From Desulfurispirillum indicum S5 (lineage in GTDB: Bacteria > Chrysiogenota > Chrysiogenetes > Chrysiogenales > Chrysiogenaceae): a stretch of DNA of 64,000 nucleotides. The translations under genes and the position numbers were made by a program. Of this stretch, positions 1 to 64,000 are shown in pieces. Position 1 is the first letter of the stretch, and each line of letters starts with the position of its first letter. The stretch lies in NCBI RefSeq assembly GCF_000177635.2, contig NC_014836.1:849501-913500 (forward strand), in the 5' to 3' direction. Under the pieces are notes generated by a model, which was not told where the DNA came from, did not search any database, and saw nothing but the letters and a program-made list of their open reading frames with translations.

Positions 1-110
1 AAATGTACATGTCAGTATTTAGAATAAAGGAGGAAAAGCTTGCGGCATAGGCTGCAATAAGAAAACTTAAACTTCCTCGAAATATGTCTGGACAACTGGG
101 CCCACTTTAA

Positions 111-296
111 TCAGATGCCACGTACTATAACTGGAAATCCAAGTATGGTGGCATGCAGGCGTCAGATCTTCGTCGTATGAAGGAGCTTGAGCGAGAACTT
201 TCCAAACTTAAGCGAATGTATGCGGATATGGCTCTTGAGAATCACGCTCTTCGTGGCTTGATCGAAAAAAGCTCTGAGGCCGAGCGCGCAGCGTGA
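111..296 (+). pseudogene. IS3-family transposase OrfA, C-terminal remnant
   Basis: The frame ending at the TGA at 294-296 encodes ATYYNWKSKYGGM followed by a leucine/lysine-rich helix. This matches the end of the helix-turn-helix and the leucine zipper of IS3-group OrfA proteins. An in-frame stop lies at 108-110 and no OrfA N-terminus can be read upstream, so the gene is broken or rearranged at its 5' side. An A-rich stretch (265-270) sits where IS3 elements usually frameshift. However, the downstream OrfB frame is +1 rather than -1 relative to OrfA, so programmed frameshifting cannot be claimed. This is a decayed mobile-element remnant. Confidence 0.75.
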
Positions 297-741
297 TGCT
301 GTAGAGCACCTTATCAGCGAACACCGTCTTTCTGTGCAGCGCAGCTGTCAGTGTGTCGGTCTGTCGCGCTCGGCCTGGTATTACAAGCCCAAAGAGAAGC
401 CCTCTGATGATGCTGTGATCGAAGCTATTCATAAGGTATTGGAAAGCAAACAACAGTGGGGGTTCTGGAAAGTATGCCAGAGTCTTCGTAGAGAACACCC
501 CTGGAACCATAAGCGCATTTACCGCGTATATCGCCTCCTGAAGCTGAACTTTCGAAACAAGGGGAAAAAGCGTCTGCCCGCTCGTGTGAAGATGCCACTG
601 CTTGCTCCGCCACAGCCAAATCAGACCCGTCTGCTGATTTCATGAGCGATGCGCTGTGCTCTGGACGGCGTTTTCGGACATTGAATGTCCTTGACGACTG
701 TAACCGCGAAGTGGTTCACATCGAAATTGATACCTCAATAA
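283..741 (+). pseudogene. IS3-family transposase OrfB, frameshifted and truncated
   Basis: The frame through 304-645 encodes an OrfB N-terminus: EHRLSVQRSCQCVGLSRSAWYY, a HTH_21-like region (QQWGFWKV) and then PARVKMP. At about 634 one base is missing relative to the usual TWSADFMSD motif: the frame gives TRLLIS and a stop at 643-645. Shifting by +1 restores SADFMSDAL and then [18 protein letters not shown]. The first two Asp residues of the DDE catalytic triad (in SADFMSD and LDD) are thus still legible. The element is cut at about 740, so the catalytic Glu and the right end are gone. It cannot encode an active transposase and is fused to the RHS remnant that follows. Confidence 0.8.
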
Positions 742-1333
742 CTTTTCCACTCCCAAAACTTCCCCGCATCCCTTCAGCCGTATTTGTCGTGGCGTCCCAC
801 ATGTAGGCATGGTTGCCAAAAAAGGGAAATCCGTCTACTTTGCGATTGCAGATAAGTACCTGTAACCCCATCGGATCAACCAGGCTCACCGGATTCCCGT
901 TGACATACGAATACGTATTCAACCCACCCGCCAGCCCAATCGGGTCACTCTGAGTATATCTTCCAGTGGTGGCGTCATAGTAACGGTGCCAGTTGCACCA
1001 CAGTCCGCTTTCCTGATCGTAGTACTGGCCAGGAAAGCCCAGATACAGCCCGCCGATCTGGTCAATCTGCACGGTGCGGTCAAAGGCCCTGTTGTCAGCT
1101 TGCCAGACCACGGCTTTGCTGTTGTTGGTCACCACTTCGGGCCGGCCCAGGTGATCGTTGTGGATGAAGGAGAGTGTACTGCCCTTGATCAAGCCGATGG
1201 GCTGGCCGTGCAGCCCGATATACTGGGTGGTGAGTGCGGTGCCGTTGGCCGACGTCTCGCCCAGCAATGCGCCATGGACAAGAAGGACAATCACCGCAAG
1301 ATAGCTATATAATTTTGTTTTGAATTGCTAATG
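716..1333 (-). pseudogene. RHS-repeat core and polymorphic tip, truncated at both ends
   Basis: A 192-codon frame (GTG at 1294, stop 716-718) encodes the end of an RHS core. It shows [55 protein letters not shown] and YSYVNGNP, then the PxxxxDPxGL peptidase-type motif ([10 protein letters not shown], residues 135-144). In intact RHS proteins a variable toxin tip follows this motif. Here about 40 residues remain ([11 protein letters not shown], then GNHAYMWD), and the last residues and stop are read from the antisense of the IS remnant. Upstream the frame closes at about 1331, so the large N-terminal part is absent. No immunity gene is recognisable between 1 and 716. It is a non-functional remnant of a contact-dependent toxin gene. 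Confidence 0.8.
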
Positions 1334-1526
1334 ATCTGCAATCGTATTGATCTACTGCAAAATGTCAATATATATTTCATATCAGGTCGCGCTTGCTCCA
1401 CGCAGACATTCTTGACTAATAGCTGCTGACACGGCATAGTTCGCAGATCGGTTCATGGAAACATATCGCTGCCGTGGCTGCCATATGTCTCCATGCTCAC
1501 CAGCACGCACTCCGGAGTATCTGAAT

Positions 1527-3884
1527 ATGACCACAACCAACCACGCCCTGGCGGTGCTGGAATACGCCAGGCTCAAAGAGCTGCTCAAGGAATTCACGGT
1601 TTCCAGCCTTGGCAAGCGGGAGCTTGATCGCCTGGAGCCTGCCCATTCCTATCTGGATGTGCGTTCGCGCCATGCCATCAGTCTGGAGTTCTATCTACTG
1701 AACCGCGACCACGGCGGTATTCCCTTTGGGCCTCTTTACGATCCACTGTGGTTGTGGGAGAAGATCGGGCAGAAGGGGGAGCTGCTGGAGCCGGGTGAGC
1801 TTTTGCAGGTGGCCCGTTTTCTGCTGGTGGTAAAGGGCGTCAAGGCCTTTCTGGCGGAGCTGGCGGGCGATACCTTTGTGCGCAGTCGCGAGATGGGGGG
1901 CGATCTGCATCCCTGCGCGGATCTGAAGAGCCGCATTGAGCTGTGCATCGAAGAGGGTGGCCAGATCAGCGACAGCGCTTCCCCCAATCTCAAGCGCATT
2001 CGGCGGGAGCTGCGCACGGCGCGCTCCAGGGTCAAAAAACAGATGGAGCGCTACCTGAGCGATGCCCAGTACAAGGACATCATCATCGACCCCATTATCA
2101 CCATTCGCCGCGACCGTTACGTCATTCCCCTGCGCTCCAACTTCAAGGGCAAGATTGACGGCATCGTGCAGGATCACTCGGCCAGTGGCGGCACCTTTTT
2201 TGTGGAGCCCAAGGAGAGCGTGGAGCTGAATAACCGTCTGGCGGAGCTGCAGGCGGGTGAGCGCGAAGAGGAGTACCGCATTATCCGCGAGCTGGGCGAG
2301 CTGGTGCAGTCGCGCCTGCGGGCCTTGCAGGAGAATACGGCGCTGCTGGCGCGCATGGATATGTACACGGCCTTTGCCCGCTACGCCATCCGTTACCATG
2401 GAACGTTCCTGGAGCCTTCCCAGCACAAGGGCTGCTGCCTGCCCAGGCTGCGCCATCCCTTGCTGAAAAATCCGGTTCCGGTGGACGCGTATCTGGGAGG
2501 CGAGCACCCCTCCATGCTGCTGATCACCGGCCCCAACACCGGCGGCAAGACTATCGCCCTCAAGTCCCTGGGGCTGGCGGTACTGAGCCACAACAGTGGC
2601 ATGCCGGTGCTGTGCAGTGAGGTGGAAAGCTTTATGGGCTATTTTGACAGTGTCTTCGCCGATATCGGCGACGAGCAGTCCATCGAGCAGAACCTCTCCA
2701 CCTTCAGCGGCCATATCGTCAACATCGCCCATGTGGCGGGCAATGCCACGGAGCGCTCCCTGGTGCTGCTGGACGAGTTGGGCAGCGGAACCGACCCTGA
2801 AGAGGGCGGCGCCCTGGCGGTGGGGATTCTGGAATACTTCCGTCAGCGCAAGTGCAGTGTGGTGGCCACCACCCACCATAATGCCGTCAAGCGCTACGCC
2901 TTCACCACGGGCGGAATCGGCAACGCCTGCATGGAGTTCGACCTGCAGACGCTGCAGCCCACCTATCGCATTCTCTATGGCTATCAGGGGGAATCCAGCG
3001 CCCTGGCCATCGCCCAGCGCCACGGCTTGCCCGGGGAAATCCTGGAAACTTCCCGAAACTTCCTGGAAAGCCAGTCCGGCGAAGAGGCCAAGACCATTGC
3101 GGCCCTGGAGCGCAAGTTGGAGAAGTTTGCCCGTCGCAGCGACCAGTTTGAGCGCGAGTCCAGGGAACTGAAGGAGAAGTTGCGCACGGTGACCCTCCAG
3201 CAGCAGAACCTGGACAGCGAGGCCCAGCACATCCTGCAGCAGGCCACCATGCAGGCGCGGGACATTCTGCGCCAGGCCCGCCGCGAGGCCGATGGCTATA
3301 TCAAAAAACTCAAGGACACCTCGGTGCGCCAGCACGCCGAAGCCCAGGCTGAATTCAACCAGCTCAGCCGCCAGGTCTACGCCGAAGCGGACCGCATGGA
3401 GCGCTCTCACCTGGAAAAGCCCCTCTCACTGGAGCCGGGGCAGCGGGTCTTTGTGGCAAAGCTGCAGCGCGACGGCACCATTGTCAGCCGCAGTGGCAAG
3501 AGCGTGCAGGTGGAAGTGGGGGGCATGACCATCAAATCCCGCGCCGATGAGCTGTTTGCGCCCCGCGATACGCAAAGTCCAACGCCGGCAGCCAGTGAAG
3601 GCAGGAAGTCAGTGTCAAACTACCAGGCACCTGCCACCAGCGTGAAACCCGAACTGTTACTGGTGGGCAAGCGGGTGGAAGAAGCCCTGGACGAACTGGA
3701 AAAGTACATCAGCAGTGCCGCCGTGGCCGAGCGTGAATCAGTGCGTATCGTCCACGGGCTGGGCAGTGGACGCCTGAAGCGAGCCGTGCGGGAGTATCTG
3801 CAGCAGAGCCCCCTGGTGAAGGAGTTGCGCGACGGCGAGGCCTTTGAAGGTGGTCTGGGCGCCACGGTGGTGCAACTCACCTGA
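1527..3884 (+). CDS. mutS2: Endonuclease MutS2
   Basis: This 785-residue protein has the MutS2 architecture. Residues 1-300 form the MutS core/clamp region, with SASGGTFFVEPKESVELNN. The ABC-type ATPase follows, with Walker A GPNTGGKT at about 335-342 and Walker B LVLLDELGSGTDPEEGG around 413-428. A coiled coil of about 500-620 precedes a C-terminal Smr nuclease domain (about 703-785, with VRIVHGLGSGRLKRAVREYL). MutS2 proteins bind branched DNA and collided ribosomes and have been linked to suppression of recombination and to ribosome rescue. The frame is open from 1455, but the ATG at 1527 has a GGAG at 1514-1517 and gives the usual family N-terminus (HALAVLEYARLKELL). Nothing in the active motifs is missing. 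Confidence 0.95.
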   Translation: MTTTNHALAVLEYARLKELLKEFTVSSLGKRELDRLEPAHSYLDVRSRHAISLEFYLLNRDHGGIPFGPLYDPLWLWEKIGQKGELLEPGELLQVARFLLVVKGVKAFLAELAGDTFVRSREMGGDLHPCADLKSRIELCIEEGGQISDSASPNLKRIRRELRTARSRVKKQMERYLSDAQYKDIIIDPIITIRRDRYVIPLRSNFKGKIDGIVQDHSASGGTFFVEPKESVELNNRLAELQAGEREEEYRIIRELGELVQSRLRALQENTALLARMDMYTAFARYAIRYHGTFLEPSQHKGCCLPRLRHPLLKNPVPVDAYLGGEHPSMLLITGPNTGGKTIALKSLGLAVLSHNSGMPVLCSEVESFMGYFDSVFADIGDEQSIEQNLSTFSGHIVNIAHVAGNATERSLVLLDELGSGTDPEEGGALAVGILEYFRQRKCSVVATTHHNAVKRYAFTTGGIGNACMEFDLQTLQPTYRILYGYQGESSALAIAQRHGLPGEILETSRNFLESQSGEEAKTIAALERKLEKFARRSDQFERESRELKEKLRTVTLQQQNLDSEAQHILQQATMQARDILRQARREADGYIKKLKDTSVRQHAEAQAEFNQLSRQVYAEADRMERSHLEKPLSLEPGQRVFVAKLQRDGTIVSRSGKSVQVEVGGMTIKSRADELFAPRDTQSPTPAASEGRKSVSNYQAPATSVKPELLLVGKRVEEALDELEKYISSAAVAERESVRIVHGLGSGRLKRAVREYLQQSPLVKELRDGEAFEGGLGATVVQLT

Positions 3885-4000
3885 TCCCGGCACGCTTGCG
3901 CGCCTTGCCTGATGCCTTTTTCCACGGCACGCTAATTCTTTACTTTTGACGGTCATGTCAGTATTCTGTGACCACAAACTTTCCCGGAGGATTCCAGCGA

Positions 4001-4750
4001 ATGAAGCGTTTTCCCTTTGTACTCCTGCTCATCTTTGTGTTCATATATTCCATTTCCACATCCCATGCGGCACCATCCTCCAATTCCGCCACATTCAGTA
4101 TTTTTGATATTCTCTTTATCGGCGCGATCATCTTCTTCATCGTGCGCGCCCTGCGCGGTCGCACTTCCCGCAACAACAACCCCAAGGACGACTGGACCCT
4201 CGGCGGCAAAGACCAGGACAGCTATTCCCCTACCGCCAGCAACGAACCGCGCACAACACCCGGTGCAGACAAGATTACCTCCCTGTATCCTGAACAGACA
4301 ACCCACAAAGGACTGCGCCCCATTGAGATGAGCGACCCCAACTTCACGGAAGGTGACTTTCTGGCTGCCGCCCGCGAGGTTTTCAGCACAGTGCAGCAGG
4401 CCAAGGCCAACGAAGAGCTTGAACAGATTGAGTTCCTGATGGACAAGGCTATGCTCAACCAGCTTCAGGAGGACATTGCCACCTGGCGCAAAGAGGGCAA
4501 GCGCGTTCAGCTGGATTCCGCCACCATCCACTCGGCACTGGTGGCCGATGCCATTCAGCAGATGGGAACGGACTGCATTACGGTGAAATTTGAAGCAACC
4601 CTGGACCGCACTTTCCTGCCTGTCGATGTTGAGGGTGAACCTGAGCCGGTACACGAAACAGTCACGGAATACTGGCGCTTCATGCGCAATATCGGCGAAG
4701 CCGCCTGGCAGCTGATAGGCGTGTATGACGCCGACGAGTACGAGGAGTAA
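4001..4750 (+). CDS. Tim44-like domain membrane protein
   Basis: The predicted protein has 249 residues. It has an N-terminal hydrophobic segment (MKRFPFVLLLIFVFIY) resembling a signal peptide, a second hydrophobic segment at about 32-50 (IFDILFIGAIIFFIVRAL), a polar Asn/Lys/Thr-rich linker, and a C-terminal domain (about 115-249). The C-terminal region (DFLAAAREVFSTVQQA, then ITVKFEATLDR and WRFMRNIGEAAWQLIGV) resembles bacterial Tim44-like (PF04280-type) proteins, which are membrane-anchored with an NTF2-like fold. Bacterial members have no firm function. The ATG at 4001 is preceded by GGAGG at 3986-3990, which supports it over the GTG at 3968. argC starts three bases after the stop, so the two are probably cotranscribed. 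Confidence 0.7.
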   Translation: MKRFPFVLLLIFVFIYSISTSHAAPSSNSATFSIFDILFIGAIIFFIVRALRGRTSRNNNPKDDWTLGGKDQDSYSPTASNEPRTTPGADKITSLYPEQTTHKGLRPIEMSDPNFTEGDFLAAAREVFSTVQQAKANEELEQIEFLMDKAMLNQLQEDIATWRKEGKRVQLDSATIHSALVADAIQQMGTDCITVKFEATLDRTFLPVDVEGEPEPVHETVTEYWRFMRNIGEAAWQLIGVYDADEYEE

Positions 4751-4753
4751 ACA

Positions 4754-5791
4754 ATGATACGGGCCGCCATTATCGGGGCTACCGGCTACACCGGCGCGGA
4801 GCTGATGCGTATTCTGCTGCTCCATCCGGAAGCAACCCTGGAAGTCGCCACCAGTCAGTCCAGCTGCACAGAGCGCGTCACCGACCACTATCCGGCCCTG
4901 CATGGCCTGTGCGATCTTCGCTTCGAAGAGAACATACCGGAGTCCATAGCCAGGCGCATCGATGTGGTCTTTCTGGCGCTGCCCCATGGCGAGGCCATGG
5001 AAGCGGCCATTGCCTACCACCAGCTGGGGGTGAGGGTTATCGACCTGAGCGCCGATTTCCGCATTGATGACGCCGGCGCCTATCGGAATATCTACGGCAA
5101 AGACCACCTGGCCCCCCAACTGTTGCGTCAGAAAGTCTATGGCCTCAGTGAGATCAATCGCACCGCCATTGCCGCCAGCTCTCTGGTGGCCAATCCCGGC
5201 TGCTATCCCACCTGCACACTGCTCTCGGTGGCTCCCTTGGCGCAGAAGGGCCTTCTCTGCAATCCCGTCATCGTCGACGCCAAAAGTGGTGTCAGTGGTG
5301 CTGGCAAGAAGCCCGGCCCCCGCACCCACTTTGTGGAAATCAACGAAGGTTTCTCTCCCTATGGCGTGGGCACCCACCGCCACCAGCCGGAGATCACCCA
5401 GGAGATGGACAAGCTGGGCACTCTGCAAAGTGACGTGATATTCACCCCCCACCTGCTCCCCCTGAGTCGTGGCATGCTGACCACCACCTACCTGGGACTG
5501 CAACCCGGCACCACGGTGGAACAGGTTGTGACTGCCTATGAACAGTTCTGCCAGCACGAACCCTTTGTGTACTTTCTGGGCCTGGACCGTTTCCCCAGTG
5601 TGCGCGACGTGCGTGGCTCCAATAACTGTTTCATCGGCATACACATCGACATTGCCCATCAGCGGGCCATCGTGATTGCTGCCATTGATAACCTGATGAA
5701 GGGTGCGTCGGGGCAGGCGGTGCAGAACATGAACATCATGTTCGGCCTTCCCGAAGACTGCGGCCTGAAGGGTATGCTTCAAGTGCTCTGA
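4754..5791 (+). CDS. argC: N-acetyl-gamma-glutamyl-phosphate reductase
   Basis: This 345-residue enzyme catalyses NADPH-dependent reduction of N-acetylglutamyl phosphate to the semialdehyde, step three of arginine synthesis. The sequence shows the N-terminal dinucleotide-binding motif IIGATGYTGAELMRIL, LPHGEA and IDLSADFR. The active-site Cys150 lies in VANPGCYPT, and KSGVSGAGKKP follows. The length is normal for the family. An AGGAG sits just before the ATG. No other arg genes are present in the window, so argC lies apart from its pathway, between the Tim44-like gene and rlpA. Confidence 0.97.
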   Translation: MIRAAIIGATGYTGAELMRILLLHPEATLEVATSQSSCTERVTDHYPALHGLCDLRFEENIPESIARRIDVVFLALPHGEAMEAAIAYHQLGVRVIDLSADFRIDDAGAYRNIYGKDHLAPQLLRQKVYGLSEINRTAIAASSLVANPGCYPTCTLLSVAPLAQKGLLCNPVIVDAKSGVSGAGKKPGPRTHFVEINEGFSPYGVGTHRHQPEITQEMDKLGTLQSDVIFTPHLLPLSRGMLTTTYLGLQPGTTVEQVVTAYEQFCQHEPFVYFLGLDRFPSVRDVRGSNNCFIGIHIDIAHQRAIVIAAIDNLMKGASGQAVQNMNIMFGLPEDCGLKGMLQVL

Positions 5792-5804
5792 CGGAGTCGT
5801 ATCC

Positions 5805-6599
5805 ATGCGCATTGTGCTCACGCTGCTGCTTCTGGCCTCCACTCTGTGGCTGACCACCGCCTGCGGACCACGGGATCCACGGGCTTCCATGCCACCCATA
5901 CGCAAGGACTTCGGCACCCCCGCCGGACACGCTCCCGGCACCTTGCGATCCTATACCATCGACGGACAGACCTATCATCCCGTTGAAACTGTCTCCACGG
6001 GCTTTCGTGAGCGGGGCATCGCCTCCTGGTACGGTCACCCCTTCCACGGACGCAAGACCAGCAACGGCGAGACCTACGACATGTACAAGTTCACGGCCGC
6101 CCATAAAACCCTGCCCATGAACGTCTATGTGCAGGTGAACAATCTGGAGAACGGCAAGTCCACCATCGTGCGCATCAACGATCGTGGACCCTTCGCGCCA
6201 CGCCGGATCATCGATCTTTCCAAGGCTGCGGCAGAGCGTATCGACATGGTCGGCCCCGGCACAGCTCCCGTCGAAATCATCGTGCTGGGCTACAACCTGC
6301 GCGATCCCCGCGCGCAGACGACCCGCCACCAGACCGGTGATTTTTTCCGCTCCCGGGAAATGATCCAGCAGGGTAATTTCACCCTGCAGGTGGGCGCTTT
6401 CCGCAGCCGTGAAAACGCAGAACAGCAAGCGCAACAGCTCCGTACCCAGTACCAGCACGTGAGTGTCACTCCCCATGACTCACCCCAGGGAACACTTTAC
6501 CGGGTCAGGGTCGGCAGGTATACTACCCTCGCGACAGCCGAACTGGAGAGCGAGCGGCTGCAGCGCCGCGGTGTGGACAACGTCGTGGTGGCTCAGTAG
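5805..6599 (+). CDS. rlpA: RlpA-family lipoprotein with SPOR domain
   Basis: This 264-residue lipoprotein has a signal peptide ending in a lipobox-like TTACG (Cys at about 20). The RlpA double-psi beta-barrel follows at about 68-165, with GIASWYGHPFHGRKTSNGE, KTLPMNVYVQV and RINDRGPF. A C-terminal SPOR domain (about 185-262, FTLQVGAFRSRENAEQQAQQL) binds denuded septal glycan. Family members are lytic transglycosylases that cleave peptidoglycan strands lacking stem peptides at the division site. The Asp in INDRGPF, important for catalysis in the family, is present. The gene begins 13 bases after argC and is probably transcribed with it. Confidence 0.92.
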   Translation: MRIVLTLLLLASTLWLTTACGPRDPRASMPPIRKDFGTPAGHAPGTLRSYTIDGQTYHPVETVSTGFRERGIASWYGHPFHGRKTSNGETYDMYKFTAAHKTLPMNVYVQVNNLENGKSTIVRINDRGPFAPRRIIDLSKAAAERIDMVGPGTAPVEIIVLGYNLRDPRAQTTRHQTGDFFRSREMIQQGNFTLQVGAFRSRENAEQQAQQLRTQYQHVSVTPHDSPQGTLYRVRVGRYTTLATAELESERLQRRGVDNVVVAQ

Positions 6600-6665
6600 C
6601 TCTGTACCAGACCAACACTGTTTATCGCCTGTAACGGGCATAGAATACTTTCTCTGGAGGAATGT

Positions 6666-7898
6666 TTGGAATCCCTGTCACCCATCCGGAAAACCATTAC
6701 CGGCGTACAAATGCTCTTTGTCGCTTTTGGCGCCCTGGTTCTGGTTCCCCTGCTCACCGGCCTTGATCCCTCGGTCGCCCTCTTCACCGCCGGCATCGGC
6801 ACCCTGCTCTTTCAGTTTATCACCAAACGCACAGTGCCCATCTTCCTGGCCAGCTCATTTGCCTACATCGCCCCCATCATCGTTGCCACAGAGCTCTATG
6901 GCCTGCCCGGCACATTGGGTGGTCTGCTGGCCGCCGGTCTGGTGCAAGTGGCCCTCTCCTTCGCCGTGCGTCTCAAAGGTGACGGTTTCATCCACAAGTA
7001 TCTGCCCGCCATTGTAGTAGGGCCAGTCATCATGCTGATCGGGCTGATTCTCGCTCCAGTGGCCGTGAACATGGCCCAGGGAATGACTGGCGACGGCAGT
7101 TACCAGCTGGTGCCGCTGCCCCAGGCCATTACGGTTGCCGCTGTATCTCTGCTGACCACCATTGGAGTGACCCTGTGGGGACGAGGCATGCTGCGTTTTA
7201 TTCCGATCCTGATGGGCGTCGGCAGTGGTTACGCTACTGCTTTGATTCTGGGTATCGTCAGTTTTGACCCCATTCGCGAAGCCCAGTGGTTCTCAGTACC
7301 GGCCTTCACCATGCCCGAATTCCACCTGGCTGCCATTCTCTTTATGATTCCCGTGGTCATTGCACCGACCATTGAACACATCGGCGATATGATCGCCATT
7401 TCCAAGGTCACCGGCAAAGACTATCTGAAGGAGCCGGGTCTGAAGAATACCCTGCTGGGTGACGGCCTGGCCACCTCCACAGCCGCCATGTTCGGCGGAC
7501 CACCCAACACCACCTACTCTGAAGTGACCGGCGCTGTGGCCCTGCTGCGCATCTACGATACAACCATCATGACCATCGCCGCCATCACAGCCATTACCCT
7601 CGCCTTTGTGGGCAAGCTGGGAGCCATACTGGCGACGATTCCCGTGCCCGTCATGGGTGGTATCATGATCCTGCTCTTCGGCATGATCACCGCCATCGGC
7701 ATTGGTTCCCTGGTACGGGCCAAGGTGGATATGGCCAACGGACGCAACATGATCATCGTCGCCGTCATTCTCGTCTTCGGCATCGGCGGTATGGCGCTGA
7801 ATATCGGCCAGTTTCACCTGGGCAGCCTGGGGCTTGCCGGACTGGTGGGCGTCATTCTGAACATTGTGCTGCCACAGAACCTGGGCAAGGAGAGCTGA
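6666..7898 (+). CDS. uraA: Uracil/xanthine permease (NCS2 family)
   Basis: This 410-residue, highly hydrophobic protein has about 12-14 transmembrane segments and the hallmarks of nucleobase-cation symporter-2 uracil transporters. These include [26 protein letters not shown] near the N-terminus in overlapping parts, [12 protein letters not shown], and the substrate-site region around [17 protein letters not shown] and [16 protein letters not shown]. The start is TTG at 6666. GGAGG at 6656-6660 lies 5 bases upstream, and the ATG at 6662 is out of frame. The gene sits directly upstream of upp, which makes a uracil salvage pair in which the permease supplies substrate to the phosphoribosyltransferase. 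Confidence 0.93.
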
Positions 7899-7900
7899 GC

Positions 7901-8530
7901 GTGCAGGATGTCTTTATTGTGGATCATCCGCTGATCCAGCATAAACTTACCTATATCAGGGACAGGAATACTTCCACCAAGATGTTCAAGGAGCTGCTGG
8001 AAGAGGTTTCCATGCTGATGGCCTATGAGATCACCCGCAACCTGGAGCTGGAAGATACTGATATCGAAACTCCCCTGGTGCCAACCAGGGGTAAGGTGCT
8101 GGGTGGCAAAAAGCTGGCGGTGGTACCCATTCTGCGGGCAGGCCTTGGTATGGTGCGCGGCATTGAAAACCTGATTCCCAATGTGCGCATTGGCCACCTG
8201 GGTATGTATCGCGATCACGATACCCTGCAACCGGTAGTCTACTACAACAAGCTGCCCCAGGATATGCACCAGCGGGATGTTATTCTGGTGGACCCCATGC
8301 TGGCGACAGGTGGCAGCGCTGTCATCGCCGTGGATGAGCTGAAAAAAGCCGGAGCACGCAGTGTCAAGTTTATGGCGCTGATCGCCGCGCCAGAGGGCAT
8401 CCGTCACTTCTTCGACCATCACCCCGATGTGCCGATCTATGTGGCCGCTGTAGATGAAAAGCTCAGTGAGCAGGGCTACATTCTTCCCGGGCTCGGTGAT
8501 GCGGGAGATCGCATTTTCGGGACCAGATAA
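7901..8530 (+). CDS. upp: Uracil phosphoribosyltransferase
   Basis: This 209-residue enzyme converts uracil and PRPP to UMP. It shows the PRPP-binding loop [11 protein letters not shown] (about 130-140), [10 protein letters not shown], and the C-terminal uracil-binding [18 protein letters not shown] region. It starts with GTG at 7901, two bases after the permease stop, with AAGGAGAG overlapping the end of that gene. The permease and enzyme are therefore likely translated from one message. A hairpin terminator follows at 8551-8585. Confidence 0.97.
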
Positions 8531-8550
8531 CGCTGATTTTCTACACACAA

Positions 8551-8585
8551 ACGCCCCCGCAGGAGATTCCCGCAGGGGCGTTTTC
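8551..8585. terminator. Bidirectional intrinsic terminator between upp and gmhA
   Basis: Left arm ACGCCCCCGC (8551-8560) pairs with right arm GCAGGGGCGT (8572-8581) with one mismatch and is followed by a T-rich run. A-rich sequence precedes the left arm. The hairpin lies between convergent upp (+) and gmhA (-) and can serve both. Confidence 0.75.
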
Positions 8586-8606
8586 TGTTATCACGAACGG
8601 GAGAAG

Positions 8607-9182
8607 CTACCCGAACTCCATACGTTTTTCGATCAGATCGCACAGGATGTGGATCACCATGATGTGCATCTCCTGGATACGCGGTGTATGGGGTGAGGGA
8701 ATGATGATAGAGTGGTGGGTCATGGCGGCCAGCTTGCCACCATCGCGACCACTGAGGCTGATGGTGACGCCGCCTTTGCGATGGGCCTCTTCCATGGCGC
8801 TGATCACGTTGGGGGAATTGCCGGAAGTGCTGATGCCAAAGACAATATCACCTCCCTGACAGAGCCCTTCCACCTGGCGCCGGAAGACATTTTCATAGCC
8901 ATAGTCATTGGCGATGGCCGTCATGGCGGCATTGTCAGCGCACAGGGCAATGGCGGGATAGGAGTGGCGCTCCAGCAGAAAGCGACCGAGCAGCTCACCG
9001 GCCATATGCATGGCATCACTGGCCGAGCCGCCATTGCCCATCAGCAGCACCTTGTGCTTGTGGCGCAGGGCGCCGGCTATCACATCGGCGATGGTGGCAA
9101 TGGTGGGGATCAGCTGCTCCATCTGATCAAGCAGCTGACGGTGTTCCTTCAGCTGGCGGCTGATGATATCATAGGTATCCAC
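8607..9182 (-). CDS. gmhA: Phosphoheptose isomerase (SIS domain)
   Basis: This SIS-fold protein of 191 residues makes D-glycero-D-manno-heptose 7-phosphate from sedoheptulose 7-phosphate, the first step of the ADP-heptose pathway for LPS inner core. Motifs seen are MGNGGSASDAMHMAGELLGRF, ADNAAMTAIANDYGYENVF, ISTSGNSPNVISAM and the C-terminal helix with QEMHIMVIHILCDLIE. The frame is open to 9224, but GTG at 9182 is preceded by AGGAGG at a good distance and gives the typical family length. The thioredoxin-like gene ends 19 bases upstream and is probably cotranscribed. Confidence 0.93.
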   Translation of the reverse strand: MDTYDIISRQLKEHRQLLDQMEQLIPTIATIADVIAGALRHKHKVLLMGNGGSASDAMHMAGELLGRFLLERHSYPAIALCADNAAMTAIANDYGYENVFRRQVEGLCQGGDIVFGISTSGNSPNVISAMEEAHRKGGVTISLSGRDGGKLAAMTHHSIIIPSPHTPRIQEMHIMVIHILCDLIEKRMEFG

Positions 9183-9201
9183 TGACTTTCCTCCTGGGCA
9201 C

Positions 9202-9759
9202 TCAGTGTGCCATAAGCCTTTCAATCAGGTCATCCATTTCGGTGCCACGGGGAATGCCCACAAAGCGGCGCACGGGATTGCCTTCCTTATCCAGGATGTC
9301 CGACGTCGGCGTTGAGGATATGCGGGTGTTTTCAATAACATAGCCCGCGCTGGTATGCACCACGGGGAAGGTGATGTTGTTCTGCTGCAGGTAACGCTCA
9401 AGCTCTGCCGCCGAAATGCGGTCCAGGTTGAAGCTGATAATGTCAAAGTCGCTGCCGTAGTGGGTGTCATAGAGCTTCTGCAGGTGTGGCAGCTCCTGCA
9501 CACAGGCGGGGCAGTCCTTAGACCAGTAGTTCACCAGCAACACATTGCCTTTGTTATTGCCGATGCTCACCGAACGTCCGAAAACATCCGTGAAACTGGC
9601 CTGCTGGATGTGCGCGGAAAGGTGTACCGCTTCGGCCTGGATGGTTTGCTTGTCTCCCGAGAGGCCGATAAAGAGGATCAGGCCGACGATTATGGCCAGT
9701 GCCAGGCCGGAGCCAATCCAGAAGGTGCTGCTGCTTTTCTTCTTCGTATTTTTTGCCAT
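9202..9759 (-). CDS. TlpA/DsbE-like membrane-anchored thioredoxin
   Basis: The protein has 185 residues. A basic start (KNTKKK) and one transmembrane anchor (about 14-34) precede a periplasmic thioredoxin fold. The redox motif CPAC is at 83-86 in NYWSKDCPACVQELPHL. A cis-Pro region (RISSTPTSDILDKEG) and GIPRGTEMDDLIERL follow. Such TlpA/ResA/DsbE-type proteins reduce specific periplasmic disulfides, often in cytochrome c maturation. No cytochrome c maturation genes lie nearby, so the client is unknown. It precedes gmhA in the same orientation. Confidence 0.85.
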   Translation of the reverse strand: MAKNTKKKSSSTFWIGSGLALAIIVGLILFIGLSGDKQTIQAEAVHLSAHIQQASFTDVFGRSVSIGNNKGNVLLVNYWSKDCPACVQELPHLQKLYDTHYGSDFDIISFNLDRISAAELERYLQQNNITFPVVHTSAGYVIENTRISSTPTSDILDKEGNPVRRFVGIPRGTEMDDLIERLMAH

Positions 9760-9882
9760 GAAAAACCTCGTATTCTGTCATGAAGTCAACAAGTGAGGAA
9801 ACTAGCATAAAACCCGGCGAAGCCCAAGGAGATTTCATGCCGGAAACCAGCTGCTTGCCACCAGGATCATCCGGAGCTCTGC

Positions 9883-11064
9883 TCAGAATTTCGGCTGGGA
9901 GGGTATCAGGAGTCGCTGCCCAATGAAACGCATCAGCGAAGGATAGACCAGAGCACAGATCATGGCCGCCAGGACGATGGTCACCGTGACGCGGTCGCTG
10001 ATCATGCCAAGGCTCTGCCCCAACTGGCCAAAGGCCACCAGCAGTGTCAGGGGAAACGATGTTGCCAGGGGAATGATCATGACCTCGCGCATGTTGCGTC
10101 GGGAAAAGAAGAAGGGGAACAGCCCGAAAATGCGGATCAGCAGAAACACCAGGGAAAAGGCCAGAGCGTCCAGAACCACCTGCACCTGTGAAAGCATGGT
10201 GTGATCAAACTGGAAACCCACATAGATAAAAAAGATCGGTATCAGAAATCCATTGCCGAAGGTAGAGAAACTTTCACGGATATTCTCTTTTTCTTTGAAG
10301 ATGGCCGAGAAGAGGATGCCACCGATGAAAGCGCCGATAATCGGCTCAATACCCAGGGCCATGGCAAGGGCAACAAATGAAAGCATGATGACAAAGTTAC
10401 TGCGGATGCCGGACTCGCTCAGGTTGCCGGTTTTGACAAAGACAGAAATCAGCGAAGGGAACCACCAGAGCCATAGCTGTAAAAAGCGCAGAAAAAGGTA
10501 GGCGGCAAAGGAAAACAAAAACACATAGAGAATTTGCATGGCCGCCACTGGTGTAAAGCCAAACTTGTGCTGCACTACAAAAAACGTAAAGGCCAGAAGA
10601 ACATAGATTTCCGCGACACTGGCGAGAATCAGTATATTCTTGCCGAACTCCCCATGCAGCAGGCGCATCTCCCGCAGCACCGGATACAGCAGGCCAATAG
10701 CCATCGTGCAGTAGAGCAGGAGAAAGAATGGCGGCTGATTCAGAAGGAGAACTGCCAGGATCGCGAAGAGAACAATGCACGCAAAATACGCGTGCATCAC
10801 CACGATCTCGCGGGTTGGTAGACTCTTCATCTCCTCAAGGTCAATTTCCAGACCTGCCATGTACATGAGCACGATAAAACCAAAGCTGGCCAGAAAGCTG
10901 ATGGCATCACCATCGGCAAGGGAAGAGGCGAAAAAACAGCCTATCAGAATGCCATACAGGATCTCGCCCACAGAGCCGGGGATGCGCAGAGCCCTGCTGA
11001 TATTGGGCATGATAAACGCGCCCGCCACAAACAGCAGCAGGGTGAAGGCATCCTGCTGGCTCAT
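9883..11064 (-). CDS. CPA2-type cation/proton antiporter membrane subunit
   Basis: This 393-residue protein has about 11-12 membrane segments and resembles the Na_H_exchanger domain of Kef-type transporters. It shows NISRALRIPGSVGEILYGILIG near the start, FGFIVLMYMAGLEIDLEEM, and GAFIGGILFSAIFKEKENI. It lacks the C-terminal TrkA-N domain found in KefB/KefC. That domain is encoded by the separate upstream gene, whose stop overlaps this ATG in an ATGA arrangement, indicating translational coupling. Together they probably form a gated K+ or Na+ efflux system. The ion specificity cannot be read from sequence. Confidence 0.85.
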   Translation of the reverse strand: MSQQDAFTLLLFVAGAFIMPNISRALRIPGSVGEILYGILIGCFFASSLADGDAISFLASFGFIVLMYMAGLEIDLEEMKSLPTREIVVMHAYFACIVLFAILAVLLLNQPPFFLLLYCTMAIGLLYPVLREMRLLHGEFGKNILILASVAEIYVLLAFTFFVVQHKFGFTPVAAMQILYVFLFSFAAYLFLRFLQLWLWWFPSLISVFVKTGNLSESGIRSNFVIMLSFVALAMALGIEPIIGAFIGGILFSAIFKEKENIRESFSTFGNGFLIPIFFIYVGFQFDHTMLSQVQVVLDALAFSLVFLLIRIFGLFPFFFSRRNMREVMIIPLATSFPLTLLVAFGQLGQSLGMISDRVTVTIVLAAMICALVYPSLMRFIGQRLLIPSQPKF

Positions 11065-12494
11065 ACCCGGTCACCATGCACAACTACCAAAGTAGAGAGG
11101 TGCGTCTTGCGGGTCAGCAAAAAGGGAACATTGGGACGAAAGAAGGAGAGGGGCGACGTGGAATCGTGGGCCGTGATCAACAATCCGCTCCTGGCGTCTT
11201 TCAGTGCTGCCAGAGTCTGCAGAACAGGATTTCCCTCCAGCACCCGATAGTCAATTTTGGTCTTGTAAATATTCCCGAAGTCCGAAACCAGCTCCTGGCG
11301 CTGTTGCACCTCTTCCACCTCTTCACGACCACGCAACTCACGGGGCAGCGCGACAAAAAGCACCCTGAGAGGTATCTGCAGCATCTGCGAAAGTTCCATG
11401 CCAACTTCAAGGGCGTATACGGGCTCATTGCAGTTCAAAGATATGTAAATACTGGTGAAAGGATGCGTTCCCCTGGAAATAAAGAAGGGCTTGCGCGCCA
11501 TGCGGAAAATTTCTTTGCCGGTAAAGCTCCAGAAAAACCAGCTTTGATTTCCTGGAATACTGAAGAGCCCTGTCTGCTCTCCACTCCCCACAATTTGCAT
11601 GATATGCGGAATTGAGGGCTCAATAGAAAAGGAGATGTCACGGTTCTGCCGCACTTTCTCAGTGAGTTCAGAGCTTAAACGATCCCGCAATGGGTAAAAA
11701 TTCAGGCGATTTGCCTTGAGGTGGCGAAAGAGGTACACCACTTCATCAACTGTGGTCGGAAAGTTTCTATCCAATGGTGCCGCAATGGCGTTTCCATACT
11801 GAACGGGAAACTGTGGAGTTCCCTGCAGGAACGTATTGGCGAGACTTTCGAGGATCTTTGGCTCCCCGAAGAGCACCACCCGATCACCAACCTGAACCAC
11901 CTCCTCACCCACCGGCAGAACAATTTCGTTATTGCGGTATAAAGCCGCTATAAACCACTTTGAGGGTCGCAGGGTGCGGATCTTGCGATCGGTCAGATGG
12001 GATTTTGCCAGAACAGAGAGTTCGATAATCTCTCCGCGCTTCAGGCCAATGTCAATTGCTTTGGAGTAGTTGCGCTGCAGTTTATTGAGGATGATATTGA
12101 TGGAAACGCTGAAGGGCTTGATGGGCACGACATTAAAAGGAAGGTAGGCATCTTCGTCAGAATCTTCGTAAATCAACACCATCAATGGTACTTCCAGATG
12201 GAAAAATTCCCGTACCAGACGGCAGATTTCCAGACTGATATCCGACTCCTTGACGGCGACGATAATGGAATCAATGCTGGCTAGTGGGAGTTTTTTCCAG
12301 GTCACAATACTGCTGGCATCGCCGGTAATAAACTCTGTACCGGGAAAATTGTTTGCAAGCAACCCTGTCTTGCGTTGATCAAGATCTATGACAATAGGAT
12401 TCCAACCCTGGTCCAGTTCCGCCAGCAGCCGTTGTTCAAAGTAACCAAGGCCACATAATACCACACGGCGATCTGTCTCCAGCATTCGTATCAT
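11061..12494 (-). CDS. TrkA-N (RCK) domain protein with TrkA-C and a USP-like tail
   Basis: This 477-residue cytoplasmic protein begins with a Rossmann RCK domain (RRVVLCGLGYFEQRLLAEL, IVIDLD, FITGDASS). A TrkA-C-like segment follows at about 165-235 (VGEEVVQVGDRVVLFGEP). The last about 130 residues are an alpha/beta region resembling universal stress protein folds. RCK domains bind NAD(H) or nucleotides and gate K+ channels and antiporters. The ATG at 12494 has GGAGG four to five bases upstream; another ATG lies three codons on. The frame is open to 12647 but the upstream part looks non-coding. It overlaps the antiporter gene by four bases, which strongly suggests it is the regulatory subunit. 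Confidence 0.82.
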   Translation of the reverse strand: MIRMLETDRRVVLCGLGYFEQRLLAELDQGWNPIVIDLDQRKTGLLANNFPGTEFITGDASSIVTWKKLPLASIDSIIVAVKESDISLEICRLVREFFHLEVPLMVLIYEDSDEDAYLPFNVVPIKPFSVSINIILNKLQRNYSKAIDIGLKRGEIIELSVLAKSHLTDRKIRTLRPSKWFIAALYRNNEIVLPVGEEVVQVGDRVVLFGEPKILESLANTFLQGTPQFPVQYGNAIAAPLDRNFPTTVDEVVYLFRHLKANRLNFYPLRDRLSSELTEKVRQNRDISFSIEPSIPHIMQIVGSGEQTGLFSIPGNQSWFFWSFTGKEIFRMARKPFFISRGTHPFTSIYISLNCNEPVYALEVGMELSQMLQIPLRVLFVALPRELRGREEVEEVQQRQELVSDFGNIYKTKIDYRVLEGNPVLQTLAALKDARSGLLITAHDSTSPLSFFRPNVPFLLTRKTHLSTLVVVHGDRV

Positions 12495-12699
12495 GCACCC
12501 TCCAGTAAAGTGTATCCCGGCGCTGCACCCCACTGCAGCAAAACATAACAGCAGTCTCAAGCAACGCACATTTGCGAAGCTTGCCCCGACGCTGCTGATG
12601 TGCTGTTTTACTCTATTTGCACAGAAAAACGAAGCGAAAAGCTCCAATCTGCTGCCTTGTTCACACAGCAGCGAGCTGCGTTAGAAATGAAAATTATTC

Positions 12700-12728
12700 T
12701 TGACTGAGTCGGTAAACAATATCATAAT
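12700..12728 (+). promoter_or_regulatory. Sigma-70 type promoter for cydAB
   Basis: TTGACT (12700-12705), a 17-base spacer and CATAAT (12723-12728) match five of six consensus bases in each box. The predicted start near 12735 gives a leader of about 137 bases before cydA. Confidence 0.7.
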
Positions 12729-12734
12729 CGCCAA

Positions 12735-12757
12735 TGTGATTCGGGAAAATAATCACA
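12735..12757. promoter_or_regulatory. Operator-like inverted repeat at the cydA transcription start
   Basis: TGTGATT (12735-12741) and AATCACA (12751-12757) form a perfect 7-base inverted repeat with 9 bases between. It begins at the predicted +1 of the cydA promoter, a position typical of repressor operators. The half-site spacing is too long for CRP or Rex, so no regulator is named. Confidence 0.5.
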
Positions 12758-12871
12758 ATTCGCCATCTGCTCTTTCTCAGTACAGTGACACGTGATAGGA
12801 TGCGCCTGTCAGCTGAAATGAGAAAAGCGCAGGCACTTTAACGCGGAAAAGACTTACACAAGGAGTCGTCT

Positions 12872-14410
12872 ATGGAGTTGGCTACCGGAATAGGGTACGT
12901 GGACTGGTCACGTCTGCAGTTCGCGGTTACCGCAATGTTTCACTTTATTTTTGTTCCGCTCACGCTCGGTCTTGCCTTTATCGTGGCTATCATGGAAACC
13001 ATCTACGTCAAAACCGGTGATGAATACTGGAAGATGGTGACAAAGTTCTGGATGAAGCTCTTTGCCATCAACTTCGTGGTCGGTATTTCCACCGGGCTCA
13101 TTATGGAATTTCAATTTGGCACCAACTGGTCCAACTACTCCTGGCTGGTGGGCGATATTTTTGGCGCTCCTTTGGCCGTGGAGGGTATTGTGGCCTTCTT
13201 CCTGGAGGCGACTTTCTTCGCCGTCATGTTTTTTGGCTGGGACAAGGTACGCCAGGGAACGCACCTCTTCGCCACCTGGATGGTTGCCATCGGTTCCAAC
13301 CTTTCAGCATTGTGGATTCTTATCGCCAACGGCTGGATGCAGTATCCGGTGGGATCGCACTTCAATCCCGACACGGCACGCAATGAAATGCTCAACTTCT
13401 GGGAGATTCTCTTTTCGCCAGTGGCCATCACCAAATTCCTGCACACGGTAGCCAGTGGCTATGTGGTTGCCGCTCTCTTTGTGGTGGGCATCAGCGCCTG
13501 GTATCTGCTTAAAAAACGCGATGTGCAGTTCGCCAAGCGCAGTATGGCCATCGGCGCGGCCTTCGGCCTGATGATGTCCATATTCCTGGCCATGAGCGGC
13601 GATGAATCCGGCTACGAGATTGCCCAGAAGCAGCCCATGAAGCTGGCTGCCATGGAAGGTCTCTATGATGGCGAGCGTCAGGCTGGCGTCGTGGCCCTGG
13701 GGATGCTGACACCAGGAAAACGACCTGGTGACGACCGCGACCCCTTCCTCTTTGATATCCATATTCCCTATGCTCTCTCCTTCATGGGCTATCGTGATGT
13801 CAATGCCTTTGTGCCTGGCATCAATGATCTGGTCTACGGAAATTCCACCGAGGGAATTGAATCGGCCAGCACCCTGATTGAACGTGGCAAGACCGCGCAG
13901 TCAGCCCTGGCATCATACAAGCAGGCCCAGGACAACGGCGACTTTGTGGCAGCGGCACGGTACCGTGCGCTCGTGGAGCAAAACGCTCCCTACATCGGTT
14001 ACGGCTACCTGGAAAACCCCACTGACATTGTTCCGCCGGTGGCTCTGACATTCTACAGCTTCCGGGTCATGGTAGGCCTTGGGGTCTTCTTCATTGCCCT
14101 CTTCGCCGGTATTTTCTTCTTCCTGCGACGAGGGACCATAGAAGACAAGCCCTGGTTCCTGCGCCTGTGCGTCTTCTCCATCCCCCTTGGCTTTATCGCC
14201 GCCCAGGCCGGCTGGCTGGTAGCTGAAATCGGGCGTCAGCCCTGGGCCATCCAGGATCTGTTGCCGGTACAGGCTGCCGCAACCTCTATTGGCGCGGGCG
14301 CGGTGCAGATCACCTTCTGGCTCTTTGTCCTGCTGTTTATCATCTTCTTCATTGCCGGTCTGCGGGTTATGCTGCAGCAGATCGTCATCGGACCACAGGG
14401 AGGCAAGTGA
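12872..14410 (+). CDS. cydA: Cytochrome bd ubiquinol oxidase subunit I
   Basis: This 512-residue integral membrane protein carries the three hemes of bd oxidase, which oxidises quinol and reduces oxygen to water with high affinity. It shows the b595-side histidine segment FAVTAMFHFIFVPLTLGLAF (His24), the b558 histidine in KFLHTVASGYVVAAL, the methionine ligand region FYSFRVMVGLGV, and GWLVAEIGRQPWAIQ. The quinol-binding Q loop lies around residues 240-330 and is of the short kind. AGGAG lies before the ATG. cydB begins in the overlapping TGATG. It probably supports microaerobic respiration or oxygen scavenging. Confidence 0.96.
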   Translation: MELATGIGYVDWSRLQFAVTAMFHFIFVPLTLGLAFIVAIMETIYVKTGDEYWKMVTKFWMKLFAINFVVGISTGLIMEFQFGTNWSNYSWLVGDIFGAPLAVEGIVAFFLEATFFAVMFFGWDKVRQGTHLFATWMVAIGSNLSALWILIANGWMQYPVGSHFNPDTARNEMLNFWEILFSPVAITKFLHTVASGYVVAALFVVGISAWYLLKKRDVQFAKRSMAIGAAFGLMMSIFLAMSGDESGYEIAQKQPMKLAAMEGLYDGERQAGVVALGMLTPGKRPGDDRDPFLFDIHIPYALSFMGYRDVNAFVPGINDLVYGNSTEGIESASTLIERGKTAQSALASYKQAQDNGDFVAAARYRALVEQNAPYIGYGYLENPTDIVPPVALTFYSFRVMVGLGVFFIALFAGIFFFLRRGTIEDKPWFLRLCVFSIPLGFIAAQAGWLVAEIGRQPWAIQDLLPVQAAATSIGAGAVQITFWLFVLLFIIFFIAGLRVMLQQIVIGPQGGK

Positions 14411-15540
14411 TGTTTGGAAGCTTTGAACACCTGACACTGCAACAATACTGGTGGATCATCCTCTCACTGCTGGCGGGTCTGCTGGTCTTCATGATGTTTG
14501 TCCAGGGCGGTCAGACACTGCTGCGCACCCTGGCCAGGGACGAAGAGGAAAAGGGCCTGATGATCAATTCCCTGGGACGCAAGTGGGAGCTTGGCTTCAC
14601 CACCCTGGTGCTCTTTGGTGGCGCTTTTTTTGCCGCGTTTCCGCTTTTTTATGCCACCAGCTTCGGCGGTGCCTACTTTGTGTGGATGGCGATTCTCTAC
14701 TGTTTTGTCCTCCAGGCGGTATCCTATGAATTCCGCAGAAAACCGGGCAACCTTCTGGGTGCTGGCACCTACGAAACCTTCCTGCTGATCAACGGCAGCA
14801 TCGGGGTCATCCTGATCGGGACTGCCGTGGGCACTCTTTTCAGTGGAGCGGCCTTCAGCCTCAATGAGTACAATCTCTCCCAGTGGCAGAACGACCTGCG
14901 CGGGCTTGAAGCGGCCTTCAACCTGTTTAATGTCTCCCTGGGCCTTGCCGTGTTCTTCCTGGGTCGCATGCTGGGTGCCATGTACTTTATGAACAATATC
15001 GACCACCAGGGGATCCGCGAACGGGGCCGCAAGTCGGTGCTCATCAACACCATCCTGTTTCTGCCGTTCTTCCTGATCTTCGCCGTGTGGCTGCTGCTGC
15101 GTGACGGCTACGCCTACGACCCTCTCAGCGGCGTTGTCTTCCTGGAGAGCTACAAGTACCTGAAGAACTTCCTGGCCATGCCCGTGGTACTGGTCATGTT
15201 CCTGGCTGGCGTGCTGCTGGTTCTCTACTCGGTATTCATCACCGTGTTTAAAAAATCCCTCAGCGGTATCTGGTTCGGTGGGCCAGGAGCAGTGCTGGTG
15301 GTCATGAGCCTGTTCCTGAATCTGGGGCTCAACAACACCGCATTCTACCCTTCCTACTACGACCTGCAAAGCTCGCTGACCATCGTCAACAGCTCTGCCA
15401 GCCACTATACGCTGACAGTAATGAGTTACGTCTCCCTGGTGGTTCCGGTGGTGCTGGGATACATTATCCTGGCCTGGCGAGCCATGGACCGTAAAAAAAT
15501 CACGGCTGAAGAGATCAGCCAGAACAAAGAAGCGTATTAA
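14410..15540 (+). CDS. cydB: Cytochrome bd ubiquinol oxidase subunit II
   Basis: This 376-residue membrane protein forms the heterodimer with CydA. It has about nine predicted membrane segments, with QYWWIILSLLAGLLVFMMFVQGG at the N-terminus read in parts, and ILYCFVLQAVSYEFRRKPGN, a region conserved in CydB. The ATG at 14410 overlaps the cydA stop (TGATG) with GGAGG just upstream, so translation is coupled. The stop is followed after 10 bases by a very short membrane-peptide gene. Confidence 0.96.
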   Translation: MFGSFEHLTLQQYWWIILSLLAGLLVFMMFVQGGQTLLRTLARDEEEKGLMINSLGRKWELGFTTLVLFGGAFFAAFPLFYATSFGGAYFVWMAILYCFVLQAVSYEFRRKPGNLLGAGTYETFLLINGSIGVILIGTAVGTLFSGAAFSLNEYNLSQWQNDLRGLEAAFNLFNVSLGLAVFFLGRMLGAMYFMNNIDHQGIRERGRKSVLINTILFLPFFLIFAVWLLLRDGYAYDPLSGVVFLESYKYLKNFLAMPVVLVMFLAGVLLVLYSVFITVFKKSLSGIWFGGPGAVLVVMSLFLNLGLNNTAFYPSYYDLQSSLTIVNSSASHYTLTVMSYVSLVVPVVLGYIILAWRAMDRKKITAEEISQNKEAY

Positions 15541-15550
15541 GGGGGAGCAT

Positions 15551-15664
15551 ATGTCTGAACTGGTGAAATCGGCCGTCATGCTGGCCGTCTGGCCGGTGTT
15601 GATCTACGCCAGCTACCGTTTCTGCTTCTGGAGCCTGAAGAGCTATCTGAAAAAAGAGCAGTAA
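15551..15664 (+). CDS. CydX-like single-span membrane peptide
   Basis: ATG at 15551 opens a 37-codon frame ending at TAA 15662-15664. The upstream GGGGGAG is a strong ribosome site, and the gene lies ten bases after cydB. The peptide begins MSELVKSAVMLAVW, has one hydrophobic segment (about residues 6-24) and a basic tail (SLKSYLKKEQ). Many bd oxidases contain a third subunit of 30-50 residues (CydX, CydS, CydH) encoded after cydB. Size, membrane span and position match that role. The sequence does not show the MWYF start of enteric CydX, so orthology is not claimed. Confidence 0.72.
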   Translation: MSELVKSAVMLAVWPVLIYASYRFCFWSLKSYLKKEQ

Positions 15665-15736
15665 CCGAAGGGGGAACTGTATTGCCCCTGCTGCCAAGGG
15701 CACAAAACGCACACCTCCGAAGTGTTCACACATAAC

Positions 15737-15770
15737 AAAAGCGGCGAGGCCTGAAGGCCCGCCGCTTTTG
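15737..15770. terminator. Bidirectional intrinsic terminator after the cyd operon
   Basis: AAAAGCGGCG with GGCC pairs across a TGAA loop with GGCC and GCCGCTTTT, flanked by A- and T-tracts. It lies between the cyd operon (+) and the FapA-like gene (-), convergent here, and can end both transcripts. Confidence 0.85.
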
Positions 15771-15795
15771 CCTTGTTTCAGCTCTGCCTGCGTTC

Positions 15796-17274
15796 TCAGC
15801 GGCCCAGCTTCTCGATGATGCAGTTGTTCTCAAAGTCGTAGGTAAAGGTGCAGCGGCTGCGGGTGGAATTCAGGTATTTTTCTACTCCATACATGTCGAT
15901 GACGGTATCGCGATCGCAATGGGAGAGAATGCGAATGGTACCCGGCGTACGCTGAATCATCGTCTTGATAACCTCCTTGAAGCGAACCAGCAGCTCGCGC
16001 ACCTGGGCAAGGCGTTTGGCTTTCTGGGATGCGTCGGGAGGGATAAACCAGGCATGGGGATCCGTGGAGAGAATGTTGCCACCTTCGTCAAGTTTGATGG
16101 CGTATCCGGGGGGAACCAGGTGTACATTGTGACTGCGCCGGGCTTCGCCCAGCAGGGATTCGCTTTTGATGCCGATATTGGCAAAATAGCTTTCCAGCAG
16201 CTCCATTTCGAAACTGAGATTGGAGTACTGGCTGCGAAACTGGTTGATCACTTCCAGCGCGCAGGGATCATAGGCGATGATGAAGCTGGGCATATTCAGT
16301 GAGGAATTGATTTCGGAGATGACCAGTTCATCGTAAGCGGTGATGCGACTGGATATCACCGAGTTCACCATGACGTTGGTGCCAATGACTTCCGTGCGGG
16401 CGATGGACTTGATGACTACTTCGCGTTCGCTGGTTACCCTGGCGTTTTCGGCGAAATCCATTTGCGCCAGCCTGCGCGCCTTGATATTCCCGTAGCAGCC
16501 ACCGTTTATCACCACACTTTCACCCTTGATGACGGCATTCTTCTCCACATGGCCTTCAATGGTGACATCTCCGGTGGCTTCGATCTCAAAGCCGGCCTTC
16601 ACGGTGCCGGTAATGGTAACAGAGCCATCAAAGCGGATATTGCCCGTTGCATAATCCACATCGCCTTTCAGGGCGAATACTTCACTGACGATAATGGTCT
16701 GTTCCTGCTGCAGGACAACACCATCGCGCTGGGCAATGAACAGGGTACGTTCATTATCGGGATAGTGCTGCTCCCGCACACCGGCACCTGCCTTGAGCTT
16801 CAGGCGGTTCTCTCCATTGCGGGCGGCGATGGTTTTGCCGAAAATGGTAAAACCCTTCACTCCCTTGGTGGCCCACTGAATCTCCAGAATCGTATTGCCG
16901 GACTTGACCTCTTTGACCAGCCCCCGCTCCCGGAAGTTGATGGCACCGGTCTGTTCGTCAATTTCACCGGGGCTACGCTCCAGGTCAATGGAATAGTGGA
17001 CCGATGAGTCTTCACCATGAACGGGAGGAACTCCGGTGGCAATGGTAATGCGCAGGGGAAATCCCATGGCGCTTTTGGCGTGCTCACGCTGTATCTGTCG
17101 GATCTGCTGCGTGACGTCAATCACATAGGGTTCGGCAATGTGCGCCACATCCACCGCGTCGCGCCAGACGGTATCGCTGAGGTTGCGCAGGCTGTATATC
17201 AGCAGCGTCGCTTTCAGCTTGTCATCGGATATCTCCAGGGACACGGTTCTGGTAACAGGAATCTTGCTGCTCAC
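15796..17274 (-). CDS. FapA/DUF342-family protein
   Basis: This 492-residue protein matches the DUF342 (flagellar assembly protein A) family. It has an N-terminal mixed domain to about 190, and a right-handed beta-helix-like centre with repeated GDV/GSVTITGTV/GDVTIEGHVE patterns (about 205-310). A C-terminal coiled region contains AKRLAQVRELLVRFKEVIKTM. FapA-type proteins influence polar flagellar assembly or polar localisation in Vibrio, but the biochemical role is unclear. The gene lies upstream of the cyd terminator and 14 bases after the EAL-HDOD gene in the same operon, placing it among signalling genes. Confidence 0.8.
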   Translation of the reverse strand: MSSKIPVTRTVSLEISDDKLKATLLIYSLRNLSDTVWRDAVDVAHIAEPYVIDVTQQIRQIQREHAKSAMGFPLRITIATGVPPVHGEDSSVHYSIDLERSPGEIDEQTGAINFRERGLVKEVKSGNTILEIQWATKGVKGFTIFGKTIAARNGENRLKLKAGAGVREQHYPDNERTLFIAQRDGVVLQQEQTIIVSEVFALKGDVDYATGNIRFDGSVTITGTVKAGFEIEATGDVTIEGHVEKNAVIKGESVVINGGCYGNIKARRLAQMDFAENARVTSEREVVIKSIARTEVIGTNVMVNSVISSRITAYDELVISEINSSLNMPSFIIAYDPCALEVINQFRSQYSNLSFEMELLESYFANIGIKSESLLGEARRSHNVHLVPPGYAIKLDEGGNILSTDPHAWFIPPDASQKAKRLAQVRELLVRFKEVIKTMIQRTPGTIRILSHCDRDTVIDMYGVEKYLNSTRSRCTFTYDFENNCIIEKLGR

Positions 17275-17288
17275 CGCGGCCCTCCTGT

Positions 17289-18533
17289 TCAGCGTTCCAG
17301 GGTTCGGATAAAGTTCTGCAGAAACTCGTAGGTATTGATGCGCATATTCTCCAGCGCATCAAGGTCAAGACCAAGCCCGGCGGCATAGCCTTCCACGGTA
17401 TCCGTGGTCTGCTTTTCCATGGCCTCTACCAGCTGCAGCATGGTGCCGATACGCCCCTCATAATGAAGCACGGCCTCCGACACCACTTCACTGAGTTTCA
17501 GGCTGCTGATGATTTCAGTTTTGTCCATCTGGAAGATCACGTCCACCAGGGAGAGAATGCCCACCAGAAAGCTCTGATCTTTTTCGGCACTGGCGGAGCC
17601 GTACAGATGGGCTGCAATTTCCTCCATCAGCTTGGCGCGAAAGATGGCCGACTCAAAGACTGGCCCGCGCAGTCCACCATTCTGGGGATCAGAGTAGCAG
17701 AGCAGGAGCAGCCAGTTCTGGAGCTTGATGCGCCCCATCAGGGTGATGGCATGGTGCAGGGAGGCAATATTGCTGCGCAGGTAGAAGGCACCGGAGTTGA
17801 TGTATTTGAGGAGATTGACGCTGAGTTCCGGGCAGAATTTCAGCTCGCTTTCGATTTCCTGGGACGTGCTGGTTTCCGAATTCAGCAGCTGAATGGTTTT
17901 CAGCACTGTCAGTTTCGAGGGCTCGTAGGCATGGCCTTCAATGACTTCGGTATGGGCGAAGTAATAGCCCTGGAAAAGCGAGAATCCCAGCTTGCGGCAC
18001 AGTTCCACATCGCGGCGATTTTCCATTTTCTCGATAATCAGCGTGGTGTAGAACTGCCGGTAGGTGTGGGCCATGCGCACCAGTCGACGCGGGCTGTTCA
18101 GGCTGAAGTCCACCTTGATAAACTCCACCTTGTCCACCAGGTTCTTGAAGCGGGTCAGGTACTCCCGCTCGAATATCACCTCATCCAGGGCAAAACGGTA
18201 TCCCTTGAATGACAGGTCGCGCACCCGCTCCACCAGCTCATCGGAAATAGTGCTGTGTTCAAGGATTTCAAAGACAATCCGGTCCTGGGGCAGAGCTTCA
18301 ATGGCATCGGTCATCAGAAAACGATCATCGATGTTGACAAAGCCAAGCTTATCGCCGATGAGGTTGTTGATCCCGAAATTCATGAGAAAATTCACCAGGG
18401 TTCGCGCAGAGGCCTGAACAGAATCTTCATACACCGTAAAGTTGGCTTTTCCATGGCGGAAAAACAACTCATAGGCAACAATCTGGTTATCGGCATCCAA
18501 TATGGGTTGTCTTCCGATATATATCTTGTGCAT
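17289..18533 (-). CDS. EAL-HDOD (YuxH-type) signalling protein
   Basis: This protein has 414 residues. The N-terminal half is a degenerate EAL domain: the signature reads YELFFR instead of ExLxR, and the usual DDFGxG metal loop is replaced by FALDEVIF. It is probably not an active c-di-GMP phosphodiesterase. The C-terminal half is an HDOD domain (about 200-400), with SVNLLKYINSGAF, LHHAITLMGRIKLQNWLLLL and FRAKLMEEIA. YuxH-type proteins of this layout occur widely in motile and environmental bacteria and act as protein-protein signalling modules. The ATG at 18533 (MHKIYIGRQPI) was chosen over more upstream frame starts because the family begins at that motif. Confidence 0.88.
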   Translation of the reverse strand: MHKIYIGRQPILDADNQIVAYELFFRHGKANFTVYEDSVQASARTLVNFLMNFGINNLIGDKLGFVNIDDRFLMTDAIEALPQDRIVFEILEHSTISDELVERVRDLSFKGYRFALDEVIFEREYLTRFKNLVDKVEFIKVDFSLNSPRRLVRMAHTYRQFYTTLIIEKMENRRDVELCRKLGFSLFQGYYFAHTEVIEGHAYEPSKLTVLKTIQLLNSETSTSQEIESELKFCPELSVNLLKYINSGAFYLRSNIASLHHAITLMGRIKLQNWLLLLCYSDPQNGGLRGPVFESAIFRAKLMEEIAAHLYGSASAEKDQSFLVGILSLVDVIFQMDKTEIISSLKLSEVVSEAVLHYEGRIGTMLQLVEAMEKQTTDTVEGYAAGLGLDLDALENMRINTYEFLQNFIRTLER

Positions 18534-18589
18534 GGTGTGTACCCCAGTCGTAATTTTTTCCGTCAATGTCTCTCCACATTGCTCCAAAC

Positions 18590-19264
18590 TCAGATACGTC
18601 CGCCTTTCCACACCACCAGACCAAAGATATCTTCAGCAGACAGCTGCTCTGGATGCACCCTCTCGGAGGGATAGGCCGGGTTATCGCTGAAAAAGCGTAA
18701 AAATCCATTCAACAGGAGCTCTACTCTTTTAATGATCAGGTTCTGTTTCGCCTGAAAAACATAAATACCATTGGTTTCAATAGCGGTACAGCTCCTGTCC
18801 ACGACCATCAGATCCCCTTTGCGTATAGTCGGTTCCATGCTGTCACAATGGGCGCGCACGATGGCCATGGTCTCTGTTGAAAACCCTATGGCCTGCAGCA
18901 GCTGATCCTTGCTGTGGGGAGACACAACTGTCTCAAGGGTTCTGTCATCAATCGGGCTGTGCTCATATTCATAAAGCAGTTCATTCTCTTCGCGGGAGGG
19001 CTTACCAGAAAGAATTGCCGCTGTTTTTGCCTGAAAAGCAGATACTCCCACCATCTGCCCGTGTTCAGAGATACCGATAAGCGCATCCATGCTGACCTGA
19101 TAATCCAGCGCGATCTTCAGCATCCACTCCAGAGGAAAAAATCCCCGTTTCTTGGCCCCGGAAACCGAGGCCGGGTTAATTCCCAAGGCATCCGCCAGCT
19201 CTGCCTGGGTGGACAAGCCGGTCAGCTGCTGTATTCTGCTCCATGCACCGTTAAAGGGAACCAT
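18590..19264 (-). CDS. CI-type HTH repressor with S24 peptidase-like domain
   Basis: This 224-residue regulator has an N-terminal phage CI-type helix-turn-helix (about 8-65, TQAELADALGINPASVSGAKKRG). The C-terminal LexA/S24-like domain (about 125-220) carries the catalytic-type Ser142 in CDSMEPTIRKGD and Lys179 in NLIIKRVE. Family members are repressors that may be relieved by RecA-stimulated self-cleavage, though many S24-domain regulators do not cleave. No clear Ala-Gly cleavage site is visible in the linker. No phage genes surround it, so it is probably a chromosomal stress regulator. It lies between the EAL-HDOD gene and the hybrid kinase, all on the same strand. Confidence 0.85.
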   Translation of the reverse strand: MVPFNGAWSRIQQLTGLSTQAELADALGINPASVSGAKKRGFFPLEWMLKIALDYQVSMDALIGISEHGQMVGVSAFQAKTAAILSGKPSREENELLYEYEHSPIDDRTLETVVSPHSKDQLLQAIGFSTETMAIVRAHCDSMEPTIRKGDLMVVDRSCTAIETNGIYVFQAKQNLIIKRVELLLNGFLRFFSDNPAYPSERVHPEQLSAEDIFGLVVWKGGRI

Positions 19265-19318
19265 GGCTGCTCCTGTTTGCCTGTGGGATGGGTAAACCCG
19301 GATATGCGCCGTGTGGAA

Positions 19319-20548
19319 TCACTGCACCTCAATACTCAGGGGCAGCCGGATCGTCGTTCGCGTACCTTCGCTGGTATTTTCCACACTGATGACTCCCGCC
19401 ATCTTTTCCTCTATGACAATTTTCGCCAGATACAGCTCTGTACCCGTCCCTCGCACCACTCCACTGCCAACCCCCCGCTCACGGGTAGTGAAGTAGGGGT
19501 CGAATATCCGCGCAAGAACAGACTCGTCAATACCTCCACCATTATCACTGATGGCGATAATCACTTCACCCGCTGTCTGCTCCACATGAATGAGAATCCT
19601 GCCTGGCTTGCGCGCCAGAATAATCGCATCGCGAGAGTTGCCGATAATGGACAGCAGTACCTGTTGAAACTCACGGGGGTAGCCGAACAGTGAAACATGA
19701 GAGCTGGTGTCTTCGAGGGTGATGCGGATATTGTTGTCCTTGAGCTGTGGCCAGATAAAGATCAGCACACTCTTAAGCGCCTCTTCCAGCTCAAAACGCA
19801 CCTTGCTGGCATCAGGCTTGAGGATATTGCGAAAGGTGTCTATCGTGCCCGAAAGCATCTTCAGCTCATTGATAATGTCTTCGGTATACTGCTGCAACCC
19901 GGTACTGCTCAGAGTGCCTTCATCGTAGTCCATTCGCAGGCTCTCCACCAGCAAGGACACAACCGTCAGAGGCTGCCGCCAATGGTGCGCAACGGCACTG
20001 AGCATCTCGCCCATGGCGATAACACGGGTGCGCTGCAGGATAATATGCTGCTGCTGAAGACAACGCTCAGACTCCTCCTGGACACGTTTATTCAGGTAGG
20101 TATTCGCTTCACGCAAATCATCAAGGCTTTTATCCACCTGCGATTCCAGGGAAGACACCTTCTCCTCAAGACCACGAAAGCCTGAGCGCAGATGCAGCAG
20201 ATTCCGCAGGCGACCCAGCAGCTCGACCTTGTCTACAGGCTTTGTAACCACATCGTTCAGGCCGGCATCGAGGGCTTCGTAGAGAGCCCACTTATCCCCT
20301 TTTTCCGTAACCAGAATGCCCACAACATGTTCTCGTCCCGGCACCTGACGGATCTGACGAAATATATCCAGCCCACTGGCTCCGGCCAGTTCGGCGTCCA
20401 CCACCAGGACATCCACCGGATTCTCGACACACCAGGCGAACCCCTGAACTTCACAGGCAAATCGCTCAGCGCGACTGTGCAGCTTTTCTGCAGCGGCCTG
20501 CGTCAATTCTGCTGTGGTAATACTGCCGATGCTGACTACCGTGTTCAT
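19319..20548 (-). CDS. Receiver-histidine kinase hybrid protein
   Basis: This 409-residue soluble protein has an N-terminal receiver-like domain (1-120) with the acceptor-position Asp51 (VLVVDAEL) and the conserved Lys103 (TKP). A coiled coil spans about 125-170. The DHp helix carries His188 in AVAHHWRQPL, and the ATPase domain has IIGNSRDAI, ISDNGGGI and GTGTELYLAK. The acidic pair normally near the receiver N-terminus is not evident, so the receiver may be atypical. HxWxQPL-type kinases are common in delta- and epsilonproteobacteria. No membrane segment is present. No dedicated response regulator lies beside it. Confidence 0.88.
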   Translation of the reverse strand: MNTVVSIGSITTAELTQAAAEKLHSRAERFACEVQGFAWCVENPVDVLVVDAELAGASGLDIFRQIRQVPGREHVVGILVTEKGDKWALYEALDAGLNDVVTKPVDKVELLGRLRNLLHLRSGFRGLEEKVSSLESQVDKSLDDLREANTYLNKRVQEESERCLQQQHIILQRTRVIAMGEMLSAVAHHWRQPLTVVSLLVESLRMDYDEGTLSSTGLQQYTEDIINELKMLSGTIDTFRNILKPDASKVRFELEEALKSVLIFIWPQLKDNNIRITLEDTSSHVSLFGYPREFQQVLLSIIGNSRDAIILARKPGRILIHVEQTAGEVIIAISDNGGGIDESVLARIFDPYFTTRERGVGSGVVRGTGTELYLAKIVIEEKMAGVISVENTSEGTRTTIRLPLSIEVQ

Positions 20549-20659
20549 GGAGCACCCTCCTGCAGGTCGTACACACTATCCTCTGGAAGCAGCCACAGAG
20601 CCGGTGAGCCGGCACCTGCGACCGCCTGACATTAGCCTCTTATTAATCCATACTGTCAA

Positions 20660-20687
20660 TATGTATACTTCAGGCTAATTTTGTCAA
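20660..20687 (-). promoter_or_regulatory. Promoter candidate for the receiver-kinase gene
   Basis: On the minus strand TTGACA (20687-20682) is followed after 16 bases by TACATA (20665-20660). A second TTGACA overlaps at 20659-20654. Either would give a leader of about 90 bases or more before the ATG at 20548. Confidence 0.45.
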
Positions 20688-20849
20688 GGCACTTCTCCTC
20701 CGTAGCTACATTGACATTCATTATGCGACATATCGACCCATTAATTTGCACAAAGCTAATCGCGGCACTCCCGCCAGCTCCACTCCCCTGACTGCCCTTC
20801 AGGCAGAGTGCCACCCCTTCTTCTGTGCCGCTCACCATGCATGAGCCTG

Positions 20850-20879
20850 TTGACATAAATCATGAAATTGTCGTACATT
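20850..20879 (+). promoter_or_regulatory. Promoter for the hom-thrC-apgM-lysC operon
   Basis: A perfect TTGACA (20850-20855) is followed after 18 bases by TACATT (20874-20879). The predicted start is about 20 bases before the hom ATG, which is too short for a leader-peptide attenuator. Confidence 0.6.
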
Positions 20880-20907
20880 CCCACCACTTGGAACTCAGGA
20901 GATATTC

Positions 20908-22209
20908 ATGAAACAGGTCAATGTTGGGTTACTGGGATACGGTGTTGTCGGAAAAGGCATTGCCGATATTCTGGAGGCCAACCACCAGCTTATTGCACAG
21001 CGAACCGGGGTCGACATCCGGGTCACCAAAGCCCTGGTTAAGGATCTGGACGAAGTCCAGGAAAAACCACCCCATATAGAAATCACTGTCGACCCTTACG
21101 CCATTTTTGATGACAGCTCCATTGATATCGTCGTCGAGGTCATGGGCGGTTATGAACCGGCCCGGACCTTTTCCATAGAAGCGATGAAGCGCGGCAAGCA
21201 CGTGGTCACTGCCAACAAGGCCTGCATCGCCGCCCACTACTGCGACCTGCTTGCTGCTGCCCAGGAGAATGGCGTTTCTTACCTCTTTGAAGGGTCTGTC
21301 GCCGGAGGCATTCCCATTGTCCGGGCCATCCGTGACAGCCTGACCGCGAATAATGTCCGCAGCATCAGTGGCATTATCAATGGCACCGCCAACTATATCC
21401 TCTCCAAGATGACTGACGAGAAGATCTCCTTCTACGAAGCCCTGGCCCAGGCCCAGAAACTCGGCTATGCCGAGGTTGACCCCACCTTTGATATCGAGGG
21501 CATCGACGCCAGCCACAAAATCTTCATCCTGGCCCTGCTGAGCTGGGGGGTAGAGCTCGACTTCAACGCTATCTACACCGAGGGAATTTCCAACATATCA
21601 CCCATTGATATTGAACTGGCCCGCGAGTTGAATAACAAGATCAAGCTGCTGGCCATCGCCAAGGAATGCGACGGCGATATCGACATCCGCGTTCACCCCA
21701 CCATGGTGGGTGAGGATCACCCTCTCTACAGCGTTGACGGCGTCTTCAACGCGGTGTACCTGGAAGGTGACTACCTGGGACCGGCCATGTTCTACGGACA
21801 GGGGGCCGGACGCTACCCCACCGGTAGTGCCGTGGTGTCTGATATTATCGAGATCGCCAGAGACATGGCCTGTGATATTGCCGGAAAGCGCATTCAACCC
21901 TTTGGCTACCATACTCTGCGCAAAGCGCGCATCGTCTCCATAGAAGAGATTCATTCAGCCTTCTATATCCGTTTCACAGTCAAGGACACCGTGGGAGTGC
22001 TGCGCGATATTTCTCGTATTCTCTCCGAACACGGTATCTCCATCGCCTCGGCCATACAAAAAGAACGCGGCATCCAGGCAGACGACAGCGTCCCCTTTGT
22101 CATCATCACCCACGAAGCCAGGGGATATGATATTCTCCTGTCAATCCGCGAAATAGAACGGCTGGACTTCTGCACCGAACCCCCTGTCATGATCCGCGTG
22201 GAGGACTAA
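20908..22209 (+). CDS. hom: Homoserine dehydrogenase
   Basis: This 433-residue enzyme reduces aspartate semialdehyde to homoserine. It has an N-terminal NAD(P)-binding fold with [24 protein letters not shown] and [15 protein letters not shown]. The catalytic domain contains [14 protein letters not shown] and [14 protein letters not shown]-terminal ACT domain (about 350-428, [20 protein letters not shown]) normally gives threonine feedback inhibition. AGGAG precedes the ATG. It heads an operon in which thrC follows after two bases. Confidence 0.97.
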
Positions 22210-22211
22210 AA

Positions 22212-23273
22212 ATGTACCAAGGACTTATATACCGTTTTCAAGACCGCCTGCCTGTGAGCGAAAAAACCCCTATGATCAGCCTGTGCGAAGGCAACACACC
22301 CCTGATTGCCTGCAGAAATCTGGTCGAAGCCATCGGCAATCCCAACCTGGAAATATTCCTGAAGTATGAAGGCCTGAACCCCACCGGCTCCTTTAAAGAC
22401 CGTGGCATGTTCCTGGCCGTAGCCAAGGCCGTAGAAGACGGAGCCAAGGCGATCATCTGCGCTTCCACCGGCAATACTTCCGCCTCGGCAGCGGCTTATG
22501 CGGCCAGGGCGGGTATCAAGGCCTATGTCCTGATCCCCGATGGAAAAATAGCTTTTGGCAAACTTTCCCAGGCGGTCATGCACGGCGCCCGCGTCATTCA
22601 GATCGACGGAAACTTCGACGATGCCCTGAACCTGGTGCGCGATATCTCCGATAAATTCCCGGTAGCACTGGTGAACAGCGTCAACCCCTATCGTATTGAG
22701 GGCCAGAAGACTGCCGCCTTTGAAATCATTGAGGCCCTTGGCGATGCTCCCGACTATCACGTCATTCCCGTCGGCAATGCCGGCAACATCACGGCTTACT
22801 GGAAAGGCTACCGCGAGTACCACCAGGCGGGCAAGTCAACACGCCTGCCAAAAATGCTCGGCTTCCAGGCTGCCGGCTCCGCTCCTATTGTACTCGGACA
22901 TCCGGTCAAGGAACCGGAAACCATCGCCACGGCAATCCGCATCGGCAATCCAGCCAGCTGGAAGCAGGCGGAAGCGGCCCGCGATGAATCGGGCGGCCTG
23001 ATCGACATGGTAACGGACGAGGAGATTCTGGAGGCGTACAACCTGCTGGCACGCACCGAGGGCGTCTTCTGCGAACCGGCCAGTGCGGCAACCATTGCCG
23101 GCGTCATCAAACTCAATAACGCCGGATACTTCACGGGCCGCTGCCGTCTCACCTGCACTCTGACAGGTCACGGTCTCAAAGACCCCGACACCGCCATGAA
23201 ACAGAAGATCGACCTGGTGAAGTCCAGCAGTGATATGCCCAGTGTGCTGGCCGCCCTGGGACTGGAGGCATGA
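22212..23273 (+). CDS. thrC: Threonine synthase
   Basis: This 353-residue PLP enzyme converts O-phosphohomoserine to threonine. The PLP lysine is Lys62 in [30 protein letters not shown] and the phosphate-binding [15 protein letters not shown] are present. It is the short class-II/plant-like type seen in many bacteria. It starts two bases after hom and its stop overlaps the apgM start (ATGA), so the operon is translationally coupled. Its substrate requires a homoserine kinase, yet no thrB of the GHMP family is present here. Confidence 0.96.
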
Positions 23274-24484
23274 AACACGTTGTCTTTCTGGGCGACGGCA
23301 TGAGTGACCACCCTCTGACAGCCCTTAATGGAAAGACGGCCCTGCAGGTTGCCCGCACGCCCCATATGGACGCCATGGTGGCCAGTGGTATTGGCGGCAG
23401 CACTCTCAACGCCCCCGATCACCTTCCAGTGGGCAGCGATATCTGCAACCTGGGAGTTCTCGGATACCGGCTTGACACCGGCTATACCGGACGCAGTCCC
23501 ATTGAGGCTGCCGCCATGGGGGTGGAGCTATCCGATACCGATGTGGCCTTTCGCTGCAATCTGGTCAGCCTGAAAGAAGACAACGGCGTCATGGACGATT
23601 TCAGCGCAGGCCATATTTCCACGGAGGAGGCCTGCCGCTATATTCAGTACCTGAAGCAGCACCTGCAAAACGAGCAGTTCTCTTTTTTTCCGGGGGTAAG
23701 CTACCGCCACCTGGTGGTCTGGCATGGAGGCATGGAGAGGATGGTAACGACTCCGCCCCACGATATTTCCGATCAGGCCATCGCCCCTCACCTCCCCCAT
23801 GGTGAAGGAGCGGAACCGGTGCGCACACTGATGGAACGGTCCATGGAAATACTGCGCGACTGCCCATTGAATCAGGAACGGGCGAGACTGGGAAAGATAC
23901 CCGTCAGCGCCATCTGGCTGTGGGGCCAGGGAAAACGGCCAAGCTTTCAGCGCTTCACTGACCTCTACGGGAAAAGAGGCGCCATGATCACGGCTGTAGA
24001 CCTGATGCGCGGCGTCGCCAACTGTATAGGGTTTCGCAATATTCACGTGGAGGGCGCTACCGGCTGGATAGACACCAACTATGAAGGCAAGGCCCAGGCG
24101 TGTATTGAGGCACTCGCGGATGTCGACCTCGTTTACATCCATGTGGAAAGCCCCGATGAGTCGGGCCATGCCGGCAAACTGCAGTTTAAGATTCAGGCTA
24201 TTGAAGATTTCGATGCCAAGGTGGTCGGACCGGTCATGGCGCACCTGCAGTCGCGATACCATGACAGCTTTCGTGCTGTAGCGCTGCCCGACCATCCGAC
24301 TCCGGTCGAGGTCAGGACCCATACACGCGACCGGGTACCCTTTGCCATGACGGGGGCGCGAATCACTCCCGACCCATGCACCAGCTACGATGAAAGTCTT
24401 CTGCAATGCGGGTCGGTACACCTGCATGACAGTACACAACTGATGAAAATGTTACTCGCAATCGATGAACAGAAAGGGAGTTAA
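23270..24484 (+). CDS. ApgM-family phosphoglycerate mutase-like protein, candidate homoserine kinase
   Basis: This 404-residue alkaline-phosphatase-superfamily protein belongs to the archaeal-type cofactor-independent phosphoglycerate mutase (ApgM) group. Visible metal-site motifs are FLGDGMSD (Asp9), [24 protein letters not shown] and LPDHPTP. The gene overlaps thrC by four bases and abuts lysC, inside the aspartate-to-threonine operon, exactly where thrB would be expected. ApgM-like proteins in such operons have been proposed to replace ThrB as homoserine kinase. The alternative is a glycolytic phosphoglycerate mutase that merely sits here. Sequence alone does not settle the substrate, so the enzyme name stays provisional. 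Confidence 0.85.
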
Positions 24485-25717
24485 ATGGCACTCATTGTCA
24501 TGAAGTTCGGCGGGACCAGTGTTGGCTCCGTCGAAAAAATCAAAAACGTGGCTCAGATTGTCTCCAACGTCAAAAATGAGGGCAACGATGTGGTCGTTGC
24601 TGTCAGCGCAATGGCTGGCGAAACCGACAAACTGGTAGGGCTTGTCAGTGAAATCGCACCAACCGCGAACCCCAGAGAGTATGATCAGGTCGTGGCCACT
24701 GGCGAACAGGTGACCATCGGCCTGCTTGCCCTGGCCCTGCAGCAAATTGGCATCGACGCCATCTCCTATTGCGGCTGGCAGATGGGCATGATCACCGACA
24801 GCGCCCACTCCAAGGCGCGCATTGAAGAAATCCGGGCCGAACGCGTTCACGCGTCCCTCAAAGAAGGAAAGGTCGTTGTCGTGGCCGGATTCCAGGGAAT
24901 CACCCAGGACACCCAAGACGTGGCAACGCTCGGACGAGGCGGTTCAGACACAACTGCCGTCGCTGTGGCTGTCGGATTGAAGGCCGACCGCTGCGACATC
25001 TACACCGATGTCGATGGTGTCTATACCACAGATCCGCGCATTGTCCCGGAAGCTCGCAGGCTCCCTGTCGTCTCCTACGATGAAATGCTGGAAATGGCCA
25101 GCATGGGGGCCAAAGTCCTGCAGACCCGCAGCGTGGAATTCGCTAAAAAGTACAACATGCCTGTGCGCGTGCGCTCAACGTTCAAGCTTGATGATGAAGG
25201 AACACTGGTTACATCGGAGGAGGATACCAATATGGAAAAAGTCATGATTTCCGGCATTGCCTATAATAAAAATGAAGCCAAGATCACCCTGACCCGCATC
25301 AACGACAAACCGGGCCTGGCCAGCACTATCTTCAGCGCCATCGCCCAGAAGAACGTCAATGTTGATGTGATCATTCAGAATATCTCCCCCAGAGGAGACG
25401 GCCAGACTGACCTCTCCTTTACCGTGCCCAAAAATGAAGTACACAAGGCTCTCGAAGCTCTGGAGAGCCTGAAATCCTCACAGCAGATTGGCGATATCCT
25501 CGTCGATGAAAAGGTTGCCAAGGTTTCCATTATCGGAGCCGGAATGCAATCCCATGCCGGTGTGGCAGCCAAGATGTTTACCGCTCTGGCCAATGAAGGT
25601 ATCAATATCATGATGATCTCCACTTCAGAAATCAAAATATCCTGCGTCATCGCCGAAAAGTACACCGAGCTTGCCGTGCGCGCACTCCATGAAGCCTTCG
25701 AACTGGAGAAGGAGTAA
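24485..25717 (+). CDS. lysC: Aspartate kinase
   Basis: This 410-residue enzyme phosphorylates aspartate, the entry step for lysine, threonine and methionine. The N-terminal kinase domain begins MALIVMKFGGTSVGS and contains GRGGSDTTAVAVA and DVDGVYTTDPR. Two C-terminal ACT domains (about 265-405) begin with KITLTRINDKPGLASTIFS and KVSIIGAGMQSHAGVAAKMF, the usual site of lysine or threonine feedback. It starts immediately after the apgM stop, with AAGGGAG as ribosome site. It is the last gene of the hom operon, which places the first and late steps of threonine synthesis together. Confidence 0.97.
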   Translation: MALIVMKFGGTSVGSVEKIKNVAQIVSNVKNEGNDVVVAVSAMAGETDKLVGLVSEIAPTANPREYDQVVATGEQVTIGLLALALQQIGIDAISYCGWQMGMITDSAHSKARIEEIRAERVHASLKEGKVVVVAGFQGITQDTQDVATLGRGGSDTTAVAVAVGLKADRCDIYTDVDGVYTTDPRIVPEARRLPVVSYDEMLEMASMGAKVLQTRSVEFAKKYNMPVRVRSTFKLDDEGTLVTSEEDTNMEKVMISGIAYNKNEAKITLTRINDKPGLASTIFSAIAQKNVNVDVIIQNISPRGDGQTDLSFTVPKNEVHKALEALESLKSSQQIGDILVDEKVAKVSIIGAGMQSHAGVAAKMFTALANEGINIMMISTSEIKISCVIAEKYTELAVRALHEAFELEKE

Positions 25718-25733
25718 CTTCGCAGAGTCATAA

Positions 25734-26057
<324 letters not shown>

Positions 26058-26085
26058 CCACACGAAATCATTCAGTTTGCCAACA

Positions 26086-26122
26086 AAAAGAGCCGCCTGG
26101 CAGAAGTCAGGCGGCTCTTTTA
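26086..26122. terminator. Intrinsic terminator after the ferredoxin gene
   Basis: AAAAGAGCCGCCTG (26086-26099) pairs perfectly with CAGGCGGCTCTTTT (26108-26121) across an 8-base loop. It lies between convergent genes and can act in both directions. Confidence 0.9.
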
Positions 26123-26164
26123 TTGCGGAATCTACAGGAAACAGAACGCTTCACCCACGGGTGA

Positions 26165-26944
26165 TCAGTAGGCGCCCAGTCGCCGGGAAATTTCCCGCCC
26201 GGCTTCCATGACAATGGGCAGTATCTCATTCTCAACCCGCTCAAGGGTCATGCGCTGCACCGGCCCAGTAAAACTGATACCAGCAACCGGGGTATTTGTG
26301 TAATCCTTGACACTGACTCCCACGCAAACAACTCCCTGCTGATACTCCTCGAGATCAACAGCATAGCCCCGTTTCGCGGAAAGCTGCACATCTTCCATAA
26401 TTTTATCGACCGAATCAAGGGTGTTCGGGGTCCACTTCCTGAGATCACACTGGGAGAGAATACGCTCAACCTCTTCACTGCTGTCATGGGAAAGCTGAGC
26501 TTTTCCAATGGCGGTACAGTACGCCGGAACAATAGTTCCCACACGGGGAACCACCCGAACAGGATGTGAGGTTTCGACGATATCCAGATACACCACGTTA
26601 GTATCGCGCAGGACGCCCAGATAAATGGACTCGTTGCACTTGGCCACCGCCTCTTCCAGCACAGGCCGCGCCTGCTTCAGCAATCCCAGCTGACTGACAA
26701 ACACCTGACCCAGCTCAAGGGAGCGATAGCCAAGCTGATAATTTCCATTGACCGGGTTCTGCTCGATATATCCTCTGGATTCGAGGGTTGCCAAAAGGCG
26801 AAAGACATTGTTCTTATGCAACCCGAGTTTCTTGGAGAGCTCGGTCACTCCCATCTCGGATTCTTCGCTCACACAGAACTCTTCCAATATATCCAGAGCG
26901 TGGGAAACGGATTGAATAATATAGTCAGTTTTTTTGCGTTCCAT
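26165..26944 (-). CDS. IclR-family transcriptional regulator
   Basis: This 259-residue regulator has an N-terminal winged helix (about 10-70, VSHALDILEEFCVSEESEMG and GLHKNNVFRLLATLESRGYI read in parts). The C-terminal IclR effector domain has YLGVLRDTNVVYLDIVETSHPVR, YCTAIGKAQLSH and GVSVKDYTNTPVAGISFTGP. The family binds small carboxylates or aromatics and usually controls an adjacent operon. The ATG at 26944 is preceded by an AGGTAGG-type site; the frame remains open to 27007. It lies downstream of the transaldolase gene on the same strand but has its own promoter (26979-27007). Effector and targets are unknown. Confidence 0.9.
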   Translation of the reverse strand: MERKKTDYIIQSVSHALDILEEFCVSEESEMGVTELSKKLGLHKNNVFRLLATLESRGYIEQNPVNGNYQLGYRSLELGQVFVSQLGLLKQARPVLEEAVAKCNESIYLGVLRDTNVVYLDIVETSHPVRVVPRVGTIVPAYCTAIGKAQLSHDSSEEVERILSQCDLRKWTPNTLDSVDKIMEDVQLSAKRGYAVDLEEYQQGVVCVGVSVKDYTNTPVAGISFTGPVQRMTLERVENEILPIVMEAGREISRRLGAY

Positions 26945-26978
26945 TGGTTGCCTACCTTCAGAGTCATAATTGCCGGAC

Positions 26979-27007
26979 AATATAGAATGATGTTTTATAA
27001 CAGTCAA
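26979..27007 (-). promoter_or_regulatory. Promoter for the IclR-family gene
   Basis: On the minus strand TTGACT (27007-27002), a 17-base spacer and TATATT (26984-26979) match five of six consensus bases in each box. Confidence 0.65.
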
Positions 27008-27030
27008 TAACTTTTATCGACTCCCCCTCG

Positions 27031-27046
27031 TGTTATTGTGATAACA
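27031..27046. promoter_or_regulatory. Operator-like palindrome upstream of the iclR promoter
   Basis: TGTTAT, four bases (TGTG), then ATAACA form a perfect 6-base inverted repeat about 24 bases upstream of the -35 box. This is a plausible autoregulator or activator site. Confidence 0.4.
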
Positions 27047-27063
27047 TTCTCAATCCCCTTGAA

Positions 27064-27091
27064 ATGACACTATTTGTGAGGATAGTGTCAT
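27064..27091. repeat. Perfect 10-base inverted repeat between transaldolase and iclR genes
   Basis: ATGACACTAT (27064-27073) and ATAGTGTCAT (27082-27091) form a perfect hairpin with an 8-base loop, 21 bases after the transaldolase stop. It could be a weak terminator for that gene, but no U-run follows on the minus strand. An operator is equally possible. Confidence 0.55.
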
Positions 27092-27111
27092 GAAAATGTC
27101 AAAATACCATT

Positions 27112-27759
27112 CTATTGGTTGGTTTTCTGCCAGTCAGCGAGGAAGGCATCAATTCCCCGATCGGTAAGGGGATGCTGAACCAGTTGGGAAAGGACCTTAA
27201 AGGGGATAGTTGCAATATCAGCGCCAATCAGAGCGGAATCAAGCACATGCAGGGGGCTGCGCACACTGGCGACAATGATCTGGGTGGCAAAATCGTAGTT
27301 ATCATATATGGTGCGGATTTGGGAAACAAGCTCAAGTCCACCAGCAGCAATGTCATCCAGCCTCCCCACAAAGGGACTGATATAGGTAGCACCGGCTTTG
27401 GCTGCCAGCAATGCCTGATTCGCACTGAAGCACAGAGTGACGTTGGTCATGATACCTTCAGAGCACAGCGCCTTGGTAGCCTGAAGACCTTCGAGGGTCA
27501 GGGGGAGCTTAATGACAATATTATCGGCTATCTTCGCCAGCTCTCTGGCTTCGCGAAGCATCCCCTTTGCATCAAGGGCTATGACCTCGGCGCTGACCGG
27601 ACCATCCACGAGAGCGCAGATATCACGGAAAAGTTCTCGCGAATCCTGCTTACCCTCTTTGGCCAGCAGGCTCGGGTTGGTGGTAACTCCGTCAATCAGA
27701 CCCCAGGCACTGGCCTGAGTAATTTCCTGCAGGTTAGCGGTATCAATAAAAAACTTCAT
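27112..27759 (-). CDS. tal: Transaldolase / fructose-6-phosphate aldolase family protein
   Basis: This 215-residue class-I aldolase of the small transaldolase (TalC/FSA) group has IDTANL at the start, [17 protein letters not shown], the Schiff-base Lys84 in [43 protein letters not shown] and [11 protein letters not shown]. The length fits microbial transaldolases that move the dihydroxyacetone unit in the non-oxidative pentose phosphate pathway. The alternative is fructose-6-phosphate aldolase activity, which cannot be excluded by sequence reading. It starts 13 bases after jag and probably ends the rpmH operon. Confidence 0.92.
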
Positions 27760-27772
27760 AGGTGAACTCCTT

Positions 27773-28492
27773 CTACTCTTCCGCAGCCTGACGAGGCCCG
27801 CTGCTGCGCCGCCTGCTGTTTGCCCCTGGGCGGCGACTGTTACTGTAAGGTCGCTCGGCGCCTTCCGGGATAATAATCACCTTGCGGCGGTGCCCTTCAC
27901 CGCTGGAGGCAGTTTTAATACTTTCAATATCCTGCAGTGTGACATGGACAATTTTTCGCTCGCGCGAGTTCATGGGGCGCATGGGAATACTGCGACCGGT
28001 ATCTATCGCCTTTTGAGCCAGCTCCAGCGCCTCTTCTCGCAGCGTAAGCTCAACTTCCTTCAGGTAGTTGTTGCTGTCGATCATCAGTCGCAGGTGATCT
28101 TCCGCGGACTGATTCACCATACGCGAGATAACAAAGGCAATGGCTTCCAGGGGCTCACCATTGTGATAGCGCAATACCTCGTCGTCAGTGGAGTTCACAT
28201 GAAAAAGCCAGGTACCGTCGGATTGCTCGGTGCGGCTGATGGAGATGACATTAACCCCCATTCGCTCGAGGAAGAATTCAAGGTGCCGCTGAGCCATGTC
28301 CAGCTTCCCGCCTTCAGGGGTATAACTGACACGCACTCGGGTCGGTCGTGTACCCAACAGTCCAAACAGGCCCTTGGTTCCCTCTTCAAGCACCTCAATG
28401 GTCACGCTGTCGCGGCTGACGCCGCCAAGCTCTTCAAGGGCAGCGCTGACTGCCTCATCTACAGACTTGCCTTCTATTTCTATCACTTTCAT
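27773..28492 (-). CDS. jag: Jag (SpoIIIJ-associated) KH-R3H RNA-binding protein
   Basis: This 239-residue protein has a Jag_N domain (1-50, [20 protein letters not shown]), a KH-like domain (about 75-155) and an R3H domain (about 155-215) with [22 protein letters not shown] basic, Arg-rich tail follows. Jag/KhpB proteins bind RNA and are almost always encoded beside yidC, as here. The gene lies 26 bases after yidC. Family members influence cell elongation and membrane protein insertion in Gram-positives; the role in Gram-negatives is poorly defined. Confidence 0.92.
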
Positions 28493-28518
28493 GCAGCGAC
28501 TCCTTACAGGTATCAGTC

Positions 28519-30078
28519 TCAGTCAGGTCGTTTATTAATGTAGTACTGCTGGGCGATGGACAGAACATTGTTGACTATCCAGTAAAGGATCAGGCCTGAC
28601 GGGAATGTCATAAACAAAAAGGTGAACACAATGGGCAGTGAAAGCATGATCTTGCGCTGCAGCGGATCCATGGCGGTGGGAGTCATCTTCTGCTGCAGGA
28701 ACATGGTGGCACCCATGATGACCGGGGTAATATAGTAGGGATCAAGGGCGCTCAAGTCATTGATCCACAGCGCAAAAGGAGCATGACGCAGCTCAATGGC
28801 ATTCATCAGGGTTTTGTACAGAGCAAAAAAGACGGGAATCTGCACCAGGATAGGCAGACATCCGCTCAGGGGATTCGCCTTGTGGGTCTTATACAGTTCC
28901 ATGGTTGCAGTATTGAGCTTCTGAGGGTCATTTTTGAACTTCTCTTTGAGTTTTTTCAGCTCAGGAGCCAACACGCTGATTTTCTTCATGGACTTATAAG
29001 ACTTATGGCTCAGCGGGAAGAAGATGATCTTGATACATACGGTCAGCAGGATAATGGCCACACCGTAGTTGCCGGTCAGCGAGTAGAACCAGCGGATAGC
29101 CTGCATCAGCGGCGCTGCAAGAATGCTGAGGAATCCGTAGTCGATCGCCTGGGAGAGACCGACATCATAGGTATCGAGTATTCCCTTGAGTTTGGGACCA
29201 GCGAAAACGGTCACCGATGTTCCCAGTGGGCTCACCAGGGCGGCACCACGCTGGGGGATGTCCGGGAAAAGGCGAAAAGTGTCCTGTGGGCTGGGCAGAA
29301 AAGCAATCAGGAAGTACTTGTCCATCACACCACCATACCCAATGTTCCGGATATCCCGTACCGCCGAAACATCGCTGTACTTGATTTTATCCAGACCAGC
29401 ATCGGCGGATCCATGAACAATCCCTTCAAAGGAGAAGGTGTCGCCTTTGACATTTGCAACAATTTCAACGGGCAGTGTGGTAACGGCAGCACAGGCTCCC
29501 GGTGCGCATTCCATATCGTAGCGGATGGAAAATTCGTAGGCGCCGGAAAGTGTATACTGCTTGCGCACATCTCTGCCATCGGGCAAAAGCGTGTGAAAGG
29601 TGACACTGTTGTCGGTCTGCTGCTCCACAGTGAAAGGCAGTCCTGCCAGGTCAATGTTGCCCGTGGGAGTTGCGATAACTGAGGTAAACGCTGGGTAGCC
29701 CGCTCGTATCATTTCCACCATGGCGCCGCCTCGGCCATCCTCCTGATGCTCCTTGAGCCGCAGAGACTGCAGATGTCCTCCGGAAGTACTGAAAGTCGCG
29801 ATGATAAGATCATTTTCCAGAACCACATCTCGACCATCAACAATACGCAGGGATTGGTCGGAAAGGCCCTGATCCAGTGAGGGTGACGAGGAGAACTGGG
29901 TAGCGGGAAGCGCAGGAACCGCATCATTCTGAGCAGGTGCCTGTAGAGTGGGCTCCGCAACTTTGGCCGGAGCGCCATCAACGGGAAGGGGAGGTTCGTC
30001 CATCTCTATAAAAAAAATCTGATAGCTGAAGAGCACTATTGCCGAAAGCACGATGGCAAGCACCATCTTGTTATCCAT
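28519..30078 (-). CDS. yidC: Membrane protein insertase YidC
   Basis: This 519-residue Gram-negative-type YidC has an N-terminal membrane span (about 5-22). A large periplasmic P1 domain (about 60-310) contains LENDLIIATFSTSGGHLQSLRL. The conserved five-helix core (about 325-510) has NYGVAIILLTVCIKIIFFPL (read in parts), the hydrophilic-groove region, NPLSGCLPILVQIPVFFALYK and FLFMTFPSGLILYWIVNN. YidC inserts proteins into the inner membrane alone or with SecYEG. It sits in the classic rpmH-rnpA-yidD-yidC-jag order. Confidence 0.97.
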   Translation of the reverse strand: MDNKMVLAIVLSAIVLFSYQIFFIEMDEPPLPVDGAPAKVAEPTLQAPAQNDAVPALPATQFSSSPSLDQGLSDQSLRIVDGRDVVLENDLIIATFSTSGGHLQSLRLKEHQEDGRGGAMVEMIRAGYPAFTSVIATPTGNIDLAGLPFTVEQQTDNSVTFHTLLPDGRDVRKQYTLSGAYEFSIRYDMECAPGACAAVTTLPVEIVANVKGDTFSFEGIVHGSADAGLDKIKYSDVSAVRDIRNIGYGGVMDKYFLIAFLPSPQDTFRLFPDIPQRGAALVSPLGTSVTVFAGPKLKGILDTYDVGLSQAIDYGFLSILAAPLMQAIRWFYSLTGNYGVAIILLTVCIKIIFFPLSHKSYKSMKKISVLAPELKKLKEKFKNDPQKLNTATMELYKTHKANPLSGCLPILVQIPVFFALYKTLMNAIELRHAPFALWINDLSALDPYYITPVIMGATMFLQQKMTPTAMDPLQRKIMLSLPIVFTFLFMTFPSGLILYWIVNNVLSIAQQYYINKRPD

Positions 30079-30089
30079 GTAATCCTCCT

Positions 30090-30302
30090 TTAGTCAGGTA
30101 CAGGGTCATAACCACCCTTGCAGAAAGGGTGGCAACGCAGCAGACGCCACAGCGTCAGGTAGAAGCCTTTAAAGAAACCGTGGCGAGTGAAAGCTTCCAG
30201 CGCGTAGGAGCTACAGGTGGGCGTAAACCGGCACGAAGGCGGGAGCATGGGAGAGATGATATACCGGTAGAAGCGGATAATCAGAATCATAACGTGTTTC
30301 AT
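30090..30302 (-). CDS. yidD: Membrane protein insertion efficiency factor YidD
   Basis: This 70-residue protein has an amphipathic N-terminal helix ([14 protein letters not shown]) and the YidD signature [21 protein letters not shown], followed by [14 protein letters not shown]. YidD sits at the inner membrane and aids YidC-dependent insertion. The gene begins three bases after rnpA and ends 11 bases before yidC. Confidence 0.97.
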
Positions 30303-30305
30303 AGG

Positions 30306-30659
30306 TCAATCACATGCCGGAATGAACTTGGCCCTTTGAAGCAGATGCTCAAGTGCGCTCATCGCCTCGGGGCCCTTCAGTTCTGCAGCAGGCGGCCTGG
30401 CCGCCATAATGATATGGTACTGTCCCTGAATGTACTTTCGGTTCCGACGGAAGGCTTCACGCATCAGACGCTTTAATCGGTTCCGCACGACGGCATTTCC
30501 CACTTTCTTGCTTACCACAACTCCAACTTTCAGTTGTTCTGCCCGGAGGAACACCAGCACGAAATACTGGCTGCGCACAACCTTCCCAGCGTCGTAAACC
30601 GCCCTGAACTGGCGGTTTTTCTGTAGTCGTAGCGACGCTGGAAAACGGTTATCGTCCAT
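30306..30659 (-). CDS. rnpA: Ribonuclease P protein component
   Basis: This 117-residue basic protein is the protein subunit of RNase P, which matures tRNA 5' ends. It shows LQKNRQFRAVYDAGK, FVLVFLRAEQ and the RNR signature AVVRNRLKRLMREAFRRN. Its ATG overlaps the rpmH stop (TGATG), as often seen in this operon. Confidence 0.97.
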   Translation of the reverse strand: MDDNRFPASLRLQKNRQFRAVYDAGKVVRSQYFVLVFLRAEQLKVGVVVSKKVGNAVVRNRLKRLMREAFRRNRKYIQGQYHIIMAARPPAAELKGPEAMSALEHLLQRAKFIPACD

Positions 30660-30796
30660 CAGGCAGCGAGTACGGCTCTCCCTTTGGCACGACGACGTGC
30701 GAGTACCTTACGGCCATTCTTGGTTGCCATGCGGGCGCGGAAGCCTTGCTTTACCTTTTTGCGGCGGTTGTTGGGGCGGAATGTTCTCTGTTGCAT
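30659..30796 (-). CDS. rpmH: 50S ribosomal protein L34
   Basis: ATG at 30796 opens a 45-codon frame ([19 protein letters not shown], then [20 protein letters not shown]), an exact fit to L34, which is about 44-46 residues and rich in Arg/Lys. AAGGAG lies just upstream. The TGA overlaps the rnpA ATG. The gene is easily missed because of its length. The usual dnaA gene is not next to it. Confidence 0.97.
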
Positions 30797-30870
30797 ATTA
30801 TCTCCTTACATTTCCATGTTCTGTATTTCAATCTCTGCAGAAAATCTGCCTGAAGAGGCAAAACCGGCGC

Positions 30871-30900
30871 ATTATAGAGAAGACCAGTGGGAAAAGTCAA
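30871..30900 (-). promoter_or_regulatory. Strong promoter for the rpmH operon
   Basis: On the minus strand TTGACT (30900-30895), an 18-base spacer and a perfect TATAAT (30876-30871) lie about 75 bases before the rpmH ATG. It probably drives rpmH-rnpA-yidD-yidC-jag and perhaps the transaldolase gene. Confidence 0.8.
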
Positions 30901-30913
30901 CGCCTTTCGCCCC

Positions 30914-31852
30914 TTATCCCTGGAGTTTCTCCACCAGCTCACGCAGAAGGCTCTCAGCATCCTGATTCCCCACCTGACAGGTACCGGCATTGGCATGGCC
31001 ACCGCCCCCATATTCCAGCATCAGCTTACCTATATTGACGGTTGAAGAGCGGTCAAAAATGGATTTCCCCACCGCAAAGACCGTATTCTGTTTCTTCAGG
31101 CCCCACAGGACATGGACTGAGATAAGCGACTGGGGAAAAAGGGCATAGATCATAAAGCGATTGCCTGTATAAATGGTATCCTCTCCACGCAGATCAAGCA
31201 CTGCCACGGTTCCACGCATGGTGGTGCAGCGCTTTATCTGATCCTTGAAGAGATCCTGCTGCTCAAAAAACAGCTCCACCCGCTCCTGTACGTCGGGTAA
31301 AGCCATGATCTCCTGTATGGAGTGATGTTTACAATAGTCAATCAGATCCATCATCAGCTGATAGTTGGAAACACGGAAGTTGCGGAAACGACCAAGTCCG
31401 GTGCGGGCGTCCATCAGGAAATTCAGGAGCACCCAGTCCTTGGGATCCAGAACTTCCTCACGGGTAAACTGAGCGGAATCCCCCTTGTCTACGGCAGCCA
31501 TCATATCAGAGGAAATAATGCCACCGAAGCGCTCATCGCCACCAAAGTAGTTATAGACGACGCGGGCTGCCGATGGTGCCATCGCGTCGATGATATGATT
31601 TTCCTCGCGAGTGCCTCCAGCACGGATGACTTCGCTCTCATGGTGGTCAAAGGCCAGATGCACACCCGGGACATAGGGAAGGTTCGTGGTGATATCCCGC
31701 GACGTTATCTGAATTTTCTGATCCTGCATATCTTTGGGGTGCACGAAGAGAATATCGTTGATCAGGCCCATTTCTTTCAGCAACACACCGCAGACCAGAC
31801 CATCAAAGTCACTGCGGGTTACGAGACGGTACATTCCTCCCAATGGAACCAT
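30914..31852 (-). CDS. DHH-DHHA1 family phosphoesterase, exopolyphosphatase-like
   Basis: This 312-residue protein has the DHH phosphoesterase layout. RSDFDGLVCGVLL is a first metal motif (DxD), followed by LAFDHHESEV (the DHH motif) and SDMMAAVDKGDSA. A C-terminal DHHA1 domain ends in EYGGGGHANAGTCQV. Members hydrolyse nanoRNA, c-di-AMP or short polyphosphates with Mn2+. This one resembles the exopolyphosphatase-related group more than NrnA, but the substrate is not certain. It is the last gene of a long minus-strand run from mrp, 19 bases after the thiamine-binding gene. Confidence 0.87.
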   Translation of the reverse strand: MVPLGGMYRLVTRSDFDGLVCGVLLKEMGLINDILFVHPKDMQDQKIQITSRDITTNLPYVPGVHLAFDHHESEVIRAGGTREENHIIDAMAPSAARVVYNYFGGDERFGGIISSDMMAAVDKGDSAQFTREEVLDPKDWVLLNFLMDARTGLGRFRNFRVSNYQLMMDLIDYCKHHSIQEIMALPDVQERVELFFEQQDLFKDQIKRCTTMRGTVAVLDLRGEDTIYTGNRFMIYALFPQSLISVHVLWGLKKQNTVFAVGKSIFDRSSTVNIGKLMLEYGGGGHANAGTCQVGNQDAESLLRELVEKLQG

Positions 31853-31871
31853 GATTCACTCCTTTTTCCAG

Positions 31872-32180
31872 TTATCCCGAACCACCCTGGTCCAGTTTGC
31901 TTTCCACTGACTTGACCTTCTTGTACAGGGCTCCGGTGGTGCCCACCTTGTCGTCAATCTTAATGGAGGTGGAAACTCGCAGAGAGTGCTGACGCATGTT
32001 GACATGGCACTTCTGGATCAAGGAAAAGACCTCTTCCGGTTCACCCTCAACAATAGTTCCCATGGCATGCAGTTCATAGGGCAATCCACTCTGCCGTATA
32101 ATCTCTATGGTTTTGGCAACATATTCCGACAAGTGCCCGTGAGCTTTGTCGATGGGGGTTATGGAAAACTCAGCCAGCAT
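31872..32180 (-). CDS. MTH1187-family (UPF0045) thiamine-binding protein
   Basis: This 102-residue protein begins MLAEFSITPIDK and contains YELHAMGTIVEGEPEEVFSL and RVSTSIKIDDKVG. These are signatures of the MTH1187/YkoF-like ferredoxin-fold family. Structures in this family bind thiamine or related ligands at a subunit interface; the cellular role is unknown. It lies between aspS and the DHH gene with gaps of about 20 bases, so it is part of the operon. Confidence 0.87.
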   Translation of the reverse strand: MLAEFSITPIDKAHGHLSEYVAKTIEIIRQSGLPYELHAMGTIVEGEPEEVFSLIQKCHVNMRQHSLRVSTSIKIDDKVGTTGALYKKVKSVESKLDQGGSG

Positions 32181-32202
32181 GCTCGCACCTCCGTTTCAGT
32201 GG

Positions 32203-33981
32203 CTATTCAATATGCGTACTCTTGATATGCAGCTCCTGCAGCTGACGCTGGTCGACCACACTGGGGGCATCGGTCAGCAGGCAGGTGGCCTTCTGGGTTT
32301 TCGGGAAAGCGATGACATCGCGGATGGAGCTGGTGCCCGAAAGAATCATGGCGATGCGGTCAACGCCGAAAGCAATACCGCCGTGGGGAGGCGCACCGAA
32401 CTCCAGGGCATCCAGCAGGAAGCCAAACTTCATGCGCGCCTCTTCTTCGCCGATTCCCAACAGGGAGAACATGCGCTGCTGCAGCTCCATGGTGTGAATA
32501 CGGATGGAGCCGCCGCCGATTTCCGAACCATTGAGCACCAGGTCATAGGCGCGGGCGCGGGCGGCACCGGGATCGCTCTCCAGCAGACCGAAGTCCTCTT
32601 CCAGGGGAGAGGTGAAGGGGTGGTGCATGGCCATGAAGCGCTTGCTGTCCTCATCCCACTCCAGCAGGGGGAAGTCGGTGACCCACAGGAAGTTGTACTG
32701 ATTGTTGTCGATAAGGCCGAGACGCTGAGCCAGAATCAGGCGCAGCTGGCCCAGGGAGTTGGCCACGACGCTTCTGGTGTCAGCCATAAAGAAGATACAG
32801 TCGCCCGGTTTCGCACCGACGCGCTTGACGATGGCCTCCAGGGTGGCCTCGCCCAGGAATTTGGTGATGGGGCTCTGATACTCGTTTTCCCGCACCTTGA
32901 TATAGGCCAGGCCTTTGGCACCGTAAACCGCCAGGTCCTTGGTGATGTCGTCAATATCCTTGCGGCTCAGGTGTTCACAGCCCACTCCATTGATGGCTTT
33001 GACCTGGCCGCCATTTTCAAGCGCGCTCTGGAAAACCTTGAAACCTGAGAAATCCAGGTCACTCAGATCCTGCAGCTCCAGTCCAAAACGGGTGTCAGGC
33101 TTGTCGGAGCCAAAGCGATCCATGGCCTCCTGGTAAGAGAGGCGGGGGAAGGGTACGGGAATTTCCCGGTCGGCGATATCGCGCCACAGCTTCTGCATCA
33201 GGCCTTCGATCAGCGCAAAGAGCTGCTCGCGATCGATGAAGCTCATCTCCATATCCAGCTGGGTGAATTCGGGTTGGCGATCGGCGCGCAGGTCCTCGTC
33301 GCGGAAGCACTTGACGATCTGGAAGTACTTGTCGTAGCCGGAAACCATCAACAGCTGCTTGAAAAGCTGGGGCGACTGAGGCAGGGCAAAGAAGCGGCCG
33401 GGATTGACCCGCGAAGGCACCAGGTAGTCCCGCGCCCCCTCGGGGGTGGATTTGGTCAGCACCGGCGTTTCGATATCCAGAAAGCCTTTTTCGTAGAGGT
33501 ATTCTCGCATGGAGCGGGTCAGGCGGTGGCGGTTGATGATGTGCTTCTGGATTTCGGGACGGCGCAGATCCAGGTAGCGGTATTTCAGGCGCAGGTTTTC
33601 GCTGACATCGGTGTACTCGTCGATCATGAAGGGCGGGGTCTTGGCCACGCTGACAATGCGCAGCTCACTGACCACCACTTCGATGGCACCGGTTTTCAGC
33701 TTCTCGTTTACCGTACCTTCGGGGCGGTGGCGCACAGTGCCCACAATGGCCAGCACATATTCGGAGCGGATGGATTCACCCTTTTCGTGAACCTCCTGAT
33801 TGACCTGGGGGTCCATGACCAGCTGGGTCAGTCCGTCGCGATCACGCAGATCGACAAAAATCAGGCCACCGTGGTCGCGGCGGCGGTGGGCCCAGCCCAT
33901 CAGGGTAACTGATTCACCAATGTTCTCTATGCCAAGCTGGCCACATGAATGCGTTCTCTGAAGTCCCTGGATACTGTCCAT
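32203..33981 (-). CDS. aspS: Aspartyl-tRNA synthetase
   Basis: This 592-residue class-II synthetase is of the bacterial type. An N-terminal OB-fold anticodon domain (1-105) has [23 protein letters not shown] in parts. Motif 2 is [27 protein letters not shown] insertion (about 300-420) precedes motif 3, with [16 protein letters not shown]. Many bacteria lacking AsnRS use a nondiscriminating AspRS; which type this is was not resolved. AGGAGA lies upstream of the ATG at a slightly long spacing. hisS precedes it by 76 bases. Confidence 0.97.
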
Positions 33982-34057
33982 AAACGATGGATCTCCTTAA
34001 GCTATAGTACAAAAATATCAGGCTACCTGTTTGGCCGTAATCCCGGAACAATCCTGG

Positions 34058-35314
34058 TTACGGAAGTTTCGCAAGCTCAGCCAGTGGAACCTGGCGCTGT
34101 TCTCCCGTCGCCAGCTCCTTCACCGTAAAGAAGTTGCCAGCGGCTTCATCACCACCGATCAGTACCACGTGGCGGGCACCCAGGCGATCACCGCGCTTGA
34201 AGATGTTTTTCACTGAACGCTGGCGGGTATCAAGCTCGCTGGTTTTCCCCAGCGACCGCAGGGCGCGCAGGGCCTGTAGCCCCTGTAAAGTAAAAGTATT
34301 CTCCGTGTATCCAATATAAAAATCAAGGGATAAGTCTGCCTGTAGTGAATCGAAATGCTCCACCAGCAACATGACCCGTTCCATGCCGAAGGCAAAGCCC
34401 ACGGCAGCCGTGGCAGGACCACCCAGATCCTCCACCAGTCCATCGTAGCGACCACCACCACCAATGGCATTCTGGGAGCCCAGCAGGCTGGTGGTAAACT
34501 CAAATGCCGTGCCCACATAGTAATCCAGGCCTCGCACCATAAACGGGTTGCGCTGGTAAGGCACTCCGTAGGCGTCCAGATAGATCTGCAGCGCTCCATA
34601 GTGTGCGGCACAGGATTCACAGCGGTGTTCGTCAATGGTGGGAGCACTGGCCACCTGGGCCTGACACTCCGGGTTTTTGCAATCCAGCACCCGCAGGGGG
34701 TTTTTCTCAATGCGCTCCACACAGTTTTCACACAGGTGCTCGCGGCGGGCATTCAAAAATGCCACCAGAGCCTGGCGATAGCCGGGACGACACTGGGGGC
34801 AGCCGATATTGTTGATTTCAATGGTCACCCCTGCGGCAATGCCCAGTTCGACCAGCATGGTGTAACCAAGGGCGATGGTTTCGGCGTCAATGGTCGCCTC
34901 GGTTTCGCCGAACACTTCCACACCCAGCTGGTGAAACTGGCGATAACGGCCTTTCTGGGGACGCTCATAACGGAACATGGGGCCACGGTACCAGACCCGC
35001 TGGGGAGCCAGCTCGTTGTAGAGCTTATTCTCCACATAGGCCCGCACGACTCCGGCGGTGCCTTCGGGACGCAGGGTAACCGACTCGTCTGATTTGTCCG
35101 CAAAGGTGTACATCTCTTTGCCCACGATATCGGTGTTCTCTCCGATGCCGCGGCAGAAGAGTTCTGTTTTTTCCATGATGGGCAGGCGGATCTCCTGGTA
35201 ACGCCAGTTTTCAAGGATCTCCTGCAGAATCTGCTCAGCCTGACTCCAGCGCCTGGCCATGGGGCTGAGCAGATCATTGAAGCCGCGTATTGCTTTAATC
35301 TGTTTTTCTGACAT
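34058..35314 (-). CDS. hisS: Histidyl-tRNA synthetase
   Basis: This 418-residue class-II synthetase has KAIRGFNDLLSP at the N-terminus, motif 2 FRYERPQKGRYRQFHQLGVE, the histidine-specific loop GLDYYVGTAFEF and GGGGRYDGLVEDLGG. A C-terminal anticodon-binding domain starts at about 330. A cysteine-rich insertion (CENCVERIEKNPLRVLDCKN, residues about 170-215) is common in HisRS of this type. The ATG at 35314 was chosen because the family starts at this point, although the frame is open to 35365. Confidence 0.97.
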   Translation of the reverse strand: MSEKQIKAIRGFNDLLSPMARRWSQAEQILQEILENWRYQEIRLPIMEKTELFCRGIGENTDIVGKEMYTFADKSDESVTLRPEGTAGVVRAYVENKLYNELAPQRVWYRGPMFRYERPQKGRYRQFHQLGVEVFGETEATIDAETIALGYTMLVELGIAAGVTIEINNIGCPQCRPGYRQALVAFLNARREHLCENCVERIEKNPLRVLDCKNPECQAQVASAPTIDEHRCESCAAHYGALQIYLDAYGVPYQRNPFMVRGLDYYVGTAFEFTTSLLGSQNAIGGGGRYDGLVEDLGGPATAAVGFAFGMERVMLLVEHFDSLQADLSLDFYIGYTENTFTLQGLQALRALRSLGKTSELDTRQRSVKNIFKRGDRLGARHVVLIGGDEAAGNFFTVKELATGEQRQVPLAELAKLP

Positions 35315-35334
35315 GTTTTTTCCTGTATGCAGAC

Positions 35335-35841
35335 TCAGCAGGATTCGCGTTTCTGGCGAATCCACTGGACGATGCGCTCCTTGCGCTCTTTCCAGGCGTC
35401 TTTCTCCAGACGCTCACGCACAAAATCTTCGAACAGCACACTGATCAGACGATCAAGCTTTTCCAGCCAGTGCACGCGTTCAATGAATATCTCCTCGTCA
35501 TTTTCCAGCAGAATCAGCGGCAATTTGATGCTTGCCAGCTGCAGCGTCGTCCCCTTGAGCGTGAACAAGGCGTTCTTCTCGGGGCCAAACTCCACCTTGA
35601 TCTTGCACTCCTTGACCTTTTTCCCTTCATACAGGGCCATGGCCGCTTCCGGGCTTATGGATGGTTCACCCTTAGACAGCCGGGATTCACGGGCATCGCC
35701 AAACTGGCTCTCCAGCACGATAAAATCGTCGATCCAGATGTGAATCAGCTCGTTCTCAAAGGTGTAGCGCCCTTCCATGATTTCACTCTTGTGCCAGAGC
35801 CAGATCAGAAACTCTTTGCCCAGAAAGTCGGTATTATTCAT
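35335..35841 (-). CDS. Conserved protein paired with RdgC-like gene
   Basis: This 168-residue soluble protein begins MNNTDFLGKEFLIWLWHKSE and ends in a charged helical segment (RLEKDAWKERKERIVQWIRQ). I do not recognise a catalytic motif. Its ATG lies inside the end of the RdgC-like gene (8-base overlap), so the two are translationally coupled. The FLGKEFLIWLW start and the SPEAAMALYEGKKV and TLKGTTLQLASIKLP strings look like the second half of longer RdgC-type proteins. The pair may therefore be a split RdgC. hisS follows 20 bases later. Confidence 0.75.
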   Translation of the reverse strand: MNNTDFLGKEFLIWLWHKSEIMEGRYTFENELIHIWIDDFIVLESQFGDARESRLSKGEPSISPEAAMALYEGKKVKECKIKVEFGPEKNALFTLKGTTLQLASIKLPLILLENDEEIFIERVHWLEKLDRLISVLFEDFVRERLEKDAWKERKERIVQWIRQKRESC

Positions 35842-36469
35842 GCTCCACCCCGAAACTTTCCGGTGCCAGCTGCTCGCGGGCCCATGCCATGGCAGAAGTC
35901 AACTCCATGTCCCCCATGCGCCAATGGGGGGTAACCAGGGAGATCTTTCGATCAAAGGTCTTGCGGAAGTACTCCACAAAGAGATCATTGGCTGCCTGAG
36001 CCGTCGAGCCAAAGAATACCCGTCCAGCCGGCACATTATAGAGCATATCCCACACCTTGGTCTGGGGATACTGCTGTTTGATGAGGAACTGCCGCGTCTG
36101 CTCCTTGATAAAGATGCGGTCATCGCGGGTCAACCGTTCTTTGCCGCTCTCGCGCTGATACTGCTGCTCGCGCTCAGGCAGCAAGGCTTTAAGCATCTGG
36201 GAGGGGACGACTTTTTTGTCAAGGCGCAGGGAGATCAGAATGTGATCTCGGGAGGGGAAGACCTCATCCTGAGTGAAGTGATTATGGAGAAAATTCCTGG
36301 CCGAGACCCACCCCATGGTACTCTCGGAAAAATCCACCTCGTCAAAGGAGACAAAGCGGTTCTGCAGCAGACTTTCAAACATCTGCTCCATATAGTCGAT
36401 ACCGGGTTCGCCCTGCACCGCATAGGGAGTATAGCTGATGGAGCCACTATAAAAACCCATGGATATCAC
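35834..36469 (-). CDS. RdgC-like recombination-associated protein, N-terminal half size
   Basis: This 211-residue protein resembles the first part of RdgC, a ring-shaped DNA-binding protein that modulates RecA. Shared features are a GWVSAR segment, a charged LRLDKKVVPSQMLKALLPERE region, then KERLTRDDRIFIKEQ and AGRVFFGSTAQAANDLFVEYF. E. coli RdgC has about 300 residues; here the C-terminal portion is missing from this frame, and the coupled downstream gene may supply it. The match is by eye and moderate. The ATG at 36469 sits in an AT-rich context without a strong ribosome site. Confidence 0.65.
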   Translation of the reverse strand: MISMGFYSGSISYTPYAVQGEPGIDYMEQMFESLLQNRFVSFDEVDFSESTMGWVSARNFLHNHFTQDEVFPSRDHILISLRLDKKVVPSQMLKALLPEREQQYQRESGKERLTRDDRIFIKEQTRQFLIKQQYPQTKVWDMLYNVPAGRVFFGSTAQAANDLFVEYFRKTFDRKISLVTPHWRMGDMELTSAMAWAREQLAPESFGVEHE

Positions 36470-36580
36470 CCTTTCCCATTTATCATAGAAGCGTGTCAGG
36501 GTACTACACCAGTCGCCCGCTGTAAATACGGCGTGTACCCTTCCCAGCGCTTGTCACAGGCGCGCCGGGATCTGTGCGAT

Positions 36581-37678
36581 TTAATGGCAGCCGGATGGCT
36601 GGCGACTGACAACTGCTGCTGCGGGTTTGGTGAGATTGCGCACATCAACACTGGAGACCAGGTTTCTGGCTATTTTCGCGAAGCGCTGGCGCAGCTCATC
36701 GTTCTCATCAAGGCAAAGGAAGAATGGCTTGCCACCGTCACCGGTCTGGCGCACGCTCAACTCCAGGGGCAGGTCGCCCAGGAAGGGGAATTTCTTCTCT
36801 TCGGCATACTTACGCGCACCGCTGTCGCCAAAGATATGGCTCTTGTGGCTGCATTCCGGGCAGATGTGATAGCTCATGTTCTCCACAATACCCAGTATTT
36901 CCACCCCAGTGCTCGCAAACATGCTTACGGCTTTTCTGGCATCAAGCAGGGCCACATCCTGGGGCGTGGACACGATAACCGCTCCGGTCACCGGCAGCAT
37001 ATTCACCATGCTCAGCTGAATATCGCCGGTTCCCGGTGGCAGATCCAGGATAAAGTAGTCGATTTCCCCCCACTTCACCTCTTCGACAAACTGCTTCAGG
37101 GCAGCATGCACCATGGGGCCACGCCAGATCACCGGGCTGTCATCCTCCACGAAAAATCCGATACTGATGACCTTTACATCGTACGCCACCACAGGGATGA
37201 TCATATCGTTATCCACGGTGGGTTTTTCTTCCGTGATGCCAAACATCTTCGGGATGGAGGGGCCATAGAAATCCATGTCCAGTACCGCAACGCGATGGCC
37301 CATGTCGGCGAGTGCCACCGCGAGATTGGCGCTGACCGTCGACTTGCCCACGCCCCCCTTCCCGCTGGCAACCGCAATAATGTTCTTTACTCCAGGCAGA
37401 GGAGTGCTCTTGGCCGTGCCTTTGCGGCTATCGCGGGCCGTCAGGTGGATATTGACCGTCCCGATGGATGGAAGCGCTGCTTTGATGGCATCGCGACAAC
37501 TGTTTTCGATGGTAGACTTTAACGGGCAGGCGGCCGTGGTCAACTCCACCGTCACATCGGTGTCATTTCCGCTGACCTGAATATCCTTGATCATACCAAG
37601 CTCCAGCAGTGTCCTGCCAATTTCGGGATCCTTCACCGGAGCCAGTGCTTCACGCACCTGTTCAACTGTAATACTCAT
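36581..37678 (-). CDS. mrp: Mrp/ApbC-type Fe-S cluster carrier ATPase
   Basis: This 365-residue protein has an N-terminal MIP18/DUF59 domain (1-85, VREALAPVKDPEIGRTLLELG) fused to a P-loop ATPase. The deviant Walker A SGKGGVGKST is at about 105-114 and LDMDFYGPSIP at about 133. The cluster-ligating pair Cys273/Cys276 lies in HICPECSHKS. Mrp/Nbp35 proteins carry and deliver [4Fe-4S] clusters to client enzymes. The gene stands 111 bases before the RdgC-like gene and 60 bases after the lipoprotein gene. Confidence 0.95.
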   Translation of the reverse strand: MSITVEQVREALAPVKDPEIGRTLLELGMIKDIQVSGNDTDVTVELTTAACPLKSTIENSCRDAIKAALPSIGTVNIHLTARDSRKGTAKSTPLPGVKNIIAVASGKGGVGKSTVSANLAVALADMGHRVAVLDMDFYGPSIPKMFGITEEKPTVDNDMIIPVVAYDVKVISIGFFVEDDSPVIWRGPMVHAALKQFVEEVKWGEIDYFILDLPPGTGDIQLSMVNMLPVTGAVIVSTPQDVALLDARKAVSMFASTGVEILGIVENMSYHICPECSHKSHIFGDSGARKYAEEKKFPFLGDLPLELSVRQTGDGGKPFFLCLDENDELRQRFAKIARNLVSSVDVRNLTKPAAAVVSRQPSGCH

Positions 37679-37738
37679 AGATATCTATCCTCATGAAAAT
37701 TTTCTGTATCAGACGCAGCGCACTGCGCGGACAGTTTT

Positions 37739-38530
37739 CTACTGCAGGGTATCGAGCAGCCTGCTGCGGCGCTCTGTGTATTCCTGGTCAGAAATCAGGC
37801 CACTTTCGTGCAGTTCCTGTAAAAATTCCAGGCCTGTGCGCACTCGCTCGCGATGCTGCTGCACAGTACCCATTGACGGATCAGAGGACTCTGTTCCCAA
37901 CGCCGATTCGTACAACAAGGAAGCATCAACTTTCACCCAGAGGGGGTACGGCTTTGCGTTGGATTGAAGCTGATGGTGCCAGTGCTCGGCATCCATGGCA
38001 AGGGTAACCAGCGAATCTGTAACCTGAAGCGGCTCCAGGATACCATCCATGGAACGGGGATTCATATTGTCAATATCCGGCAGCAGGCGGATATTGGCAA
38101 AGGCAATATTGAGCTGAGCCTGGGCATCGACAAAGAGCACCCCATCTGTGCGACGCTCCCGGAGTGCGCTGCCAGGTTCCCGAAAAAACGACGAAAAGAA
38201 GATCCGCTGGTTCTGATCAGCGGTGGACAGTGCCTGAACGAGAGCCGGTGCCAGCTGGCGGACTTCCAGCTCATGAAAAACTGGACCACCAGAGCTCACC
38301 AGAACGCCTTTTGCCCTGTAGGTCAGCTGCCCCAGCATGTCCGACAAAATACGCTCATCAAGCACCAACGGATGTCGGTAACCCTGCGTCTGCACCTTAT
38401 CATCTGCAACCCGATGCTGAACCCGCACGGTATAGGCAGACTGCTCATCAACCTGGATATTCTGCCAGCGCGGCCCACCGCAACCGGCAAGCACAAACAG
38501 CGCCGTCAGAATCAATACAAGACTTCTCAC
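37739..38530 (-). CDS. Lipoprotein of unknown function with SHOCT-like tail
   Basis: This 263-residue protein has a signal peptide and lipobox (VLAGCGG, Cys17). The mature part is alpha/beta and includes VFHELEVRQLAPALVQALSTAD and RIFFSSFFREPG. The last about 30 residues (LEFLQELHESGLISDQEYTE) form a SHOCT-type short helix-turn module, known as an oligomerisation or protein-contact motif. I do not recognise the main domain. The gene is divergent from pyrF and upstream of mrp. Confidence 0.8.
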   Translation of the reverse strand: MRSLVLILTALFVLAGCGGPRWQNIQVDEQSAYTVRVQHRVADDKVQTQGYRHPLVLDERILSDMLGQLTYRAKGVLVSSGGPVFHELEVRQLAPALVQALSTADQNQRIFFSSFFREPGSALRERRTDGVLFVDAQAQLNIAFANIRLLPDIDNMNPRSMDGILEPLQVTDSLVTLAMDAEHWHHQLQSNAKPYPLWVKVDASLLYESALGTESSDPSMGTVQQHRERVRTGLEFLQELHESGLISDQEYTERRSRLLDTLQ

Positions 38531-38641
38531 TCCAACCCTCCATTATCAGCTGTATGTATATTTGAGTCGCATCACGTTAAGACCTCATGGGCGAAAACGC
38601 AAAGAAGCAGGACTGGTTATACGCTGCAACGCTGCAAAATT

Positions 38642-38662
38642 CAACTCTCAGCAGGAGAGTTG
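38642..38662 (+). repeat. Hairpin in the pyrF leader
   Basis: CAACTCTC (38642-38649) pairs perfectly with GAGAGTTG (38655-38662) across a 5-base loop, about 90 bases before pyrF. No T-run follows, so it is not a standard terminator. It could be a leader structure. Confidence 0.45.
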
Positions 38663-38752
38663 TCTCGGGCGCAGGAAGGGTGTATGATGCCCGAAATCAT
38701 AGGTGGAGAAAAACGGTAACCTCCACGAAAATGGGAAGTAAGAGGAGAAAAC

Positions 38753-39454
38753 ATGCATTCAACCATCATTGTCGCCCTGGACACCCGTGACCGGCTGGCT
38801 GCCAAAAGCATCGTGACTGAGCTGTCACCCCACAATCCATGGTTCAAGGTGGGCAAGGCCCTCTTTGTGTCCCGAGGCACCGACATTGTGGAAGAGTTGA
38901 TGAATAATGGAGCCAACATCTTTCTGGATCTGAAGTTCCACGACATACCCAATACCGTTGCCGAAGCCGTGAAGGCGGCTGCCGACATGGGTGTGCGCAT
39001 GGTGAACGTACACTGCCTGGGCGGACGCAGGATGATGGAGGAGGCCGCGAACGCCGTCGCGCACCTCTCCAGCCCGCCACTGATAATCGGAGTCACAGTA
39101 CTCACCAGCATGAATCAGCGCGACATCGAAGAAGTGGGAATCACAGAGCCCATTGACCAGGAAGTCCTCAAACTTTCAGCCCTGGCCAAAGACTGCGGCC
39201 TGGACGGCGTGGTCTGCTCCCCTCAGGAAATCGCACTCATCAAACAGCAGCTCGGAGCGGAGTTCATCACCGTGACACCGGGCATCCGTCCCGCATGGTC
39301 AGCCACTGACGACCAGACCCGCATCACCACCCCGGCTGAAGCAGCCACCCTGGGCACCGACTACATGGTCATCGGACGCCCCATCATCAAACACCAGCGC
39401 CCCCTGGAGGCGTACGAAAGCATTCAGCAGGAGATTCAGGCTGCTCTATCGTGA
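38753..39454 (+). CDS. pyrF: Orotidine 5'-phosphate decarboxylase
   Basis: This 233-residue TIM-barrel enzyme makes UMP from OMP. The catalytic charged network Asp59-Lys61-Asp64 is in FLDLKFHDIPNT, and the phosphate-binding end has VTPGIRPAW and DYMVIGRPI. AGAGGAGA precedes the ATG. A small Fe-S protein gene starts eight bases later. Confidence 0.97.
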   Translation: MHSTIIVALDTRDRLAAKSIVTELSPHNPWFKVGKALFVSRGTDIVEELMNNGANIFLDLKFHDIPNTVAEAVKAAADMGVRMVNVHCLGGRRMMEEAANAVAHLSSPPLIIGVTVLTSMNQRDIEEVGITEPIDQEVLKLSALAKDCGLDGVVCSPQEIALIKQQLGAEFITVTPGIRPAWSATDDQTRITTPAEAATLGTDYMVIGRPIIKHQRPLEAYESIQQEIQAALS

Positions 39455-39461
39455 CCCAAAC

Positions 39462-39809
39462 ATGGAAGTATACCGCCACCCGCAGCCCGGCACCCTGTCA
39501 CGCCGCAACAGCATCCATCTGCTGCGCCACAAGGGATATCTGCACACTGGAGAACACCAGGGGCTGATTGTCGCCCGAGAGGTTCCCGCCATGTCGGTGC
39601 GTGTCAAACTGCTGTGTAGTGGTGAACTTCCTCCCGCCGATATCCACCCGCATCCATGCTCAAACTGTGTTCGCTGCATCAACCGCTGCCCGGCCAAGGT
39701 CATTGGCAGTGGCCTTGGTGGGCGACGCAGCCTCAAGTGTGCCCTCTATCGCTGGCTGCTGCGCTGCAACCAGTGCTTCGAGGCCTGCAGTCAGGTCATC
39801 AGACCCTGA
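39462..39809 (+). CDS. Small protein with two 4Fe-4S type cysteine clusters
   Basis: This 115-residue frame has an unrecognised N-terminal 60 residues. A cysteine-rich end follows: CSNCVRCINRCP matches the CxxCxxCxxxCP cluster motif, and CALYRWLLRCNQCFEAC carries a second CxxCxxxC set. The two-cluster pattern resembles the C-terminal ferredoxin-like domain of epoxyqueuosine reductase-type proteins, without their catalytic part. It lies eight bases after pyrF but has no clear ribosome site, so start and expression are less certain. It ends 10 bases from the convergent DUF192 gene. Confidence 0.65.
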   Translation: MEVYRHPQPGTLSRRNSIHLLRHKGYLHTGEHQGLIVAREVPAMSVRVKLLCSGELPPADIHPHPCSNCVRCINRCPAKVIGSGLGGRRSLKCALYRWLLRCNQCFEACSQVIRP

Positions 39810-39819
39810 ACGTTTCCCC

Positions 39820-40368
39820 TCAATCCCACTCAAGGCAGTCGCCCACCTGGATGCCGCGGTGCGAAAAGTACCCCTGAACCACCTCCAGGGCGTAGCGGTA
39901 GGGCTGTGCTGGACGATAGGCGACGGCTTCGCGCTGGCAAAGCGAGACAGGCCCTTCAGAACACGGGAACATATCCCTGATATCGGCAATACACCTATCG
40001 GAAGCAATGTAGGCGATACTGAGGGGCAGGTGGGTGCGGTACATCCAGAAACCGCTGGTGTGATCGTGGGAGAAGATGAAGAGCATCCCGGAATTCTCCG
40101 GCATGGCAGTGCGGTACATAAGGCCCCGCTGGTGCTGGATGGTACTGCCGGCAACCTCAACCAGCAGCTCATGGCTCCCACCGGCAGCTGCATGAATGCG
40201 GAGTCGGGTTGTCTCAAAGGTGATGGGCGACTGATCCCGGGGAAGTTCAAGAACGGAGCCATTGGCGGTGACAAGCGCCTGCCGGCCATGGCTTCCTGTC
40301 GCCACCAGAAGTACCAGCAGCAGGCTGACCAGGTGGTTCAGACGCGAATATCGCCACACGGTCCACAA
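39820..40368 (-). CDS. DUF192 family exported protein
   Basis: This 182-residue protein has an N-terminal hydrophobic signal (about 12-28). The DUF192 domain (about 55-180) has QRGLMYRTAMPENSGMLFIF, the conserved FWMYRTHLPLSIAYI, DIRDMFPC, and YALEVVQGYFSHRGIQVGD. The function of the family is unknown; members are usually exported. The start is uncertain: TTG at 40368 or GTG at 40359, both overlapping the end of the upstream sensor kinase, which implies coupled translation. Confidence 0.85.
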   Translation of the reverse strand: MWTVWRYSRLNHLVSLLLVLLVATGSHGRQALVTANGSVLELPRDQSPITFETTRLRIHAAAGGSHELLVEVAGSTIQHQRGLMYRTAMPENSGMLFIFSHDHTSGFWMYRTHLPLSIAYIASDRCIADIRDMFPCSEGPVSLCQREAVAYRPAQPYRYALEVVQGYFSHRGIQVGDCLEWD

Positions 40369-42245
40369 TCCGTCGTCCCGTCGTGGGGAGGAAGCTGCAG
40401 CGTAAAGACCACGCCACCATCGGTGTTCGCCGCATATATCCTGCCGCCCATATGCCCATCGATGATGGAGCGGGCCATATAGAGCCCCGTCCCCATGCCA
40501 CTTGGCCGCGTACTTACGTGCTCGCGGAAAATTTCTTCTTCCATGCCTTCCGGTATGCGCGTACCCGTGTTGAATACCTCGACAATGTACTTGCCGGACT
40601 CTTCATAGAGGCGGAGCTCGACCCGGCCCTCACCACGGGCAAGGTCGCCCTGATTGCGGAACATGACAATGGCATCCTTGGCATTGCCGACGATATTCAG
40701 TACCACCTGTTTGAATTCATTGGCGTAGCCACAGATCATCATGGGGCGGGCCAGGGTACTTTCCCCATGGCAGCGGTAGAGGACCACGGGGATCTGGTGG
40801 TGCTGCAGAAGTGGGGAGAGGATCTGCAGGACTTCCTCAGTGGCCCTGGCAATGTCAAAAGATGTCTTCTGGCGACTTGGACGCAGAAAATCACGAAAAA
40901 CCCGGACGGTCTGAGTCAGAAAACGGATGTTCTCCTGACCCTTCTCCACCTGCCCAAGGAAATGTTCCGGTTCCGCAACTTCCTGAGCGTAGCGCTTCTT
41001 GATATCCTGCAGAATCAGGCTCAGCCCGGTCAGCGGCTGACCCCACTGGTGGGTTATATTGGAAAGCATCTGTCCCATGGTGGCCATTTTAGACTGCTGC
41101 ACCAGTATCTGACGCTGCTCCTCCAGGCGCTTGCGCTCACGGATATCCCGCACAATGGCAACTACGACTTCCATGTGCTCCAGCTCCAGGAAACTCAGAC
41201 TGATCTCCACGGCGATAAGTTCACCACTGCTGCTGCTCAGGTGGCTTTCGAGAAAGGTAGCCGATGGAGAGCGCTGGTCGAAAAACTCGCGAATACTCTG
41301 CTTCAGGGCGACGCCATGGGGCGCCGCCACCAGATTCGTGAGCCGCAGCTGCAACAGCACCTCCCGAGGGTAGCCCATCTGACGGCAGAAGGTATCGTTC
41401 ACATCGGCAATGGCCAGCCTCCCCTCGGTGTCGGAGGAAAGAACCATGATGCCATCGTGGATACGATGAAACAGGTGCTGATATTTCTTCTCTGCCTCCT
41501 GCCAGCGATCCTGGACTGTTTTCATGCGACTCTGCACCCGGGAGGAAAAGGGCAGGGTCAGGAAGTACACCCCCATCAGGGCCAGAACCACCGTAATGGC
41601 AGAGGCCGCTGTCAGGAATTGGCGGTTGGAACGCAAATCATTCAGAATCGCGTCGGCGGGAACCCAGATACTGATGCCACCATGAATTTCACCGGGAACA
41701 TAATTGGTATGACAGCGCACGCAGGTCGGCTCAATGGGAAGCGGGGCCATATAACGGAAAAACGGCTTACCATCACGCTTCTCATAGAGAAAGGTCTCCA
41801 TCTCACCGGCGCGGAATCTTTCAATGGAAGCGGTTTCAAAGTCATCAGCCTGATTTTTCGGATTGATGGGCAGCAGTCCAGCCATTCGAAAAGCAAAGGC
41901 TCCGTGAATATTGGCCAGATCGGAAACTTCATGGGTCACCATGGCGGGAGTGCGCAGCAGATACTCATTACCGAATTCGTCGCGTATGCTGCTGCCATTG
42001 CCGAAGATTTTCTCCAGATGGGGGCTGGGGATCATCCCCTCCTGGCGCTTTACATAGATACCGCCATGCAATGAAACCCAGCGCCGCACATAGACAATCT
42101 CCTGCAGAAAGGTACGTCCACGATCAAGCAGCTGTTCATGGGAGGAACTGCTCAAATGCATCCCGAACGCGAAGAAAACCGCAAAAAGGATCAGGGTCAT
42201 AAACACGTAGATGAAAATGACATATTTGCGGATAAGGTCCAGCAA
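40338..42245 (-). CDS. Membrane sensor histidine kinase with heme-binding (DUF3365) sensor and PAS domain
   Basis: This protein has about 635 residues. A membrane span lies at about 8-29. The periplasmic DUF3365/Tll0287-like domain (to about 205) contains the c-type heme motif CVRCH (41709-41723). A second span at about 211-233 precedes a PAS domain (about 255-365) and a DHp helix with His399 in ITHQWGQPLTGL. The ATPase domain has VVLNIVGNAKDAI and GMGTGLYMARSII. The covalent heme suggests redox, NO or CO sensing. I chose TTG at 42245 because GGAG (42255-42252) lies six bases upstream. ATG at 42278 is the alternative, and the frame continues to 42536 through sequence overlapping divergent msrA. 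No partner response regulator is adjacent. Confidence 0.87.
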   Translation of the reverse strand: MLDLIRKYVIFIYVFMTLILFAVFFAFGMHLSSSSHEQLLDRGRTFLQEIVYVRRWVSLHGGIYVKRQEGMIPSPHLEKIFGNGSSIRDEFGNEYLLRTPAMVTHEVSDLANIHGAFAFRMAGLLPINPKNQADDFETASIERFRAGEMETFLYEKRDGKPFFRYMAPLPIEPTCVRCHTNYVPGEIHGGISIWVPADAILNDLRSNRQFLTAASAITVVLALMGVYFLTLPFSSRVQSRMKTVQDRWQEAEKKYQHLFHRIHDGIMVLSSDTEGRLAIADVNDTFCRQMGYPREVLLQLRLTNLVAAPHGVALKQSIREFFDQRSPSATFLESHLSSSSGELIAVEISLSFLELEHMEVVVAIVRDIRERKRLEEQRQILVQQSKMATMGQMLSNITHQWGQPLTGLSLILQDIKKRYAQEVAEPEHFLGQVEKGQENIRFLTQTVRVFRDFLRPSRQKTSFDIARATEEVLQILSPLLQHHQIPVVLYRCHGESTLARPMMICGYANEFKQVVLNIVGNAKDAIVMFRNQGDLARGEGRVELRLYEESGKYIVEVFNTGTRIPEGMEEEIFREHVSTRPSGMGTGLYMARSIIDGHMGGRIYAANTDGGVVFTLQLPPHDGTTDCGPCGDIRV

Positions 42246-42388
42246 TGGGTACTCCAGTATAATTGCGGCGTGTGACATCAATGTGCATAAAAGAACAATG
42301 ACAATTGTATAAGCAAAGGAGCTGAAAACACAAGTCCAACCGCTCCTGCCACTGTTGACTTTTTCACGTTCCCCCTCTACAAAGTGGC

Positions 42389-42955
42389 ATGGACAATAAC
42401 GCTGTGAATCAGCAGACAATTGAAACGGCAACCATGGGCGGCGGCTGCTTCTGGTGCACGGAAGCCGTTTTTGCGCTCCTGCCCGGGGTACTGAGCACTC
42501 TGCCCGGCTACAGCGGTGGCGAAACCCCGGAGCCAACTTACGAGCAGGTCTGCCGTGGCGAAACCGGCCACATCGAAGTGGTGCAGGTCGTTTTTGAACC
42601 AGCCATTCTCAGCTACCAGCACCTCCTGGATGTTTTTTTTCGCAGCCACGACCCCACTTCCCTGGATCGCCAGGGGAACGATATCGGTTCCCAGTACCGC
42701 TCGGTCATCTTTTTCCATAGCCCCGAACAGGCCCAGCAGGCACACGCCTGTATCGACAGGCTCGAGAGAGAGCACCAATTTCCTGCGCCAATTGTCACCC
42801 AGGTTCTGCCACTGGACGTGTTTTACCCTGCGGAACCCTACCATCATTGTTATTTCACGAACAACCCCTCCCAGGGGTACTGCCGGACCGTTATCGCCCC
42901 CAAAGTTTCACGTATACAGGAGAGCTTAACAGCGTGCAGGAACACCACAGATTAA
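42389..42955 (+). CDS. msrA: Peptide methionine-S-sulfoxide reductase
   Basis: This 188-residue enzyme repairs methionine-S-sulfoxide in proteins. The catalytic Cys20 is in TMGGGCFWCTEAVF (the usual GCFWG reads GCFWC here). GYSGGETPEPTYEQVCRG, RSHDPTSLDRQGNDIGSQYRS in parts, and the C-terminal GYCRTVIAPKV are present. The extra Cys at position 23 may offer an additional recycling thiol. The gene is divergent from the sensor kinase. No strong ribosome site precedes the ATG. Confidence 0.95.
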   Translation: MDNNAVNQQTIETATMGGGCFWCTEAVFALLPGVLSTLPGYSGGETPEPTYEQVCRGETGHIEVVQVVFEPAILSYQHLLDVFFRSHDPTSLDRQGNDIGSQYRSVIFFHSPEQAQQAHACIDRLEREHQFPAPIVTQVLPLDVFYPAEPYHHCYFTNNPSQGYCRTVIAPKVSRIQESLTACRNTTD

Positions 42956-42975
42956 ACAGGTTACTGAAAGATACT

Positions 42976-43083
42976 CAGAGGCAAAGCGCCCGCAGGGCGA
43001 GGAGGGCAACGTACGCCCCATTCCCTGCAGCACCGCTCGACAGCGGGCCACGACACCGATGGGGATTTTTCAGTACGTTGTCA
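42976..43083. repeat. Structured intergenic element between msrA and the DnaJ-domain gene
   Basis: CAACGTAC (43007-43014) and GTACGTTG (43073-43080) form a perfect 8-base outer stem. Inside it, CCGCT (43033-43037) and AGCGG (43042-43046) form a tight hairpin. GC-rich sequence before it and a run of five T inside the right side recall the modules at 49062, 49347 and 52594, though identity is weak. Confidence 0.45.
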
Positions 43084-43108
43084 GAAATACGGTTGCCAGG
43101 AGCAGAGA

Positions 43109-43411
43109 ATGGAGCGTGAAGACATTACTCTGCAGGACTTCCGGCACGCAGTCGAGATATTCGGCATGCCCGGTCGCTTCACTCTGGAGCGCCTGAAATC
43201 ACGCTACCGTCAGCTCAGTCGCAAACATCACCCTGATTTCGGAGGGGATGCGGACACCATGGCTCAGGTGAACCGTGCCTACGGCATTCTGAGCGACTAT
43301 GTGGAGCGTTACCACTTCCAGTGCAGCGATGACGAGTTTCTGCGCCAGAATCCTACCCAGAAATACTACCACCAGTTTCATCACGCGCCCCAGGCAGACA
43401 GCGACACATAA
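43109..43411 (+). CDS. Small J-domain protein
   Basis: This 100-residue protein consists of a J domain: helix II YRQLSRKH, the essential HPD tripeptide (41-43, in KHHPDFGGDAD) and helix III MAQVNRAYGILSDYVERY. A polar tail follows. It lacks the G/F, zinc-finger and substrate domains of DnaJ, so it can probably only stimulate an Hsp70 ATPase. No dnaK is nearby. It ends two bases from the convergent exporter gene, with no room for a terminator. Confidence 0.85.
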   Translation: MEREDITLQDFRHAVEIFGMPGRFTLERLKSRYRQLSRKHHPDFGGDADTMAQVNRAYGILSDYVERYHFQCSDDEFLRQNPTQKYYHQFHHAPQADSDT

Positions 43412-43413
43412 AC

Positions 43414-45129
43414 TCAGCCAAACTGCATGGAATAGTAGCGCTGATAGGTTCCCTGGTGCCGCAGGAGCTCTTCATGGGTGCCAGCCTCCACGACACTGCC
43501 GTTTTCCAGCACCAGGATCTGATCTGCGTGAATAATTGTGGAAAGGCGGTGGGCAATCACAAAGGTCATGCGCTCACGCATCAGGTTCGTGAGAGCTTCC
43601 TGAATAAGGGCCTCGGATTCATTGTCCAGGGCGGAAGTCGCCTCATCGAGAATCAGTATGGGAGCCTCGCGCACAATGGCCCGCGCCAGGCAGATACGCT
43701 GCCGCTGACCGCCGGAAAGACGCAGCCCCCGATCCCCGATATAGGTATCAAGACCATCGGGCAGCCGGGAGACAAACTCCAGGGCGTTAGCAGCACGGAG
43801 GGCGTTGTCCAGTTGCTCTTCAGAAGCATCGGGTCGGCCATAGAGAATATTCTGGCGTATGGTATCGTTGAACAGAATCGTCTCCTGATCCACAAAGGAG
43901 ATCAGGGAGGTCAGATCCTCACGCCTGATATCGCGGATATCCACTCCGTTGATGCGTATGGCCCCCTCAGTCACATCGTAGAACCTTGCCAGCAGGGAAA
44001 CGATCGTGGTCTTCCCTCCACCGCTCATACCCACCAGGGCGACAACCTGATTGTCCCTGGCCTCTATATTGATGTCCCGCAGCACATACTCCTGCCCATC
44101 ATAGGCAAAGCCTACCTGCTCAAAGGACACCTGCCGCACCGGCAATTCCACGCGCTGTGGCTGCTGAGGGTCTTTTATGTCCGCTTCCGTGTCGATAACC
44201 TCAAAAACCCGCTCCGCCGCGCCAAAAGACGCCTGCAAAGTGGCATGGAGTTTCAGCAATTGTTTGATGGGCTTATAGAGCATGGTCAGGGCAGCCATAA
44301 AACTGAAAAGCTCGCCGGTGGTCATGGAGCCCTCCACCACCAGTTTGCCGCCAAACCAGATGGTCAACGCAATGCCAAAGCCCGTGAAGAGTTCAATGAC
44401 CGGGGTTGCCATGGCATCGCCCTTGATGGCCTTGCGGGTAAAACTGAAGTAGCGGCTGTTGCTTTCCGTGAAATACTGGCCCATCTTTCGCTCAAGGCCA
44501 AAGGCTTTGATGACCTTGATGCCGCTGAAGGTTTCCTGCAGTATCTGAGAGAGATCGGCAATTTTGGCCTGGGCGAAGCGGGTGTACTTGCGAATACGGC
44601 GGCTGATGGCACGCACGGGAAAATAGGTCAGGGGCATGACCACAAAAGCCAGTACCGCCAGCTGCCAGCTCTGGTAGAAGATCAGCGCCAGCAGAAATAT
44701 GACCGTCAAGCTGTCTTTGACGATGATTATGGCAGCCTGGGCAATGGCATTGCGCATGATGTCGATGTCGTTGAGGGAACGGCTCATGAGCGAGCCGGTT
44801 GAGCGCTGCTGATAGAAGCGCATGGAGAGGCTGAGCATATGCTGGTAAAGTTCGTTGCGCAGGTCCTGCACAATACGTTGACCGACCACTTTGATGGTGT
44901 ATTGTTGCCAGAACGTGCAAAAACCTTTAAAGAAAAAGAGCAGAATCAGCCCGATGGGAAGATAGATCAGCAGATCCGCCCGTTTGGCGATAAAGATGTC
45001 ATCCAGTACCGGCTTTACCAGGTAGGCCGTTCCCGCATCGGCCAGTGAAACACCGATACCGAACACCACAGAGATCACAATCAGTCGGGTATAGGGAAAA
45101 ACATAGCGAAAAAGGCGACGTGCTACCAT
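43414..45129 (-). CDS. msbA: MsbA-type ABC exporter
   Basis: This 571-residue half-transporter is fused as a membrane domain (six spans, 1-310) and an ATPase domain (330-571). Walker A GMSGGGKT is at 367-374, the signature LSGGQRQRICLARAI is at about 473-487, Walker B ILILDEATSALD follows, and the His switch is in AHRLSTI. The profile matches lipid A exporters (MsbA), which flip LPS core-lipid A across the inner membrane. Closely similar multidrug exporters cannot be excluded. It stands alone with a promoter presumably in the short divergent gap before 45213. Confidence 0.9.
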   Translation of the reverse strand: MVARRLFRYVFPYTRLIVISVVFGIGVSLADAGTAYLVKPVLDDIFIAKRADLLIYLPIGLILLFFFKGFCTFWQQYTIKVVGQRIVQDLRNELYQHMLSLSMRFYQQRSTGSLMSRSLNDIDIMRNAIAQAAIIIVKDSLTVIFLLALIFYQSWQLAVLAFVVMPLTYFPVRAISRRIRKYTRFAQAKIADLSQILQETFSGIKVIKAFGLERKMGQYFTESNSRYFSFTRKAIKGDAMATPVIELFTGFGIALTIWFGGKLVVEGSMTTGELFSFMAALTMLYKPIKQLLKLHATLQASFGAAERVFEVIDTEADIKDPQQPQRVELPVRQVSFEQVGFAYDGQEYVLRDINIEARDNQVVALVGMSGGGKTTIVSLLARFYDVTEGAIRINGVDIRDIRREDLTSLISFVDQETILFNDTIRQNILYGRPDASEEQLDNALRAANALEFVSRLPDGLDTYIGDRGLRLSGGQRQRICLARAIVREAPILILDEATSALDNESEALIQEALTNLMRERMTFVIAHRLSTIIHADQILVLENGSVVEAGTHEELLRHQGTYQRYYSMQFG

Positions 45130-45212
45130 GAAAAAGCCATCTCACTTTGCAGGAACGAATCTGAAAATGCCAGGCCAGAATACCCGAAATTCCGCTGAAT
45201 GAAAGGAAAAAA

Positions 45213-46097
45213 ATGAATCGCATACTCCTGCTGCTGTTACTCATCCTGGGAACGGGTTTTCCTTCCAGCGCCCATGTCATAACCTCCCTGGAAAAGCAAC
45301 CATGGGCAACCCAGCTTTCCACCAGTCAAAAACTGGAAATACGCGAAACCATCAGCACAGTCATGGGTAGCGCCCAGCCACCGGACCCCACCCAGAGACA
45401 ACGTTTCTGGGAACTGCTCGGATCCATGCCTCCTGCTGAATTTCAGCAGTTCACCCGGGATGTCATCCAGATACACCTGCGCCATCAGCTCCTCTGGACA
45501 AGAGACGCCTTGATTACCGCCCGCAGCGGTGTGGCCCGCAAATCCCCGGAACGGGAGACTCTGGAGCAGGCCATGATGCGCCAGGGCATCTTCTCCCGCT
45601 GGCAAGTGGAACAGATGGATACGGCCCTGACCCAGTTCGCGGCGGGAGAGGCAACCCGCCTTCCTGGGCTCATTCCCCTGGAAGCAGCAACCCTGGAGCA
45701 GACCCTGGATAATCTGGAAAAGGCGGAGGAGCACCTGGCTACGCTGTTCAGCCGCCCACTGGACATGCCTGCGGACAGTGCGCTCACCCACTTCACGACC
45801 CGCGCCTTCCAGGCCACTATCCAGTCGCGACAGGGCCCTCTGGACGTGCAGGCCGCACTGAAAATCCACTTTGCCAGCCGCAATCCTGCCACGACCATGC
45901 AGGAGCTGCGCACAGTTCAGAACCATATTGAAAGCACTGCCCGCGATGTGATTTTCACCCAGCGGGCTGAATCCGTGGAAACGCCCCAGGGCAAAGAACG
46001 CATGCTGCGTCAGCTGGCCAGGGATATCAATGCTCTCATCCACAGCGGACGCATAGAACGGGTGGAACTGCAGAGCTGGCATATCAGGGCCCCCTGA
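45213..46097 (+). CDS. Exported protein of unknown function
   Basis: This 294-residue protein has a clear signal peptide (MNRILLLLLLILGTG, cleavage after SSA at about 20). The mature protein is polar and predicted helical, rich in Gln and Glu, with no cysteines in the mature part that I can see and no recognised motif. AAAGGAAA precedes the ATG. The codon pattern and signal favour this strand over the long antisense frame. A palindrome covers the stop codon (46081-46100). I cannot assign a function. Confidence 0.75.
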   Translation: MNRILLLLLLILGTGFPSSAHVITSLEKQPWATQLSTSQKLEIRETISTVMGSAQPPDPTQRQRFWELLGSMPPAEFQQFTRDVIQIHLRHQLLWTRDALITARSGVARKSPERETLEQAMMRQGIFSRWQVEQMDTALTQFAAGEATRLPGLIPLEAATLEQTLDNLEKAEEHLATLFSRPLDMPADSALTHFTTRAFQATIQSRQGPLDVQAALKIHFASRNPATTMQELRTVQNHIESTARDVIFTQRAESVETPQGKERMLRQLARDINALIHSGRIERVELQSWHIRAP

Positions 46098-46100
46098 TAT
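46081..46100. repeat. Perfect palindrome across a stop codon
   Basis: ATATCAGGG and CCCTGATAT are separated by only two bases (realistically an 8-base stem with a 4-base loop) and span the TGA of the exported-protein gene. No T-run follows, so it is a 3' stabilising hairpin or chance rather than a standard terminator. Confidence 0.5.
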
Positions 46101-46274
46101 CCATATGCACTCTCATTTCACACCTGAAGGATACAGGATATTTCCCCTTGCTTTTTTCCAAAGTGGGCGTATACCAGATGGTCTGCACAGGTCCTGCATG
46201 GCAGGCACAGAGCAGCACCGGTGCAGACTTCACTTGTCTTTCCTGCCCACAGCGACAGGGGAAAGGTCAAGAAA

Positions 46275-48005
46275 ATGGATTTGAAGTCGTTTTTTCAGGC
46301 TGATGTTCCCAAAACCATTACCTGCCTTCGCGAAGGCTACCGCTTCAAAGTATTCACCGCCGACCTGATCGCCGGACTCACGGTCGCCATCGTCGCCCTT
46401 CCCCTGGCCATGGCCTTCGCCATCGCCTCCGGTGCCAGCCCCGCCCAGGGACTCTACACCGCGATAATCGCCGGATTCATCATCTCCGCCTTTGGGGGGA
46501 GTCGCCACCAGATCGGTGGCCCGACGGGCGCCTTTGTGGTCATCGTCTACGCCATTATCATGCGTCACGGCTACGATGGCCTGCTGCTGGCAACCCTGAT
46601 GGCCGGGGCCATGCTCATCCTGATGGGGGTTTTCCGGATGGGCACGGTTATCAAGTTCATTCCCTACCCCGTCACCACCGGATTCACCGCCGGCATAGCC
46701 CTGATTATCTTCATTTCCCAGATTAAAGATTTTCTGGGATTGCCCATAGAAACACTGCCCGCCGAGTTCATCCACAAGCTGATGGTCTACGGGGGCAGCA
46801 TTCACCAGATAAGTGTCCATGCCTTTGTCCTGGCCACCAGCGGTGTCATTATCATTCTGGCGTGCCGACGTTATGTACCCAGGCTGCCGGGGCCCATTGT
46901 CGTCGTCACCCTGGGAGCCCTGGCGGCATGGTTCTTTGGGTTGCCGGTGGAAACCATTGAAAGCCGCTTCGGCAGTATCCCCAACTCCCTGCCAGCGCCC
47001 TCATTGCCCCAGTGGGACTGGCAAAAGGTGCAGGCGGTCTTCCCCTCAGCCCTTACCATAGCCCTGCTGGCTGCCATTGAGTCCCTGATGAGTGCCGTGG
47101 TGGCCGATGGTATGACCGGGCGACGCCATAAATCCAATGTGGAGCTGGTGGCCCAGGGGCTGGCCAACATGGGTGCTGCACTTTTCCAGGGCATTCCCGC
47201 CACAGGCGCCATTGCCCGCACGGCAACCAACATCAAGGCCGGAGCCATGACACCCTTTGCCGGTATCTTCCACAGCCTCTTTCTGCTCCTGTTCATGCTC
47301 CTGCTGGCTCCTCTGATCGTCAAGATACCCCTGGCTTGCCTGGCGGCCATTCTCGTGGTGGTTGCCTGGAACATGAGCGAGATGAAAAGCATACGACACC
47401 TGCTCCGCGCTCCGCGCAGCGATGTGGTGGTGCTCTTCACCACCTTCGGCCTGACAGTGCTCATCGACCTGACCGTCGCGGTGCAGGTTGGAGTACTGCT
47501 GGCATCCCTGCTCTTCATCAAGCGCATTATAGATGTCAGCAACATCAGCCCGGTAAACCTGCAGGCATTTTCCGGCGAAAACGAAGAGCGGCACGACCCC
47601 GATGCCACGGAACACAAGCAGGTTCCCCATGGAGTGGAGGTCTACGAAATCAATGGCCCCTTTTTCTTTGGCGTAGCCGATCGCCTCAAGGGCGTCCTGC
47701 AGATTATCAGAAAGCCGCCACAGGTTTTCATCCTGCGCATGCGCAGCGTCCCCTTTATTGATGCCACGGGAATGCATGCCCTGGAGGAGTTTCACCAGAA
47801 ATGTGAGCGCAACGGTACACAGCTTGTGCTCTCCGGCGTCAGTCCGAACCTGGAACAAAAACTGCGCAGATATGGTTTCCATGCAGCTGTTGGCGAAGCG
47901 AACATCTGCCCCCATATTGACTGTGCTCTGGCTCGCGCCCGAGCAATCCTGGAAATACCTGCGGGCTCAGTGAAAAACAGCGCCCCAGAGGGCCTGGGGC
48001 AGTGA
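46275..48005 (+). CDS. SulP/SLC26-family anion transporter with STAS domain
   Basis: This 576-residue protein has about 14 membrane segments (about 25-430), including VAIVALPLAMAFAIASG, GGSRHQIGGPTGAFVVIVYA and IAALLAAIESLMS-like stretches. A cytoplasmic STAS domain (about 450-560) has EVYEINGPFFFGVADRLK and MRSVPFIDATGMHALEEF. SulP proteins carry sulfate, bicarbonate or dicarboxylates; the substrate cannot be read here. The ATG at 46275 follows GGGGAAAGG and gives the usual N-terminus, although the frame opens at 46221. The 3' end overlaps the convergent YdjM-like gene by 39 bases. Confidence 0.92.
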   Translation: MDLKSFFQADVPKTITCLREGYRFKVFTADLIAGLTVAIVALPLAMAFAIASGASPAQGLYTAIIAGFIISAFGGSRHQIGGPTGAFVVIVYAIIMRHGYDGLLLATLMAGAMLILMGVFRMGTVIKFIPYPVTTGFTAGIALIIFISQIKDFLGLPIETLPAEFIHKLMVYGGSIHQISVHAFVLATSGVIIILACRRYVPRLPGPIVVVTLGALAAWFFGLPVETIESRFGSIPNSLPAPSLPQWDWQKVQAVFPSALTIALLAAIESLMSAVVADGMTGRRHKSNVELVAQGLANMGAALFQGIPATGAIARTATNIKAGAMTPFAGIFHSLFLLLFMLLLAPLIVKIPLACLAAILVVVAWNMSEMKSIRHLLRAPRSDVVVLFTTFGLTVLIDLTVAVQVGVLLASLLFIKRIIDVSNISPVNLQAFSGENEERHDPDATEHKQVPHGVEVYEINGPFFFGVADRLKGVLQIIRKPPQVFILRMRSVPFIDATGMHALEEFHQKCERNGTQLVLSGVSPNLEQKLRRYGFHAAVGEANICPHIDCALARARAILEIPAGSVKNSAPEGLGQ

Positions 48006-48638
48006 CACAATACTCTGCGGAATCGGCGGAGAGAGCAGCCACAGTGCCACCAGCACCACAAGGCACAGCAGCGTGGGAAAGGGTTCGCCGTAGAGCTTCA
48101 AAGCACTGCCAAAGGATCGCTTGAGCTTCGCGCCACTGATATTCACCGCATAGACCTCATCCATGACCAGGTGAATCAGAAACCCTGCCAGCACAAAAAG
48201 CGCCAGCCACCAGCTCTGCAGCGCACTGCTTCCCAGCAGGGTGTGACTGGCCACCGCTGTGGCGGTGGTCGCCACCAGAGCCGCCGGGATGCTGTGAATA
48301 ATGCCGCGATGCACTGCAAAACGCTGCAGCACACTCTCCAGCACAACTCTCAGGCCGAGAAAACAGATTCCATAAAGCAGTGGCAGCGCCCAGAAGGGTA
48401 TCGAGGAGACCAGGCGGATACAGATCAGCAGTGACAGCGCCATGGCAAATATGGACAGCATCACCCTGGTAGGCCTGGACTGGGGAGCGTCGATATCGGG
48501 GAGCACGCTGCCGAGGGTGCCTGCCAGTACCAGGCCCAGCGCCAGGCTCAGGGGAACATTCTCATGGGTAACGGCCAGGGTGGCCAGGGCACCGCTCATG
48601 ACCGTGCCGGCCGCCAGGTGGGTATCAAACATCGCCAT
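47967..48638 (-). CDS. YdjM-like membrane-bound metal-dependent hydrolase
   Basis: This 223-residue membrane protein begins MAMFDTHLAAGTVMSGALA and contains LAGTLGSVLPDIDAPQSRPTR, a HRGIIHSIPAAL motif and GFLIHLVMDEVYAVNISG. These His/Asp motifs are the signature of the YdjM (DUF457) family, predicted metal-dependent membrane hydrolases. E. coli ydjM is under LexA control; no LexA box was recognised here. It overlaps the SulP gene end by 39 bases. Confidence 0.87.
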   Translation of the reverse strand: MAMFDTHLAAGTVMSGALATLAVTHENVPLSLALGLVLAGTLGSVLPDIDAPQSRPTRVMLSIFAMALSLLICIRLVSSIPFWALPLLYGICFLGLRVVLESVLQRFAVHRGIIHSIPAALVATTATAVASHTLLGSSALQSWWLALFVLAGFLIHLVMDEVYAVNISGAKLKRSFGSALKLYGEPFPTLLCLVVLVALWLLSPPIPQSIVSLPQALWGAVFH

Positions 48639-48879
48639 TCTTCACTCCTCGCAATTCCTTCTTCAGCAGCAACGCCCTGAGACTCTTCCGGGCAGGCAGC
48701 AAAATAACAATGACCATTGAAAAAGCAGGCCGGACAGGGTAAATACAAACTGAAGTTTCGCATCCCCGAAACGGCAGGTTGTCAGCGCTGACCCTGATGT
48801 CACGCTGCAATGGCCGAAATGGTTCTACACAGACGGCGTCGCTTGACATTATCCTCACCATGTATACAAGTTTCTTTTG

Positions 48880-48903
48880 CCACTTTTTACCCGCAAAAAG
48901 TGG
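48880..48903 (+). repeat. Conserved hairpin A, copy 1
   Basis: CCACTTTTT (48880-48888) pairs perfectly with AAAAAGTGG (48895-48903) around loop ACCCGC. The equivalent stem in copy 2 (52415-52438) replaces two T-A pairs by two G-C pairs. A short CTGGG/CCCAG stem follows at 48904-48921. Confidence 0.75.
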
Positions 48904-48960
48904 CTGGGAAGCGGCCCCCAGTGCTGTCCTTTTCAGCCGTCCGCTTGCCTGGAACTGGGG

Positions 48961-48999
48961 ACCGTAAACAACCGCCCTCCGTGGCTTTTGGTTTGCGGT
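48961..48999 (+). repeat. Conserved hairpin B, copy 1
   Basis: ACCGTAAAC (48961-48969) pairs with GTTTGCGGT (48991-48999) with one T-G wobble. In copy 2 (52496-52534) the same stem is perfect. Confidence 0.65.
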
Positions 49000-49061
49000 T
49001 GCCGCCCTCGTGGCGTCAACCCTGCGAGTCTATCGCGTTATTCAGGCAATTGAAAAGCTCT

Positions 49062-49167
49062 CAGGTGCAAGGCGCGAGCAAGGTGAGAAGTGAGGCGTAC
49101 TTCTTGTACGTCGCAACGACGAGCACTTGTGAGCAACGCCGCAGATGAGGCTTTTCAGCAGCCTGAC
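49062..49167 (+). repeat. 110-base module, instance 1
   Basis: The module begins CAGGTGCAAGGCGCGAG and ends TTTTCAGCAGCCTG. It contains hairpin CGTAC (49096-49100) / GTACG (49106-49110) with a 5-base loop. It recurs at 49347-49455 and 52594-52704. Confidence 0.8.
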
Positions 49168-49346
49168 AGTCGGCGCGTCCTGGCTGGGCCAGCCCACGGG
49201 GGAGAGGCAGAAGCAGCAGGCCGTTCCCCCCTGAGCCCGTCCGGTGAGTGCAACGCCTGGCTGGCAAGACCCAAAGGGACACTCACAGGAAGTGAGTGGT
49301 CCGGCAGCACTGCAGGGATGCAGGGGTCAGGCAACGCAAAGAGACC

Positions 49347-49455
49347 CAGGTGCAAGGCGCGGGCGAAGCGAGGAGCGAGGCGTACTCCCTGTACGTCGCA
49401 GCGACGAGCGATGCCCTGCAACGCAGCAGATGGGGCTCTTTGAGCAGCCTGCTGC
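49347..49455 (+). repeat. 110-base module, instance 2
   Basis: This is a same-orientation copy of the module at 49062, with hairpin CGTAC (49381-49385) / GTACG (49391-49395) retained while the loop changes. It ends in TTTGAGCAGCCTGCTG. Confidence 0.8.
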
Positions 49456-49518
49456 CGGATCTCCAGAACAGGCAAGCAAACGAGCCGGAAAAACGGGCGT
49501 TCGGGGGGCGCGTTTTTG

Positions 49519-49546
49519 TGTCCTTTTTGCGCGGTCAAAAAGGACA
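49519..49546 (+). repeat. Conserved hairpin C, copy 1
   Basis: TGTCCTTTTT (49519-49528) pairs perfectly with AAAAAGGACA (49537-49546) around an 8-base loop. The copy 2 equivalent (52766-52793) has one mismatch. Confidence 0.7.
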
Positions 49547-49663
49547 ATATCCGGAAACAAAAAGTGGAATACCAGATAAGTCAAGCATTCAAAATCAATA
49601 CGGTTTCAGCGAGATAAACGCCAGCATAATAACAGCTTAACTCAAGACAACAAGGATATCCCC

Positions 49664-51121
49664 ATGAGCCACCGTGATGGAGTACTGGAAGCCAACATCA
49701 AGACGACCGATGTCAAGGAGACCCTCTCCCAGGCTGCCCGCAAACACAAGGTCAGCCTTGAGGACATCAGCTTTACCATACACCAGTGCTCGGAGGCCAG
49801 GCGATCCGGCAATCACCTGTACCGGGAGTACCTCATTGACATATTCACCAAGGGCCTCTATCCCGTCGTTCTGAAGTACCATATACAACAGCGGGTCAAG
49901 GATGGCCGCAAGGAAGCCTACCTGCATATAGACGATGCCAGCGAGATCGACCTGAGCATCGCCACGCCCCTGGAGGTACTGACGGAAATCAAGAAGATCC
50001 TCGCCTATGAAGGAGTCATCTTTGGTATTATCGCCGATGAGCTTCTCTACGAGATAGCGGTTCAGGTATACAAGGCCTCCAAGGAAAACCAGCCCCTATG
50101 CCCGGAACCCTATCTGGTAGCCAGGGGACAGGCGCCAAAGTCATCGGAACTGCCAGGCCCCACCCTCTACCACTTTGATCACCAGGGAGGCGTAGCCAAG
50201 GGCAGAACAGCGGGGGAGACCTTTCTGGTACGCGAAGGCGAACTGCTGGTCACGGAGCCTGTCATCCGCGACAGCTCCCTGTTCATCACCCCCAATGGTT
50301 CCATTGTCCTCCCCGGCAACCTGCCCCCCGTAGTTTTCACGGAAACATCTTCCGGAATCCGGCGCGAAGAGTCAGCGGATGAAATCCGTTATTTCGCTGA
50401 GTCTGCCGGATACCTCTCCATTGAAAATGGCGTCCTGACCCTGCGCTCTTCCGCGAAGCCCACTCCCGGCGCCAGGCACGAGGTTCTCGAACAGGAGCAA
50501 ACCCCTGCCTCCACGCCGGAGCCACCACCGGTGGACACACCAGAGCCGCAAACCGCCACTGTGGAAAAGCCTCAGGCAATCGCCGAGGAACATGCGGCAC
50601 CCACCCCGGCAGCGAGAAAAGCGGAAATTGACATGCGCAAGCTCTCTGATGCCCAGAAGACGCTGCTTAAGGTCAAAAAGCTCTTTTCGCTTTTCGAAGG
50701 ACTCACCAACGAAGGCTTGCTCCAGGTGACCTCAGAGGCCCGCATTATCCGTTACAAGAAGTTCGACATTGTCTTTGAACAGGGCAGTGCAGGCAAGGAA
50801 ATCTACTTCATCATCAACGGGGTGGTGGATGTCATGGTTGGCACGCGCCACGATATCGGCAACCTTGAGCGCTACATCGACCACTTCACCGCTTCACGGC
50901 TTACCCAGGGATCTTTTTTTGGTGAAATGGCCCCCATCACCGGGGAGAAACGCAGTGCCCGCTGCGTCTGCTCATCCAACGAAGCAGTCCTGCTCTGCTT
51001 TAAGGTCACAGATCATATCACACCGCAAAATGCCATGCAGATGGCTATTCTCTACCAGAATTTCGTCAAGGCTCTGGCAGCCAAACTCAAAAGTTCCAAC
51101 GAGGCGATCGCCCAGTCCTGA
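49664..51121 (+). CDS. FapA-N-like protein with C-terminal cyclic-nucleotide-binding domain
   Basis: This 485-residue soluble protein has three parts. The N-terminal about 270 residues resemble the front domain of DUF342/FapA proteins (YLVARGQAPKSSELPG, then YHFDHQGGVAKGRTAGETFL and GYLSIENGVLTLRS). A Pro/Glu/Ala-rich linker (about 275-325) leads to a cyclic-nucleotide-binding domain (about 335-475), with KKFDIVFEQGSAGKEIYFIINGVVDVMV, GSFFGEMAPITGEKRSA and CFKV read in parts. GEMA in place of the usual GE-x-A/S-R phosphate cassette suggests ligand binding may be altered. Its ribosome site lies in the end of repeat copy 1. A terminator follows. The role is unknown. Confidence 0.82.
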   Translation: MSHRDGVLEANIKTTDVKETLSQAARKHKVSLEDISFTIHQCSEARRSGNHLYREYLIDIFTKGLYPVVLKYHIQQRVKDGRKEAYLHIDDASEIDLSIATPLEVLTEIKKILAYEGVIFGIIADELLYEIAVQVYKASKENQPLCPEPYLVARGQAPKSSELPGPTLYHFDHQGGVAKGRTAGETFLVREGELLVTEPVIRDSSLFITPNGSIVLPGNLPPVVFTETSSGIRREESADEIRYFAESAGYLSIENGVLTLRSSAKPTPGARHEVLEQEQTPASTPEPPPVDTPEPQTATVEKPQAIAEEHAAPTPAARKAEIDMRKLSDAQKTLLKVKKLFSLFEGLTNEGLLQVTSEARIIRYKKFDIVFEQGSAGKEIYFIINGVVDVMVGTRHDIGNLERYIDHFTASRLTQGSFFGEMAPITGEKRSARCVCSSNEAVLLCFKVTDHITPQNAMQMAILYQNFVKALAAKLKSSNEAIAQS

Positions 51122-51148
51122 TTCCGCTCTGCAGGGTTCGCAACGCAG

Positions 51149-51182
51149 AAAGTGCCGATTGCAAAGCAACCGGCACTTTCTC
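51149..51182 (+). terminator. Intrinsic terminator after the cyclic-nucleotide-domain gene
   Basis: AAAGTGCCGATTGC (51149-51162) pairs with GCAACCGGCACTTT (51166-51179) with one mismatch, followed by a short pyrimidine run. It lies between convergent genes. Confidence 0.75.
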
Positions 51183-51232
51183 TCAAGGAAGGAGTTCTAT
51201 GGTGAGAAGGAAGGGGTCTCGTCAAAAGCCTT

Positions 51233-51601
51233 TCAGCGGGCTTCCCGTGGAGTGAATGGGCCACGGACATAACCAGCCGGGTTCACGTGAAGAATAAACG
51301 TATTGCCACGATCATCAACTACCGTTGCCGTGTACATGGTGGCTCTGGGCGTTTCATAGGAAACGACATCCGCCACCGTAAAACCGTTGAGGTTTTTGGC
51401 AACAAATTCCTGCGCAGCCTGGGTCGCCTGCTCCTGAGTGACCGGATCTCGCTGCTCCCTTGCCTGCTGACACTGCTCGGTGTCACATCCACCAAAACAG
51501 CCCCCGCGCTTGCCACCGGGACCGCCCGGATACGCGTAAGCTGCTGTGGCAATTATGGCCATGAGGGCCAAGCCTGCCAGAAAACGGCCTTTTGTGTTCA
51601 T
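51233..51601 (-). CDS. Small exported PepSY-like protein
   Basis: This 122-residue protein has a signal peptide (about 1-23, ending AAYAYPG). A Gly/Cys-rich stretch follows (GGPGGKRGGCFGGCDTEQC, three Cys). A C-terminal alpha/beta region (about 58-115, AAQEFVAKNLNGFTVADVVSYE and YTATVVDDRGNTFILHVNPAG in parts) resembles a PepSY module. The cysteines could bind metal. It lies between the cyclic-nucleotide-domain gene and a ferredoxin gene, inside the repeat-bounded block. No function can be assigned. Confidence 0.72.
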   Translation of the reverse strand: MNTKGRFLAGLALMAIIATAAYAYPGGPGGKRGGCFGGCDTEQCQQAREQRDPVTQEQATQAAQEFVAKNLNGFTVADVVSYETPRATMYTATVVDDRGNTFILHVNPAGYVRGPFTPREAR

Positions 51602-51790
51602 ACTACTACTCCTGAGTCAAAGTGTGAAAAGTGTGTTGTGTGTGCTGTACTTCAGGATGCTGCATGTACCATGCCAATTGTGAAAATGTTTGTTATTAGC
51701 TGTTGGCTGCCCCATGAGAGCCTTTCACCTGTTAAAGCTTTGCGCATCTGTGCAATTTCTGCACAGAAAGAGGGGTGCATCCAGGTGTCC

Positions 51791-51822
51791 TGCGCCTGTC
51801 CCCAGCAAAAGGATCAGGCGCA
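51791..51822. repeat. Inverted repeat downstream of the small ferredoxin gene
   Basis: TGCGCCTG (51791-51798) and CAGGCGCA (51815-51822) are perfect 8-base arms with a 16-base loop, 12 bases past the ferredoxin stop. No T-run follows on either strand. Confidence 0.45.
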
Positions 51823-51834
51823 GTTACCAGGCGA

Positions 51835-52029
51835 TCAGGTTTCTTCCCAAAAGATACAGGCTGCCGGGCAACCGTCTATGGCATCCTGAATGCTGGCTTC
51901 ATCGGCGCCATCAGGGTTTGCGACAAAGGCTGTGCCCTCATCATCGCTGCCAAATACATCGGGAACACTGTCATAACAAAATCCGCAGGCAATGCAGGCG
52001 TCTGAATCAAGGCATACTTTCCTGGCCAT
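51835..52029 (-). CDS. Single-cluster [4Fe-4S]-type ferredoxin
   Basis: This 64-residue acidic protein has CIACGFC near the N-terminus and a remote GCPAAC close to the C-terminus, with VPDVFGSDDEGTAFV between. The arrangement (CxxCxxC plus a distant Cys-Pro) is typical of monocluster [4Fe-4S] or [3Fe-4S] ferredoxins of the Desulfovibrio/Thermotoga kind. The ATG at 52029 follows GAGGAGG. The frame is open to 52179 but the upstream part lacks a family match. Redox partner unknown. Confidence 0.9.
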   Translation of the reverse strand: MARKVCLDSDACIACGFCYDSVPDVFGSDDEGTAFVANPDGADEASIQDAIDGCPAACIFWEET

Positions 52030-52414
52030 GATATCCTCCTCAGGTGCAGGGTTAATGAATTCACTGCTTTTCCTGTGTGAAAGTATAGGCATCTGCCAGT
52101 GGTTTTCCTTGACAAATATCAACTTTGCTCCCCAGGTGTCGTTTACCAAAAACCCGTCGACACACACGCCCTTCGCCATTCACGCAATGCATATTCAACT
52201 CGGGCATCTACCTCCGCGCGCTTTGATGTTCTGCACCCCTATACCGTTTGCAGAAATACCTCAGCAATCGAAAACACTCAGATCTGAAGTTTCGCACCCC
52301 CCGAAACCGCAGGTTGTCGGCGTCGACACTGATGCCATATTGGAATGGCAGAAATGGTTCTGCACAGACGGCGTCGCTTGACATTATCCTCACCACATAT
52401 GCGAGCTTCTTTTG

Positions 52415-52438
52415 CCACTTTGGACCCGCCCAAAGTAG
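52415..52438 (+). repeat. Conserved hairpin A, copy 2
   Basis: CCACTTTGG (52415-52423) pairs with CCAAAGTAG (52430-52438) around the same ACCCGC loop, with one mismatch. Compared with copy 1, TT-AA has become GG-CC on opposite arms, a double compensatory change. Confidence 0.75.
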
Positions 52439-52495
52439 CTGGGAAGCAGCCCCCAGTGCTTTCCTTAGCAGCCGTCCGCTTGCCTGGAACTGGGG

Positions 52496-52534
52496 ACCGC
52501 AAACAACCGCCCTCCGTGGCTTTGGGTTTGCGGT
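52496..52534 (+). repeat. Conserved hairpin B, copy 2
   Basis: ACCGCAAAC (52496-52504) and GTTTGCGGT (52526-52534) form a perfect 9-base stem, matching 48961-48999 in copy 1. Confidence 0.65.
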
Positions 52535-52593
52535 TGCCGCCCGCATGGCGGCAACCCTGGTCCATCACGTTATGCAGGCAATTGAAAAGCTCT

Positions 52594-52704
52594 CAGGTGC
52601 GAGGCGCGAACAAGGTGAGAAGTGAGGCGTACTTCCTGTACGTTGCAGTGACGAGCGATGCCCGGCAACGCCGCAGAAGGGCCTCTTTGAGCAGCCTGCT
52701 GCCG
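52594..52704 (+). repeat. 110-base module, instance 3
   Basis: This is a copy of the module at 49062 and 49347, with hairpin CGTAC (52628-52632) / GTACG (52638-52642). The next small stem changes from GTCG/CGAC to GTTG/TGAC, which still pairs by wobble. Confidence 0.8.
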
Positions 52705-52765
52705 GATCTCCAGAACAGGCGAGCAGGCGATCTGGAAAAACGGGCGTTCGGGGGGCGCGTTTTTG

Positions 52766-52793
52766 TGTCCTATTTGCGCGGTCAAAAAGGACA
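52766..52793 (+). repeat. Conserved hairpin C, copy 2
   Basis: TGTCCTATTT (52766-52775) and AAAAAGGACA (52784-52793) form a 10-base stem with one mismatch around GCGCGGTC, the same loop as in copy 1. Confidence 0.65.
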
Positions 52794-53035
52794 ATATCCG
52801 GAGACAAAAAGTGGATTATCAGATAAGTCAAGCATGCAAAATCAATAGGGTTTTCGCGAGACAAACACAAGGATAACAACAACTTAACCCAAGACAACAA
52901 GGTACGAAAGTTGAGTCAGATGCGATAAAATCTCAACACCATGTATTTTTTCACAAATTTTCGCTGCGCAACAGTTCCACTCATGATACAGTCAACCGGT
53001 CAACGAGAAAACCTATAGGGATAGTGGAGTTTATC

Positions 53036-54526
53036 ATGGGTCGAAATATGACGCTTCAGGCAAAGATCTACGTATTGATTGCTTTCTCCGCTCTGGGCCT
53101 CCTGGCACTCGGCTGGGTTCTGTTGAGCAACCTGCAGGATTCCATGATGGAAGACCGCAAATCAAAACTGGTCGGCGTCGTCGATGTGGCCTACAGCCTG
53201 ATGGAAAATTATCACGGACGGGTTCTGGCTGGTGAGCTGGATACCGAAACCGCCCAGCAGATTGTACTCAATGCCATCCGCCCCATGCGTTATGACGGTG
53301 ATGAGTATTTCTGGATCAATGACATGCATCCCCGCATGGTCATGCACCCCTTCAACCCGGCCATGGAAGGTCAGGATATCAGTGGCAACCGCGACCCCAA
53401 TGGCCTTCACCTCTTCCTGGAAATGGTGCGGGTGGTACGCCAGAGTAATGCCGGCTTCGTGAATTACTTCTGGCCAAAACCCGGCCACACGGATCCTGTC
53501 GAAAAAATATCATACGTAAAAGGCTTTGAACCCTGGGGGTGGATTATCGGCAGTGGCGTCTACGTGGACGATGTCCGCGATGATGTCAATGTGGTCTTCC
53601 GCAAGAGCGCCATTCGCGGCGCACTGGCCACGGCCATTATCCTGACCATCTCCATCGCGGTTGGCTTGCTGATCGGACGCTCCATTTCCCGGCCAATTTC
53701 ACGTGCTTTCCATGAAATCAACCAGTCAGGAGACCAGGTTCTGGTGGCCTCCCAGGAGATAGCCAGCAGTGCGGCCAGCCTCGCCGAAGGCGCCAGTGAA
53801 CAGGCCAGCAATGTCGAAGAAGTGAACGCCACGATTCACGAGGCAAGCTCTGCCAACGAGCAGAATGCCGAAAATGCCAAGCAGGCCAATCTCCTGGCTC
53901 ACGAAGCCAACCAGGCCGCAGTCACCGGCGACACCCAGGTCAAGGAACTCATGGCCTCCATGGAGGAAATAACCACGGCCAGTGAGCAGATTGCCAAGAT
54001 CATCAAGACCATTGACGAGATAGCCTTCCAGACAAACCTGCTCGCCCTGAATGCTGCCGTGGAAGCCGCCCGTGCTGGTGAGCACGGGCTCGGATTTGCC
54101 GTTGTGGCTGAAGAGGTCAAGAGTCTGGCGGGCAGATCAGCCAATGCGGCCCGCGAAACAGCCACCATCATTGAACGAGCCATTGTCCGCATCAAAGAGG
54201 GCAATGCCATTGCGCTCCGCACCAATGCCGCGTTTGGCGATATTGTCGACAAGGTACGCAAGAGTTCGGAAATCATCAATGACATCTCGGCATCCATCCA
54301 GGAGCAGGTCTCTGGCATGCAGCAGATTGCCACATCCATGTCACATATTGACCACATCACCCAGCGCAACGCTGCCACCTCTGAAGAAGCAGCCGCCGCC
54401 AGCGAAGAACTCAATGCCCAGGCCCAGAACATGATGCATGTGGTGGGCGAGCTGGGGAGCATAGTGGGGATTCGCATCAGCAAGCAGGTTCAGGAGTACC
54501 TGCCCCCCGCTGACAACCGGCGCTGA
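53036..54526 (+). CDS. Methyl-accepting chemotaxis protein with single-Cache domain
   Basis: This 496-residue transducer has a transmembrane helix at about 10-28. A periplasmic sCache_2-type domain (about 35-185) has [21 protein letters not shown] and [19 protein letters not shown] second span at about 195-215 precedes a HAMP-like linker ([14 protein letters not shown]) and a cytoplasmic coiled coil. The highly conserved hairpin tip is [24 protein letters not shown]. sCache receptors often sense small carboxylates, though the ligand is unknown here. The ATG at 53036 has a GTGGAG site. No che genes are nearby. Confidence 0.93.
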
Positions 54527-54703
54527 CAAACAACCTGCTCCTGCCTGGCACGCTCATCGCGCGCAGCGCTGTCAAAAAATGCGGATTTTTGCTATTTCCC
54601 ATTGGACAGCGCTGCGGAAAAAGCGTATACATTGCCGGCAATAATACTTCCCCCGGCTCCGCCTCAGCGGGCTGGCGAAATTCCGGAAGTTCGAGGATTC
54701 TGC

Positions 54704-55318
54704 ATGAAAACTATGGATTATGATACGAAGCAAAGCAGCTCGCTGCCAGCAATAGAGGATTCGGTCGCCACAATACTGCAGGCCATTGGCGAAGACTCGG
54801 ACCGTGAGGGGCTTCTGAAGACTCCCCAGCGGGTTGCACGCATGTACCGTGAACTGACCAGCGGCTACCGCACAGATATTCATGAAATTATCAATGACGC
54901 GATCTTTGCCAGCGAAGACGAGGATATGGTGCTGGTCAAAGACATCAGCTTCTCTTCGCTGTGCGAGCACCACATGCTGCCCTTCCTGGGCAAAGCCCAT
55001 GTGGCCTATATTCCCGATGGTAACATCATCGGGCTTTCAAAAATTCCGCGTATCGTCGAAATGTATGCGCGACGCCTGCAGGTACAGGAGCGCATGACGG
55101 CCCAGATCGGCAAAACGCTCTTTGACGTGCTCAAACCCAGGGGAGTGGCGGTCATGGTTGAATCGGTGCACATGTGCGCCATCATCCGGGGAGTCAAAAA
55201 CCACTCCACCACCATGACAACGACATCCATGTTCGGCAGCTTCAAAGAGGACCGCCACCTGCGCAGTGAATTCATGGAGCACACAGCCAACACTTCGCGC
55301 ACATCCATCCACTGGTAA
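54704..55318 (+). CDS. folE: GTP cyclohydrolase I
   Basis: This 204-residue enzyme of the FolE (type IA) family converts GTP to dihydroneopterin triphosphate for folate and, in many bacteria, queuosine synthesis. Zn ligands are Cys87 and His90 in SLCEHHMLPF and Cys158 in VHMCAIIRG. GLLKTPQRVARMYREL and IGLSKIPRIVEMYARRLQ are typical. The ATG at 54704 with a GAGG site was chosen; the frame is open from 54602. It ends nine bases from the convergent KDO transferase gene. Confidence 0.96.
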   Translation: MKTMDYDTKQSSSLPAIEDSVATILQAIGEDSDREGLLKTPQRVARMYRELTSGYRTDIHEIINDAIFASEDEDMVLVKDISFSSLCEHHMLPFLGKAHVAYIPDGNIIGLSKIPRIVEMYARRLQVQERMTAQIGKTLFDVLKPRGVAVMVESVHMCAIIRGVKNHSTTMTTTSMFGSFKEDRHLRSEFMEHTANTSRTSIHW

Positions 55319-55327
55319 TTTCCGCAG

Positions 55328-56626
55328 TTACTTCCTGAATACCGCAGCGAATATGCGATCTACCGCCCCCTGGTTCTTGCGCAGCAGTGCCCGGGCCTGA
55401 TCGCCCATGTGCCTGGCGAGGGCAGGATTTGTCAGCAATCCATTGATACTGTCAAAAAGCTCCTCTTGGTCCATAATCCAGTTACCGGCCTCCCACTGGC
55501 GCACCACCACGGCGATCTCCGTAAAGTTATCCATATAGGGGCCGAAAATCACGGGCTTGCCGACTCCGCACGCTTCCAGGATGTTGTGCCCCTGTACTTT
55601 CTGGTCAAAGCTGCCACCCACAAACACCACATTGCTCACAGCATAGGCCTTGATCAGCTCGCCTATCGTGTTGAGTACAAGGATATCCCCGGATTTGAGG
55701 CGTTTCTTTTTTGTAGGAAGTTCCGTACGCAAATAGCCCTTGAATCCGCTCTCCTCAATACGCTCCAGAAGTTGCTTCTGGCGTTCGATATGACGCGGCG
55801 CCAGGATGGAAACGATTTCCTGTCCCTCGTCGAGCAGGCGCTTATGGGTCTGCAGCACCATTTCATCTTCGCTGGGGTGAATACTGCCAAAGCACAGAAC
55901 GTCCACCTCATCGGGATCCGGCAGCTTCAGGTCATCGCGGAAGTTCTCGACCCACTCGCTCTCTTCCTGATCATGCATGGCCAGATCAAATTTCACATTT
56001 CCGGCAACTTCCACCTGCGACGCATTCACCCCAATCTCCAAAAAACGCCGCTTGTCCTCGTCGGTGCGGGCAAAAATACGCTGCACCTGCCGCAGGATCG
56101 GTCCGAAAAACCAGCGCAGTGCCCGATAGCGTCCGAAGGACTTTTCCGATATGCGACCGTTGGCGATATAGACGGGAATGCCCATGCGGGTAGCCTCGCG
56201 GATAAAGTTCGGCCAGATTTCCGTCTCAATAATTATGATTTTACATGGCCTGACCACGCGCAGAAATCGCCTTACGGCGAAAGGGAAATCGAAGGGGAGA
56301 TAGAGGCAGTGATACACCTGATCAATGGTCTGCCCGATCAGGTTCCCCGTATCAGTGACATTGGAGAGAATCAGGTGATAGCCGTCACTGTCAGAGTAAA
56401 TTTTTTTAATCAAGGGGATAGCCGCTCTGGTTTCTCCCACACTTGCAGCATGAATCAGTACCGTTTTCTCCAGATTCTGGAGCAGAATCCGATTCTTGCG
56501 ACGAAAAAATCCCAACCGCTGGAGTGTACCCTTTTGGATGCGGCTGCGGGCAAAGAATATTTTGACCAGGTGCACTGGAGCCAGCACAAGGCCGAGCAGG
56601 TGCAGCAGAATGTTGTAGAGAAACAT
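55328..56626 (-). CDS. waaA: 3-deoxy-D-manno-octulosonic acid transferase
   Basis: This 432-residue GT30 glycosyltransferase (KdtA/WaaA) adds KDO to lipid A at the inner membrane. It has an N-terminal membrane anchor (1-25), the catalytic-base region HAASVGETRAAIPLI (Glu65), IIIETEIWPNFI, and the C-terminal CMP-KDO site with VFVGGSFDQKVQGHNILEACGVGKPV in parts. Whether it adds one or two KDO units is not evident. It is the last gene of the gdh-glnD-pilM-like operon, 20 bases after the PilM-like gene. Confidence 0.95.
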   Translation of the reverse strand: MFLYNILLHLLGLVLAPVHLVKIFFARSRIQKGTLQRLGFFRRKNRILLQNLEKTVLIHAASVGETRAAIPLIKKIYSDSDGYHLILSNVTDTGNLIGQTIDQVYHCLYLPFDFPFAVRRFLRVVRPCKIIIIETEIWPNFIREATRMGIPVYIANGRISEKSFGRYRALRWFFGPILRQVQRIFARTDEDKRRFLEIGVNASQVEVAGNVKFDLAMHDQEESEWVENFRDDLKLPDPDEVDVLCFGSIHPSEDEMVLQTHKRLLDEGQEIVSILAPRHIERQKQLLERIEESGFKGYLRTELPTKKKRLKSGDILVLNTIGELIKAYAVSNVVFVGGSFDQKVQGHNILEACGVGKPVIFGPYMDNFTEIAVVVRQWEAGNWIMDQEELFDSINGLLTNPALARHMGDQARALLRKNQGAVDRIFAAVFRK

Positions 56627-56646
56627 GGATACGGGAAACTCCTTGC

Positions 56647-57669
56647 TTACAAGTAAAAGCTCAGGCCAACGGCCACCGCGTACTTACCCAGGCCCTGAGA
56701 AGCCAGCGGCTGCACGCGATCGGACATCTGAACCCCGGGGATGCTGGTTATACTGAGAGCCTGGGTGTCGAGGCGATCGATAATGCGATTGGCAAATGCC
56801 ACACTGCTGCCAACACCACCGGCGAGAATACAGCGCTCGACAGCCATGCGGCGATATCGCTCTTTCAGGACTTTAGAAAGATTCCGAACAACCCGCTCCG
56901 CCAGCTTGAAGAATTCCTCGTTGACCATCTGGTGCACATCGCCTTCGGTATCACGGGAAAATGAACCCCGCGTCATGGCGACTGCGTCGTTGAAGGGAAT
57001 GTCAAGAGTTTCCGATATATCCTGGGCCACGTGGGAACCGCCGATGGGCAGAAAGCCCTGGTAATCCGGTGTTCCGTCCACGACAATGGCGTATTCCGTG
57101 TACTCGTGCCCCACATTGATGATAATTCCAAGGCCGCTGGCGGGAGCCACCATACCGTAAAACCGCTCCAGCGCCAGGGTGCTCAGATCAATGGCGTTCA
57201 CGCTCACACTGATATCGGCGAAGAGGTTCGTGTAGTTGGCCACCAGGTATTCCGGAATGGCATAGACGTCCACGCAGCTTGTGGCAGGATCACTGTGGCT
57301 CTTGTGGCCGGAAAAGGCCACGGTGACCGCGCTGGTGTCACTGCCTTCAGGCAGATACTGAATGTAATCCCAGCGGATCATTTTCATGGCGTCCTTCATG
57401 GGCGTGCCGGGATACTCAACGGTTGCCTTGTGCAAAAGGCTGCAGCAGGGAATACTCAGCACCACCTTACTGCCCGTCAGGGTGACATTGGAGAGAACCT
57501 TGCGCAGGGACTTGAACACGATTTCGTGGTTGGTGAAAGATCCACCGCTGAAGCCACCGGACTCCATGGGTTCCTCACCCACAAAGATCAGCTTGCGTTC
57601 CTTGCCTTTTATCTCGGCTGCAGCGCATTTGACACTGTATGAGCCGATGTCGATACCGACCGTTATCAT
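56647..57669 (-). CDS. PilM-like actin-fold protein
   Basis: This 340-residue protein begins VGIDIGSYSVKCAAAEIKG, the phosphate-1 motif of actin/FtsA/PilM proteins. GLGIIINVGHEYTEYAIVVDG (phosphate 2, in parts) and CILAGGVGSSVAFANRI (adenosine motif) follow. PilM forms the cytoplasmic ring of type IV pilus or type II secretion machines together with PilN. No pilN, pilO, pilP or pilQ is present here, and the gene overlaps glnD by four bases. The family assignment is good; a role in piliation is uncertain. Confidence 0.8.
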   Translation of the reverse strand: MITVGIDIGSYSVKCAAAEIKGKERKLIFVGEEPMESGGFSGGSFTNHEIVFKSLRKVLSNVTLTGSKVVLSIPCCSLLHKATVEYPGTPMKDAMKMIRWDYIQYLPEGSDTSAVTVAFSGHKSHSDPATSCVDVYAIPEYLVANYTNLFADISVSVNAIDLSTLALERFYGMVAPASGLGIIINVGHEYTEYAIVVDGTPDYQGFLPIGGSHVAQDISETLDIPFNDAVAMTRGSFSRDTEGDVHQMVNEEFFKLAERVVRNLSKVLKERYRRMAVERCILAGGVGSSVAFANRIIDRLDTQALSITSIPGVQMSDRVQPLASQGLGKYAVAVGLSFYL

Positions 57670-60359
57670 AGCAATCCGCCTACCTGTTCCTTGATACCTT
57701 CGATACGCTCTTCAGACAGAACCTTATTCCCCTTCAGGTCACTGACGTAGAATACATCAACAACCTGCTCCACATTCGTGGTGATACTGGCCGAATGTAT
57801 GGTCAGCCCCAATGTGTAGAGAAGCCGCGTCAGGTCGTAGAGCAGCCCAGGTTTGTCCCTGGTGAACACTTCCACCACGGTGTATTTTTCCGACTGGTCA
57901 TTATGCACAAAGACCCGGGAAAAATCCTTTTTAAGGGTCTTGCGCCGTGTCCATGAACGGGAAAGCTCCAGCTGACGTTTCCCCAGCAGCACGTTCTGGA
58001 TATAGCCAATGACTTCCTTCCAGTAACTGACACTGGCCCCGAGCATGCTGTCGCGATAGTATACCGTGAAGACATCGAAAATCATACCATTTTGAAATGT
58101 CTGGACCCGGCAGGAAATGATCTCAAGTTCATTGACGAGAATGGCGCCGGCGATGTTACTGAAGATTCCCGGCAGATCATAGCCCGTGATGAAGATATCC
58201 GCCGTCTGCGTCTCAGGACTGACACGGTGGGACACCAGCAGCGGCTGGGCACTGTCACGCAGACGAGCGATCAGTCGGGAATGCAGCAGGATATCTTCAT
58301 CGTTGAAGAGCAGCAGGTATTCATCATCAAAGAGCTGGAGCGTGAAGGGGTCAACGCCTTTTTCCAGCAGGTGCTGGCGCATTCTGCGCACCGCCTGCAC
58401 ATTGTATTTCTCGGTCTGGCCAGTACGCAGGTAATGCTCCGCTGCTTCAAAAAGTGACTCCAGCAGCTGTCCTTTCCAGTCAGTCCACACCTTCGGCCCA
58501 ACGGCACGGATATCGCAGCAGGTCAGCAGGTAGAGGTTCGCGAGCTTCTCCATGGAGTCAACTTCCCCGCAGAAGATCTCAACCGTACGCGGATCTGCGA
58601 TATCGCGACGCTGGGATATATTTGCCATCAGCACATGATGCCGAATCAGAAACTGGATCAACTCCGTCTCCGCCTCACTGAAGCCCATGCGCTGACAGAC
58701 CGGACCCGCCAGGATCGCCCCTTTGTTGCTGTGGTCACCACCCTTGCCCTTGCCCACATCGTGGAGCAGTATGGCCATATAGAGCAGATCCCGCTTGCGG
58801 GCATGGGCAATAGCCCGGCAGAAGATCTCCTTGTTGCCAAGGCAGCCCTGCTGATAGAGCAGTTCCATAAATTCCACTGCTTTCAGGGTATGTTTGTCGG
58901 TGGTGTACACATGGTAGCGATCGAACTGTACCAGGCAGTCAAGGGTGCCGAATTCCGGCAGCCATTTCCCCAGCACCCCGCACTGATGCATCTGGCGCAG
59001 GGTTCGGGAGACATTGGCGGTGTATTTCAGGATTGAGCGAAAAATGCCATTGGCGGAGAGTGAGCTCCGCAGTTTTGGCGTGAGGAAGCCAAGATTCTTC
59101 TGGATCGTCTGCTTGGCATCCGGGGGAATGTGGAGGCTCTTGCGCTGGGCCAGAGAAAAGAGCTTCAGGATGCGCAACGGATCTTCCCGAAAAAAATCAT
59201 CCCGGGCCGGTATGGCAATTTCATTGCCCTTTTGGATAAAACCGTCGGGCAGCGCCCGCACCAGCAACTCGCCAAAAATCTTGCGCCGGAACTTCTGGGG
59301 TGTACACCGGTAGATAATCTGCTCGGTCGCGGCCTGGATACGTCGGGTGCACTTGTAGTAGTCGTGCATAAAGAGCTCCACGGCCAGTCGCTTGCGGCTG
59401 CGCTCGTCGCGGTAGCCGAACTTGCGGGAAATCTGCTGCTGGTTCTCAAAGGTCAGGATGTCCTGGGAGCGGTTGGCAATGAAGTGAAGCTCGTTGCGCA
59501 CACGCCAGAGGAACTCTCGGGCTTTCTTCAGATCGCCGAACTCCAGCTTCTCCTCCAGGTGCGCCATGCTCATGCCCCCATAGCGCACCCGTGCGATCCA
59601 GACGCAGGTATGAATATCGCGCAGCCCGCCGACGCCCTCCTTGACGTTGGGCTCCAACAGGTAAAGGCTGCTGGACTGTTTTTCCAGGCGCTGCTTCTGT
59701 TCATTGATCTTCTGGTAGATAAAGCTGTCCGTCTGGCGATGAAAGATGCGGTAGAGCACCTGGCCGTCGAACTGCTCCCATGCGGCGCTGGAACCGCAGA
59801 TAAAGCGCGCTTCCAGCAAAGCCGTTTTCACGGTGATGTCGCTCATCCACTGCAGGCACTCGTCAATGCTGCGCACCGAATGGGATATTTTCAGGCCTAC
59901 GTCCCAGCTCATGTACAGCAGGTTGTTGGCCAGGGTGTCCACCGTGCTGTCGATGGCGTGGGTGCTGACGATCAGAAGATCAATGTCGCTGAAGGGGTTC
60001 AGCTCGCCACGGCCATACCCTCCCACGGCGATAATTGCCGGCACATTGCAGCCATCGGCGCGCCGCTCGCATTCGCGCTCCACCACCTCCCACATCTTCT
60101 GCACACACACATCCACCAGCACCGTATGGAAGGTCACAGTGTAATCTGCCGACACACCGCTGTCATGGAGCGTGCGCATCTGGTGGAAGCTGAAATGGTA
60201 GAATTTGCGGAAAATTTCCACAACGGCGCTGCGGCGCATCAACTCCTGATTGGGGAGCGAAGCGCCGCAGTAGTTCGGGTCCTGATTCAGTTTACGCAGG
60301 CGATTTTCCAGCAGAAAGTCAAGCCGATTCCGCAGATCAGCGTGAATGCGGTACATCAT
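57666..60359 (-). CDS. glnD: [Protein-PII] uridylyltransferase / uridylyl-removing enzyme
   Basis: This 897-residue nitrogen-status sensor uridylylates PII when glutamine is low and reverses this when it is high. The N-terminal nucleotidyltransferase has GGYGRGELNPFSDIDLLI (about 113-130). A linker is followed by an HD hydrolase domain (MAILLHDVGKGKGGDHS, about 555) and two C-terminal ACT domains (about 735-897) that bind glutamine. The ATG lies one base after the glutamate dehydrogenase stop, so the two are translated from one message. No glnB or glnK is in the window. Confidence 0.95.
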   Translation of the reverse strand: MMYRIHADLRNRLDFLLENRLRKLNQDPNYCGASLPNQELMRRSAVVEIFRKFYHFSFHQMRTLHDSGVSADYTVTFHTVLVDVCVQKMWEVVERECERRADGCNVPAIIAVGGYGRGELNPFSDIDLLIVSTHAIDSTVDTLANNLLYMSWDVGLKISHSVRSIDECLQWMSDITVKTALLEARFICGSSAAWEQFDGQVLYRIFHRQTDSFIYQKINEQKQRLEKQSSSLYLLEPNVKEGVGGLRDIHTCVWIARVRYGGMSMAHLEEKLEFGDLKKAREFLWRVRNELHFIANRSQDILTFENQQQISRKFGYRDERSRKRLAVELFMHDYYKCTRRIQAATEQIIYRCTPQKFRRKIFGELLVRALPDGFIQKGNEIAIPARDDFFREDPLRILKLFSLAQRKSLHIPPDAKQTIQKNLGFLTPKLRSSLSANGIFRSILKYTANVSRTLRQMHQCGVLGKWLPEFGTLDCLVQFDRYHVYTTDKHTLKAVEFMELLYQQGCLGNKEIFCRAIAHARKRDLLYMAILLHDVGKGKGGDHSNKGAILAGPVCQRMGFSEAETELIQFLIRHHVLMANISQRRDIADPRTVEIFCGEVDSMEKLANLYLLTCCDIRAVGPKVWTDWKGQLLESLFEAAEHYLRTGQTEKYNVQAVRRMRQHLLEKGVDPFTLQLFDDEYLLLFNDEDILLHSRLIARLRDSAQPLLVSHRVSPETQTADIFITGYDLPGIFSNIAGAILVNELEIISCRVQTFQNGMIFDVFTVYYRDSMLGASVSYWKEVIGYIQNVLLGKRQLELSRSWTRRKTLKKDFSRVFVHNDQSEKYTVVEVFTRDKPGLLYDLTRLLYTLGLTIHSASITTNVEQVVDVFYVSDLKGNKVLSEERIEGIKEQVGGLL

Positions 60360-60360
60360 C

Positions 60361-63300
60361 CTAGGTGAGTCCCCTCAGGGCGATAAACAGGGGATTAAAG
60401 TTCTTCAGTCCTTTTTCCCGTACATTGTTGATAATCTGCTCATAGCCCGTGTTGTCAATCTCTCTGGATGGGTCTGCCAGCAGGCTCATGGTGTATTCCT
60501 CAAGGCGATCGGTAATGGTGCCAATGAGCGTATTGCGCGCCATGCGATCCCACACATCCAGCAGGGGCATAGTGTAAACCATCTCCTTGAAATCATCCAC
60601 ATGCAGTTGATCCTTGATGCGGAAATACACGTCCAGAACCTTTTCCAGGGATTCCGCCTTTTTGACCGACACATAGCAGATGGAGAGAATGTCGGCGATA
60701 AAGCGACTCTTCTCGATAAAATCGGCCACCCTGGCGTGGTGTTCATGGTGCTCGTTGCTCTTGATGGCCACGGCCAGTTTCTCCAGATACGGCTTGGGCA
60801 GGAAACCTTCCAGGCCGGCGAATATGCCGCCAAACTGCTGCAGCACATCCTCGCACATGGCGCAGTATTCCCTTTCCGCGACATTCTTCGTGACAATCCA
60901 GCGCACGCCCCGGCGCATGGCGTTCTCTATGCTGATGAGCATTTTTATCTGAACGGCGGAGGGCTTCTTGTTATCCAGGGCGAATACCGCCTGACGCAGC
61001 TGATCAACACCAAGCAGGTGCTCAAGGGTAATATAGTTGCGTGCCACATCGGCGACCGTGCTGCGCGTCGTCGACATCAGATTATAGACAAATGTGCAGC
61101 CCGCCTGGTTGACAATTTTGTTGGCAATCAGGGTACAGGCGATCTCCTTTTTCAGCTTATGGGCGGCGACTTCCTCGGGGAATCGCTCCAGCAGCTGGGG
61201 AGGGAAGTAGGAGCGGTAGAGCTGTTCAATGGCCTCATTCCACTCCAGCTCCGACCGCATCAGGGTATCGTAGATATCCATGCGGGCATAACTGGTGAGT
61301 TTGCTCAGCACGGGCGCCGGTATACCCAGCCCCCTTTGCTGCAGGGCATCCAGCTCCTCACCCACAGGAATATGCTCGGTCTCGGCATCCATCCGGCCAG
61401 TTCTGACCAGGGCGTCTATCAGCTCCTGGAAGAGTAGCATGCTCTCGGAGCTCAGCTGTACATCCAGATCGATGGAGCAGCCATTGAGATAGTTGGTCTG
61501 CAGCACATGGGCTTCCACCGCCGGCTCCATCTCCTTGAGCAGTTCGTTGCGCTGCTGGAAAGTGATCTTGCCCTGTTCCATGGCACTCTGCAGGAGTATC
61601 TTGATATTGACCTCGTGGTCAGAGGTATTGACCCCCGCCGAATTGTCGATGGCATCGGTATAGAGCATGCCACCAGCCATGGAAAGCTCGATGCGGGCTT
61701 CCTGGGTCATACCCAGATTCCCTCCCTCTCCGATAACCTTGGCGCGCACTTCCGGCGCATCAATGCGCAGATTGTCATTGGCCTTGTCGCCCACATCGGC
61801 ATGGGTCTGGTGGGTCGCCTTGATGTAGGTGCCGATCCCCCCGTTCCACAGCAGCTCCACGGGAGCGCGCAGAAGAGTCTTGATCAGTTCGTCGGGAGCG
61901 AAGACAGACCTGGTTGTGCCAAGGGCCTTCGACGCCTCACGGGAGAGGGTAATCTTCTTGTCGGTGCGCGCGTACACGCCACCGCCAGCTGAGAGGAGTT
62001 TAGTGTCGTAATCGGTCCACTGGGCCCCTTTGGTGCGGAAGAGTCGCTGACGCTCCTTGAAGGAGATGGCTGGATCGGGATCGGGGTCGATGAAGATGTG
62101 CTTGTGGTTGAACGCGGCGATCAGCCGAATCTGACGGGAGAGGAGCATGCCGTTGCCAAAGACATCGCCACCCATATCGCCGATGCCCACAACGGTGAAG
62201 GGCTCGCTCTGGATATCCTTACCCATGGCGCGGAAGTGTCGCTTGACAGCTTCCCAGGCTCCCTTAGCCGTGATCCCCATGATCTTGTGGTCGTAGCCGT
62301 AGCTGCCGCCACTGGCAAAGGCGTCGCCAAGCCAGAAGTCATAGGCGTTGCTCACTTCATTGGCCACATCGGAAAGATGGGCCGTACCCTTGTCCGCCGC
62401 CACAACCAGGTAGGGGTCCTCTTCATCGTAGCAGACCACATTCTGTGGCCGCACCACCTCGCCCTTCACGATATTGTCGGTGATCTCCAGCAGGGCGCTG
62501 ATATAGTTCCGGTACTGCAGATCCGCCTCTTCGCGGGCCTGTTCCGGCGAAAGCATTTTTCCGCGGATAATAAAGCCACCCTTTGATCCCGTGGGAACAA
62601 TGACGCTGTTCTTGGTCATCTGCGTACTCACCAGGCCAAGAACTTCCGTGCGGAAGTCGTCGGGGCGATCTGACCAGCGCAGGCCACCACGGGCAACTTT
62701 ACCACCACGCAGGTGGATGCCGCTCATGTACATGGAGTACACAAAAATCTCGAACATGGGCTTCGGCAGAGGCAAGTCCAGTACTCTCGCCGAATCAATC
62801 TTCAGAGAGAGTACGCTCCGCTGGTACTCGCCCTTATAGTAGGAGGTGCGCAGCGTGCACTCCAGGGCGTTGACAAAGCGCCGCAGCACATAGTCCTCGG
62901 CGATGGACTCCACGGCCTCGATCTTTTCCGCGATGCCCAGCAAGCGCTTCTCAAGATCCGCAAGGCGTTTTTGCTCGCTGGTCTGGCGGACGGGCGAGAA
63001 TTTCAGGTCGAAGGTGTCCAGCAGATCAGCGGTAATATCACCATGATTCAGGAGCGCCTTGACCGACACCAGCTTGGTGTATTTCATGCCCACCTGATAG
63101 ATATATTCCATATAGGCGCGAATGACGACGATCTTCCAGCAATCAATGCCCTGCTGCAGCGACAGGGCGTTCAGCTCGTCACTGGCAACCCGTCCGTGCA
63201 GCACCGCCAGGGTCGTCTGAATGACTGACTGGCGATTGCGCAGCAGGTTTTCAACCCCGCCGCCCGCTTCTGTCACGCGAAAGCGGTGCACGTAGCCCGG

Positions 63301-64000
63301 TATGCTATCACTGGGTTCAATGGTGTACAGACTCTCCTCCAGCACGCGCAGGCCCATGTTCTGAAAGAGGGGAATCAGGTCACTGAGGAAGTACTGGGCC
63401 AGGGAGTAGATCTTCACATAGGCCGACACCTCGTCTTTGCGCTGAATGTCGACCTGATCGGCATTGGCGTCCAACAGGCGCTCCAGCAGGGAAATATCGT
63501 CTGTTGCCTCCTTGGGGGTATTTTCCGCCCGGTAATTCTCGGCAAAGGCGTTGCGGTACTTGAAGCTCAATTGCTCAATATCAGCATCCGCATCGCTGAA
63601 GAAAAAGGCAATGCGTTCCAGCAGGCGACCTGTCCAGTCAATGGTCTGCTCATCAATGCGGTTTTCCAGCGCGCTGAGGTCGACTTCCTTCAGAGATTCG
63701 TCAGGCACCAGATAGATATAGACCTTGATGGCGTCGGTATCGCTGCCGAAGTGGCGATACTCAAAGAGCTGTACCCGAAAGGCATCGCGGATGATATCCA
63801 GCGCGTCGCGCAGACTGCTCTGACTGTAGTTCATGGCCGGCAGAATCAGTAAAAGGCTCTGACCACGCACGTTGAGATTCTCCAGGGGAATAATCTTCAC
63901 CTTGTCAAAGGAGATGATATTCAGCAAATCGGTAACCACTTTGCTCAGCAGCGATGGCTGCATGAAAAAGAGGTCTTCCTTGGGATAGTAGTTGAGAATC
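60361..64000 (-). CDS. gdhB: NAD-dependent glutamate dehydrogenase, large (GDH-type), 5' end beyond window
   Basis: About 1212 codons lie in the window and the frame runs off the edge at 64000 (reading [12 protein letters not shown] before the internal Met at 63963). The large bacterial NAD-GDH family (about 1600 residues) has an N-terminal ACT-like region and a central catalytic Rossmann domain. It shows [50 protein letters not shown] and [15 protein letters not shown]. The enzyme deaminates glutamate to 2-oxoglutarate and ammonium, usually catabolically. Direct linkage to glnD suggests coordinated nitrogen control. The symbol follows the family and is not specific to this organism. Confidence 0.95.
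   Translation of the reverse strand, partial: [1212 protein letters not shown]

Follow-up and report, generated by a model that had tools for sequence, protein, structure and literature searches.

A conserved 37-residue frame after cydAB in Desulfurispirillum indicum is the published small protein CydY, with relatives in Campylobacterota and Bacteroidota

The cyd locus and the frame after cydB

The window analysed here is a stretch of 64,000 nucleotides from Desulfurispirillum indicum S5 (NC_014836.1, positions 849,501 to 913,500 of the forward strand), and all positions below refer to it. It contains genes for both large subunits of a cytochrome bd oxidase, followed by a short third frame and a hairpin (Table 1). 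CydA aligns over its full length with Escherichia coli CydA (6rko_A; E 4e-139), the long Q-loop region included, and has 191 residues between its KLAAME and GRQPW motifs, as against 124 in short-loop relatives. The genome, a single contig of 2,928,377 bases, carries one copy of cydA. D. indicum has been described as an obligate anaerobe (PMC3368425), and the role of a bd oxidase in this organism is therefore itself unproven. Upstream of cydA, a promoter-like TTGACT-17-CATAAT element (12700-12728) overlaps GTAAACAATA; the latter also occurs upstream of cydA in G002, the closest relative, and is possibly a regulator site.

Table 1. Features of the cyd locus, in window coordinates.
Feature	Position	Strand	Evidence
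cydA, cytochrome bd oxidase subunit I, long Q-loop type, 512 aa	12872..14410	+	PF01654, E 5e-166
cydB, subunit II, 376 aa	14410..15540	+	PF02322, E 2.5e-65; TIGR00203 above cut-off
Ribosome-binding site GGGGGAG	15541..15547	+	Sequence; G002, G001 and G034 are also G-rich at this position
cydY, probable single-span 37-aa subunit with basic C-terminal tail and motif WPxxIxxSY	15551..15664	+	Frame, conservation, profile match, literature
Intrinsic terminator-like hairpin, CAAAAGCGGCGaGGCC-TGAA-GGCCCGCCGCTTTTG	15736..15770	+	RNA fold

The third frame, called cydY here after earlier work discussed below, translates to MSELVKSAVMLAVWPVLIYASYRFCFWSLKSYLKKEQ and a stop codon. The gap of 10 bases that separates its start from the cydB stop codon holds the GGGGGAG site. 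The 35-nt hairpin beyond it has a folding energy of -27.8 kcal/mol (z = -4.4, for a folded stretch of 51 nt). It was not listed by a simple terminator scan, probably because part of its T tract sits in the stem. The next gene lies on the opposite strand. Translation, spacing and hairpin fold all agree with the sequence-only reading of this DNA, which had described a single-span frame of 37 residues ten bases past cydB, preceded by GGGGGAG and followed by a terminator.

Conservation of the frame

Genes are often followed by short frames, and cydY could in principle be a chance open reading frame. When the 250 bases downstream of cydB were shuffled 5000 times with dinucleotide composition preserved, 529 shuffles indeed had, within the first 30 bases, an ATG that opened a frame of 30 aa or more; 21 of these also encoded a membrane-like segment, and none of the 5000 combined both with a ribosome site. 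Conservation is a stronger test of reality than such counts. After cydB, G002 encodes MSEIVKSAVMLAVWPVLIYATYRFCFWSLKSYLKREQS, which has 34 of 37 residues in common with D. indicum CydY, and the corresponding position in G001 encodes MNEQLSSALLLLLWPLVIFVGYKVSVWSLTRYTSQEDKG. Both relatives keep the frame, its location and its motif, at a distance from cydB of 10 bases in G002 and 13 in G001. The codon differences between the window and G002 comprise 18 synonymous and 3 non-synonymous ones, with 19 of the 25 base changes at third positions, and past the cydY stop codon the two sequences look unrelated by eye. Most close pairs from other phyla share this synonymous bias; a single small exception is L076/L080 (1 synonymous against 5 non-synonymous).

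cydY is a conserved frame under purifying selection. A lack of conservation in related genomes, which would have spoken against the sequence-only reading, is not what we find, as the frame is kept in G002, G001 and beyond the phylum. Conservation already rules out a chance frame, and against the shuffle counts stand protein conservation across phyla, the synonymous bias and a unique match to a held-out profile (see below), which leave this explanation with a vanishingly small probability.

Distribution of the family and its genomic partners

Searches with the peptide against Pfam, NCBIfam, PHROGs and the PDB gave no matches, and searches with the CydY family gave chance-level matches only, for example to glutamate-receptor fragments. 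We found no Pfam or NCBIfam model that covers the family; without one, annotation pipelines are likely to miss cydY. The nearest cydB genes outside Chrysiogenota belong mostly to Bacteroidota and Campylobacterota; two of these loci are labelled otherwise, one as an Alphaproteobacteria and one as a Desulfosporosinus bin, possibly through faulty binning. Behind most of these genes comes a short frame that conforms to the pattern IIWLxxWPxxIxxSY...KK. D. indicum CydY retains W14, P15 and Y22 of this pattern. At the first tryptophan of the motif (IIW), Chrysiogenota have M or L (M10 in D. indicum), and the tryptophan of WP is kept.

A profile was built from 20 Bacteroidota and Campylobacterota peptides, with every Chrysiogenota sequence held out. 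Searched against the whole 2.93-Mb D. indicum genome (E up to 10), it matched CydY and nothing else (E = 4.7e-6). Among 80 related long-Q-loop cydAB loci, 67 were matched at E<1e-3 and 72 at E<0.1, counts that are partly by construction since the 20 profile-building sequences are among the matched loci. The other eight (L064, L074, L082, L085, L091, L092, L094 and L098) gave no profile match; these are long-Q-loop cydAB loci on Bacteroidota-type contigs, and no CydY was detectable downstream of them. CydY may be dispensable in some lineages or too diverged to be recognised, and its gene may have been lost or relocated. Across the phylum the profile also gave weak matches (E 0.02-0.1) in genomes that do not belong to the window's own family; these were taken as chance.

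Judged by sequence similarity, members of the CydY family occur at least in Chrysiogenota, Campylobacterota and Bacteroidota. The suggestion that the D. indicum peptide might be a lineage-specific version therefore has to be given up, as the same family follows cydB in the latter two phyla. A family model would be justified by this wider distribution.

The presence of CydY tracks the type of CydA. The stretch from KLAAME to GRQPW, which contains the Q-loop, measures 186-211 residues in loci of the CydY clade, the window included, and exactly 124 residues in each of 14 further cydAB loci from the wider phylum. None of these 14 short-Q-loop loci has a match to the CydY profile. This pattern, read from sequence comparison, is in line with the literature, which ties small subunits to the long Q-loop.

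A second small protein has been associated with these operons. Allen et al. described an unnamed hydrophobic small protein upstream of every operon of the CydY kind (PMC4325964). In the Bacteroidota and Campylobacterota relatives, a frame of ~70-80 aa is nearly always present before cydA; it resembles Porphyromonas gingivalis CydW in place and size, and on that basis is taken to be DUF4492. For P. gingivalis itself, a small frame immediately downstream of cydAB has been reported to be absent (PMC4668044). Within the wider phylum, DUF4492 was found in G034 only, directly upstream of its cydA. D. indicum, G001 and G002 have neither DUF4492 nor such a frame upstream of cydA: in D. indicum no DUF4492/CydW-like frame was found in window positions 12450-12871 or elsewhere in the genome. 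The G034 locus (L114), whose cydAB is of the long-Q-loop type, also has a membrane frame of 30 aa (MELALILLYVSTVVVSYYGAVFLLKKTNLL) 10 bases past cydB that lacks the W and P of the family. Neither BLASTP nor hhalign linked it to CydY; from its position and ribosome site it is possibly a very diverged equivalent.

Proposed role and comparison with other small subunits

The family has been described before. Allen et al. (2014) screened long-Q-loop operons that lack cydX and reported, for 15 species, a small frame that is conserved downstream of cydB and that they named CydY, with D. indicum S5 listed as an example in their Fig. 10A; the protein was described as a single helix with a strong ribosome site and a conserved tryptophan (PMC4325964). 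They grouped the family as Epsilon- and Deltaproteobacteria, whereas D. indicum belongs to Chrysiogenota, and the word Bacteroidetes is absent from their text (PMC4325964). Otherwise there is no difference of substance between their CydY and the frame described here, and we equate the two on the grounds of species, position and family. More recently, the Campylobacter jejuni member was found among translated small frames and renamed CioY (Froschauer, Svensson et al., 2025; PMC11955535). CioY has 34 aa, lies downstream of cydAB, has the conserved W, P and Y, and is equated with CydY by its authors; its predicted docking on CioA resembles that of CydX on CydA, and the binding was confirmed by reciprocal co-immunoprecipitation (PMC11955535). 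Translation and CioA binding are thus experimental for CioY, whereas D. indicum CydY is known here from its sequence.

D. indicum shares the features that mark CydY and CioY: a downstream frame with a strong ribosome site, a long-Q-loop CydA, similarity to members in other phyla, Campylobacterota among them, the tryptophan at the start of the helix together with P and Y, and an operon without cydX (no PF08173 match above cut-off genome-wide and none at the cyd locus). The earlier proposal of a small third subunit of bd oxidase therefore stands as the best reading, and its novelty does not, the protein having been named in D. indicum in 2014. The finding is already known; our modest additions are its reach into Bacteroidota, for which we found no report in the literature searched, and the absence of CydW/DUF4492 from D. 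indicum.

We consider it very probable that cydY closes a cydABY operon and encodes a small membrane subunit of the cytochrome bd quinol oxidase, built of one helix. In E. coli, CydX lies as a single helix against TM1, 5 and 6 of CydA, with its hydrophilic C-terminus in the cytoplasm; it has been likened to a clamp that holds the haem-binding helix bundles (PMC6853902). By analogy with CydX and C. jejuni CioY, D. indicum CydY would be translated, would bind CydA along its haem-holding helices and would help to assemble and stabilise the di-haem site. Its C-terminus would be cytoplasmic, because the basic tail fits the positive-inside rule. The subunit role in D. indicum is thus drawn by analogy, and a translated CydY might instead be a regulatory or leader peptide or part of another membrane complex. 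This seems improbable to us: no gene lies between cydY and the terminator-like hairpin and the next gene is on the other strand, so that nothing downstream is left to regulate; CydY tracks one kind of CydA across phyla; and CioY binds CioA.

Other small single-helix proteins of bd-type oxidases are CydZ (PF10617) and Geobacillus CydS. CydZ accompanies short-Q-loop CydA (PMC4325964); the peptide has no PF10617 match, and the CydA encoded here is of the long-loop type. The Geobacillus CydS chain was not matched in the PDB searches.

The closest comparison is with CydX and AppX of E. coli bd-I and bd-II. Like them, CydY has one helix and about the same length, follows cydB and accompanies a long-Q-loop CydA, and the same CydA contact and cytoplasmic C-terminus would be expected of it. 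CydX and AppX begin MWY and lack WPxxIxxSY, and common membership is undetectable by sequence. The two agree in position, length, helix and presumed topology, and both go with long-Q-loop CydA, which could nevertheless mean that CydY is a true CydX (YbgT family, PF08173) that has diverged, rather than a separate small protein. An hhalign comparison of the CydY family with a profile of two CydX-type sequences points weakly the same way, with the W-x3-W of CydX superposed on the W-x3-WP of CydY (P-value 0.001 for one comparison). The hhalign probability was only 20% with this two-sequence profile, and PF08173 did not find CydY at E<=10 in searches of the peptide or the genome, where nothing rose above chance. 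We therefore regard a diverged CydX as unlikely. That the peptide is unlike enteric CydX, as was first read from its letters, agrees with the lack of a PF08173 or NCBIfam match; a function similar to that of CydX is likely.

We see about an even chance that long-Q-loop bd oxidases of one clade, spanning Bacteroidota, Campylobacterota and Chrysiogenota, generally have CydY as their third subunit, a wider range than published, and that CydY arose independently of CydX on the same CydA surface and was kept in Chrysiogenota without CydW/DUF4492. The wider distribution provides a clear test of whether two unrelated single helices, CydX and CydY, occupy one and the same site on long-Q-loop CydA.
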